From: Leucosporidium creatinivorum
Taxonomy: Eukaryota > Basidiomycota > Microbotryomycetes > Leucosporidiales > Leucosporidiaceae
DNA length: 64,000 bases
Reading direction: 5' to 3'
NCBI GenBank assembly: GCA_001600635.1
Contig: BCKL01000011.1
Coordinates: 705,762-769,761 of the forward strand
The notes below the pieces were generated by a model that worked only from the letters and a program-made list of their open reading frames with translations, was not told the origin of the DNA and ran no database searches. Positions 1 through 64,000 of this stretch are shown piece after piece. Each line of letters begins with the position of its first letter. The stretch's first letter is position 1. The position numbers were made by a program, and so were the translations under genes.

Positions 1-556
1 TTGATGAGGTACAGGCTGCAAAGGCAATGGCGCTGTCTTAGCTCGGAAGCCGGATGCGAGACGGGCTCGGCGATGGGAGAAGAAAGGGAAAACCCGCCGG
101 ACTCGGAAGTCTCGCGGCGCGGGGGGAGAGAGGATGTAGGAGAGTAAAGCTCACTGAGTGCGATTGAACTCCTGCGCCAATTCCCTCGTGCCTCCTCCAA
201 AGGCGAAGCCGATCGTCGCCGACGCTCGGCAGATCGTTGGGCCTCTCTGGAGAGTATCCCGCGCGCGACAACAACACCACCAGGACTCGTTTCATACACG
301 CTAGGTGTCCCCGAGTCCGAGCTATCGTCTTCAAGCAGCAGCTCTGCATCCTTTGGGCCGAGATGGAACGCCCAGAGCAGACGGAATGGTCGCTGAGCGC
401 CGAGATCGTGGTCAACGTCAAGAACACTGCGCAGGAGGCCCGGGGGTGCGTTGTTTCGTAGTAGAAGGAGCTTATCGACCGCTTTAGGGAGTACTCGGGG
501 GAGGGTGGCAGAGAGGGCGGTGGGCGAGACGATCGCCGAGACTCGTTTGGCAGCGA
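1..556 (-). CDS. partial, unrecognised protein (runs off left edge)
   Basis: The minus strand stays open from a TAA at about 564 to the left edge, over 180 codons, with the C/G-rich third positions typical of genes here. The frame starts inside the window just after a CTCCAG acceptor-like site, so this is probably an internal exon whose first exon lies around 560-800. The reading begins with VSAIVSPTALSATLPRVLP, followed by KAVDKLLLLRNNAPPG and RPFRLLWAFHLGPKDAELLL, then a Ser/Arg-rich low-complexity stretch (SAERRRRSASP). I recognise no domain. An acceptor-like CCTTTGCAG near position 16 could place another intron at the edge. The call rests on frame length and codon bias alone. Confidence 0.4.
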
Positions 557-880
557 CTGGAGTTTAACTTTGCAGCTCGTGTAGGCTACATAGCCACTGC
601 AGTGTAATATTTGACCACTTCAATCGCAATAGAACCCAGAAGAGAGTTCGGTGATGAAGAGAGCGACTCGAGACTTTGGCGACTGCTCGGCGAAGGTTGA
701 GCAGGGGGGATCAGCTCTAAGGTGTACAGCGGCCGCGCGAAGGATTCGAAGAGGTACTGCAACTCTCTACGTTCACCACGAGCTCTCATGAGCCCTCACT
801 GCCGACCGAGCACCTGCCTACATGCGAGCTCGTCGACCTGCCGAGAGACGCGCAACTCATTTCTCCCTTCTCTCGCCACG
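557..880. promoter_or_regulatory. presumed shared upstream region
   Basis: This stretch separates the minus-strand partial gene from the plus-strand gene that starts at 881. It should hold both promoters and perhaps the first exon of the minus-strand gene. I see no clear TATA box or other named element. Confidence 0.3.
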
Positions 881-2549
881 ATGTGCTCCCTCATCGACAT
901 GTGAGCTCGTCGCTCGCTGTGAGGGATATGTCGGGCATCCGCTGACTCAGCTCTGCTACAGGGAGAAGCTCTCGCAAACGCTCACCTTCGTGAGGGACAA
1001 CACTGGATTCCTCCCCGCCCTCTTCGCCTTCTCGCTCGGCCCCGCTGCTTCCCTGAGGGTGCGTTGCAGACAATCTGATTCGCCTACAGAAGAGCCCCGC
1101 TAAACTTGTTACTTTCCCTTTACTACAGACGTGGCTCGCCGTCAAGTCGCTCGATTCGCCCTTGAAGGTCGACGAGGCGACTCTCAAGCAGCAACGTCGC
1201 AAGCGCATCTTCAGTAGTCTCGCCTTCCTCGTTATCTTCCTTAGCACCGAGGTCCTCGTCCTCTCGAGGGGCAGCGAGGTGAGTTCGGCCTTCGTTGACG
1301 ACGCAGATGCCCGAGTGGCGGCGTGCGCTTTGGGATGACAGGCTGACCGTAGTACACTTGGCTCTCTACACAGGACGTCGTCGACATGTTCTTCCGCCTG
1401 GTGATCGGAGCTGTCTTCCAGCTCTCCCTCTTCGTCTTCTTCGCCGACGTTACGAGGGCCGGCCGCTGGGTCGCCTTCCGCGCTCCTACTGGTGAGTTAG
1501 GAGAAGAGGAGGAAGAGAAGCAAGCTAATCATCTATCACCACAGGACTCACCTCCTGGCGCATCGCTCCTCAGACCGTCTCCAAGCCCAAGGTCCTCCTC
1601 GCAGCTCTCCTCGCGACCGGCTGCAACGTCGGCGCCTACCTCAGCCCTCACCGAGCCTTCGCCGTCCTCGTCGGAACAGCCCTCCTCTACCGCTTCATGG
1701 CCCAGGCTCAGATGCGCAAGGTCTCCATCCGCATGACCTCCATCGCCCTCCTCTCGTGGCTCGCCCTCACCGCCGTCCTCTCGGCCGGCCTCATCATGCT
1801 CCTCATCAAGTCTGGAGTCATGGACGACACTCCCGAGTCTACCTTCGAGGATGGAGAGGTCAGGATCATGATGATCGACCAGTCGGCGCCCGAGACCCGG
1901 GCCATGTCCGCCGAGGTGGAGCGCTTCACGAATCTGATCCTTCCCTTCGTCTGGTCCGCGGGTCCTGGCTTCCTCGTGAGTCAACTTTGAGTGTTCTCGG
2001 GTGCTGAACTGACTCTGAGCCGCATCACAGATCGCCATCGCCTACAGGTTCGACTACGCTCAGCACCTCGCGCTGACTGGCGAGTCGGCTCCCACCTTCG
2101 AGACCCTCGACGCCCCCGCCAAGCGCCCTGACTTCACTCGCGGAGTCATCGTCCCCGCCGTTGCTCCCCGTCGCCACCGCAAGCCCTACTACTTCTCGGC
2201 GCTCTTCTCGTGGCTCCTCGCCCAAGGCCTCGTCACCCTCTTCTACCACCTCGTCGAGGTCCCTCAGGCCATCAAGGAAACCAACACTTTCGACCTCATG
2301 GGCCTCACCCTTGCCATCCCTCTCATGGTCGTCGGGCTCGTCGTCACCGCCAGCATTCGCGGCGAGATGCGCTCGCTCTGGAGGTACACCGAGGGGTGGA
2401 CTCCCGCTAAGGAGGCGATCAAGGTTGCCGATGAGGATGTTGAGGAGGATGAGGAGGGTGCGCGTGACGAGATCCTGGCTTCCTACAGCGACGAGAAGGA
2501 GGGCGTGGTGCCCGAGTACTCCGTCTATCCCGCCGACGTGAAGGCTTGA
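881..2549 (+). CDS. signal-peptide-peptidase-like membrane protein, probably non-catalytic
   Basis: Six exons (881-900, 962-1058, 1129-1278, 1374-1491, 1545-1975, 2031-2549) join in frame to 444 codons. The protein has several long hydrophobic segments, so it is a multi-pass membrane protein. Its last third resembles signal peptide peptidases: IAIAYRFD matches the segment that follows the GxGD motif, KPYYFSALFSW begins a late membrane helix, and IRGEMRSLWRYTE matches the family's RGEL..LW.Y.E end. The two catalytic motifs, YD and GxGD, are not visible where they should lie; SAGPGF stands near the GxGD position. I infer a pseudoprotease relative with a chaperone-like or regulatory role in the ER or endolysosomal membrane. 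It could instead be an unrelated multi-pass protein. The C-terminus is acidic. Confidence 0.6.
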
Positions 2550-3116
2550 ATACAGCCCCTCGCTTCCACCTTTCTTGTACTTAGTCCCCCCCTTTGTGAC
2601 CTACTACACTCTTTCGATTGCCAATCACATACATCTGTTCGCCGATCCCACCCAGCAGCGTTGAGGAGAGCTTGCGAGCCTCGGCGTTCGGCGCACGAGA
2701 GATGGAGACCTTGAGCGGGAAGCAGTGCTCTCTGAGTCTGCAGTGCATTAGTCGGAAGAGGTTGCATCCTTCGCTTGCGTCTTGAGCCGACGCTGACGGA
2801 GAGACTGATCAGCTGCACGCGGTGCCAGAGAGATCAGTCGCGAACCGATTGACATTCCGCCGAGCGCGTTTCGGATCTCTGCAAGGATTCGGATGCTACA
2901 AACGGTTCTTCCAAGTCCATCCTTGACATCTCGAGCACCTCCCTTTGCGAACTGAGACCCCCTACTGCCTGAAAGAGTCGCATGAGACGAGCTCGACTTC
3001 GAGCGAGCAGGCTTTCCCTCCTCCCATTCACTCGTCTCGCCCTCGCCCCTCGGGAATCGCCTCACTCTTGCTACAGTCTATCACTCTACAGCTTCCAAAC
3101 CCTCTACTCGATCAAC
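2550..3116. promoter_or_regulatory. intergenic region upstream of CENP-A gene
   Basis: It holds the 3' UTR of the membrane-protein gene and the promoter and 5' UTR of the histone gene. Pyrimidine-rich blocks precede the start at 3117. I see no other gene. Confidence 0.35.
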
Positions 3117-3918
3117 ATGCAAGTCTACGAGCCTTCGGTCGGCGTGATTAGCTCGCCCTTCGACTGACTCGCTTCTCTTCTCATCTTGCAGGGCTCGTAC
3201 CAAGCAGGCTCATCCTCAGCATTCGAGCAAGATGCTCCCCGTCGGAGGAAAGGGCAAGGTCGTCCGCAAGGCCGTCGTCGCTCCTGCTGGTGAGTAGACG
3301 CCTTGCTGTAGAGCTGTAGAGAGGGGAAGGGGGAGGGCGAGGTTTGGGCTGCAGCTGACCCTCGGGGGTCGACAAGCAGGTACCGCTGGAGTCAAGAAGC
3401 CTCACCGCTGGCGTCCTGGAACTGTCGCTCTCCGTGAAATTCGTCGCTACCAGAGGACGACCGAGCTTCTCATTCGCAGGGCGCCGTGAGTCGCACGCGA
3501 TGGCGGCGGCCGATGCAGGCCGAGCTGAGATCTTCTGACTCTCCTACAGCTTCCAGCGTCTCGTCCGTGAGATCGCCGAGGGTATCGGAGAAGTCACCAA
3601 TACCTCCTACCGATGGCAAGCCTCCGCCCTCCAGGCCCTCCAGGTGAGCTCGGTGCAGAACACTCGCGAGGCGTGAGCTGACTTCGGGGCTCTCTCGACC
3701 TTCAGGAGGCGAGCGAGCAGTACATTGTGCACTTGTTCGAGGACTGCAACTTGTGCTGCATCCACGCCAAGCGTGTGACCGTCCAGGTGAGTTCTTGGCA
3801 AGGGTGTCGAGGCCGGCGGATCGGTGCACAGAGCAAAGCTGACTTGCTCCCGCTTCACTCGCTACAGCCCAAGGACATGACTCTCGCTCGCCGCATCCGT
3901 GGAGAGATCTTCCACTAG
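3117..3918 (+). CDS. CSE4: centromeric histone H3 variant (CENP-A/Cse4)
   Basis: Six exons (3117-3118, 3192-3289, 3380-3485, 3550-3643, 3706-3786, 3868-3918) give 143 residues. The histone fold is clear: [20 protein letters not shown], then a helix opening with [13 protein letters not shown]. Three features point to CENP-A rather than canonical H3. Loop 1 is longer ([18 protein letters not shown]), tryptophan replaces the usual phenylalanine in RWQ, and the protein ends in [11 protein letters not shown]. The N-terminal tail is short and starts ARTKQ like canonical H3, then diverges, losing the usual K9/K14 context. The protein marks centromeric nucleosomes and seeds the kinetochore. The start codon is split: AT ends exon 1 and G begins exon 2, so the first intron must start with GC. 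Confidence 0.9.
3119..3191 (+). other. GC-AG intron splitting the CENP-A start codon
   Basis: Only AT|GCAAGT...TTGCAG|GGCTCG gives Met-Ala-Arg-Thr-Lys-Gln. The GT donor two bases later would shift the frame. GCAAGT is the strong form of the rare GC donor, and a CTGAC branch site precedes the acceptor. Confidence 0.75.
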
Positions 3919-4183
3919 AGGTCCTCCCTTCTCGCCGTCCCGCGCCAGCGCCTCGGTTCATGGCTTCTTCGCTTCGCCTCCTCTCCTTCCGCTACCCCCG
4001 CCTCCGTCTGTGATTTGCGTACATCCCTCTTCTTCTTGGTTCTTGCGTAAATCGCAACAATGCAGCTGTTCTGTGCCATTGCCGCTTTGTCGAGCTGCGA
4101 GGGCTACCTCTGAGAGCGACTTCGCCGAGCTGTCACAGAGACCAATGAACGAGGAATAAATGTACTACCAGCTAGCCAAGTAG

Positions 4184-6892
4184 CTACAACTCCCTCCTCC
4201 TCTTCGCTTGACCCCGCTTTACACCCTTCAAGTCGTAGAACGCCATCATCACCAAGAATGCCAGCTGCCTCTCCTCGCCCGCTTCGGCGCCCTTCCTCTC
4301 CCTCATCTCGGCCCAAAACTCCTCGTACACCTTCTCCGCCTGCTTCCCTTTGTTCAACCCCAACAANCACAGCGCCCACAGCCCCTTTCCCTCGACATCT
4401 CCACCCTCGATGCCAGCTGGTCCATCGCCGAACCGAGTGACTCGGCGCGAGAGCATCCCTTCGAGCTGGCGGAGGGAGTCGAGCGAGGTGGAGATGGAGG
4501 TAGAGTGTGCTTGGCGCTGGGTGATGGAGTGAAGGATGGCGAGGAGGGTGTTGGAAGGGTAGAGCTTCCTCGCTCGGTCGAGGACGGCCAATCGCTCCTT
4601 GGGCTCAGCGGAGGAGAGGGCGAAGTAGAGGGAGAGGAAGGGCGTGGAACCTTCGGTAGCGAGCCTCGTACTCGAGAGTAGATCCTGATCGGCGAGTCCC
4701 GACTCCCGACTCGCGATGACCATCCTCCAGCACTGAGCCGCTCGGGGCTGATCCATCTGCTCGGTCGCGATGAAGGCGAGTCGAGCGTGTGCGGCAGGGT
4801 GGTCGATCCGCATGCTGATTGCCTGCTCGAGGAGCTGACGAGCCTCTGCTGTCCGACCGCGGGTGTGGAGCTGCTCGCCGAGGAAGGCGAGGGCCGAGTA
4901 GGAGGTAGCCGGATCGAGAGCAACAGCTCGGCGAAGGTGCTGCTCCGCGAGGATCCAGTGGGACGAGGTCGAGTCGCTGGTGGCGCAAAGAGAAGCGTAC
5001 ACCTTCCCGAGGTACTCGTGCGCGCAAGGGAGCTCCTGGTCCCTCTTGAGCGCCGCCCTCAAATACTTGATCGCCTCCTTCCCTTCGCCGAGCCTCCATT
5101 TAGCCCTCCCCAAACTGGCCCTAGCACTCGCATTCCCACCATCCATCCTCAAAGACCGTTCGAACGCTCTGCACGCTTCCTCCATTGCCCCCCTCTCGCC
5201 CATCATTCTCGCCAGTCGATAGTGCGCTCGACCGAGCCATTCGGCGGCACTGGCTTTGTCGGCGGGGGCGCACGCGAGGTTGGAGATGGTGGTGAAGTGG
5301 GTGATGGCGAGAGTAAGGTTCGAGGAGTGGTAGGCGCTGATGGCGAGGGGAAGGAGAGAGCGAGCTTCGGTGATGGAGGAGGGGTTGAGCTCGAGGAGGG
5401 GAGAGGGCGAGCGGGAGCGAGAGCGAGAGCGAAGGCGCTTGATGGGTTGCGAGCGGGCCATGTGGAGGTGGTAGATGGCGAAGAGAAGAAAGGAGAAGAG
5501 GGCGGTTAGGAGGGTGTGGGAGGTGGAGGGTCCGAGCGGGAGGGGTGCGGCGGAGAAGTCGTCGAGGTGGAGGGTCGCCGAGGTCGAGTTGTCGAGGAAG
5601 GGGGAGAAGAGAACTTCGGCTGGTGGAGATGGCGCAGAACGGAAGTGACCGCCAATGATGGGTAGCACGTGTGGGTAGGCGGAGGACGCGAGCCATCCGA
5701 CTGCGAGAGCGAGCGAGAGCACCTTCCAACGCCAGTCGGCCGAAGAAGCGGAGGCAGGCGGAGTGGTCGACTCCTCTTCAACGGGAGCGGGTGCTCTGAA
5801 AGGGAGAACGGTCAGCAATTGTGGTGATTCTCTCGCCTGGAACCCGCCTCAACTCACATCTCGACGTTCTTGCCCTCCTCGGCGATTCCCTCCATGCCCG
5901 GCTCCTCAACCACGTCCTCATCCAGCTTAATAGGCATCGTGTCACTCCTCCACATCGGTTCCTCTTCCTCCATCAGGTCCTCTCCACCCTCTTCGCTGCC
6001 AAAGTCGAACAGCACTCGACTCTCGCTGCCGGTGAGCGAAGTTGCCGTCCCACCTCCGCCGCTGAGGCCCATCCGAGCTTGACGAGTGACGGCTGCGATG
6101 GAGGAGAGGGCATCTTCCGAGTCGACCTGTACTAGAGCGCATCAGCGAACGCCTTCGACGCAAGTAAGAGAAGAGGCAGCTCACCACCGACTCGCCGCTC
6201 CCTTTAGCCATCGCCATCGTCTCCTCCAACCACCTCGAGAAGTCACTCTGGCTCCTTCTCGAGCGCAGGATGAGATCGGCTCTCTCNTGTTGACTACCCG
6301 TGATGGGGAGGCAATACTCGGCGACGTCGTCGTCGTCCTCTACCGGCGCCGAAGGGGTCTCGGACCACTCCTGCTGCAGAAGCTCACGCCCGTCGTCGGA
6401 GCATTCCTCCTCCTTGATGTAGATGTGGTGCTCTTCTTCATCATCGGTGGGAGCGTCTTGAAGAGGTGGCAGGAAAGGCGATTGCTCCTCCTCGCGATGG
6501 AAGAGGGAGGGGAAGGGGTTCGGCGAAGGCGAGCCGAGTTGAGACCAGGACGAATCGGAGAGAATGTCGACCTTCGATGGTGCGTGGGATCCCATTCGAG
6601 GAGAGACTTCCCTCTTGAGCGAACGAGGAGGCGTCCTCAGTCCTTCCTCGTCTGGAGCGCTGGCGAATTCCTGCTCGCTTGCCGACGACGACGAGTGACC
6701 GGCGACCGAATCGGCCAGCTCCTGTGTAGCAGAGTAAGGCTCTTCGGTAGATCCCGTGTCGCCAGTCTTGACGGAGGCGGGGGAGAAGAGAAGACGACGG
6801 GCGCGGTCTGAGGCGGTGAGCGCGGACTGGAGGGAGACGAGCGAGGAGGAGAGGTTCGGCGAAGAGTGAGCTGAAGTCGGTGCTGAGGGCAT
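4184..6892 (-). CDS. membrane-anchored TPR-repeat protein
   Basis: Three exons (6892-6185, 6126-5858, 5795-4184) join to 862 residues. Residues 1 to about 325 are acidic and Ser-rich, without a clear fold. Two hydrophobic segments follow: WKVLSLALAVGWLASSAY, and TLLTALFSFLLFAIYHL about 55 residues later, then a basic RSRSRSRSPSP run. The C-terminal half is built of helical repeats of TPR type, for example AEWLGRAHYRLARMMG, ACRAFERSLRMDGGNASARA and AIKYLRAALKRDQELPCAHEYLG. The layout suggests a protein-interaction scaffold on an internal membrane. I do not recognise the family. Two single N bases (4367, 6287) fall inside the coding exons and leave one residue each unresolved. Confidence 0.8.
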
Positions 6893-7266
6893 TCTAGAGA
6901 GTGAGGTGAGTTTGAGGGTGAAGTGGGAGGAGGAGAGAAAGAGAAGAGGCCACCGACTGAGTGTCAGACGACTTGTTGGCTCTGGGAGAAGCTGGCATCA
7001 GACGAAACTCGGCTCGATCGTAAGGGAGGCTGGCCGAGGGGGAAGGGGTCCCTAGGCTGTGGGGTGGTGGCGCACGGTCAAGCAGTAAGAAAGCTTTCGA
7101 GCAGTATACTGGTACAGAACAAGCGGAAGAAAGACAAGCGGAAGAAAGACTCGGCCAAGTCGAGTCGGAGGAGAAGGGGGGGCGGCTCGAGTTCCCCGAC
7201 CCAAGGCCCAAGGCTTGCCCTCCGCCGTATCTGTCAGCTCGGCGACTCAGCAGCAATCACTCGGCC
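6893..7266. promoter_or_regulatory. divergent promoter region
   Basis: It separates the TPR gene (leftward) from the thioredoxin-fold gene (rightward), so both promoters must lie here. Two direct copies of a GCGGAAGAAAGAC unit occur near 7125-7150. I see nothing else. Confidence 0.35.
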
Positions 7267-8586
7267 ATGGGTTCACCAACACCTTCTTCCCCTCCCACCA
7301 AGAACGTCTCATTCGCAGCAGCCGACCAAGTAGCCCCGACTCCCCCTCTCGAATCCCCCTCAGAGCAGCAGCCTGAACCCACCACCACCACCTCGGGCTT
7401 CTCGAAACCGCCTCCACCAAAACGCCGAAGATCCTCGTTGAAGCAAGGACTGCAGATGCCCATCTTACCGCCCAAGGAGCTGTACCAACATCCCGACCCG
7501 CTCGTGAGGCGGTTGAGGCTTCGGGATTCGTACGGCAAGGAAGTCGATTTGGAGACGAGGCTGAGGGATACCAAGGTCATCCTGTTTGTCTTCGGGTGAG
7601 TCTTGGACTTTCGAATATGCTGCTCAACTCGCCGCTGCTGTGGTATAGCGCCTCCAGGAGAGCAGAGCTGACCCTGACGCGCACTCCTCGAATCAACAGC
7701 GCCGCATGGCCAGGCAGCTCGTCCGAACCTTACCAAGTGAGTGGAAGGTAGAGCAGACGAGCAGAGCTGTAGCTAACCATCGAATGCCTACAGGTCGTCG
7801 AAGCCTTCGCCAAGCGCAACCCTCACCGACTGACGGTCGTCTACGTCTCCGTCGACTCGACCGAAGCGGCCTACGAGCGTCAAACTCGAGGGAAACCCTG
7901 GCTGTCCATGGAGTGAGCTCTAGCATCTCCCTCCACGACCTTACTGTCGACCGCTAACCTCCCTCAAACAGATGGAACGATGGCTCTAACCTCGGCACCT
8001 CCTCGCCATCCCCGTCCACTCCTCTGCCCGACCCACCAACCCCCTCCGAACCCTTCCTCCTAGCAGGCGACACCGATCTCGAAGAAGACATGCATCACAC
8101 CGACCCCTCGGGGGCGCTCTACCTCCGGCCTTACTCCCGAGTCTTCCTCGCCGAGAAGTTCCAAGTGCTGGGAGTACCGAATGTGGCGGTGTATCATTTG
8201 GAGAAGAGGGAGATGCTGAGTACGCATGCGAGGTTGGATCTGATGAAGGGAGATAACATGGAGGGGACTTGGGAGAAGTGGGAGAAGGGCGAGAGGATCT
8301 CGTTCTCGGCGATTGGTGAGTTGCTTCGGGAGCATGAGGGGTGTTGGCGGTCGCTGATCTCTCATAAAAATCGCGCAGACCTCTTCTACTCGCTGCGGTG
8401 GAGTCTCAGTGCAGCAGCTGTCGCTGCTTCCTACGTGGTGGCTGTTCGGTACGGAGGCGCACCGGTTCGTCTGCCCCTCTACCCTCTCCAGCTACACCCG
8501 CTCATGCATGCTGATGCTCTCCTCACCTGCAGGACATCGTCAGCAAAGTCTCGGACGAGCTCACGCGGAAGTTCCTCGGGCATTAG
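7267..8586 (+). CDS. thioredoxin-fold (nucleoredoxin/tryparedoxin-like) protein lacking the active cysteines
   Basis: Six exons (7267-7595, 7700-7736, 7794-7912, 7972-8315, 8379-8464, 8533-8586) give 322 residues. After a Pro/Ser-rich N-terminus the fold reads DTKVILFVFGAAWPG, then VVEAFAKRNPHRLTVVYVSVD, then GKPWLSMEWNDGSN, the order of beta strands and the PWL block of tryparedoxin-like proteins. Where the family has WCPPC this protein has WPGSS, so it cannot run dithiol exchange there. A conserved-looking LGVPNVAVYHLE follows (the cis-proline strand). Near the C-terminus SLSAAAVAASYVVAVRYG could be a membrane anchor. I infer a non-redox scaffold or sensor. No cysteine pair is visible elsewhere in the domain. 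Confidence 0.7.
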
Positions 8587-8982
8587 TAGATCAGAGCTAT
8601 CGGCCTTCACTTCTCGGCTCCCATTCCCTACACATCTACCAGCAGTCACTTCCCCCGTCGTTATTTCCCCGGAGATCAACATGCGATTCGCTTGCATATA
8701 CACGATATCCCGCCTCGAGCCATTAACGTGCAGAGCCGAGCGAACTCGAGAGAAGGCCTGCTCTCTTCTCAGCGCCGAGCGCTCACAAGGACCGGCCAGG
8801 TGGTTTGCGACTCATTACAGATTGGTAGTCGCGTCTCCCCCTCTCCAGCGAAAACGAAACGGCGGGCCTCCTACTCGCTCCCCCTCCCCGACTCTCTCCT
8901 CCTCCCCCTACCCCTCCCACGAACGATAGACAACGGCTGAAGACGAACGGAAGGGCGACAGAAAAGCTGGTGGTATGGTCGA
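8587..8982. other. intergenic region between convergent genes
   Basis: It lies between the 3' ends of two converging genes and should hold both 3' UTRs. I see no further gene or repeat. Confidence 0.35.
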
Positions 8983-9940
8983 TTAGATCGACTCCATCTG
9001 CTGGACGACCTGTTATAAGGCAGAGCAGAAGGCAATAGGGTCAGCGAGCGGCTCGTCGGCGAAAGAGAAGGAGGGGAAAGAGCAGCTCAAACGCACCTCG
9101 TCCAGCTCGCGCTTGGAAGCGTTGTACTTCTCCTGAGCCTCCTCGAACTTCTTCTCCCAGGTATCGCGCTCGGCCTCGACGCGCGAGACTTGACGCTCAA
9201 AGTGCTCGGCCTTGACATCAACTTGACGGAGCCTGTTCGGTTGAAGAGGACGAAGGTCAGCGTTCAGCCCCAGCTATCCATCCATTCTCCTCCAGATCCC
9301 TCCACCTCAACAGCTGCACCCGAATGACCCAGCAGAACTCACTTGTCGGTAGTCTCCCTCAACTGCTTCTCCGAGTTGTCGAGCTCCGACTCGAGGAGCG
9401 CAATCTTGCGGTTCAAGCTATCGTTGACCGACTTGTGGCTCTCCTCCTCATCCTTGCCCGCCTTGGACTCTGTAATCTTGGTCTCGGCGGCGTCCAAGTC
9501 GGACTCGAGGTTGCTGACCTTGTGCGAGAGCGAGACAATCTCTTGGTCCTTGGTCATCAGCTCGTGGTCCAGCTTCTTGTTCTTGGCTTCGGCCCTAGAG
9601 AGATGGCAGAGCTGTAGGTTAGCGGCTGTTGCAGCAGAGGTGTAGAGACGAGCTGCCACGACGCGTTGGTGGCGAGTTGCGGCGTGTTGGACGGGTTGCT
9701 GTAGGGGAGCAGGACGAAGCTTACTCCTCGGCGCGAGCTACGGCGGCATCAGCTTCAGCACGAAGGGCAGCAAGGCGCTGTAGGGGAGTAGGTTAGACGA
9801 GGGTCAGCTTGTGGGTGGGGAGCGAGTGCGAGACGAGTGAGTGAGCCCGGACCTCGCGAATCTTGTCCTGTAGTAGCAGCGTCAAACGTTAATAAAGCTG
9901 TGCAGCTACAGAGCTACAGTTAGTGAATATCTCGCACCAT
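8983..9940 (-). CDS. TPM1: tropomyosin
   Basis: Six exons (9940-9938, 9867-9853, 9777-9725, 9594-9343, 9232-9097, 9009-8983) join to exactly 161 residues, the length of fission yeast Cdc8. The whole protein is a heptad coiled coil: it opens MDKIRE, has acidic and basic residues at steady spacing (LESDLDAAETKITESK, IALLESELDNSEKQLRETTD) and ends KRELDEVVQQMESI. Tropomyosin dimers polymerise along actin cables and protect them for formin- and myosin-driven transport and cytokinesis. Exon 1 codes only for the start methionine and exon 2 for five residues, so the correct N-terminus, which controls acetylation and end-to-end polymerisation, depends on two splices. Confidence 0.93.
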
Positions 9941-10072
9941 TGTAGTGAAGTGAAAGAGAGTAAGTAAGAGAGTAACACCAAGAGCAAGAGAAGCGCGACG
10001 AGCGGTTTCAACTCTTGAGCTTCGACCAATTCACTGCTGAGCTTTCTACTCGACTACAACTTGCTCTGGGCG

Positions 10073-11860
10073 ATGGATCAATCTGCTTTCCGCGCTCTGC
10101 TCGCTACTCCTGGCGCTCCCACTTCATCCAAACCCAAAGCCAAGTTCGGTGCCGCCCCTCCCAAGCGCTCAGCTGCCACCAGTCAAGAGTCCGTCTCATC
10201 TTCTCGTCCATTCGCTGCTCGCAGGGCTACAGCTGATTAGTATCATCCCACACAGAGCCTCCACCTCTGCCAAACCCGAGTTCAAGCCACGAGTCTCAAA
10301 GGACAAGGCCAAGTTCAAGAAGAAGGCCGCCGACGACAGCGCCTACCGTGACCGTGCAGCAGAGCGCAGGACAGGTGGACCGAATGATTTCGCTGACGCC
10401 GAGAAGCTGCTTGAGGTGAGTCGTCTCTGTCCTAGCTGGAGCGGGCAGTTGTTCGCGGAGCTGACTTGCGCCTCTCTCGCTCGCTTGTAGGACTTCAAAG
10501 CTCGTGCCGAGGGGGCCGAGGTCGACAAGACTGTATTGGAGGACCAGATGCGCTACCTCGTGAGCTTTCCTTGCCCTCCCTTGCTCTTCGCCAGGCTCTC
10601 GCTGACCCCGCTCCTTCGCACAGGGAGGAGACGCCGAGCATTCCGTCCTGGTCAAAGGACTCGATATGGCCCTCCTCGAGCGGATGAAGCACCAGCAAGC
10701 CAACGAATCGGACAAGACTCTTGAGGAGGTGGAAGATGAGCTGGATCGGGCGTTGCTGGAGAAGGCTAGTGGGAGTGGAGCAGGGAAGGAGAAGGCACAG
10801 GGCAAGTCGAGGGATGAGATGATTAGGGAGATGAAGGCCAGGGCTGGCGGAGGAGCGGCAGCGGGAGAGGGAGAGACGGCCGAGGGTGAGGCGGAGAAAC
10901 CGAAGAAGGACTCGAGGTTCAAGCCTATTGCCAAGGATGGGTGGAAGGCAGTCGGAACAGCACCAGCAGCAGGCGAGAAGAAGCTGAGGAAGAAGAAGAA
11001 GGTCAAGGTCGTCGATCCAGCAACTCCCTCCGCCTCAACATCCACCTCGGCGCCCCCTCCTCCGCCTCCAGCTCCCGTCGAACCAGCACCAAGACCCCTC
11101 CCACTGCACCAGCCGACAGTCGACCTTTCTGACGACGAGTTTGACATCTTTGGCGACGCGGGCGAGTACAAGGGGATGGACACGGACTCGGACGATTCGG
11201 ACGACGAGAAGGCGGCGACCAAGGGCAAGGGCAAAGAGAAGGCCGTTGCTCCTCCTCCCCCTCCACCAGCAGCGGGCATCAAGAGGACCTACTTTGACGA
11301 TGACGAGGAGGACATCTCACTCACTACGGCGCCTTCATCAGTGACCAACCTCGCTTCGACGGCAGCAGCAGCAGCCGAGGGAGGAGCATCGACAGGCGAG
11401 AAGAGGCGGCGAGAGGTCGGCAGTGATGGCGAGGAGGAAGAGGAGGAGCGACCGATGAGGCTGCAGCCGCTGTCGGGGTCAAGATTGAGCGCGAGGGAGC
11501 TGCTCGACATGGACGATGCGGCGGCCAAGGAGGAGAAGAGGAAGGAGGTGAGCTTGCCTGTCGTTTCGCGAGGGGAGTCAAGATGAGCGCTGTTTGCTGA
11601 CTCGCGTACGATTCCATAGAGGAAAGCCCACTTCACCATGGCCGCGAAGGACAAGAAGGAGGCGCTGCTCAAGGCTATGACCCCCGAAGAGAGAGCTGCT
11701 CACGACCATCAGGTGGCTGGTTTCGCTTCTGATCTCTACGGCGGCGGTAGCTGACGCCTTCTCCATCGCGCAGGTGATGATGAGCTACCTCGAGAAGCAG
11801 GAGCGAAAATCCAAGGGCGGCAAGGACGACGACGACGACCGAGACGAGCCCGAGTTCTAG
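10073..11860 (+). CDS. RED/IK-family spliceosomal protein
   Basis: Six exons (10073-10188, 10256-10415, 10491-10559, 10624-11547, 11620-11712, 11774-11860) give 482 residues. The RED N-terminal signature is plain: SAYRDRAAERR near residue 65, then RYLGGDAEHSVLVKGLDMALLER, which matches the family's LGGDxEHTHLVKGLDFALL block. In other eukaryotes RED/IK works with SMU1 in the spliceosomal B complex. The middle is acidic and Lys/Pro-rich. The C-terminus carries RKAHFTMAAKDKKEALLKAM and ends in a KGGKDDDDDRDEPEF tail. The first donor is set by frame: a GT at 10182 breaks the reading, while that at 10189 keeps it. Confidence 0.85.
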
Positions 11861-11958
11861 CGTAGCACGCTCTGCTCTCTTTCGCATATAAGCTATTCTG
11901 CGGTATACAAACGAGTAAGAGCGGTTTTGCAGTACACTGCGAGCTACTACGAACTACC

Positions 11959-14948
11959 TCAACGCCTAGCGAGCGCCTTGAGAGCCAAAGCCTCGAGATC
12001 CACCTTCGGTCCCATATCCTCATCATCATCGCTGTCCTCCCTCCGCCTGACCCTCCTCTTCTTGTTACTACTGCTCGACGCTGACTTGGCAGCCTCCTTG
12101 GCGGCCTCCTTCTTGGGGTGGTAGAATGCTTCTCCGTCATCGTCCGAGGGATCCGAGCCGAGGAGATCGTCGAAGGAGGGGGAGACGTAGCCGCCGTCTT
12201 CTGAGCCGTCCATGGAGGCGATCTCGAGGCCTTCGCCGTGCTCTCCCTGCGTAGTAGACGGATGCAAGAGGGTCAGCAAGCGGCTCGGCGGTCAAAAGCG
12301 AGAAGAAGCCACCACTCACATCATCCTCAAAGTCCCTCTGCTTCCTCTTCTTCTCCCTCCTCTTCTCCTTTGCCCTCTCCTTGTCCAGCACATCCGCCTT
12401 CTTCAACGCCTCCCTCTCGGCCTCCACAAACTTCTCCCTCTGCGCCTTGGCATCACCATCCGCCTTGAACTCGTCCTCGCCGATCAACTCATACAGCTCA
12501 TGACTCTTGCCCTCCTCGTCGAACACGAGCTTGGAGGGGTTGGGCCGAGAAGCGAGCATGGCCTTCTTCGATTGCCCCATCTTGAGCTTGCGCTTGGAGA
12601 TGTTGTGCGATTCGGGCAGCTCGGAGTCGACAATGTCGTGGTCGGCGCGCTTGAGAGTGATGAAGTCGTCGTCGTTGTCCTCCTTGGCGGCGCCGGCGGT
12701 GAGGGTGTCCTTATCCTCGTCGTCGTCGTCCGAACCCGAGTGGTCGATCAGCTTGGTGTAGTGGTCCGAGAGGATCGTTTGACTCTTGCGGTTGAACATG
12801 CGGTCGTACTTGGTCTTGACGCCGCCGTTCTTCTCCTGTGTGCGAAAGAAGCGTGGTCAGTCGCTAAGCTCGGCGAAGGGGGTGGTCCAGAGAGAGCTCA
12901 CCTTGACAGCTTCCTCTGACTCTGCACCCTCCTTCGTCGGCACCTCCTCGTCCTCGACCTCACTCTCCTCTTCGCTATCCTCCTCCTCATCATCGCTGTC
13001 CTCCTCACTCTCGCTATCGCTCTCCTTCTTCATGCCCGCCTCCTTCTTGAGGTCCTCGACCTGTCGCACAGCGTTCTTCTTGGCAGCAGCGGTCTGCTTG
13101 CTCTGGAACTTGATCCTGGGAGCCCCGGCGAGTCCGAGCGAGGTAGCGAAGGCTTCGAGGGGGAGGTCGTCGAGCTTGAAGATGGTCTTGTCCTTCTGCA
13201 GAAAGATTGAGCGGACGTAGGAGATGAAGGCCTAAATAATGATCTCGAGATTAGCAAGCGAGTACAGGAGAGATTACAGGTAACAAGCAACTCACGCGCT
13301 GAGCCAAGAACTTGATCTCAGGGTACTGGAACGCCGCCGACTGAAGCTGCGATTGGATCGACTGCTTCTTCTTGTCGTTGGCCTTGATCTTGCCAATCTC
13401 GACCTTCTTGGCCTCCAGCCGCTTGACCATGCCCTCCTCCTCACTCGGCAGCAGGAACAAGAGCGCCTTGCCCTTGGCCTCGTAACGAGCCGTCCGTCCA
13501 ACACGATGAATGTACGTCTCGACGTCCTCGGGGCAGTCGATCTGCACGACCCAGTCGATGGAAGGGAAGTCGAGTCCGCGAGCGGCGATGTCGGTGGCGA
13601 AAAGGATCGAGTGCTTGGCCGAGATGAAGCGCTGGTAGATCTCGAGACGCTGAGTCTGCTTCTGCTTGCCGTGCATGTGGAGGAGGGGTACTCCGGGGCG
13701 GAGATGGCGGAAGTTCTCGTAGACGAAGCGGACCTGCACAGGAAGCGAAAGTCAGTCGGCGAAGCGAACGCCGAGAGAGGCCAAGGAGCGTACCTGCTTT
13801 CCGCTGGAGAGGAAGACAATGGTCTTGGTGAAGAGATGAGTCTTGATGAAGCTCCAGAGGACGTCGAGCTTCTCGTTGAGCGGTACGATGAGGTAGTGTT
13901 GCTCGAGATTCTTCGGTGTAGCCTGGTTGGCGGCTCCGGACTCGTCCTCGTCTCCCTCCTCGGCCTTGCCCTTCCCCTTGATGACGCCTTCTCGGACGGC
14001 GACGTATTGCGGGTCCTTCAGCGAGAGACGAGCGAGATCCTTGACCGACTTGGTCTGGGTCGCCGAGAAGAGGAGAGTCTGGCGCTGCTTGGGAAGGTTG
14101 GCGACAATGGCGTTGATGGAGGCGGAGAATCCCATATCGAGGATACGATCGGCCTCGTCGAGGACTGCAAGGATCTGAGTAAGCTGGTGCTCAGAACGGC
14201 GGGGGGAGGGGGCTCACCGAGCATCTGGAGCTGATCGCACTCGAAGCCGAGCGTCTGATCCATGTGCTGGAGGAGACGTCCAGGAGTAGCTACGAGAATG
14301 TTCATGCGCGAGAGTCGCTCCTGCTCGTCCTTCAAGCTCTTTCCGCCGATGATCAGGCCAGCCGAGAATTGATGCTTGTGGCCAATCTTGCGCAGGACCT
14401 CGAATATTTGAACCGCCTGTGGTGAAGATGATACGGTAAGCTTAAGTCCCCTGCTACTGCTCTGCTGCACTCACCAGCTCCCTCGTAGGACTAATGACTA
14501 GCGCTCCAAGGCCATCGTTCGGTCCCCACTTCTTCCTCAGCAGGACCTCAAGAATGGGGATGAGAAAGGCGAGCGTCTTTCCACTTCCGGTCCTTGCTGC
14601 TCCGAGTACATCCTTGCCCTTGAGCGCGAGAGGCAGCGAGCGCGACTGAATGTCGGTGAGCTTGGTGTAGTAGGCGGATCTGCGAGCGCGAAAAGTGAGC
14701 GGAGCTCTGCGGCTCAGAGCTGTAGGGGAAGCTTACTTGAGTCCTTCGAGAGTAGCGCGGGATAGCGGGAGGTCGCTGAACTCCTGTACGTCCTCAGCGA
14801 CAAAGTTGTCGACGGCGTCTTGCAGCTCCGCAAGCTCTGCTCGATCCTGTCGCCGCTTGTCCTGGCGCGGGTTCGACTTGGCTGTAGTAGACTGCTTTCC
14901 TTTGCCTTTGCCTTTCGGCGCGTGGTTCGGCTGTGTTGGTGCAGGCAT
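11959..14948 (-). CDS. DBP4: DEAD-box RNA helicase Dbp4/Hca4 (DDX10)
   Basis: About eight exons. Motifs in order: a Dbp4-type lead [18 protein letters not shown], then motif [10 protein letters not shown], Ia PTREL, Ib [30 protein letters not shown], and later [21 protein letters not shown] and the HRVGRTAR of motif VI. After the helicase core come the family's C-terminal region ([16 protein letters not shown]), acidic low-complexity blocks and a basic tail, as in Hca4. The enzyme acts in 18S rRNA maturation in the nucleolus, where it helps release U14 and assemble the SSU processome. The motif II exon begins after an intron that splits the codon just before LDEAD. The splice at 14737/14679 joins K to [11 protein letters not shown]. 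Confidence 0.93.
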
Positions 14949-15670
14949 GACGAGACAGCGACGAGAAGTGGGAGCGAGAGCCGCAAAATCGAAGTTGGCT
15001 GAGGCGCTTCGCAGGCGAGAGCCTGCGAGAGCCCGAGGTAACCCAGCGGGCTTGTACAGCTGGAGAGGCTAAGGGCGGTCTTGAAAAGAAACGTAGGACG
15101 CTGAGTCCTTGCTCTCCGCTGCCCGTCGCTCCAGTGCAGTCCGAGATTCGGCGCAGACCTGAGCGCCGAGCGAGGTCTGGCACTGCTCGCCGGCCTGGCA
15201 AGCACTTTGGCGCTGGTGAGCTCATCGTATTCCATTCAAATTCTCCTGTGAGTGTTTGCACGGTGGGAACCCAGGGTACCAGAGGCCAATTCGCTCAGCG
15301 CCGAAGCAGCGCCGAGGGTTCGCAAGCCCTCGAGCCGCTGACTAAAGCGCTGGATGCTGGCTAGGGACTCAGCCTTGTATCTGAATCGTTGCGTCAGCTC
15401 TTCGAGGCCTACTTCTATCGTACAACCCGCCCAGAGTGCGAAATCGAAGCGCCGAGCTCGACCGATTCCCCTGTTCCTCGGGCATTGCTGCCTTTCGATA
15501 CTTCGAGATGCTGAGCTCCTCGCAGTGAAATTCACCGAGCATGCAAGCTGAGTGCAGAACGGAGGTGAGACGCGAGAACGAGAGCCCAAGTCGAGCTCGG
15601 ATAGCGATTCTCATCTCTCGCTCCTGCCATTCACTCGTCTCGGGCTCGTTCCGCCTGATCGTCGACCAGG
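14949..15670. promoter_or_regulatory. divergent region between DBP4 and the first Ubl/RING copy
   Basis: It contains the DBP4 promoter on the left. From about 15570 it contains sequence matching, inverted, the region upstream of the second Ubl/RING copy near 36260-36350, so the duplication took the promoter with it. No gene is supported. Confidence 0.45.
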
Positions 15671-18056
15671 ATGGACAACAATCTTTCTCACAAGGTGCTC
15701 ATCACCGGGCTTATCCCTCGCCCTGCCTCCGAGTCTTCCGAGAGCAGCAGCCAGATCTCGAGATCTGCGCGGGGAGAGCAGTCCACTACGACGACTCAAG
15801 AGCTCATTCTCCCAGCCGAAACTGCGATTGGAGATATCTCCTCACGACTGTGGAGTGAGAGTAAGTCAGAGGGCGAAGAGGGCGAGCGACTGGGCGAGCA
15901 GCTGACAACGACCAGCTCGCTTCGCGCAGCTCACATCGTCGAAGACCTCACCTACACCCTCGAGAAGCCGGTCATGATTGCTACTAGAGATAAGGAGTCT
16001 GTCTATGACGAGGGCGCTCCCGGTGGTCTCGTACTCGGAAGGTGAGCCTTCGCTGCGTTCGGACTCGCTCCCTCGCCTCGGGAGGGCTGATCTCGGCTCG
16101 CGTGCAGGTCTACCTCCATCCTCGAGTACAACCATGAGCTCTCAGTTCGTGCTGGAGTTCGCGCGGCGCCCGATATCGGCAAGAGCGCCTCTTCCGCGCA
16201 CTTGGGCCCTCACTACACCGAGCTCTCCCTCGGCGACGTCAAGGTCAAGTTCCATCCCGCTCTGCGAGTCTCCGAGCCTACCTATTCCCACATTCTTCAT
16301 CCCGTGAGTCCTCACCCGTCATCTACGCTCTCCACACGTTCTCACTGACCTTTCTCGCGCGACACAGTTCCTCGGTCGTTTCCCCATCGTGGCAGTTTCC
16401 AAGTGCAGGAACGTTCCCGAGCATATCAAAGCGCGTGGCGGGTACATCATGCTCGTCGGACCAGCCGAAGCCATCTGGATCAGTGTCGACCCTCGCGGAC
16501 AGCAGCACACCGTGAAGGTGCACGTCGGAGGTGAGCGCCGAGATCCGTGCAGAGGGCGCGAGACACGAGCCTGACCTCCTCGTCGCTCTCGACAGCTATC
16601 AACGCTATCAGCGGTCTCCCTCGCGATGCTGCCGAGTCTTGCGCCGACCCCGAGCCTCAGGACTGCTTCGTCGGCGGCAAGCAACGCGGGCTCAACTCCG
16701 TCTGTACCGAGCCCGGAGCCTTCCAACAGGTGCGTGGAGCTTCATTTTACCGGACTTCGCTGTGTTCAAGTCCGTTCAGCGAGGGCTGACGGTCTCCCAC
16801 TTCCCGCAGATCGTCTCTGAGCCGCTCAGCGATGGCTCCACCGTCGAGGAGCAGCTCGCAGGCGACCCTGGGTTCAGAAGCATCCAGATCGACATCTTCG
16901 ACCGCCTCGAGAGTGACGTCGAGGTCGTATAAAAGGACTCGGAGGGCCATGAGCGAGTCCTAAGCGCGGAGGAGCTCTACAAGACGCCCGCCGAGCTCGG
17001 CCTCGAAGGTGAGCTCACGCTACACCAACAGTGGGTCGTGACGAGTTACCTTCGCCGTGGGAGCAGCAGTACGCTGAAGTCTTTCGACGCCACGCAGTCG
17101 CAGCACGAACGACCTTCGCAAGACCTCGGTCGAAGAGCTCTCGCTCCTCACGGCGGCAAACACGCGCGAGAACCGTTCCGGAGTACACCTTGTCCTCCAC
17201 TCTGTGCCCCACGGCCTTCCTCTGGCCTACCGTGGACCTCCTACCATGTACATCTCCCTCAAGACTTTGACCGGCAAGATCTTTAAGGTCGCCGTCGCTT
17301 CGGCGAACACTACCCGCGACCTCAAGCTCATCATCAAAGCTACCGAAGGGATCCCACCTTCCCAGCAGCGTCTCATCTTTGCCGGAAAGCAGATTGAAGA
17401 CGACCGTACTCTCGCCAGTACGTGAACTTCGCGTTGAGCTGCTCGGCGACAGTCGCCTCGCCGAGCGTTTTGACTGAACCGAGTTCCTCATCGCGCAGGC
17501 TACAATATTTCTAGCGAGGACTGTGTACACATTCTCCTGTAGGTGACTAGCTATGGGCAAACCTCTGCATCCGCAAAAGCTGACTGGATGTGGTTCGCAG
17601 ACGACTCCCAGGCCCGGAGCCGGTAGTCGGCAAGACCGAGGGCGGCAAGATCAAGCAGGACATCGTCAAGGACAAGCTGCCCATTCGCGCCTACTCGAGG
17701 GAGCCCAGTCGTCGCGTCTTCGTGCACCTGGTCCCATCGGCGGTAAGTTTCGCGCTCCTGCCCTCGCGTTCTCGGCGCTGACTGACCATCTCTATCCCTC
17801 GTAGACCGGGAGGCTCATGACCGGCACCGCACGTTCCGAATCGCTCGTCGACCGATCTGCCTACGACGTTAACGACGTCCCTTGGTCCGACTCCTACGCC
17901 GAAGCGCCGTCGACTTCGCGCCTCTGCCGCGCTCGCCCCGCTTCCATCTCGCCTCGCCCCGGCAACGGCGTCACTGCTGACCAGCAGAGCGACGGCAAGG
18001 CTTGGACCTTCCACCTCGAGCAGGACCGCGTTGGACGTCTGCATGGGAAGAAGTGA
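15671..18056 (+). pseudogene. Ubl/RING family, copy A, degraded
   Basis: Homologue of the genes at 33531-36251 and 36572-39258. The reading starts MDNNLSHKVLITGLIPRP, continues through QELILPAETAIGD, HIVEDLTYTLEKP and SKCRNVPEHIKARGGYI to a ubiquitin-like domain at about 17247-17520 ([31 protein letters not shown]) and ends WTFHLEQDRVGRLHGKK. Three signs of decay are visible. An in-frame TAA at 16930-16932 stands where copy B has threonine. The block corresponding to RQFVAMPLGKGYTVEEQ is worn to QQIVSEPLSDGSTVEEQ. The RING-like segment present in B and C is missing between about 17850 and 17980. It lies inverted relative to copy B. No alternative splice that I tried bypasses the stop. Confidence 0.65.
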
Positions 18057-18387
18057 GCGAAGGGAGAGCGCGGTCGCCGCGGTGGAGGACTCGGCGATGA
18101 GAGGGAGCGAGGATGGTGAGTGGAGTAGCTTTGTTTGATAGCCGAAATGAGACGACATCTGTGCCATCGCCCGCGCAGCATTGGCTGCCCCCGAGTGCGA
18201 GCTCGAGCAAACACTGCTTCGACACGCTCCATCGCCGAGCCTGCTTCTGCCTTGTTCGGCAGAGCAGCAGTATGCAAAAACGCAGACGTCAGCGCTGAGA
18301 TCTCCAGGTATTCGGGTGCAATAGCAGCAAAAGGAATGGCTCCCTACAGCTGTACAGTCGCCGACAGACGCAAAAAGAGAATCGCAA

Positions 18388-18473
18388 GGCCCGAACCCGG
18401 GATTGAACCGGGGACCTCGCCCATGTAGAGAAGAGAACCCTAAGGGCGAATCATGCCACTAGACCATCCGGGC
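18388..18473 (-). tRNA. tRNA-Pro: tRNA-Pro(AGG) with 14-nt intron, left-arm copy
   Basis: The minus strand folds as a full cloverleaf. The acceptor stem is GCCCGGA with TTCGGGC, the D-arm is GGTCTAGTGGCATGA, the anticodon stem CGCCC pairs with GGGCG, the loop is TTAGGG...T with anticodon AGG, and the T-arm is CCCGGTTCAATCCCGGG. A 14-nt intron (TTCTCTTCTCTACA) sits one base after the anticodon, the standard site. The base at 18388 is the discriminator. A CTTTTT terminator follows in the direction of transcription, and 12 A lie just upstream on the coding strand. It is identical to the right-arm copy. Confidence 0.93.
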
Positions 18474-18802
18474 GTCTTTTTTTTTTTTCTGGTTCGCTAT
18501 GTAACACTACCATCCTGCACAGTTTAAATCGGTCAATCTTGTACCTATATACGTCTCTTGTCACCCTCATTGGGTGAAAGCTGCTTTCAGCTCACCCGCC
18601 AGAGCAGTTCGGAGCTCGAGAACACATACAAACAGCTGCAGAGCCCCATCTCGGGGCTTTCGGCGATGACCCTGAGCTTCTCGTCGGCTGTGAAGTTACA
18701 GTCTAAGCTACAGCACAAGCGTTGCAGAGTACAGTCTATTATATCCATCCATCTACAAGACAAACGATCTCCATGTCTACGCCCCACTCACCTGCGCCGA
18801 GC
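18474..18802. other. conserved non-coding core of the left arm
   Basis: The segment between the tRNA and the DnaJ 3' end matches 32793-33121 base for base. It holds two strong inverted repeats: GGGTGAAAGCTG with CAGCTCACCC near 18574-18600, and AGCCCC with GGGGCT near 18641-18658. Either could be a 3' UTR structure, a terminator or part of a small RNA. The open frames here are short and unsupported. Confidence 0.4.
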
Positions 18803-19680
18803 TCACCCTCGCATCCCCCTCGCGCTGGCACTCCTCCTGACCACCGCTCCGCCACCCATCGCAGGCGAGCCTATCTCAGAACCACCCTGAATCATCCCCA
18901 TTAGCGCAGCACCACTCAAGGATGGTCTCCTTCCGCTCCTCGCCGAAATGGGAGGGGGAGCGCCCCCGTTCGTAAGACTCAGGCGACGAGGCCGTGGGGA
19001 GGGTGCGCCGAGTGGGTGCTGGGACGGAGGGAAAGCGGGAGATGGGGGAAAGTCGATCCGGTCGGGATGGCTGAGGTGCTCTACCCNACTCGGTGGAGGC
19101 AGACGAGGAGCGCCGAAGGGGGAGGAGGAAGGGAAGAGGGCTTGCTGATGAGGATGGGAGGGGAGTTCGAAGGGCGAGTCGTGGCTCTGGTGGCGAGTGT
19201 GCGAGTGAGGGGCATAGCGGGGACCCGCCGTGGAGGGGCGGGAGAAGGAGGAAGAGCGCTGGGGGAAGGAGGAGGGGTGAGGGTCGCCCTGTGTGAGGAG
19301 CGGGAGATTGTCAATAGAGTGGAGAGAGCGAGAGGAAAGGAAAGAGACAAAACTCACCGAGCTGTTCTTCGTCTCCAGCGTGAGCGAGCTCCACTTGATC
19401 GAACCGTTCTCGGTTTGCTCGACCGAGTGCTTCGCATTCTTGACCCGAGAACAAGAGCAGGTCAGCTAGGTTCCTCCACACAAGCAGATGGAAAATGGAC
19501 TCACATGATAATCCCGTTCCTCCTCCTCTCCCCTTCCTGCAAACTAGCGCTCAAAGTCCTCCCCCTCCCTCCCCTCGGCGGATTCACCTGCCCTCAAACC
19601 CCCGGTCCCAAGGATCCGTTCCAAACGCCTCATGAGGGCGACCCCACGCCCGCTGTCCAGTATCTCCCAGAGTCTATCGC
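18803..19680 (-). pseudogene. truncated DnaJ paralogue (3' part only)
   Basis: Reading leftward, this copies the last three exons of the DnaJ gene at 31143-32792. The last exon (19288-18803) is identical to that gene. The exon before it still reads VKNAKHSVEQ and SLTLETK but its acceptor is GG instead of AG, and the next one upstream has small insertions and deletions that break the frame near the match to HEAFGADPWG. The J domain and the rest of the gene are absent. It is a relic created by the inverted duplication, with its 3' end refreshed. Confidence 0.75.
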
Positions 19681-19815
19681 CTCCCGAAGTTTTCGCTCTC
19701 GGCGCAGCCAGACGTCCTCTCGGCGGCCGAAGCGAGCGAGAGAAACGAAGCAACAAGTTACATCCGAAGGGAAACAATATCAAGCACAATCCCGGCGACT
19801 CGGGCAGCACACACA

Positions 19816-21640
19816 TCACGTCGTATCAGCATCCTCACCACTCAGGTCGCCTTCACCACCGCCGAGCTGCTGTCCCTCCTCCTCACCTGGCGGGAAGATA
19901 TCCGAGCTCGGGTCCTGCGGCAGCCCCCTCTTCCTCCTCTTACTGCTCAACTGCTGCTGCTCCTCCTCTGGCGTCTCCTCGACGACATAGCGACCGAACT
20001 TGCCCTCGACAGTCTTCTCCTCCTCAGCCTGCTCCTCTTCATCTTGCAAGATGCGCCTCTTGTTCCTCCTGCCGCTTCCACCCGAGCCGGTAGGAGCGCG
20101 CTTCCCAACTCCGCCGCCGCCGAGCATCATCGCGGGCGCCGAGCTCGACATCATCGCCGCTCCGTCCCCTGCGCCGCCGATGCTCGTGCCCGCAACGGTG
20201 GCGAAGAGACGGGAGCCCACGGCGGTGATGGGAGGGCCGGATGGAGCTGCAGGCGACGGCGAGGGCTCGAAGAGGGCCTGGGTGGAAGGGCCGTGAGGAG
20301 GGGAGAGGTGGGGATTGGAGGTGCGGTCGAGCGGTTCGGGCGGAGTAGTCGACGAGCGGCGGGAGGAGGTCTCGCTGCCGAGGTTGGCGGGAGCGGTGGA
20401 GGCGAGGGTATCGGTGCCGGCGTTGGGGGGAAGAGAAGAGGAGTGCACGCGAGGGGAAGGCTGAGGGGAAGTGAGCGTCTTGCTGCCAGCTCCGTTCGGG
20501 CGACGATCTTGACTGCTGCTGCTCCTGCTACCTACACCTGCAGCTGCTGCGACCGTCGCAGATCCCAGCGAATGATTCGGACCGAGCGACCCCTCTCCGA
20601 GCGATTGTGCGCCAAGGAAGCTTGCCGAGCGCTCTTGGTTGAGTTGAGCTGGAGGCGGAGCGCCGTACGAATCGAACGAAGGAGCGCGAGAGGCGGTAGG
20701 GTTGGTAGCGCGAAGGAGAGTCGTCAGCTGAGGGATGGAGCTCGCGAGGGGTGAGAGGGTGGCGGAGAGGGAGGCGAGCTCGGCAGTGAAGCTCTGCAGA
20801 AGGTCGAGGTCAGGGAGCGTCCTCATGCATACAGGATCAGCTGGGAGACTCACCTTCCGGTCCTCCTCCTTCTCCTTCTCGACTCGATCCAAGCGATCCC
20901 TAAGCGCCTCGACCTCCTCCGAGCTTCCCTTGCCGAGCTCGATGCCGTCCAGAATCTTCTGCTGCCGCGCAAGGACCTCACCCATACCCTCGGATAGCTC
21001 GTTCAGCTTCTTCGTCGCAGCCGATTCCTCTACAGAGCCCGGCTTCAGCTCGCGGAGCACATCTGACTTGACCTTCTGCAGCTCGGCGAGGAGGCGAGTT
21101 TCGAGAGTGTGCACCGCTTCGGCGGTGGTCGACTGAGTGTTCTGCAGGGAAGCAAAGCGAGTGGAGAGCAAGTTGGCGAAGCGGGTCTCGCTGTCGTTGA
21201 TGGAGGTAGCGACCGAGGTGAAGGAGGCGGTGAGCGACGAGGCGGTCGAGCCGAGCTGAGCGAGCGTGGAGGAGAGGGTGGTTGTGAGCGCGGCTTCCAG
21301 CTTCTGGTGCAGCTTCTCCGAGCTATCGAGCGCTGTAGCAGAGTCAGAGAGGGTCAGCCATCGCAGCGAGCTCACGGCTGGCCAGGTCGCGCGATTCACC
21401 CTGCTGTTCCCAAGCAGCTCTGAGTCCCGCTAGATCTCCCCTTAAGCCAGCTACCTCTCCACCCAGCTTGCTAGTGTCCTGCAGCTCCTCTTTAAAGTCG
21501 TGCAAGGCGAGTTTGACGTTGTCGAGCGCGGTCTTGATGCGAGCTTGGAGGAGCGCGTCTCCAGCGAGAAGAGGGCGAGTGGGGCCCTGCTGTAGGTGAG
21601 CAGCAGGTGCAGGCGAGGTGCGAGGCGAGGTGTGCTCCAT
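19816..21640 (-). CDS. coiled-coil protein, unrecognised
   Basis: Three exons (21640-21376, 21332-20854, 20793-19816) give 573 residues. Residues from about 30 to 280 are long helices with heptads: IKTALDNVKLALHDFKEEL, LETRLLAELQKVKSDVL, EVEALRDRLDRVEKEKEED. The second half is Ser/Pro/Gly-rich and disordered, with a nuclear-localisation-like SGRRNKRRILQDEEEQ followed by KFGRYVVEETPEEE and SSKRRKRG. Two basic clusters beside acidic ones suggest a nuclear or chromatin-associated structural protein. I cannot assign a family. Confidence 0.75.
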
Positions 21641-21763
21641 TCCCTCTGAGAGCTCGAGCTAGTCGAAGGCGAAGTGACGAGAAGGTGGTCAAGAGACGAC
21701 TTCGAAGCTCGAGCGCATCTTGGCTCTGTTCAAATCGCTCGCTTTCGACTCTACTACAGCATT

Positions 21764-22666
21764 ATGCTTCCTCCAATCAACTTCAACAAGTGGGTAGCAG
21801 AGAATGGAGATCGCTTGAAACCACCAGTGAACAACTTCTGCCTGTGAGTAGCCCTTGCCCTTCCTACTTCCGCTCAGCTCAGCTCATCGCTTCTCGCTCT
21901 TGGTACAGCTACGACGGAGGCGACTTTACCGTCATGGTAGTAGGAGGACCCAACTCGCGCAACGGTGAGCTCTCCGCTTGTACTCATCTACATCCTAGCA
22001 ATGAGCTCATCGCCCCTCTCCTCTCCCCTTCCCAGATTATCATGTCAATGAGACCGAGGAGTGGTTCTACCAGGTCAAGGGAGGCATGACGCTCAAGGTG
22101 TTGGACAACACTACCTGCTCGACAGAACGCCACACCACGCCGGAGGGACTGGAAGCCTACAAGGTCGAGGGAGGCGAGTTCAAGGACATTGAGATCGGCG
22201 AAGGCGAGATGTTCTTGCTGCCAGGTGAGTTCGCGTGACTGTCGAAGCACCGAGTGCAAGCTGACAACTTCTCCTACAGCCAACACACCTCATAACCCAT
22301 GTCGCTACGCCGATACGGTCGGAATTGTGGTCGAGAGAGTCAGGCCGAGCCATGCTGTCGGTCCGTCGTTCTCTCCCTTGTCCACTGCTTTCTCGCAGCA
22401 GTCCCTGACCACTTCGTACCGATACTCCAGACCGCCTCCGCTGGTACTGCACCTCTTCGGCGCACAAGGAGCCGACCCTCATTCGCGAAGTCGGCTTCCA
22501 CTGCGTCGACCTCGGCACCCAGCTCAAGCCTCTCATCAACGTACGTTGAGCTCGCCGAACGCGTCCGAAGTATGAGAGCTGACTCTCCACTTTCTTAAAG
22601 TCCTGGATGACCCAGCCCGAGCTTCGCAAGTGCTCTCAGTGCGGCGAGGAGGCGCCGGCCAAGTAG
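21764..22666 (+). CDS. BNA1: 3-hydroxyanthranilate 3,4-dioxygenase
   Basis: Six exons give about 190 residues, the usual fungal length. It opens [20 protein letters not shown]. The cupin iron ligands sit in [13 protein letters not shown] (His, Glu) and ANTPHNPCR (His). The end has the family's C-terminal rubredoxin-like metal site: RWYCTSS and [10 protein letters not shown]. The enzyme opens the ring of 3-hydroxyanthranilate, the last oxygenase step of the kynurenine route to quinolinate and NAD, in the cytosol. The fourth intron ends at 22430, and this acceptor alone gives VDRLRWYC; using the earlier AG would meet a stop. In RWYCTSS a serine stands where many relatives have the second cysteine. 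Confidence 0.93.
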
Positions 22667-23164
22667 CTCTTCTCTCGAGACTCGCAATCTGACTGAGTTG
22701 TCGTCGGGAACCGTTCGGGTACAGAGTACAGAGAGTACGAACTTCACGGTCGTCCTGTTGCTGCTCGCCCCTCGCCAACCTTGCTGTTCTCTCCACTACG
22801 AACTTCGGCGCTAGAACGGCGAATCTCCTCTCGGCGGCTTCAGCGGTGCCCGCCCCAGCACTTCTCTTCGATGTGTCGAGCATATTTACAGCAAGAACGG
22901 AGCTGCTCAGAGCTCAACGCTCGTTCATTCACTAAACAGCAGTGTCGTATGGTCAGACCAGCTCGCCCCGCGCCAGGAGGAATGCGGGGCTGGGGAAGAG
23001 GGGGAGGGGGATTATAGACATGGGAGAAAGGCGGATACGACGGCAGGAGAGGTTGCGAATCATGTACAGGGAGTGTCTGCGCGAAGGGAAGAGGTCAGCT
23101 TCACTGCTCAGCACCAAAGACTGGACAGACAACAAGCGACGAACCTGGCTTCGGCGACGAGTGC
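22667..23164. other. intergenic region between convergent genes
   Basis: 3' flanks of BNA1 and of the leftward gene that ends at 23165. I find no supported gene or repeat. Confidence 0.3.
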
Positions 23165-23863
23165 TCAGAGAGTGTCGTGGCTAGTATCGCCCGTCTCGGC
23201 TTCGTCGGCACTGCTATCCTCCTCCTCCTCTTCATCATCATCCTGCAGGAAGCTCTTCTTCTCAGGGAACGGCGTCGCGACAAAAGTCCTAGTCGGCTTG
23301 TAGGCCCTCTCCCCGCCGCCCGCCCTCAATCCCGGGGTTCCCCCTCCCTCGCTAGCAGGCGTGACAGCAGCCGAGCTCTCCCCAATGATAGTCGTAGGGA
23401 TGCTATCGTCCAGTTGATCCAGCTCGAGCGGCAGTTCGGAGAGAGGCGGGGGCGACAGCGCCGGGAGCTTGAGCTCTGTGATTGCGAACGAAGGGCGCTC
23501 GCGGCCGTGAGCGCCTTGAGATGAGCGTCGGCGCTGGAGGAGGGAGCTTCCTGAGGCGGTGGAAGAGGTGCTCGGTTGCATCGAAGGGCGAATGGGAGGA
23601 GGTGCCTTGTCGTCCTGGAAGGAGCAGCGTTGGCCCGTTGGCATGACGGGGCGTGAAGGCGAATCGTAGTGTGTGGGCGATTGCTTTGTATCGAAGATGG
23701 GAGGTGGTAGCTGACTAGGCGGGTCGGGCGAGAAGCGAGCGATGGGCGCGAGGATGATGGAGCTCGACGACGAGCGACGAAGTGTCGAGGGCCGACGAGC
23801 TGGAGGCTGAGCGAGGGTGTAGTGCGAAGGGGTGGCAGAGGGCGAGATGGCAAGAGTCGACAT
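23165..23863 (-). CDS. small disordered protein, unrecognised
   Basis: A single exon of 232 codons from MSTLAISPSATP. The frame is open upstream to 23980, but the methionine at 23863 is preferred because the upstream part reads like a 5' leader. The protein is rich in Ser, Pro and Arg, with PPARRPSTLRRSSSSSI near the start, ERPSFAITELKLPALSPPP in the middle, YKPTRTFVATPFPEKKSFLQDD near the end and a strongly acidic tail (DDDEEEEEDSSADEAETGD). Short conserved-looking linear motifs between disordered stretches suggest a phospho-regulated adaptor. No domain is seen. Confidence 0.6.
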   Translation of the reverse strand: MSTLAISPSATPSHYTLAQPPARRPSTLRRSSSSSIILAPIARFSPDPPSQLPPPIFDTKQSPTHYDSPSRPVMPTGQRCSFQDDKAPPPIRPSMQPSTSSTASGSSLLQRRRSSQGAHGRERPSFAITELKLPALSPPPLSELPLELDQLDDSIPTTIIGESSAAVTPASEGGGTPGLRAGGGERAYKPTRTFVATPFPEKKSFLQDDDEEEEEDSSADEAETGDTSHDTL

Positions 23864-24313
23864 GATTGCTGTATGTAGGTCTCTGTGAAACGAGCAAGTT
23901 TGGCAAAAGGGAAACCCGACTTCGAGGGGCGCCGGTCGGAGTTGGCGAGCTAGTGATGACGGAGGGGGCCCAAGTGCCATGCGACCCTCAAATCCTCAAC
24001 TTCCTGTCTGGGAAGCTTACTTCTGTGCAGCAAATCAAGCAAGAACGGATTACCGACCGACGTAGCGAGCATGTACCACGTCAAAGCGAATATAGGGGGA
24101 CAGGTGCAGCCGCGCCGAGCTCTAGTTTCGGCTCGGCGTTGGTTGATTGAAGAAGCACGTCGATTCGGGCTGGCTACGCGCGCATGCAAGTAACGAAAAC
24201 GATGGGTATGAATTCATAGAACTGGTACTGTTGCTAGCATGCGATAATCGTGCGTCAAACGCCCCTCCTCCACCTCTACCCTCTTCCTCCAAGCGTGCTC
24301 CGTATCCCAAGAC
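23864..24313. promoter_or_regulatory. intergenic region, promoter of the 23165-23863 gene
   Basis: Upstream region of the leftward gene ending at 23165 and 3' flank of the leftward gene ending at 24314. It is less GC-rich around 24180-24250 than its surroundings. I see no gene. Confidence 0.3.
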
Positions 24314-25942
24314 TCAGGCAGCGACAGTGAGGAGCACTTGTGCCCTCTTCCACCCCTCCTCCAACGCCCTCTCCGCCTCCCTCATCTCATCCCTCACTTC
24401 CTCGGCCCTACTCCTCCCTCCAATCCTCGCCCGCCTCTCCTCCCTCGCCTCAAAATCAACCACAAACTCCTCGCTCTTCTCCAACCCCTGCAGATCCTCC
24501 TTCGTAGCGATGAGCTGACCGCGCAGAGCACGAAGCTTCCGGCCTGCGTCGCCTGTGGCCGCTTGAGTGACTTGAGTGACTTCGTTCATGGCGGACAGGG
24601 CGGAGATGAGGGAGGAGGTGATGTCACGGAGGGAGGAGAGTTCGGCGAGGGCAGGAGAGGTCGTTGCTGGCGGTGGGGGACGGATGGCGGGTTCGGAGGA
24701 TGGGAAGGAGGAAGCGTGAGGGGCGCCGTCCGGGAGGGGGAGGTCATCCGAGGATGCGGAAGGGGAGAGGGATCGTGTCGAGGCGAGAGATGGACTCGTA
24801 TGTTCTTCAGGATCCTCGTGTGATCCGTCCGGATCCTCGTGTGATCCGTCCATGCTGCCGTCGTCTCCCTCGTCTCCCTCCTCGCCGTTCCGCTCGTCCT
24901 CGTCTCGGGGCAGCTCGTCCAGCTGGGCCAACGCCGCCTGCCATCCCACATCGTTCCGCGCAAAGATGCGTTCCATCTCTACGAGCTCGCGGACCTGACC
25001 TTCTCGCTGCCTGGCGAGGTCGTACAGCGATTTGACGACCGAGGAAGCGAGCGATTCGAGGATGGGCTGTCGGTCGGTGTAGTCGGCAGGGAGGGTGGGG
25101 TCGGCACTTGTTGACGATACGGCGTGGGGGTCGATCTCAGCGGTAGTGTGTTGTCGCAAGTGGGAGAGGAAGGTGCCGGTCGTCGGGAGTGAGCTCTCGA
25201 GCGCCGACGAGGACTCCGAGAGCGAAGCGTCGCGAGCTTCCTGCGCGGCCTCGTCGTCGGGGGTGTCGGCGGAAGGGGTAGAAGTTGAATATGTAGCGCT
25301 TGATGTGGATGCGATGCGTCGAGGTGTAGCGCTCCCAGCGCCGGCGAAGGCGTCCTGCAGCTGCTGCCCCAGCTGAGCCTGAGCCGACTCGTTCGGCCGT
25401 CTCGAAATCCTCCTCCCAGCCATCTCGAGCATCCCTTCTGCTTCCAACTCCTCCTCCTCTGAATCGTACCGCTCCTCCTCGCCCCCGCTCGCCCCTTCCT
25501 CCTCCTCAATTCCCAACTCCCTCAACAAGTCGCGGCTGTTGGATCTCCCTGGACTCGACGCCGAAGCCAGCTCGAATGCCAGCGAGAGGCGATTCGAGTT
25601 CGGTGAAGGAGCTCCTGATCCTGCTGCCCGCCTCCGTGGCGTCACATCAGCGAGCTCGTCGCCAATGTCGTGTCCGAGCGCGTCGCAGGAGCCATGCCTC
25701 GACCTTGATGGCGGTGTAGAGGTAGTGCCATAGTACTCGTCATCCGAGTGGGAAGAAGAGATGGCGTTGCCGAATCCTGCGCCCAGGTCGTCTGACAGGG
25801 CTGAGCCAAAGCCGCTGCCCAGCTCAAGCTCTCCCAGCTCGTTGCCAAAGCCTCCCGAGAGCATGGATGGAGAGGGCATGTCGAGGAAGGCGGGATCCAG
25901 TTCATCTTCCTCCATGGCGAGCGCAGCCGACGAGACGAGCAA
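24314..25942 (-). CDS. acidic coiled-coil protein, unrecognised
   Basis: One uninterrupted exon of 542 codons, unusual in this intron-rich window. The start may be the methionine at 25942 or the one nine codons later (MEEDELDPAFLDMPSPS). The N-terminal third is Gly/Ser/acidic (GGFGNELGELELGSGFG). A central helical part has VVKSLYDLARQREGQVREL and VEMERIFARNDVGWQAALAQLDEL, and the C-terminus is a coiled coil (LSSLRDITSSLISALSAMNEV, RAEEVRDEMREAERALEEGW). A 21-bp tandem duplication at 24810-24851 repeats GSHEDPD. I recognise no family. Confidence 0.75.
   Translation of the reverse strand: MLVSSAALAMEEDELDPAFLDMPSPSMLSGGFGNELGELELGSGFGSALSDDLGAGFGNAISSSHSDDEYYGTTSTPPSRSRHGSCDALGHDIGDELADVTPRRRAAGSGAPSPNSNRLSLAFELASASSPGRSNSRDLLRELGIEEEEGASGGEEERYDSEEEELEAEGMLEMAGRRISRRPNESAQAQLGQQLQDAFAGAGSATPRRIASTSSATYSTSTPSADTPDDEAAQEARDASLSESSSALESSLPTTGTFLSHLRQHTTAEIDPHAVSSTSADPTLPADYTDRQPILESLASSVVKSLYDLARQREGQVRELVEMERIFARNDVGWQAALAQLDELPRDEDERNGEEGDEGDDGSMDGSHEDPDGSHEDPEEHTSPSLASTRSLSPSASSDDLPLPDGAPHASSFPSSEPAIRPPPPATTSPALAELSSLRDITSSLISALSAMNEVTQVTQAATGDAGRKLRALRGQLIATKEDLQGLEKSEEFVVDFEAREERRARIGGRSRAEEVRDEMREAERALEEGWKRAQVLLTVAA
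24810..24851. repeat. two-copy 21-bp coding tandem repeat
   Basis: The unit GGATCCTCGTGTGATCCGTC plus one C occurs twice in tandem without mismatch. On the coding strand it encodes the duplicated peptide GSHEDPD and keeps the frame. Confidence 0.85.
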
Positions 25943-26134
25943 GGTGAGGTGGAGCGGAAGATTCGAAGAAGGCCAAGTTGCGGACGAGCCTCGCCGTTCG
26001 CTTCCAGCTTTCGCACGGGCTATCTCCAGGTCGGCCTCCCTTTCATCGCTTGCAGTCTCTTCGACTGGTAACGAGAAGACTAGTATCTACAATACACAGG
26101 GCAGCCCTACGGCGCCTCAACATCTAACTGCTAC

Positions 26135-29100
26135 CTAGACAAACGCCCATCCCTTCTCTCCCTCGGCCCAAGCTGCCAGCTCAGCAGCTGGAGCTCCCCT
26201 GAACCTCGAAATGTCGGGCAGTACACTCTGCTCAGCTCCTCCCTCACCCTCTACTACTGACGAGGCGTCCCGTGAGGTCGAGAGCAGGCCAAAGCCGGAG
26301 CCGCCGACCGAGGTCTCGTAGGTCTCGAAGCCGGCGTCGGCGAGGGCGGCCTTAAGGTCGGTGAGGGAGGACTCGCTGAAGTCTGTGGTGGAAGCGAGAA
26401 TCAGCTTCGAGGTCGAGGAGGAGATGCGAGGCTAGAAAACCTACCATCAGGGATGATCGTCACCGCGCAACCTCCTCCACCAGCTCCAGTGAGCTTGGTG
26501 TGCAGTCCCCAAGGCTGCTCTCCCGTCTTGGCCTTCACCGCCTCCAGCGACGCATGACCGACTCCCAGAGAGACGAGGTGCGAGTGGTTCTCGTCGATGA
26601 GCTTCTCGAGCGTCGAGATCTGAGTTGACCGCGACATGTCCGAGTCGGTGAGGCAGCGACGGGCCTCGTCCGAGATGGCTTGGATGGATTTGAGGATGGG
26701 GTTGACGAGGTCGGGCTCCTGTGTGATACGGGGGAGGTCAGCTTTCCGAAGACGAGGGAAGAAGACCGCGAGAGAGAACGAACCTCGAGCTTCCGGCGAG
26801 CGACGCCGGCGACCAAGGTCTTGGTGTCGCGCGAGACCTTTGTGTCGGTGAGAAGGAACCGAATCGACTTGAAGCTGTGTTATAATGGAGTCAGCAACGC
26901 CGTCGCTCGCGTAGAGAACACGCCGAGCTCACCCGTGCAGCCCGTCGAGTCCTCCCTGACGACCCTTGACGGCCTTGGTGAAAGCAATAGCACCGCCCAG
27001 GCTCGCCACCGTGTTATCCACCCCACTAGGCGTTCCGTGGATGATCTTCTCGGCGGTGAAAGCCCAGGCATTGACGACGTTGGCCTGCTCGGGAGTGATG
27101 GCTCGTCGACCTTTGTGGGCGGAGGGGGTGGAAGGAGGGAGAGGAAGGTGCGAGTGGGTGTAGAGGAGGGCGGAGGAGAGGCAGACGGAGTAGGCGGCGG
27201 AGGAACCGAGGCCGGCGCCGATGGGGAGGGCGGAGCGGACGGTGAGGGTTTGAGCGGGGCTGGGAGAAGGAGAAGCGAGTCAGCTACAGGATCGCAGCGA
27301 AGAAGGACGAGGGCTCACCGCTTGTCCTCTGAGAGCGACATGTAAAGGTAGAGGAAGGCAATCTCTGACTGAACGACCTTGGGGTCGACACCTCGAACGA
27401 CCTTCTGCGCAAGGACATCGACGAAACTTTGGTCGGGAGTCGACTCGGGACGAGGCGCCTTGGCGGAGGAGTGGATCTGGTCCCATGGGAGCGAGGCGAT
27501 TTCCCAAGTGGCCTCGAATTCGAAGTCGGGGAGAACGAGCGAGATCTTGCCGTCTTGACGGGATTCGGCGAGGGCGTAGCAGCGCAGGTCGACGCTGCCG
27601 GCGATGGCGGTCTGTGCAAGCGGAACGGTCAGTTGGAACGCTTCGAGATGATAACCAGAAGTGACTCACGATGCCATGCACAACAGCGTGCTCACCGAAG
27701 AGGATGACCTTCCCCGGCGCCGAGACGATGAGGCTATCGACCTCACCCTCGACCTTCACCTCCTCACCCTCCTCCTCCCTCTCCTCAGCCGTAAGAACCC
27801 TCTCCAACTTGGCCCTCGATCCCGCCTCGTCGACAACACGAACCGCTCCCGCCTCGAGGAGAGCAGCCTCGAGGTCGTCGATGAGGTCCTCGGGATCCTC
27901 GATACCGACGCAGAGGCGGATGAGGTCTTCGGGAAGGTTGCGCTCCTTGCGGATTTTGGGGTCGATGGAGGCGTGGCTGTTGCGATGCGAAGGAGGGTCA
28001 GCGGGATGAGCTGGGATTGAGAGAAGAGAGAAGGAAACGCACGACATGAGACAAGGCATCGAGATGAGCGAGTTGATGCACCCGAAACTGACACTAATGC
28101 CCCACAGCCTTGCCGCGCCTACAATCCTCTCACTAAGCGCTTTATCCTTGGTCTCGAAACTCAGAACAGCTCCCGCTCCCGAAGCGAGACGATCATGGAT
28201 CTCCTTGCCTGGGTGACCAGGGAGGCCGGGGTAGTTGACCTTGAAGCCGAGATCGTGGAGGTATTTGGCGACGAGGTGCGAGGTCGCTTGTTGCTTGTCG
28301 AGACGGAGGGCGAGCGTCTTGACGCCGCGAAGGAGGAGGAAGGAGTCGAAGGGCGAGAGGCCGTTGCCGATGGAGTTGATGGTGAAGGCGATGCCCTGTA
28401 AGAAGGAGAGAGGTTAGCATCGACACATGCGATGCCGAAAGCGCTCTACTCACCTTGGCGACGTCCTCGCGGTTGCAGCAGATGACTCCGGCCATCAAGT
28501 CGTGGTGGCCCGAGAGGTACTTCGTTCCACTGTCATACACGACATCTGCGCCGTGCTCGAGTGGGCGCTGGAGATAAGGGCTCATCATCGTGTTGTCCAC
28601 GACGATGATGGCCTCGGGCTTGTGCTGGTGGACCATCGCCGAGATGGCGGCAATGTCTGCGATTTGGAGCAGAGGGTTGGTGGGCGTCTCGAGAAGGACC
28701 ATGGTGACCCTCTCCTCGGGGTCGCTGAGGACGGGGATGAGAGTCGAAGGCTTGGTGGTGTCGAGGTGGTGCACTTTGATGCCGTTGTGAGCCTTGAGGT
28801 AGGTGAGGAGACGGTTCGAGCCGCCGTATAGGTCGTTGCCGGCGATGATGGAATCTCCGGGCTTGAGGAGACGGAAGATGACATCGAGGGCTCCCATGCC
28901 GGAGGTGACGGCGAAGGCGTGGCGAGCAGAGGAGATCTTGGCGATGTGGTGCTCTGCGAAGGAGCGAAGGGAAATGATTGCGATGTTAGTACAGGTTCAG
29001 TAGCTCGTCGCACATGTTTCTGGATGTAGTACAAGTTTGCCTCTGACTCTGTACACCATCAACCATTCTCCCTTCCGCCCCCATCTCCGCCTGCGACGAT

Positions 29101-29716
29101 AAAGGCGCAATCGCTCTCGTCGTCGGCTGTAGCTCGTCCTGTAGGCATCGGGGATGATCCGGACCCGAGCAGACAGCATCCTACACTCGTCTCCATCCCT
29201 ATGCTGACCCTGCACCCCACCGACAGCCCTCGCTCGGTCCTCCAACGCCCATCTCTCGGATTGACTCTTCCCCGCGGTTGACGGTGGAGCGGCTATTTGG
29301 AGGCTGTAGCGTATGACTCACCGAGATGGCTCCTAGTAGGGTTACCGCTGCGAGTGTAATCGTACTGTCCTCCCATCCCTTTGAAAGTAGCCGTCTGATA
29401 GATGGGCACGGAGGAGGAGCCGTGCTGGTCCTTGTGAGATGGGTCCGGGTTGTCGACGGTAGCGCATTGCGTTGCGAATCGGTACGGCTTGGCTGTGTGT
29501 AGGAGAGCTGCTTTAATGGGGTACAACTCGCTGAAAGAAGAGAAACGTACCGCGCAAGAGAGAGGAAGTGAGCGAGTTGCCCCCGAGCGAACTGGCGGCA
29601 GAGTCGAGGGGGGTGGAAGTGCCCGAGTGAGCGTCTGAGGATGCCATCGTTGAAGCTGTAGCTCGATAGCCCTTTGCGAGAGAGCTGAGAATCGAACGAG
29701 AATGGGCGGAGAGCAA
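26135..29716 (-). CDS. ERG12: cystathionine beta-lyase / mevalonate kinase fusion
   Basis: One multi-exon gene encodes two complete enzymes, roughly 950 residues. The first half is a PLP-dependent cystathionine beta-lyase (Str3/Met-2 type): PIYQTATFKGMGGQYDYTRS, TSGMGALDVIFRLL, GGSNRLL, VVDNTMMSPYLQRPLEHGAD, the Schiff-base lysine in SGTKYLSGHHD, and HASIDPKIRKE...IRLCVGIEDPEDLIDDLEAAL at its end. The second half is mevalonate kinase: SAPGKVILFGEHAVVHG, PIGAGLGSSAAYSV, GTPSGVDN and KLTGAGGGGCAVTI. Exon 27976-27670 carries the lyase C-terminus, an acidic linker of about 40 residues (LTAEEREEEGEEVKVEGEV) and the first kinase motif without a stop or methionine. The enzymes make homocysteine from cystathionine and phosphomevalonate from mevalonate. 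A leader before MASSDAH looks mitochondrial, so two start sites are possible. Confidence 0.88.
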
Positions 29717-29846
29717 GAAGCGAAGCGAAGCGGGGGAGTCGACTTGGGACTCGTTGCGTGCTCGACCAAGGTTGGCTTCAGACTAGATTCGCCTCCTTTT
29801 CCTTTCTTCTATTACTGCTTGATATCTGTAGGGAGATAGTACAGCC

Positions 29847-30754
29847 ATGTCAAAGGTGAGCCCTGGCCTGTAGCTGTACCGCTTCCCAACGCGCTCGCTA
29901 ACTCTCTCGATTCGCTCGTCGCCGCTGTAGCATCACACGGATCTCATCATGTGCCGCAAGCGTACGTACAGATTCCTGTGTAGCTCTGTAGACCGTCGCT
30001 GACCTCTTTAACCTCCTACAGAGCCCGGTATCGGTACGCTCCTCTCTCGCTCCCTTCTCGCCGCCACTTTCTGCTCTGTAAGCAAGCTGACTGACCTCCC
30101 GTTCTCGTACAGCTATCGGCCGCATGTGCGAGAAGTGTGACGGCAAATGGTGAGCTACATCCCTCTCTTCTTCCCTCGTTCAGCAGCTCCCAGCTGACTC
30201 GCATCCTCTCCCCTCCTCTTGTACCACAGCCCCATCTGCGATTCCTACGTCCGTCCCGCCGAGCTCGTTAGGATCTGCGACGAGTGCAACTTTGGAACGT
30301 ATGGAGGAAGGTGCATCATCTGCGGTTCGAACGGTGAGTTTGGCCTCGAGAGGGTGGCAGCAGAGTGAGAAGGGCGTGCTGACACTGTTGTATTGCAGGA
30401 ATCTCGGATGCGTACTATTGCACGGTGAGTCCTGCTTGCTGCACCTGGCGTGCTCGGAGTGGCCAGCAGTCGCCTCGACCGAGCATCAACTCTCTCCTCG
30501 CCGAGCCTTAGCCTTTCCCTTGCCGCAGACTGATCTGTTTGTCCTCTCTCCACGATACAGGAGTGCGTACGGCTGGAAAAGTCGCGCGATGGCTGCCCCA
30601 AGATTATCAACCTCGGAGCAAGCCGAACCGACCTCTTCTACGAGAGAAAGAAGTGAGTCCTTTTGCTGCTGCCGTCTTCTCTCACCTCTCGTCTCGTGCT
30701 TCTACTGACCTCGCCTACTCTTCGCGCAGGGCCGGCGCCTTCAATAAGGGCTAA
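29847..30754 (+). CDS. RDS3: PHF5A/Rds3 zinc-finger splicing factor
   Basis: Eight exons give about 110 residues, the length of the human protein. The sequence is nearly invariant through evolution: [94 protein letters not shown]. The CxxC pairs form the knotted zinc cluster that sits in the SF3b complex beside the branch-site adenosine. Exon 3 (30022-30033) is a 12-nt microexon coding for PGI and flanking bases. The start lies 130 bp from the start of the divergent fusion gene, so the two share a short promoter. Confidence 0.95.
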
Positions 30755-31142
30755 GCCGTCGGTTTTCGGCGCCGAGGCTCGATACTACCCGCCCTCCCTC
30801 GGCGGCTACGCCTCGCCTGTAGGAGCTCTCGACGAGTGTCACGATAGGATGCGTGGAATGTACATCAGTGGCTTGTACTGGCGGTCAGAAGAAGCGAGGC
30901 GGAAGGGCGAGTCGGCGCAAGCTCGACCGAGCCGATGGGCCAGCTGCTCAGTCGCTCTCGCTGCTGTACTCTCCTTGCGACGTTCCGAGTGTTTCTTACA
31001 ACCTTTACAGCATTTTCTGACGCTCATTGCTAACGACCTACACCTCACCTTCCAGGCCCTTCTCGGCCTCAGCCTTCAGGAGCTCATCTCTCTGAGCTCA
31101 TCGTCTCTCTCCCTCCCGCCACAACAACCTCGCTTCGCCTTG
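30755..31142. promoter_or_regulatory. intergenic region, DnaJ promoter
   Basis: 3' flank of RDS3 and the upstream region of the DnaJ gene. I see no clear regulatory motif. Confidence 0.3.
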
Positions 31143-32792
31143 ATGTCGCTCGTCCCCTACAGCGCACCGAAACGCCCATCGCACTACGCCGTCCTCCAAG
31201 TCCCTCGTAATGCTACAGAGGAGGACGTCCGAGTCGCCTACTTGAAGGCGGTGAGTCGGGTTTCAGCCCTACAAGTTGGCCCGCGTCTTTTCGAGCTCTC
31301 AAGTACGGCAGCTGACCCGCTACATGACGAGCAGGCCAAGAAGTACCATCCAGATCGTGTACCTCCAGAGCAGAGGGAGTCCGCGACGATCCGGTTTCAG
31401 CTGCTGGCGGAAGCGTTCGCCGTGCTGGGGAGTGGTGAGTCGAGACGGATCTCTCGGAGGCTCGGGATGGGAAGCTGACCCGTCGCTGGTGGAGCTACAG
31501 AAGAGCGCAGAGCCGCATACGACCGTCAGCAGTTGAGGAACGGCGCCGTCTCGCCCTCCTCCTCCGCTCTCGTCCCTCGTCGTCCTCCCTCACCTGCACC
31601 CTACTCTCCCTACGCACCTCATCAGCACCACTCTCCTCGCCCACCTCAGCAAGGTCCTCTCTTCTCTTCCATCCACCAGCAACAGCGCTCACATGCTCGC
31701 TCGGCTTTACGACCGTACGGCGATGACCACGATGATAAGGAAGGGGAGTGGCGCTCGAGGGTTGGCGGGAAGGGAAGTTTGCAAGATATGTTGGGTGAGG
31801 TGCTGGGTGAGGAGGATCCGTTGATGAGAGCTGGGAGGTGGGGTGAGGAGTTTGGCGGAGGGGGAGGTGGGTTCGGCGGCGGAATGGGCGGAGGGAGAGG
31901 ACATGCGGCGCCGAGCGGGTGGGGAAGCGATGGGTTCTGGGGAGATACTGGTCAACATTGGGATCGCCCTCATGAGGCGTTTGGAGCGGATCCCTGGGGC
32001 AGAAGGTTTGAGGGCGAGGTGAGCCCGCCGCGAGGAGGAAGGGGCAGGACGTTGAGCGCTAGTTTGCAGGAAGGGGAGAGGAGGAGGAATGGAGATTATC
32101 ACGTGAGTCTGCTCGCTACCTGCTGGATGGCGTGGCTGACCTGTTGCTGTCCTCAGGTCAAGAATGCGAAGCACTCGGTCGAGCAAAACGAGGACGGTTC
32201 GATCAGGTGGAGTTCACTGACGCTGGAGACGAAGTACAGCTCGGTGAGTTCTGTCTCGGTGCTTCTGCTCTCCAGCCGTCTCAACCCCACCTCTCCCCTC
32301 CCGCAGGGCGACCCTCACCCCTCCTCCTTCCCCCAGCGCTCTTCCTCCTTCTCCCGCCCCTCCACGGCGGGTCCCCGCTATGCCCCTCACTCGCACACTC
32401 GCCACCAGAGCCACGACTCGCCCTTCGAACTCCCCTCCCATCCTCATCAGCAAGCCCTCTTCCCTTCCTCCTCCCCCTTCGGCGCTCCTCGTCTGCCTCC
32501 ACCGAGTNGGGTAGAGCACCTCAGCCATCCCGACCGGATCGACTTTCCCCCATCTCCCGCTTTCCCTCCGTCCCAGCACCCACTCGGCGCACCCTCCCCA
32601 CGGCCTCGTCGCCTGAGTCTTACGAACGGGGGCGCTCCCCCTCCCATTTCGGCGAGGAGCGGAAGGAGACCATCCTTGAGTGGTGCTGCGCTAATGGGGA
32701 TGATTCAGGGTGGTTCTGAGATAGGCTCGCCTGCGATGGGTGGCGGAGCGGTGGTCAGGAGGAGTGCCAGCGCGAGGGGGATGCGAGGGTGA
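31143..32792 (+). CDS. DnaJ-domain (class C) protein
   Basis: Five exons (31143-31250, 31335-31434, 31501-32102, 32157-32243, 32307-32792) give 460 residues. The J domain occupies residues about 13-78: SHYAVLQVPRNATEEDVRVAYLKA, the HPD loop in KKYHPDRVPPEQ, and RFQLLAEAFAVLGSEERRAAYD. There is no zinc-finger or substrate-binding DnaJ domain. The rest is Gly-rich (FGGGGGGFGGGMGGGRG) and Ser/Pro-rich, so this is a class C co-chaperone that would stimulate an Hsp70 at a site set by its C-terminus. The last exon lies in the right arm of the inverted duplication and is identical to the relic at 18803-19288. One codon is unresolved because of the N at 32508. Confidence 0.85.
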
Positions 32793-33121
32793 GCTCGGCG
32801 CAGGTGAGTGGGGCGTAGACATGGAGATCGTTTGTCTTGTAGATGGATGGATATAATAGACTGTACTCTGCAACGCTTGTGCTGTAGCTTAGACTGTAAC
32901 TTCACAGCCGACGAGAAGCTCAGGGTCATCGCCGAAAGCCCCGAGATGGGGCTCTGCAGCTGTTTGTATGTGTTCTCGAGCTCCGAACTGCTCTGGCGGG
33001 TGAGCTGAAAGCAGCTTTCACCCAATGAGGGTGACAAGAGACGTATATAGGTACAAGATTGACCGATTTAAACTGTGCAGGATGGTAGTGTTACATAGCG
33101 AACCAGAAAAAAAAAAAAGAC
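32793..33121. other. conserved non-coding core of the right arm
   Basis: DnaJ 3' flank up to the tRNA. It carries the same two hairpin-forming inverted repeats as the left arm and a run of 12 A just before the tRNA. No coding frame is supported. Confidence 0.4.
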
Positions 33122-33207
33122 GCCCGGATGGTCTAGTGGCATGATTCGCCCTTAGGGTTCTCTTCTCTACATGGGCGAGGTCCCCGGTTCAATCCCGGGT
33201 TCGGGCC
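33122..33207 (+). tRNA. tRNA-Pro: tRNA-Pro(AGG) with 14-nt intron, right-arm copy
   Basis: Same cloverleaf as the left-arm gene: acceptor GCCCGGA/TTCGGGC, anticodon AGG, a 14-nt intron one base 3' of the anticodon, T-loop TTCAATC, discriminator C at 33207. A CTTTTT run at about 33217-33222 is the expected Pol III terminator. It lies between the DnaJ gene and Ubl/RING copy B. Confidence 0.93.
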
Positions 33208-33530
33208 TTGCGATTCTCTTTTTGCGTCTGTCGGCGACTGTACAGCTGTAGGGAGCCATTCCTTTTGCTGCTATTGCACCCGAATACCTGGAGATCTCAG
33301 CGCTGACGTTGGCCTTTTTGCATACTGCTGCTCTGCCGAACAAGGCAGAAGCAGGCTCGGCGATGGAGCGTGTCGAAGCAGTCTTTGCTCGAGCTGGCAC
33401 TCGCAGGCAGCCAATGCTGCGCGGACGATGGCACAGATGTCGTCTCATTTCGGCTGTCAAGCAAAGCTACTCCACTCACCATCCTCGCTCCCTCTCATCG
33501 GCGAGTCCTCCACCGCGCTCTCCCCCTCGC

Positions 33531-36251
33531 TCACTTCTTGCCGTGCAAACCTCCGACGCGGTCCTGCTCGAGGTGGATCGTCCAGACGTTGGGATCCTTC
33601 TTCTGCTTAACGATAAAGCCCTTGATCTCCTTCTCGCCCTCCATCGCTTTGAGGTCCTCGAGCTTCCTCTCGTCGATGGGCGTGCGGAAGCCGACGTAGA
33701 GCTCAATCTCGCTCTTGCAGAGGGCGCAGCCGTTCGTGCTCTTCGTCTTGACCTTTGGGCTGATCTTGTCGAGCTGCTTGAAGAGGCAGTCGTCGCAGGC
33801 GAGGTGGCCGCAGGGGCGGTAGACGCACGAGGCGAGCTTGTCCGAGTGGGCCGAGCAGGGAGGAGGCTTGGCGGGGCCGAGGAGCTGGTGGAGGGGAGCG
33901 CGGCCGGCCTTTTCGGGGGTGAGTGAGTTGGCGACGATGGCGTCGACCTCGGCGAGCGATTGGACGTTGGCGAAGTGACCCGCTTGCTCGGTCGAGAGCG
34001 CTTCCGAGTAAAGGTTGAACCAGGGGAGATTGTTCTCCCTGTAGGTCGCGGGCGTGATGGGGTTGATCGAGTAGATCGGGGAGATGGTGCCCGTCAAGAG
34101 CTCCCACATCTGCAGGGAAGTCATAGAGAGTCAGCCCCGGGCCGAGAAGGTGAGAAGAGCCAGAGTGGAGCGTACCGTCGAGTTGACTGTGTGGACGAAG
34201 ACTCGACGAGTAGGCTCTCTCGAGTAAGCGCGAACGGGGAGGGTGTCCTTGACGATGTCCTGCTTGATCTTGCCTCCCGCCGTCATGCCCATCTTCGAAG
34301 GCGGCGCTCCTCCTCCCCTGCGACGAAGCAGCCAGTCAATCTACCGGTGTAGCTACGGTGCAGGGCTCGGCTTACCTGAGAGGAAGGACGAGATGGATCA
34401 TCGACTCGTGCTCCATGCTGCAGTCTGAGAGCAGGACACGCCGCGTCAGCCGAGGCGAGGGGGCAGGAAGAGGGCCAGACGAGCACGTACCACTGATGGT
34501 GCGAGAATCCACAGTCGCTCTTCCCAGAAAGATGAGACGTTGCTGAGCGTGGGGTATCTCGGTGGCGTTCTCGACCATGTACTTGACGTCGCTGATCGCG
34601 TTGGCGGGAGCGAGAGCGAGCTTGAGGTCTTTGCCCGTCGGGAGTCGGACGTTAATGTACATCGTCGGAGGCCCCATGTAGTTGAGCTGAGGCAGAGGAT
34701 GCGTATCCGAGTGAAGGACGAGCTGATACTCGGCAGAGTGCTTCTGATCTCCTCCCGACACGAGCAGCGCGAGATGCTCCACCGAGGCCTGGAGCAGACG
34801 CTTCGTACTGCGACTGCATCAAGTCCGACTCCGGTCAGCGCGTCCATAACAGCTACCCCCTTGATTGCTACCCCCGAACTCACGTTTGGCGAAGCGTGAA
34901 CTGGCCTTCGAGGCCGAGCTCGGCGGGCGTCTGGTAGAGGTCGTTGCCGTCGATGACGCGGTCCTTGCCCTCGGAGTCCCGCGTGACGGCCTCGAAGCCA
35001 CTCTCGAGACGGTCGAAGATGTCGAACTGGACGCTGCCGACCTCGGCCTTGCCCGTGAGCTGCTCTTCGACGGTGTAGCCCTTGCCGAGCGGCATGGCGA
35101 CGAACTGTGGGAGTAAGGCGAGGTGTTAGCTCGGCTACGCATCTGAAGAAGGGAGATCCTATCTGTGGACCTTTAACTCACCTGACGGACGACTCCGGGC
35201 TCGGTGCAGATGCCGTCGAGCCAAGGTTGCTTGCCGGCGACGACGTAGTCCTGCAGCTCGGGGTCGACTTGAGACTCCTCGGCATCACGAAGGAGACCCG
35301 AGCGGACGTTGATGCCTGTGGGAGTACGAGGAAGAGGCCAGCGGCGCCCTCTCCTGGCTGCCCCCTCCCGCCTCGGCGCTCACCCCCGACGTGGATCTTG
35401 ATGGCGTGCTCATTCCCATGAGCGGCGAAGCTCATCCACATCGCCTCACGCTGGGAGATAGAAAGAACGAAGCCTCCACGAGACGCGATGGTAGCAGGAA
35501 CGTTCCTGCACTCAGACACGGGCTTGAGGGAGAACTCGCCGAGACCCTGTACAGCAAGAAACGGGTCAGGGCGCGAGCCTCGGTCCCCTAAGAGAGCAAA
35601 AAGGACGTACAGGAGGCAGAAGGTGAACCTGAGTGTCGTCTGGAACTCGCAGGGTGCGGTGGAACTTGACCGAAACGTCGCCAACGCCGAGCTCGGTCAG
35701 CCCACGGTACTGGTCCAGCGCGACCGAGGAGCTCTCGCCTTCATCAGGAGCCCTGCGGAGTCCAATCTGCACAGAGAGACTGTGGCTGTACTCGAGGAGG
35801 GTCGTAGACCTGCGCGCGAGGTTGAGCGAGCTCGATCTGGACGGGGGAGAGAACGGCAGCAGCTCACCTTCCAATCACGAGTCCGCTCGAGTCACTGGTA
35901 CGGTACACGGAAGGTTAATCGGCCGAAGCTACGGTCACTCGTCGCTTGAGAGTGTAGAGGAGATCTTTGACGTTGTGCGCTGCTCAAGGCGAAGCGACGT
36001 TCGTCAACCGGCCGCCCGCTCTGCTGCTCGAACGTCCGTGAAGACGACGTACCAGAAGCCTCCAACTCCTTGTAGACATCTCCAACCGTGGCATCAGACG
36101 GCAGTACGAGCTCTCGAGTCGTCGCAGTCGCCTCCTCGCTGGGCTGAGGCTGAGCAGACATCGAGGTCGTCTCGCTGCTGAGAGGACGCTGGAATACGGG
36201 GCGAGGAATGAGCCCGGTGACGAGCACTTTAAGAGTACGACTATTGTCCAT
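33531..36251 (-). CDS. Ubl/RING family protein, copy B (one in-frame stop)
   Basis: About ten exons. N-terminal beta-grasp-like segment: LKVLVTGLIPRPV, RELVLPSDATVGDVYKEL. Middle block: SECRNVPATIASRGGFVLSI, KQPWLDGICTEPGVVRQ, then FVAMPLGKGYTVEEQLTG and VQFDIFDRLESGFEAV. A ubiquitin-like domain follows near 34670-34500 (PTMYINVRLPTGKDLKL, IPHAQQRLIFLGR). Near 33870-33710 is a RING-like zinc site: C-x2-H in PPPCSAH, YRPCGHLACDDC, then C-x2-C in GCALC. It ends WTIHLEQDRVGGLHGKK. The combination suggests a ubiquitin-pathway protein, perhaps an E3 with built-in Ubl. Exon 2 has a TAA near 35915, where copies A and C have a sense codon, and no alternative splice that I can find removes it. I do not know a name for the family. 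Confidence 0.65.
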
Positions 36252-36571
36252 CCCGCTCGACGAGAAGGCGAAGAAAGCGAGAGACGAGTGAGTGGGAGGA
36301 GCGAGAGATGAGAATCGCGATTCGAGCTCGACTTGGGCTCGCTTTCACGCCTCGCTCGGGCAGAAGGGGCTTCTCGCCTGCCCCGCGAAAGTTCTCGCGC
36401 ACCTTCTCGACGTCAGTACGCTTATTGGACGGCGCTACATGGTCAGAAGCAGCTTCGCCGAAAGGGCAAGTCGAGCCCGTTATCGCTCGAGCTTGAGCGA
36501 TGTATCGAGATTTCTTTTAAAGTTGCAGATAAATGCTGTACGCCGCTGTCAATCTCTCTACCAAGATTCCC
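36252..36571. promoter_or_regulatory. region between tandem Ubl/RING copies
   Basis: Promoter of copy B and 3' flank of copy C. Its left part matches, inverted, the sequence just before copy A (about 15570-15670). Confidence 0.4.
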
Positions 36572-39258
36572 TCATTCCCACCCCCCATCGCACCGACCGC
36601 CGAACCTCCGAACGTCGATCTGCTCGACCGAAGGTGGGCCAGTCCAATGTCTCCCGCACAGAGCGCCGATCTTATCATACTTGAGATGAATCGTCCAGAC
36701 CGTCTCATCCTCCTTCTCCCCGACCGCGACACCCTTGATCTCCTTCTCCCCCTCCATCTCCCTCAACTCGTCGAGCATCTCCTGATCCACTGGCCTCCGG
36801 AAGCCAATATAGACATCCACCGGCGCGGCACAGATGTTGCACACGCCTGTAGCCTTATTGTGCTCGTCGACAGTGATCACGTCGAGTTGGTTGTAGAGGC
36901 ATTCGGCGCAGGCGAAGTGGGAGCAGGGGCGGTAGACGACCGCGGAGGGCAGATGAGGGTGAGCGGAGCAGGGAGGTGGGTTGGAAGGGTCGAGCATCTC
37001 GCGGATGTGGGCGTGCTGTTCGGATAGCGATTCGGAGATGCTGGCGTCGACTTGCGTGATGGAGCGGACGGCGTCGAAGCGACCGGCTTGGGAAGTCGAC
37101 GAGGCTTCGGAGCAGAGGTCGATCCACGGGAGGTTGTTCTCGGCGTAGGTCGAGGGGGAGATGAGACTAGTGGGGCAGACGGTGCCGGTCATGAGCTCCC
37201 ACATCTGTGAAAGGCGAGAGAAGGTCAGCGCCGAGCAGGCGGAGAGAAGCCGAGCGAGAACTCACCGCCGAGTTGACGGTGTGGACGAGGACACGGTAAG
37301 AAGGCTCCTTCGAGTAGGCGCGGATGGAGAGAACATCCTTGACAATATCCTGCTTGATCTTGCCTCCAGCGGTCATCCCCATCGCGGTCGGTCCTGGCCC
37401 TCCTCCGCTGCAGGTCGAGTGTCGAGTCAGCTTTACAGCGCGAGGGCGAGGCGAGTTGCAATATACTGGACGTACATCAGCTGAAGTACGAGATACAGGA
37501 AAGATCCCTTCTGGATGTTGTAGTCTGCGCCAAGAGGGGGTCAGCTCCGCCCTCCTCAATCCTCGCCGAACGGCAGCCGGGCTCGCTTACCGGCAAGAGT
37601 GCGACCATACTCGAGCTGCTTGCCACCATAGATGAGACGCTGCGAGTGCATAGGAATGTCTGTGAGATCCTGGATCCTTTCCTTGATGCGGTCGATCGTG
37701 TCCGACATCTCGGCGCTAAGGGGCAGGGTGTCGCCTTCCAGCGTCTTGACGAGGACGTGCATGTCCGCCGGCACGCCGAGGAATCCCTTCGCGGTCGAGT
37801 AGCCCGACGCGAGCACGAGTTGAGCTGAAGGGTCGTGCAGGTCGATGCCTTGCGCCGCGAGAAGGCTGGCGAGCGAGGTGTCGGGCGAGTCCTGGGTACC
37901 GCGATTGTAGTTGAAGCAGATTAGGTCAGCGACTAAAACATCATCATACATACGGAGGCGAGAAGAGCTCACCGGATACGCAGCTTCACCGCCTGCTCCT
38001 TCTCCAACGAGATCTCGGCGGGGGNATTGACGAAATAACGAGCGGGAACGACGTGCTCATGGCTCTCACGAGTGACGAGGGTCTCGAACTGATCGTCGAG
38101 GCGCTCGAAAATGTTGAACTGGATGCCTCCGACCTCGGCTCTGCCCGTGAGTTGCTCCTCGACGGTGTAACCTTTGCCAAGGGGCATGGCGACGAACTGT
38201 GGAAGTAAGGCGAGGTGTTAGCCCGTCTGCGCATCTGAGGAAGGGAGATTCTATCTGTGGACCTTTAACTCACCTGACGGACGACTCCAGGCTCGGTGCA
38301 AATGCCATCGAGCAAGGCTGCTTGCCGGCGACAACGTAGTCCTGCAGCTCGGGGTCGACTTGAGACTCGTCGGCATCGCGAGGGAGATCAGATAGAGCGT
38401 TGATACCTGTCGAACAAACCCGAGGCGGTCAGCCTCGCTGTATCGCCGCCTTCTCCCCCTCTCGACGCTCACCTCCGACATGAACCTTGACAGCGTGCTC
38501 CGTTCCTCGGCGCCTAGCGGAGTGTCTATCGGGCGACTTGAAGCTCATCCACATGGCCTCTCGCTGGGTGATAGGAAGGACGAAGCCACCTCGAGCGGCG
38601 ATGGAGGCGGGAACGTTTCGGCACTCGGAGACGGGCTTAAGGGGGAAGTGACCGAGACCCTGTGAAGTATGTAGAAGGTCAGCGGGCGCGCTCGAAGTGG
38701 CAGAGGAGGACGATTGACGTACGGGAGGACCGACTTGAATCCCGCCGTGCTTCGCTGTAGCTGCCGTCTTGTCCTCATTCTTGAGCTGGTATCGTCCGTC
38801 ACGCTCACTGAGCTGGTGGTTAAACTCCAGCAGCGAGGTGTTCCTGTAGGAAGGAGACGAGTGAGTGAACGCTCGGAGTAAGGAGCAGTGACGACGACAG
38901 AGACTACCTGCCGATCCTGAGGCCGCCGGAAGCAGCGCTGTCGTATGTAGACTCGTCGTCCTCCGAGATGGCAATCGCGCGGTCCAGCGTGTAGCCCAGG
39001 TCTTGAATAGCGTGACCTGTAGAGAATCGTTGAGCCTTTTGCCACAGCTGCAGCGCTGCTGTGGTCGCGCGTCGTATCAGCGAGCTCACCATAAGCATGC
39101 AACTCCCTGTACACATCCCTCATGGTAGCATCGGCAGGCAAAACGAGCTCTTGAGTCGTTTCCCTACTCGAGTTCGTAGAGTCTCCGCTGGCTTGTTGGG
39201 GGACTCGACGCCAATCGAGGGAGGTGACAAGCACTTTGATAGTGCTTTGGACGCCCAT
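36572..39258 (-). CDS. Ubl/RING family protein, copy C (one frameshift)
   Basis: Tandem neighbour of copy B, same strand, clearly diverged. Segments in order: IKVLVTSLDWRRVP, ELVLPADATMRDVYREL, AIQDLGYTLDRAI, SECRNVPASIAARGGFVLPI, QFVAMPLGKGYTVEEQLTG, GGIQFNIFERLDD. A ubiquitin-like domain lies near 37770-37600 (MHVLVKTLEGDTLPL, IPMHSQRLIYGGKQLEYG), then GGKIKQDIVKDVLSIRAYSKE. The RING-like site is PPPCSAH, YRPCSHFACAEC and VCNIC near 36980-36810. Compared with copy B one base is missing near 38320, turning the QPWLDGICTEPG reading into QPCSMAFAP and shifting the frame. The N at 38025 hides one residue. Without the frameshift the gene would be full length. Confidence 0.65.
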
Positions 39259-40374
39259 GCTGCTCAGGGAAACCGCGAAGTGAAGCAGGAAACGAGCGAA
39301 GCGGGAGCGAGAGAGGCGATTCGGACTCTGAACGTCTGGAACTCAGGCGGCTGGGATCTTCCTTCAACTAGCCGCCGGTGTTGATCTTCTGCTTTGGCAG
39401 TGGAGCTCACTCGCAGGCTCCCTCTCACAGCTCTGCGAGCACTACAGCACTGCTCTGCGGCGAGAAGAGCTCCGCCGAGCTCGAGCACCGAGTTGCAGCT
39501 CCGGGGCCGTCTAGGACGATGCTGCTTAGCAGCAGACGTCTCTCAGTGTTCGCCAGGCGTGCTTTTAGGTCTCAGCGGGGTGTATGATAGTAAGGAAGTG
39601 GATTGCCAACCAGCAATGTTCAACGCCGACTGCCTTGCCTCCTCCGAAGCTACAACAAGAAGCCTGTACGAGAGAGCAAAAGCAAAAGCGATGGTCAGCT
39701 CGACAGTCCTCGGATAAGATACATCATCGTTGTTGAGGATAGATAGATAAGGACGAGGTGGTAGGTAATCAGAAAAAGGCCCATTTCTGGGAAGGTAGCG
39801 AGAGTCTTTCTGCAGCGGCGAATGCCCTCCCTGGCCCTCACATCCCCCCTCGCCATCCGCAAGCATCAAAACCAGCATGAACCTGTTCCTCACTCAACCA
39901 CCCTACGGCCCCAGTCGAGACGTTAACCATCTGTTCCGGGTCCGAGAGGCGAAAGAGCAAGTTGAAAGCTCGGCTGATTCGTCCACTAGGAGCGGACGTT
40001 GTAGAAGGGACGATACAGGTTGGAAGGGGTAGCCTAAAGCCAAATGCCTCGGAGCATCATTTAAAGTAGGGTGTGGAAGGGGAGGAAGGGAAAGGCGGAA
40101 GGTGGAAAGAAAACGTACACTGCGAGAGGGAGGAGAGCGGGGTTAGCTGTGTGCTTTGTACTAGAGCAGAGTGCGAATCAACGTACGATTAGGCCAAGCC
40201 TTGTTATAGTACAGAAGAGCTGAAGCGAGCGAGTTGGAGGAAGAAGCGAAGGCAGAGCCAGGCGGCGAAAGACTTGGGCGCATTCGATTCGAGCGGGACG
40301 ACGGCCACCGCCCTCTCAGCGCTTCAGCTCCGCCCAAGTCCTGCCTCACCTCGTCGTCTTACACGTCGCTTTAA
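39259..40374. other. 1.1-kb intergenic region, possible small minus-strand gene
   Basis: Upstream region of copy C on the left and of ARP8 on the right. On the minus strand, an ATG near 40287 opens MRPSLSPPGSAFASSSNSLA, then SALLYYNKAWPN up to a GTACGT donor near 40190. A CTCGCAG acceptor follows near 40121, and LYRPFYNVRS plus a stop can be read near 40020-39990. This could be a tiny mitochondrial-type protein, but I could not settle its exons. The rest holds nothing I can support. Confidence 0.25.
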
Positions 40375-43351
40375 ATGCCACCAAAAGGAAGCAAGCAAAG
40401 CACTACAGCTCCTTCCCTCAAATTCACTACCTACAGCGTAAGCTACTCCCCTCCAAACAGCTCGAACCCCGGCTCACAGCTCGCTCTCTCCAGGTCATCG
40501 GCTTCCTCAAGCGAGTAGACGTCTTGCTGCTCTCCTACAGCACCAGCTAACTCTAACAAATAACAGTGGCAAGAACGTAGCCGCCAACTACGTCAAGAAC
40601 GACTCGCAAGGATGGTACTCGCGTCGCTCCTCCGAGGCAGACTGGGACAAGGAGCGCGAGGGCAAGCGGCGCAAGCTCATGGCTAGCGAGGAGGAGCTGG
40701 AGCAGGTCGAAGCGGGTCCTGTACCCAAGCTCAACGTGCTCAAGAGCGCTCCGGCGGGAATGGTGCAGCCGGCGCCAGAGGCAGCAGTCGAGGATGACAC
40801 GGCGGTGAGTAGTAGCTCGCTCGTGGTCTCTGAGCCGGCTGAGCTAACGACTACGCTGCAGGAGAATGAAGAGACGACTACCGACCCTCTCTCCAAGACC
40901 ATCGTCATCCACCCCGGCTCGAAATGGCTTCGCATCGGACGCGCCTCGGACGCTTTTCCCCTCGCCGTGCCCAACGTTATCGCTCGCAAGCAACGCAACT
41001 TCATCCCTTCAGCACGAGACAAGGGCAAGCAACGCGAGGAGCCGCGCTCAGCACCGGCGCCCGCTCCCCCTCCTCAATCCTCATCCGCCGCCTTCAGCCA
41101 GCTCCCTCCCATCCCCAACGACGACACCGACATGCTCGACGACGACGAAGAAGACGACACAGAACCCGCCGTCGACCCCGCTGCTCCCGTCGACCCCCTC
41201 TCGGCCAAGATCAGCTCCATCCGAGGCGACCTTCGCGCGAGGATGAGGGCGTTCAAGCTGCGTGGGCAGGGGAATGGAAACTCGCAGGCGATGGATTACA
41301 ATGCGACTGTGACGCCGGATGCGACGGCCGATTATAATGATCCGGGGGAGATTGAGTGGACCAAGACGGAGGGGGAGGAGGCGCAGGAGGTGTATGTTGG
41401 AGCCAAGGTGAGCTTTTGTCGCTCTGAGGACGGAGTAGAGACGTTGCTAATCTCTCTCCACCCCCACAGGCGCTGAGGATACCCGACGCCGAAGCCTCGG
41501 GCTACATCGTTCGGCGACCATACGACCGAGGAGGATTCAACACCGAGGGCTACACCTCGCAACAGGAGCTGCTGGGCGACATCGAGAAGATTTGGCTCAC
41601 TACTCTGGAGGAGGAGCTTGGGATCAAGAAGACGGAGCTCAAGGTGAGCCCTTCGCACCCGCTTGTGCTCGAGCTCGGCTGACCCTCGCTCCCCTCTGCG
41701 CAGGACTACTCATGCATCCTCCTCATTCCCGACCTCTACGAAGACGTCTACGTACGCGAGATGACCGACCTCGTCCTCAAGTGGATCGGATTCAAGCAGA
41801 TTTGCCTGCAGCAGGTGCGCTTGGCTACTTCGGTTCCACTTCCTCACTGGTTCGCTGACTTGCCCTCGATTTACAGGAGAGCGTCGCCGCTACCTTCGGA
41901 GCAGGAATCTCGACTGCCTGCGTGATCGACATTGGGGCCAAGCTGTCGACCGTCACCTGCATCGAAGAAGGGCTCGTCTTGCCCGAGACTCGGTTCGTTC
42001 TCTCCCTCACTCTGTCCTGGTCCTCCTCATACTGACGCTCCTCGATCTCGTTAGTATGGCACTCGACTTTGGCGGCGACGACATCACCCACTTCCTGCAT
42101 ACCCTCCTCATGCGCACCGGCCTGCCTTACCGCGACGCCGACCTCTCGCGCTGGTACGACTTCACTATCATGGAGGACCTCAAGGAGCGGATGGTGGTGC
42201 TCAGCGAGGTGAGTGCGAGCTTCACATCCATTCACGAGCGTCAGCTCACCTTGAGCATCTCGCAGGCCGACGTCGGGCTCAACCTTTACGATTTCTACGT
42301 CCGAGTGCCGGGCAAGCCGACGAGGAAGTACAAGATGAGGATCTACGACGATGTTATCCTCGCTCCTTATGTACGTCGACTCTTTCCTGGCTCTGCTCGA
42401 CGAACTGGCGCTCACACACCTCGCTTCGCAGGCCCTCTTCGCCCCTCGAGTCGTCGACTTTGAGAGCAAGCACGTCGAGCAACCAGAGCTATGGTCCAAG
42501 AACGTCGAGGACGTCGTTGATATCGGCGGAGGGGCTACAGTACGTCGCCTTTTCGCTCTTCGCTCTTCGCTCTTCGCTCCAGACGAGCTGACCCTCATCG
42601 TTCTCGCTTGCACAGACCCGAGCCATGGAGAACTCGACTCGTCACCTCCTCGCCGCCCCCGTCGTAGCTGCGCCTTCCCTCCACCTTCCCCTCGCTACCG
42701 ACTCTCTCGCTCCCTCCCCGGCTGGGACGCCCATTCCCGACGATAGCGGCGCTTTCTCGACCCTCCCCGGCCTCAGCGCCAGCGCCGCTACTTCTCCTTT
42801 TGCTGGCGTCGATACGCCCACAGGGGCTGATACCACAGGTCTAGCTACCAAGCAAGCCACGCCAAGCCAGGAGCTCCCTCCCCCACCAGCACCAGCAAAG
42901 ATCGAGATCGACGTTCGCGCCGAGTCGAGCAAGATTCCCTTGGACGTGGCTGTGGTGGAGAGTATCGTAGCGGCGGGAGCGGAGGACCGGATGAAGAAGC
43001 TTGCTTCCAATATCCTCATCATCGGAGGGACGGGATTGATCCATAACATCGGGTTCGCTGTGGAATCTCGGTTCGTTTCCCCCCTCCTTCTCCTTCCCCC
43101 AACTCTCGCTGACCCTCTCCCGCTACCACATCCACAGCGTCTCCCCCCAACTAGCCTACCGCGTCCCCTCCCTAGCCGGTACCGTCTCCATCGTTCCCCC
43201 TCCGCGCGAGATCGACCCTCGCATTCTCGCCTGGAAGGGAATCGCCGTGTTGAGCAAGTTGGACTGCGCCAATGATTTGTGGATCCGGAAAGAGGATTGG
43301 GAGAATCTGGGGATGAGGGCCGTGAGGGAGAGGGCGTTTTACTTTTCGTAA
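40375..43351 (+). CDS. ARP8: actin-related protein Arp8 (INO80 complex)
   Basis: About eleven exons. MPPKGSKQSTTAPSLKFTTYS starts the protein. Then come KNVAANYVKNDSQGWYSRR, the Arp8 signature IVIHPGSKWLRIGRASDAFP and VPNVIARKQRNFIP, an acidic and Pro-rich insertion, and the actin fold: YIVRRPYDRGGFN, SCILLIPDLYEDVYVREMTD, TACVIDIGAKLSTVTCIEEG, MALDFGGDDITHFLH, KYKMRIYDDVILAPYALFAP. A further insertion precedes NILIIGGTGLIHNIGFAVES, and the end reads VSPQLAYRVPS...WKGIAVLSKLDCANDLWI. Arp8 binds nucleosomes within the INO80 chromatin remodeller. The splice between 40438 and 40570 is uncertain: one small exon must lie there to restore frame, and two acceptors compete. Confidence 0.92.
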
Positions 43352-43541
43352 TTGAGCGGAGGTTGTCGATTCTTTGACGAGGGGAGAGCGAGAAAGCGAG
43401 AGAAATGTAGCTCGCTACTTGCTGAATAATCTCTCGGGATGGATAGTGAGGATGAAGAGGTATGAACATGGGCTAGTTACATAACGAGGGCACTGCTGAG
43501 GCGTGTTTGAACGTCCTTTTCCTAGATGCGCCGAGCGCCGA

Positions 43542-44681
43542 TCACTCCTTGATGTGGATGGGGACTTGGTCTTGCGTCTTGAAGCTGAGGAAGCAGGTCC
43601 AGAGGATGCCGAGGACTGTTGTTGAAGGTAGAAGCGGTCAGCGAGGGCTCTGCTGCAGAGAAGAAGAGCGGGGACGAACGAGAGCCGAAGGGAACGCGGA
43701 ACCTGGAGAGGAAGGCGGATCAGTGAGAGCTTCGTAGAGAGTTTGAGGCAGAGACCTACTTGAGAGGAATGTAGCGGAAGTTGATGAGTTGCAAGATGGG
43801 CCAGACCTGAGAACGAGGACCGAGAAAGGTCAGCTTCACTCCCTCGGCGCCTGCAAAGCTTCACGACTGCGCACCTGCCAGTTGACCAGCAAGATGGGCA
43901 TATAGTTGTCCTTGATTTTCTGCCTCACTCCCTCGTCGTCGAGCCCTTCGAGCATGCCCATCGAGAAGAGGAAGATGAAGAGCGAGACGGGAGCCCTGCG
44001 AATCAAAGAAAGGTCAGCGAGGTCGCCACCTATCAGCCACTCGACAGCACTCACATGCCCAGCTGATCTGCAGCTACCCTCTTGGCCAAAGCAAGCGCCG
44101 AGACGTTATCCCCAGCCTTCCCTGCCGCCGGCGCTGCTGCTACTGGTGCTCCAGCTCCTCGCTCGAGCCTCGAGCCCTTCGGGAACTTCATCCCGGGGAT
44201 CGGGCTGTCCACCTTGACCTTGTCCATCCTGATCTGCTCGGGACTGCTGTAGGGTCGCAGAGGGAACTTGACTTCGAGGAATTCTAGGCGACGGAGAGGG
44301 GACGGGGGTTAGCTCTTGGGCGGTTCAGAGCTACACGAGAGCAGGCGAGCACAGCTGAGGATATGAGAATGAGCTCACTGTTCCATGCACCCGCCAAAGG
44401 TCCCATCGAGGCGCCGAAGATGGCAAAGCGAGCGGTTCGCGCGAGATCGTAGGCGAAGGGCCCAGCGGAGATGTCGTTCTGCAGAGAGAGTCAGCTCGAC
44501 CTAGCAGGGGGAGGTGCAGAATACTCACAAAAGCCCCCAGAGTCTGCGCACTACAATCTCCGATGCTCATGAGCAAGCCGTTTGCAACTAATAAGGTAAC
44601 GTAGGGTCGTTTGGCGAAAGACCGCTCATAGGCGCCGAAGAGCTTGCTAACGACACCCATTCGCGCTAGTGGAGGTGACAT
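43542..44681 (-). CDS. Mpv17/PMP22 family membrane protein
   Basis: Six exons or so. The start reads MSPPLARMGVVSKLFGAYER; the second methionine may be used instead. Family features: RPYVTLLVANGLLMSIGDCSAQ (the first helix and the GD..AQ block), RTARFAIFGASMGPLAGAWN (the R...G...GP..H-like segment), APVSLFIFLFSMGMLEG, DNYMPILLVNWQVWP with LQLINFRYIP, the diagnostic NW..WP..Q..NF..vP, and a final GVLWTCFLSF. These proteins sit in the inner mitochondrial or peroxisomal membrane and are thought to form channels. A stretch of about 70 residues rich in Ala and Lys is inserted in the middle of the protein, longer than in yeast Sym1. Confidence 0.88.
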
Positions 44682-44997
44682 ATGGTCGTTAGACGAGTCC
44701 TACAGTCGAGCAGCGAGCGGGAGGAAGACGAGAAGCTCACCAGACGATGACGGCGGAGGAAAGCTCGGTCGCGCTTCCTCTCGCTCTTACACTTGTTCAT
44801 CTCTGCTTGGTCAACTCTGCTCTACTACAGCTTTGTTATCTTGCTTTCCTGCTCCGCTGCAGCTGTGATGTCGGCACCTATAACCGTTTTCTCGCCGCAA
44901 TGGCTCCTCTCTCGTAGGCGGACGCCCGGGACCTCCACGGCTTTCGAACTTGCACCGCAGGTTCGCTTCACGCCTTGACTTGACTGCAACGCCCACG
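44682..44997. promoter_or_regulatory. divergent promoter region
   Basis: Shared upstream region of the Mpv17-like gene (leftward) and the tandem phosphatase gene (rightward). No element stands out. Confidence 0.35.
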
Positions 44998-47829
44998 ATG
45001 GGTCACCATCGACACCACCATGGCAACAGAAGCCGTTCGCGCTCTCGTGCAGAGATGCCACAGGGATTGGCCCCCGCCGAAGCTGCTCCGCTGGTCAGTC
45101 CCTCGGGGCTCAGTGCGTCCTTGGCTCGTCGACTGATCTTTGAACCACGTACAGCCTTACACCCGAGCACCCTCCATGTCCCACTCTCCCACCAACTTCC
45201 CTCGCGCTTCCTCCGCTGGCCGCAATGAGCTCGACATCATCGCCAACATGCCGAGCTATCTCGACACCTGCGCCCGGAAGGCCACCTTCGTATCTTCCGT
45301 GACGCCAAAGTCTGGCCTGCTCATCAGCGACCTCGACAACACCCTCTTCGCCCCAGCGGCGACTCCCACCTCCTCGGTGCAAGCTCGGCCGTTTCTCAAG
45401 ACGTTCATCAAATATGTGATGCACCCAGCATCGCCCTACCAGGTGAGCGGGATTGTGTTAGTGCCGCTGAACTTCTGCTGAATCGCTGCATTACATCTAG
45501 CTCGCCCTGTGGACCTTCTCGGGCCGAGAGTATGGAGAGGCCCACCTCCGCACGCTCGGCATGGGCAAGTACCTCTTTTCGAGCCTGAACCTCGTCCAGC
45601 CGAATGAGAAGGGGCTCGTCGCTGCATTCTGGGGCTATGAGGACAGCAGGATCTCGGGTGTCGAGGCGGCGAAGAGGAGGGGACCGGCCGTGAAGGATCT
45701 TACTTGGGTGAGCTTCGGCGCTTCGAGTCGAGTGGCTGGGCTCTAACTGATCCTTTCTCCCGCCCTTGCTAGATGTGGGACATGATCAACGCTCGCAAGG
45801 ACCGAGGCTCGCCCGTCTGGAGCCCTCAGAACAGTCTCCTCGTCGACGATCAAGCTACGAACGCCGTAAGCTGCTCCGTCTCGGCGGTCGTCTACACGAG
45901 AGCATTACACCTGACTCAGATCACTCTCAACAGGCCGCCCAACCCAACTCCCTCATCGAAGCGCCCGTCTACACCTGGCAATCACCCGATGACGACTTCC
46001 TCCTCCAGCTCATCGGAGTCCTCGACGAGCTCGCCAGCAGCACCAACTTTGCCGCCACCCTCAAGGACGAGAAGATGCGCTTCGGGATTGCTGCTGCCGA
46101 TGCTGGTCGCTACTCGAAGCGAGGCGGGGACGTTTGCCTTCGCATGGGCATCAAGATCTCGCGAGGACGTACAGCGATGGACGCCATTTCCCGCATGGCT
46201 GTAGCTCCTTCTACCGCTACTCGAGGCCCGGTGCACGACGATGCGGCGAACAAGACTCGTGAGCTGGCTGGAGATTAATCTCGGCGATCCTGAGCTGACT
46301 TCGGCGCTCCTCCACAGCTCCCGAGCCGCGTTCGATGGAAGCTCACACGCCGTCGCGAGTCGCCAAAGGCATGACTCTCGCTCCCTCGAAGCTCTACCTC
46401 AAGGAGGTGGACGAGCCCTCACACATTGGCAAGGTCAAGACGCCCCTCGTGTGAGCTCGCCTTCTCGCTCGAACACGCCTCACTGCGCACCATCGCTGAC
46501 CTCTCCCCATACACAGCATTTTCGACCTCGACGGCACGCTCTACACTCGACCTCCCAACAACCTCGAGCACGACCCACTCGGACAGCCCGCCGGCCGACC
46601 TTACCTCCGCTCCATGCTCCTCTGGCTGCTGAACTACTCGCCCTACCTCGTCGCCATCTGGACAGGATCGCAAAAGGCTACAGCCGTACGCTGCTTGCAC
46701 GATTTGGACCTCGGTATCGTCGGGAGGAAGCTTGTCGGGCCGAACAAGGATCAGGCCGAGCTGCTTCACCCCAAGGTCGTCGCGTTGTGGGCTCGCGAGG
46801 ACTTTGGCTTGACCGACGAGGACTACCACTCGTATGTCGCCATCGTCAAGGACTTGGACAAGATGTGGGACTACCTCGTAAGCTCAGCTCGCCCGCGCCG
46901 AGTTCGAGCCTCGCTCACTTTCTCGCCGATTGCAGACCTCCAAGAAGCTCGTCGATACCAACTGGTCTCCCTTCAACACTGTCATGGTCGACGATACGCC
47001 CTCCAAGCTCCGCGCCCAGCCCAACAGCCTCCTCGCCGCCCCGACTTTCGACTACCCTCTCGACCCCTCGCCCGAAGCGACTCGAGCGATGCTCGATACC
47101 TTCCTCCTCGGATTGATTGGCAAGCTCGACGAGTTGTCGCAGGAGTCCAACTTTGCCAACTACATCACGAGCGAGCATTGGGATGTGGGCAACAAGGGGA
47201 GGGATGCCGAGTTTGTTTCGAGGGGAGTGCGCACCTTGCACATGCTGAAGCTTCCCATCGACGCCGAGGGGCGGGGCCCTATCCCTCTGGAAGCACCCGC
47301 TCGCCGTCCTGACCGCCCGGCTCTCGTCATCCCCAGTACGTCTCGCTTCTCTTTCGCCTTCTCGCCTTCGGCGCTGACCTCCCTCTTTCCCCTCGCAGAG
47401 ACCGTCACCGTCCTCAAGTCTCGAGCTCTCGCCGCTCATTCTCCCGACTCTCCCGCCACGCCTTCCACCGCCGTCTCCACACCCTCCGGCCTCGACTCCT
47501 CCGCCGAAGACTCGCCTCTCCCTCGCGCTCTCCGTTCGCGCCGCCCTGCTCCCCTCACCGAGGAGAATGTCAACCTCTCGGACGTCTCGACCGACACGGA
47601 CGATACGGACGCCGAGACGGATGGTGATCACGAGAAGAACCGCTTCATTCGCGAGGTCGAGGCGCAGCAGGAGAGGAGGGGAAGGAGGAGGAGGGAGAAG
47701 GAGCAGAGGAGGCGCTCGCACCAGCAGAGGCTGCAGGATGCGGTCGAGGATTGGGAGTTGATGAGTGATGATCCCAAGGCGCCGATGAGGGAGGTGGCTA
47801 GTCCTTATTACGATTCGAGGAGACATTAG
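44998..47829 (+). CDS. protein with two tandem FCP1-like (NIF/HAD) phosphatase domains
   Basis: About nine exons join into one frame. After a His/Arg-rich start (MGHHRHHHGNRSRSRSR) the first domain has the nucleophile motif LLISDLDNTLF (DxDxT), ALWTFSGREYGEAHL, and LLVDDQATNA. A second, homologous domain follows with VIFDLDGTLYTRPP, YLVAIWTGSQKATAV, VDTNWSPFNTVMVDDTPSK and AQPNSLLAAP. Both domains then share a helical end: LIGVLDELASSTNFA in the first, LIGKLDELSQESNFA in the second. Both keep the two catalytic aspartates and the late DD pair, so both may be active on phosphoserine. The linker exon at about 46317-46450 splices through without a stop. The C-terminus is charged and disordered. 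Confidence 0.82.
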
Positions 47830-47953
47830 CTCCTTCACCGAAGATACCCCTTCATTTGTTTTCCTTGCAACGACTATTCTCTCAGTTTTCGCTTTGATCT
47901 TGAGAGATTTGTGAAGTGAATAGCGCGATCTTGCGAGTTCTATCTACGATGGA

Positions 47954-50431
47954 CTACTCCCTATGCCTCAGCGTCCTCACCACCTTCGCCGAAACGGCCC
48001 AAAGTCCGAGCGGCGCGATCCCCGCTCTCCAAGCCCAGAGCGACCCCCTCTCCTGCACCACCTTGGCATACTCCTCCCTCCCACTCTGCTTGCACACGAA
48101 CGCCGCGATCCTCACTGGCACTTCCGCGAGATTGAGCGGACTCGGCAAAGGGGGGGTGCCAAACGCTCCTGGCACGCTCTCCAGTGCCCTCTGTCTCGCA
48201 TCGGAAGCGAGAGGAGGGACGTAGGTGTAATACCGAGTGATGGCGAGTCGCTCCCTCCTAGCTCGGAAAGCGACTTCCCGGCCATAGCGATCCCAGCCGT
48301 CCAGATCGTCGAGCTCTTTTCGAGGTTTGGAAGTGGGTTTGCCGGAGACGGAAGGACGACCGCCAGAGAAGTAGGCGAGGAGGAGGCCGAGGATGAGGGT
48401 GAAGGCGAGGGTCGTGCGTGCTTCGAGGGGGGAGACGGTGCGTTGGGGGGAGGAGCCGGTGGTGCTGATCGCCGAGGAGGGCGCAAGGAAATCGAGAACG
48501 GCGGTGCGGACGAGGAGGGGAGAGAGGAGGACGCCAGGGTAGTCCAGCTCGCCTGAGAGGGACCAGAGGAGTAGGATCCCAAAGACCGCAAAGTACGTCC
48601 CGAACTGGACCAACCCACCGAGGTTGGCCTCCAGCGACCTCAACGCCCGATGGGAAACGGGCACGCTCTTGGGCGGCGGCCTATATCCCAACTCCCTGCG
48701 TTTCCTCCCATCGCGGATCTTCTCCCAGCGAAGGTGCGTGGGCGCTCCGAAGGCGGGGAGGTTCTGGGGGAGGACGCGCGAGGCGGCGAGGAAGGGGACG
48801 GACCAGGCGAGGATGGAGAGCGACGAGGCGAGGATGAAGGTTGGGGGACGGCGGAAGAAGATGAGGAGGACGCGGAGGGCGAGGGAGGCGAGGACGAGGG
48901 CGTGGTGGATTAAGGGGAGGAGGGTCGAGGGGGAGAGAGGGAGCGAGGGATGAGGTCCTCGATGATGCTGCGAAGGAGAGAGAGGTCAGCGCTGCTCGTT
49001 CGCGCGGCGATCATTCGACACCCACCCATGCCCTCAACACTTCTCCGAACCATCCACAAGTCCCGGCAACCCACAGCCACCACACCAAGCTCGTCACGAC
49101 GCTCCAAGTGTGCTCGGGCCTTCCTCGCTCGGGAATCCCTGGCGGCCGAGCTACCTCTGGCGCTAGAGGGTTGAAGGTGTAGAAGTGGGCGTAGGCGGAG
49201 AACATGAGGATGTAGACGGTGACGAAGGCGTGGAGGGTGGAGAGGATGTAGGTTTGCATGTGGAGGATGCTGTTCTCGGCGATTCGAGAGGGTCAGCGCT
49301 CAAGTTCCGGACCGAGACGACAGGGCGGGGGCTCACCGAGGGATGGAGAAGCGGTCCAGACGAACGAACGACTCGGTCCAGCTGAGCGAGGTATCCTCGC
49401 CTTCCTTGGGCGCGGGGAGGAGGCCGTTGCGCCAGACGTATTCGGTGCTGGCGAGGACGACGGGATGGGAGACGAGGTCCTCGGCTTCGACGAGAGGGTA
49501 GGAGGAAAGATTGAGGAGGAGGTCGAGGGCTGTTGTATCGCAGAGTCCGAGGTCAGCAAGCTCCTTCGGCGATGACGAGCGCAGGCGAAACCCGAACTCG
49601 GGACTCACAGCAAGTCGCTCGATCCATGGTATCATAGTTGAGCGCAAAATCATGAAACAACAGTGTCACCAACGCATCCTCCCCCTCCTCATCCCTCTGA
49701 TCTCCACTCAACAGATAGCTATCCAACAACCCTCCGACGACGGCGTAGAGCCTCTCGCCCAACTCCCTCCTCGCCTTGAACATGCGCAGTTCCCCATCCA
49801 CTCCTCGGTCCGTTTCCTGTACTTGAGCGGTGACTTCTGTTTGCAGGGAGATGAGGAGGGAGAGGAGCGCGGCGAGGAGGAGCGCGGAGGGGGAGGTGAG
49901 GACTGTCGAGTCGAGGACTTGGGAGGATAAAGGAGAAGGGCGAGTAGAGGAGTAAGGTGTAGTCGATGTGCTGGCTACTGCTGATCCTCCTCCTGTAGCT
50001 TGTCGTCCTCCCGCTCCAGCCGCCCCACCCCCTGCTCCCCCTTCTGCCACCCCATTAGGCAGGACTGTAGCCCGCTCCAAGTGAGGCAAATACTCATTCA
50101 ACACCAGCCTATGCCTCGGCACACTAAACACGGTCCTCAACACGGTTCTTTCCGCCTCGGCCTCCTCCTCTGGCATATCCACCGGAGGGTTCACTAGTCC
50201 AGCTGGAACGGTGTACCCTCTCTCTTCCAGCTCTTGCAAGAGCACGAGCACCATCCCTTCGATGGCAATGTCGTCTTCAGTGTAGAAGTGAGCGGCGGCC
50301 GACGAGGCAGAGTAGCGTTGTTGTGCTGGGGCCGTCATCCCTCCTCCTCCTGCGCGATGGGTTCGGAGGGAAGGGGCGGGGGAGGATTTGCTGCTGCTGG
50401 GTAGTAAAGGTGACCGCTCGGTTGATGGCAT
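47954..50431 (-). CDS. polytopic membrane protein, unrecognised
   Basis: Four exons. The N-terminus (MPSTERSPLLPSSSK) has a dileucine-like ERSPLL motif, then FYTEDDIAIEGMVLVLLQEL and LRTVFSVPRHRLVLNEYLPHL. Hydrophobic segments follow: ALLLAALLSLLISLQTEV, TLHAFVTVYILMFSAYAHFY, WSVVTSLVWWLWVAGTCGWF, LVLASLALRVLLIFF, TFILASSLSILAWSVPFL, FGTYFAVFGILLLWSL and LAFTLILGLLLAYFSG. It ends with a cytoplasmic-looking part rich in Arg (EVAFRARRERLAITRYYTY). The last exon starts in the frame that reads HHRGPHPSLPLSP, since the other frames meet stops. A vacuolar or endolysosomal location is a guess from the ERSPLL motif. Confidence 0.72.
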
Positions 50432-50685
50432 GGTCGAAGCGAGTCAAGACGAGAGACGAGAGGCTCGTCGCGAGTGGTTGGCGAAAGGGCAAGGGGCGGC
50501 GCGCGCTTCGAAGGCTTGAAGTAGCGCTCGGTCTTTCCAGTCATTTTCTCGACAAAGGTGTTGAGTAAACAGATCGTTGATTGTATCGTAAAATGACAAG
50601 GAGGCTATCATCCATCCTCCGCCCTCAACTACAGATCTTCGGCGACTCCCTTCTCGGCTCGACTCCTCCTTGAACCTCCTCCTCC

Positions 50686-53351
50686 TTAATCGAACAGCTT
50701 CATCGTACCATCCCACGAGCTCGTGATGACCTTGGACTGTGTGTGTGTGTGCAATAGCGATTACAAGAGGTCAGCGACCAGACTCGAGACGGAGGAGAAG
50801 AAGAAGAAAGCGACCCGAAACTCACACTCTCATTCGGCAGCCAAGCATGGCTCACCAGCGCCTTGCTATGCGCCTTGAGCCTACTGACGATCCTGCAGGT
50901 CTTAAAGTCCCAAAGCACCAGGTTTCCGAACGAGTCACCGGAAGAGAGGAATCGACCGTCGGGCGAGAATTCGGGTTGGCAGGCGTAGCCGGCGACCGTG
51001 TGGCCCGCGAAGCGTTTCTTACGCTGTGGGTGATGGGGCAGAGGGGCAGTTAGTGAGAGGGATAGGGTGGGAGAGAGAGAGGGAGGAGAAAGAGCGCACG
51101 TTCTGCTTAAAGTTGTCGGCGCCGAAAATGAGGATCTGGTTGTCGAGACTCTGCATCGCGAGCCATTTGCCTGTCGAATCCAATCACATCAGCTAGCGCA
51201 CTAATCGATCGAATGACGAGACGACATACCGCTCGGGTGCTTCCCAACCGCCGGCATCGAGTGCATCGACGGCTCGGCGATAATCTTGATTGGCACGGGG
51301 ATGTCGATATCCCACAGCCTCATCGTCTTGTCGTCTGAAGAAGTGAGGAACCTCCGGTTCTCATCGACAAAGGTGATGGTGTTAACCTGTCATGCCCACC
51401 CTATCAGCTTCTGCTTCTGGCTCGGCGGGAGGGGACGAGAAGGAGCGAAACTCACCGGCCCCAAATGCTGATCATACTCCTGCACAATCTCGCCGCTCCT
51501 CATATCATACTGAATGATCTTCATGTCCGACATACCCGCGAGGAAGACGTTGTTGTTGTTGGGGTTGAACTTGATGCAGTAGGGGATCTTGCCATTCGAG
51601 AAGGCTTGCTTGCACGCGCCTACGGACACGCTCGGAGCGTCAGCGATCGTTTCGTAGAGTAAGAGCAAGGACGGGAGAGCAGAGAAACGCACCAGTTTCG
51701 GTGTCCCAGAGTTTCATTTGACGGTCGAACGCCGAGGAGAGGAATTGCGCGCCGTTCGAGTCAAAGTCGACGTCGTGCACCGCCTTGGAGTGGCCCATGA
51801 AGGTGCGGAGGCACTTGCCCTCGCCGTAGACGTCCCAGAGCTGTATCACGCCCGAGCTCGAGTCAGTCCTCGCTCTCCCTCTCCATCCCTCGCCGAACCT
51901 CGTCGCCGAGTAAGAAGACTCACCTTGACGCGCGTATCCATCGATCCACTCAGAACGAGGTGGCCCGACCCAGGGAAGAGTTGAATTTTGGCGATAGCCT
52001 TGGTGTGTCCTGACCAGGTGTGAATGGCCTTCTTGGGGAGGAAGCACTCTTGCAGTCCCGGCTCCGAGGGCTTGAGGTTGACGTCCACGTCGGTGGGGAT
52101 GTGCAGGTAGGAGCGGCCGAGGTAGTCGTGGAGGTCCTTGCCTGTAGTGCAGAGAAAAATCAGCGAGCTGGACAGCGAGAAGAGGACGAGCCGAACGCAC
52201 CGTGGAAGATGGACTTCTCCTCCCCAAACCCAACCTCCCTCGCCCCCGCGTCCTTAATCACCGCCTTCCTCTGCTTCTTATTCAACGGCGCGCCTCCATT
52301 CGCCTCCTGCTCCTCCCACTCCTCCTCGGTCGGTCCAACCGCCTCAATCTTCTCTCCCTCCCACCCCGCCCAGGGCCCAATATACTCCCTCTGGACCTTC
52401 TCCTTCTTCTCCTTCTTCTTGGCCACCTGCGTGACGGTCCCATCCTCGCCTACAACATCCTCCATCTCCGCCTCACCCCCCTCCTCCTCCTCCTCCTCCT
52501 CCTCACTATCAAACACGCCCAACTCGCCCTTGGCCTTCCTCTTCCTCTTCTGCGCCCTCACCGCCGCCCTACTCGCTCGGATCTCCCCCGAGAGATCATT
52601 GCCCTCGAGATGAGCGCGGTGGACGTCGCCCGTGATGCCAGAGGACGACGAGCCGCCTTCGCGGAGGATCGAAGGGTCCGCGGCGTAGCCCTTGACGGCG
52701 AAGGAGCGTTGTTGGGTGCGGAAGGTTAGGTCCGAGTAGTGCTGCTGTTCGACGTGGCCTGTTGTAGCGCAGCAATCGTGGAGCGGGAGTCAGCCGCCAG
52801 CGCCAGCGAGCAACAAGGTCCCAGAAGAAGCGCGCAAGCTCACCGGTAATGCTGTTCATCTTCTCCAACTTGCGCTCGTTCCAAGGGTTGGCGGGACCTT
52901 GGACTGGCCGGGTCATATCGTCGTAAGTTGGGTTGTAGAAGATGACATTGTCCGAAGGGCGGGTGATGAGCGAGTTGCCAGCGCCGCCTGCTACCGAGAG
53001 GTCCTGTTGTAGTGGTTGAGAGCGTCAATAGGTGCACTGTATCGATGCGGACGGGTCTAGCCAAGCAGCGAGAGCTGTAGTCGACTAGAACAGGCCAGAC
53101 ACGAGACTAACCTGAACGAGCACCTCTGGGGCGCTGTGTACGACTGCTTTTGAGGTGGAAGCTGCAGGCTGTTCCTCTGCACTGATGCGGCTGATGCCGA
53201 AAGCGTCTGTAGGGTCGTAAGGGGTGTCGTCGTCGTCGTCCGAGGCTAGCTCATCTTGGACGGCGGGGAGGGCCTTGTTGGAGGTGTTGGGAGCTGCTGC
53301 TGGTGGTTGCTGCTCTGTATCAGAGTCTGAGCCGTATTCGACTAGAGCCAT
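50686..53351 (-). CDS. PRP17: splicing factor Prp17/CDC40
   Basis: About ten exons. The N-terminus reads [13 protein letters not shown] with AFGISRI, then [21 protein letters not shown], typical of Prp17. An acidic and Lys-rich insertion precedes [13 protein letters not shown] and [20 protein letters not shown]. Seven WD repeats follow: [97 protein letters not shown], ending with [11 protein letters not shown]. The protein joins the spliceosome at the second catalytic step. Confidence 0.95.
50738..50752. repeat. (GT)n microsatellite
   Basis: A perfect run of about seven GT units in the last intron of PRP17. Confidence 0.85.
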
Positions 53352-53934
53352 TGTTGTAATCGGGTACAGAAAGTGAAAAAGAGTAGGAGTCTAAGCCAGC
53401 AGAGGGCTCGGACTGGCTGAGGACTTGGCCGTCTCAAAATCGCTGAGTCGGCTGAGGCTCTCGCTCTCATCTCTGAGTCGTCCTCCCGTACAGAGTTCCG
53501 CTTGTTCGCCCGCTACCTAGTCGACTACAGGCGGAGGCCTCGTCTCTCAACAGCAGCCCCAGCGCCCCTCGGTCTTTGCTCCCTCGACTTTGAGGGCAGC
53601 CCAGAGCGAGCAGCGCAGAGCTCAAAGCAGCCAGGCGGAGGATGGACTCGCTCGACCCGCCTTCGGGCCTCAGCTTGGATTCAAATTATCCTTTCGACCA
53701 TGTTACTAATTGGTCTGCTACAGAGGTATGTCCCCTCCCGTCCCTTCTACCAGGCTACAGCCCGTCTCCGAGAATTTCGCGTCTCGCGAGGCGGAGCGAG
53801 GGTCATTAACAGAAGCGTCTAGTCTGTACAGCATTCGCTCGGACTCCGATTCTCACCGCGGAGGGGTTAGAATCAGCTACAGGAAGCTGATCTCTCTTCT
53901 CTCTCTCTTACCACACACCGAACAGTCGCCGGGG
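53352..53934. promoter_or_regulatory. divergent region between PRP17 and the zinc-finger gene
   Basis: It holds both promoters. A reading frame is open from 53710 into the zinc-finger gene, but a TGCTACAG acceptor-like site near 53722 suggests this is a spliced 5' leader. Nothing else is visible. Confidence 0.35.
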
Positions 53935-56311
53935 ATGGGAATCGCGCTGCCCCTGCTCGGCTCTCCCTCGTTCCCTTCAGCGTTCCACGGCGATTCGCTA
54001 CAGCCCCCAAGTTGGCAACTGGACCACGCTCCTTCGTGGCAACCAGACACTACTTTACCCTCGGCCTTCGCTTCCTCGTTCCTCTCGCCTTTACCGCTCT
54101 CCAACCCGACCCTTCCTCTCGACTCTTCTTCCCACCTCTTGGCAGGACCACAACCCCTTCTCAACTCACAGCAACCAGCAGACGATTTCAATGAGACTTT
54201 GTTGGGAATGTTGGGCAGTCCAGGGGCCGGGTTGGAGCAACCGTTGAGGCTCGGCGAGGAGGAGGAGGAGGAGGAGGAGGAGGACGCGGATAGGGATGGA
54301 GATGTTCTGGCCATTCCGGTGGGAGCGGGGGAGGGAGATGGAGAGGACAGTGCGAGTGGGAGTAGCAGCGAGGACGACAGCGACGAGGAAGACGACGAGG
54401 ATCCCGCTGCCAACGCCCTCTTCACCGAGATCCCGCTCTCCGGAGTAAGAGGCGCGCCCTCAGCCTACCCCCTCGGCGACCTCACAGACCCTTCCTCCGC
54501 TTACGCCGAAGCGTTCGCCCTCGCCCAATCCGCCGTCAACTCGCCCTACTCGTTCGCACCCGACTCAGCAGCAGGCTTCGGCGACGCCTACTCGTTGGCC
54601 GCTCGCTCGGTCGCTACGACAGGAGGAGAGGGGGACGACGGCTCGGTCTCTTCTCCTCGTTACCACGGCTCCGGCGATGAGGAGACACCACCAACGAGCA
54701 ACTCGAGCGACCACGACCACACCCGCTCGCCTTACCCTCATCAGTACCATCAACCGGGGAGCTTCGACCTCAAGCCTTCCATTTCCTCTTCCTCCCTCTC
54801 CGGCGCTCCTTCCCACTACTTCTACCCCAACTCCCTGGAACAACAGGCGACCATCACCGTCTCCCCGGAAGCGACTTACGACCCCCTCGAAGCGTTGGAC
54901 GAGAAGCCCTTCATCCCCGCTCTCTCTCGTCCCCGTTCAGCACACCTTCGTCAATCCTACGCCAACGAGGAGAGGGAGATCGACCGTCTTCTCGGCGAGG
55001 CGGATCCGGATTTCGATTTCTCCAATGATTCGGGAGCGGGAGCGGGGAGCAAGAAGAGGAAGAGGTCGGCTTCGGCGCATTCGGCTGCGATGGCTCAACA
55101 GGCACAGATGGGCATGGCTTGGGCTCCGCCGCCGCCTCCCAGTGGAGGAGGGTTCGCCGCTGCCTCGCCTTCGGGGTCATCCTCCCGTCGTTCCACTTCC
55201 ACCGACACCAACCTCGACGCCTACGCTTCGGGATCGCACGATCCTCATCTCTACTTCACCACCGCCTCGACCTCGGCCATTCCCCACGCTACGACCTCCA
55301 AGCCGAAGAAGTCCAAGAAGTCCTCCTCCTCCTCCCTCCCCTCCGCCTCCTCCTACGCCGACCCCTCCCTCCTCTCCTCCTCCGCTCAACAACGCAAACG
55401 CACCGAAATCCCCGCAGTGGAGGACGACCCCACAATCCGCCCCTACGGCTGCAATTACGAGCACTGTCCCTCTCGTGCTCGGGTTGCAGCGATGGGAGGG
55501 CCCAGTGCGGTGAGGATGAGCGCAGATGGAGAATTGGTGGATGAGAGGGAGGCTATTAGTTGGAGGACGGTGAGGGAGTTGAGGGAGCATTGTGCTGAAC
55601 ATAGGAGGGCGGGGTTGGATGGCGGACAGCTGCCGTTTCGGTGTGCGTTGGATCCGTGTGGCAAGACTTTCAAGGTGCGTTTCTCTCTCTCTCTCTCTCT
55701 CTCTTTTCCTGCATTCTCTCGGCGTCGCTAACCCTCTCCCTCTACTCCACTCCCCGAACAGTCCCTCGCCGGCCTCCGGTTCCACTTCCAAAACGCCTCG
55801 GCCAACGGCCACTTCTTCGTCTCGCACGAGGAGGGCGAAGAGGCCCCGTCCAAGAAGTTCAAGGCGTGCGTTCAGCCGACCGAGAGGAGCGAGAAGTGCC
55901 CGGTCGAGGGGTGTAGTAAGGCGTTCAAGCAGGCGGCTGGTGAGTGCGGTTCAGACTTTGCTCGTCTTGGGGAGGCACAGGGAGAGGGTGGGAGAGGACG
56001 GGGTGTACGGTCCCGAGCTGCTGCTGACGATGCTCACTCTTCCTCCGCCCTCCTCCTTCGTCTCTCGTCGCCCTCGCGCTCCCTCGTCTCGCTCTTCCCT
56101 CCTGCTCCCACCTCCCACCTACTTCCTCCTCCCTCCCCTTCTCCCATCTCTCTCTCCTCGCCCTCCTGCTCTACACCACCCAGGCCTCGCCTACCACCTC
56201 GCCCACACCGCCGGACACGACATGACGGAGGAGATCGTCTCGTCCTTCGCCGCCACGCTGCAGAGCAAGACGAGGTGGTGGTACGCCAAGATGGGGAGGA
56301 CGCTGGGCTAG
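53935..56311 (+). CDS. C2H2 zinc-finger transcription factor, Sfp1-like
   Basis: Three exons. The start is taken at MGIALPLLGSPSFPSAF; the frame is open to 53710. Most of the protein is a disordered, Ser/acidic activation-like region with an acidic run ([11 protein letters not shown]), a basic SKKRKRSASAH and a second KPKKSKKSSSSS. Zinc-binding segments lie at the C-terminus: YGCNYEHCP with LREHCAEH, FRCALDPCGKTFKSLAGLRFH with a late NGHF, and KCPVEGCSKAFKQAAGLAYH with TAGHD. The CGKxFK..xGLxxH split fingers recall Sfp1, which drives ribosomal-protein and ribosome-biogenesis genes under TOR control. Target genes cannot be read from this sequence. The first finger has a long insertion between its cysteines and histidines. 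Confidence 0.8.
55682..55704. repeat. (CT)n microsatellite
   Basis: A pure CT run of about 11 units at the start of the intron after the second finger's CGKTFK. It lies beside the donor and strengthens the intron's pyrimidine content. Confidence 0.85.
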
Positions 56312-56784
56312 CGTCGTCAGTTGAGTTGGAAGGGAGAAGGGAGAAGGGAGGAGTAGGAGGGAGAGGGAGGGGAGTGAATGGGCTAGATCTCTCGATGGCG
56401 CGCGTTCAGCTTCGGCGATCCGTTTCTTTTATTCTTGCTTTATTTACTCAAGGCGGGATGCGATGGAGGAGCGTCGATGATGATGATGGTGCTGTGGGGA
56501 TGGATCCGGATGGCTCGAGCTTTTGACGGAGGGGAGGGAGGGAGGGAGACGAGGTTTTTCGTTCTTAGATTTGCGCAGCCAGACGAGTCCCCTCGGCTTG
56601 GAGGGGACACAAAAGTATAATCCAGTATGTGATTAGCTCCTACTTGCTTTGGTGGCGAGGTCGAAGAGAGGCGGGCGAGCAACCGAGTCAAACGAACAAC
56701 GCTTGTCGCGCCGAAAGAAGAGATGAACGGACTGAGGATGATCTACAATATTAGGTGTATCTATTCGTCTACAATCCTCTCGAA
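56312..56784. other. intergenic region between convergent genes
   Basis: 3' flanks of the zinc-finger gene and of the ABC transporter. G-rich GGGAGAAGGGAGAAGGG repeats lie near 56330-56350. No gene is supported. Confidence 0.35.
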
Positions 56785-62656
<5,872 letters not shown>

Positions 62657-63264
62657 CGTCCTGGACGCGGTCGTTGCTGTTGTCAACGAGAAGCAGCGAA
62701 GAGCAGGAGACGAAGAGTCGAGCCCGGCACCCACGGCGGACAGTCAGGCGGTCGGACCCATTTGGATCAACCCGAACGGGTAGTCACGCTGCTGAGTGAA
62801 TGGCAGAAGTCTCACGGCTGTCCCGCTTGTCTATTCTTAGCCATTTGGTGCATGTTGTTGGCCAGCAGAGCTCCTCAACTGCCGAGCCGAGCGCCGAAGC
62901 TCGTGGTGGCTCAGCTGCAGGCGAGGTTGGGCTGGACATGAGGGCAGGCTCTACTACAATGCAGCTTCGACAGCCTGCTCTCCATGACTTGTGCAGAGAT
63001 GTGGGAGAAGCCGAAAGATCAAGCACCTGGGTCGGCGCTCGGCGCTCGGCGCTCATCGATGGACTCGGCTTTCGCGAGCAAGATGCTGACGTGTAGCTGC
63101 CTCTTCACTTTTCGCTCGAGAACTCGCGTTCAAGTTGAGTGTGGTAAGGATGAAGTGTTGCAAGTATTGTAGACAGAACATGGAGGGGTACTAAGCGAGA
63201 GACAGTGGGGAGTCGGTCCTAAGGCTACAGGGGTGATGAGTAATGATAGAGAACAAGACTAAGG
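62657..63264. promoter_or_regulatory. intergenic region, ABC transporter promoter
   Basis: Upstream region of the ABC transporter and 3' flank of the leftward gene that ends at 63265. GGCGCTC is repeated three times near 63035-63055. No gene is supported. Confidence 0.3.
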
Positions 63265-64000
63265 CTACAGTCCGAGTCCCAAGCCCGAAGACATCGACAA
63301 CGGCCTCACACTCTCCTTGAGGAAGCCCTTGGTCGAGGGGTAGGTGAAGTTCTCGGCGGTGGCCAAGACGATCTCGGGCTCCTGGGAATCCAGCAGGTCG
63401 TCCTCATCATCCTCGTCATCCTCGATTGGACTGGTGGAGCGCGAAGAGTCGGAGGAGGCCGAAGTGAGGGAAGGAGCGGTGGAGGAGGATGACCCGCGAG
63501 CGGGGGAGAAGTCGGCGTTCTGCATCTGAGGCGAGGGGTCGGAAGGGAAGGACGACTGGAAGGCGCCGCTCTCGCTGGTAGGTCCTCCCATGGTAGGAGA
63601 GGTGTCGCCGTCGACGACGGTCGAGGAGCGCGAGACGAGGGCCGAGAATGAGAAGCCGCCGAAGATGGGAGCTCCGCTGCTGGCGTTCGGTGTGGTGGCG
63701 GGGAGAGTGGAGGAGAAGGAGGAGCTCGAGTTGTTGGAGGTGCGACGAGTGTAGGTGGTGAGGTTGGGGGAGGTGGAGGGTGCTGGAGAGGAGGAGCGCG
63801 AGCCGCCGAGCGAAAGCCGAGGAATCGACCAGCGCGAGCGTGAGCTGTTGCGACGAGGAGCGTCGGGCACGTCCGAATCGGTAGGCAAAGGAGGGAGAGA
63901 GATGTTGGCGTCGGGGTGGGTGGTGATAAAGTCCTTGAGCACCTTCACGCAGTGCTCGCTGGCGCGCCGGCCCTCCTCCGACTCGGCGAGCTGGATCCTC
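63265..64000 (-). CDS. partial, C-terminal part of an unrecognised protein
   Basis: The frame is open from the right window edge to the stop at 63265, so only the last 240 or so residues are here. The first residues read RIQLAESEEGRRASEHCVKV, then LKDFITTHPDANISLPPLP, probably the end of a helical domain. The rest is Ser/Thr/Pro-rich and disordered (SSRSRWSIPRLSLGGSRSS, STSPIEDDEDDEDDL), closing with NFTYPSTKGFLKESVRPLS and SGLGLGL. The family cannot be told without the upstream part. Confidence 0.7.
   Translation of the reverse strand, partial: RIQLAESEEGRRASEHCVKVLKDFITTHPDANISLPPLPTDSDVPDAPRRNSSRSRWSIPRLSLGGSRSSSPAPSTSPNLTTYTRRTSNNSSSSFSSTLPATTPNASSGAPIFGGFSFSALVSRSSTVVDGDTSPTMGGPTSESGAFQSSFPSDPSPQMQNADFSPARGSSSSTAPSLTSASSDSSRSTSPIEDDEDDEDDLLDSQEPEIVLATAENFTYPSTKGFLKESVRPLSMSSGLGLGL

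Follow-up and report, generated by a model that had tools for sequence, protein, structure and literature searches.

The gene described here, from Leucosporidium creatinivorum, is very probably the basidiomycete metC-MVK fusion, predicted to give one mRNA and one polypeptide in which a cystathionine beta-lyase is followed by a mevalonate kinase. It lies on the minus strand of a 64,000-nucleotide stretch of contig BCKL01000011.1, which we call the window. The preliminary description of this DNA proposed that the two enzymes are fused in one frame, and this is borne out by a frame of ten exons and 886 amino acids in which each half scores above the equivalog cut-off of its family. The same description knew of no published account of the fusion, which was mistaken, as it is found in PMC3342255, PMC3468542, PMC4129116 and PMC3720577. 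The fusion has been known since 2012, is typical of basidiomycetes and is ordinary for this lineage.

Joining the exons from 29647 to 26135 gives a single stop-free frame encoding a protein of 94.4 kDa (Table 1). The model is predicted from the DNA, with the start codon and exon borders picked from homology and splice consensus. All nine introns have GT-AG borders, and eight of them are 58–66 nt long, intron 2 being the long one at 368 nt. A CTNAY-like branch site is present in eight of the nine, intron 1 having none. The gene is intron-rich and eukaryotic; the GC content of the window is 60%. The window contains five N bases, none of them inside the gene. An Rfam scan of the window gave no match and hence no rRNA marker.

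Table 1. Features of the predicted lyase-kinase fusion gene, in window coordinates.
Feature	Coordinates	Strand	Basis
Whole coding region, cystathionine beta-lyase / mevalonate kinase fusion (metC-MVK / STR3-ERG12)	26135..29647	-	exon joining, TIGR01329 + TIGR00549 matches
Exon 1	29647-29551	-	exon joining
Exon 2	29492-29322	-	exon joining
Intron 2, 368 nt, GT-AG	28954..29321	-	exon joining
Exon 3	28953-28454	-	exon joining
Exon 4	28395-28043	-	exon joining
Exon 5, junction exon, 307 nt: end of the lyase, acidic linker of 38 aa and first motif of the kinase	27976-27670	-	
Exon 6	27611-27319	-	exon joining
Exon 7	27259-26933	-	exon joining
Exon 8	26874-26784	-	exon joining
Exon 9	26718-26445	-	exon joining
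Exon 10, frame ends at 26135	26382-26135	-	exon joining
Exons 1-4, encoding the N-terminal end and the greater part of the lyase	28043..29647	-	PF01053 match finishes in exon 5
Linker (residues 418-455), free of stop codons and Met	27733..27846	-	hand-computed from exon table, matches codon positions
Mevalonate kinase portion, from the last part of exon 5 through exon 10	26135..27732	-	TIGR00549, motifs

The N-terminal half matches the NCBIfam cystathionine beta-lyase model TIGR01329 with 528.8 bits, against a curated equivalog cut-off of 487.5, and residues 460–800 match the mevalonate kinase model TIGR00549 with 210.7 bits, against a curated equivalog cut-off of 163.05. In Pfam the corresponding matches are PF01053 at residues 52–413 (3e-125) and GHMP_kinases_N at residues 577–662 (3.5e-07). 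A GHMP C-terminal match has a score just equal to its cut-off, and a galactokinase signature falls below its own cut-off. Among solved structures the best relative of the lyase half is 1ibj, a cystathionine beta-lyase that we take to be the Arabidopsis enzyme (a long match, 8.7e-106). The best relatives of the kinase half are the mevalonate kinases 2r3v (a long match, 5.8e-81) and 1kvk, presumably the human and rat enzymes respectively.

The catalytic motifs that the preliminary description had reported for both enzymes were located. In the lyase these are YTRSGNPTR, NDLYGGSNR, DSGTKYLSGHHD and LIRLCVGIED, which we take to include the PLP-lysine and the substrate motifs. The kinase half contains SAPGKVILFGEH, PIGAGLGSSAA, PSGVDN and KLTGAGGGGC, and its three GHMP motifs are at residues 459–475, 584–598 and 786–799. 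Both halves are complete. A pattern scan of the 886-aa protein found no PTS1 or PTS2 peroxisomal signal. No relatives of either half were found in the IMG/VR viral contigs, which is what one expects of a housekeeping gene in a fungus.

The junction exon of the gene model has the same coordinates and the same length of 307 nt as in the preliminary description, and it reads, as had been proposed, from the end of the lyase to the first kinase motif without a stop codon or a methionine. The linker lies between the end of the TIGR01329 match at residue 417 and the kinase motif at residues 459–475, and it contains 13 acidic, six basic and no methionine residues among 38. This acidic composition suggests that it is probably flexible. 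An AlphaFold2 prediction of the junction exon alone had a mean pLDDT of 40.9, too low for structural use. The conserved parts of the lyase and the kinase are separated by about 115 nt.

That the kinase has no start codon of its own was also upheld, there being no in-frame ATG in the linker. The only ATGs in the scanned region 28120–27600 are at 28059 and 28047, which are lyase codons, and at 27677, which is out of frame. Correspondingly, the only methionines among residues 352–620 are residues 369 and 373, in the lyase motif SLISMPCLMSHAS, and residue 567, which is past the first kinase motif. A separate kinase carrying all the motifs would therefore need a start within the lyase or a start other than ATG.

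The linker is neutral in codon usage, and neither this measure nor GC3 proves it to be coding. With training on the fusion gene alone the linker scores -0.04 bits per codon, compared with 0.48 for the lyase and 0.40 for the kinase; for the same DNA the other two forward frames score -1.62 and -1.02, and one reverse frame scores 0.49. With training on long open reading frames, some of which may be false, the linker is outscored by two of the three reverse frames and ranks 88th lowest of 848 segments of the gene. The linker has a GC3 of 0.74, compared with 0.79 for the lyase and 0.77 for the kinase. A donor-like site at 27843 on the minus strand scores 8.2, within the range of 6.0–11.3 for the real donors of the gene, the matrix being derived from the same nine introns. 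The splice scan of 28120–27600 listed no acceptor-like site above threshold within the linker. By hand arithmetic, splicing from this donor to the intron 5 acceptor would delete 174 nt without shifting the frame, and with them the linker and the first kinase motif, so that at most a minor isoform lacking both is possible.

An error of sequencing or assembly, by which a stop was lost or the frame shifted, could in principle have joined two adjacent genes. The neutral codon usage of the linker would fit such an error, as would the length of its open frame, which is not very rare by chance: a hand estimate from 38 open codons at 60% GC, multiplied by one third for the matching frame, gives about 0.1. 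The open frame alone is therefore weak evidence, and the case for the fusion rests on the absent kinase start codon, the short spacing and the published precedent. An unfused kinase would find no start codon in the linker, the conserved parts lie close together in a gene free of N bases, and the same fusion is described, in the passages that concern it, for many other basidiomycetes (PMC3342255, PMC3468542, PMC4129116, PMC3720577), which makes an artefact extremely improbable. The fused mRNA might instead yield separate enzymes, through internal initiation, through a shorter transcript from near residue 369/373 or through proteolysis in the linker. Two in-frame ATGs do precede the linker, and the linker is acidic and so may be exposed; the methionines in question, however, sit in a lyase motif that is also present in 1ibj, and the pattern scan found no 2A-type NPGP in the protein. 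We consider separate enzymes very unlikely.

The preferred reading is that of one polypeptide, most probably a housekeeping enzyme with two functions, each at an active site of its own. One promoter region, probably within the roughly 200 nt up to a divergent PHF5-like gene, would drive a single spliced mRNA, and translation from 29647 would produce both domains. The N-terminal PLP domain is predicted to release homocysteine from cystathionine, and the GHMP-kinase domain at the C-terminus to phosphorylate mevalonate, with the linker as the connection between them. The two active sites would act independently, and the fusion would fix their co-expression and stoichiometry. The preliminary description also suggested that the fusion may act as a regulatory device, coupling the supply of methionine and SAM to sterol and carotenoid flux. 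Sterol C24 methylation consumes SAM, which is in favour of such coupling; on the other hand, we know of no substrate, product or successive step common to cystathionine beta-lyase and mevalonate kinase. The fusion is retained across many basidiomycete genomes in the passages of PMC3468542 and PMC3342255, yet these name exceptions, Postia placenta in the former and Laccaria bicolor in the latter, and settle no purpose for the fusion. Neither the gene sequence nor the published passages lend support to coupling, and it appears unlikely. A stronger form, a physical or allosteric link between homocysteine/SAM supply and mevalonate use in which one half senses the ligands of the other, would explain the near-universal retention of the fusion in the basidiomycetes examined by the two 2012 papers; we regard it as a distinctly long shot.

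Upstream of the fusion gene, and divergent from it, is a gene with a PHF5 match at about 29847–30400 on the plus strand, presumably a splicing factor of the Rds3/PHF5A type; its start, at about 29847, was read by eye. The starts of the two genes are about 200 nt apart, and they may share a promoter region. An open frame without a Pfam match (24314–26086) lies just downstream of the fusion gene on the same strand. Elsewhere in the window, the minus-strand open frames 33534–34130 and 36575–37261 are 49% identical (94 of 192 residues) and are probably tandem duplicates; the former has a weak RING-finger match (PF13920) below the cut-off and the latter has no Pfam match. The open frames 57343–57684 and 58620–59588, also on the minus strand, give matches to the ATPase domain (PF00005) and the transmembrane region (PF00664) of ABC transporters, and are perhaps parts of one transporter gene. 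Two further minus-strand open frames contain TPR repeats (4187–5848) and a DEAD-box helicase match (13755–14213).

The present copy adds one more sequence to a fusion described in 2012. When such fungi are annotated or modelled metabolically, this one gene should be given both EC numbers. By analogy with the published genomes, we infer that the fusion is the only mevalonate kinase of the cell, in which case its loss should cost methionine and isoprenoid synthesis together.

In the passages on this gene, Liu et al. (2012, PMC3342255) describe the metC-MVK fusion in 12 basidiomycetes, Laccaria bicolor not being among them; the protein averages about 886 aa, and they infer that the fusion arose in the ancestor of Basidiomycota. 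It is there the only K00869 homologue and the only best K01760 match in the basidiomycetes analysed. An insertion of 16 aa is reported in seven metC-MVK proteins, out of 12 according to the text and out of 13 according to the figure legend. Wilson et al. (2012, PMC3468542) searched 81 fungal genomes, and in the relevant passages every basidiomycete examined apart from Postia placenta has STR3 with a kinase extension, no stand-alone mevalonate kinase is reported for the basidiomycetes examined, and ascomycetes have STR3 and the kinase as separate, unclustered genes. Later additions, both from mushrooms and each described in a passage of its source, are the 918-aa protein GME67_g of Lignosus rhinocerotis (PMC4129116) and a unigene from mycelium of Pleurocybella porrigens (PMC3720577), both with the two domains. 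Passages of the literature on red yeasts and their kin make no mention of the fusion, and the word "cystathionine" is absent from all of those papers that were searched for it.

The L. creatinivorum protein shares its domain order, an N-terminal lyase and a C-terminal kinase, with all of the fused proteins in these passages. Compared with metC-MVK (PMC3342255), it is likewise the product of one gene and no difference was found in the features compared; its length, which depends on the chosen start codon, equals the published average. With its kinase extension of some 450 aa, the protein belongs with the STR3 orthologues of PMC3468542 and does not differ from them in kind. GME67_g of Lignosus exceeds it by 32 aa (PMC4129116), and the Pleurocybella unigene comes from another species (PMC3720577). 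In Ascomycota the same enzyme families are encoded by STR3/met-2 and ERG12, two unclustered genes (PMC3468542), whereas here they are encoded by one. The fusion agrees with the published metC-MVK in both features compared, the order of the domains in one frame and the length.
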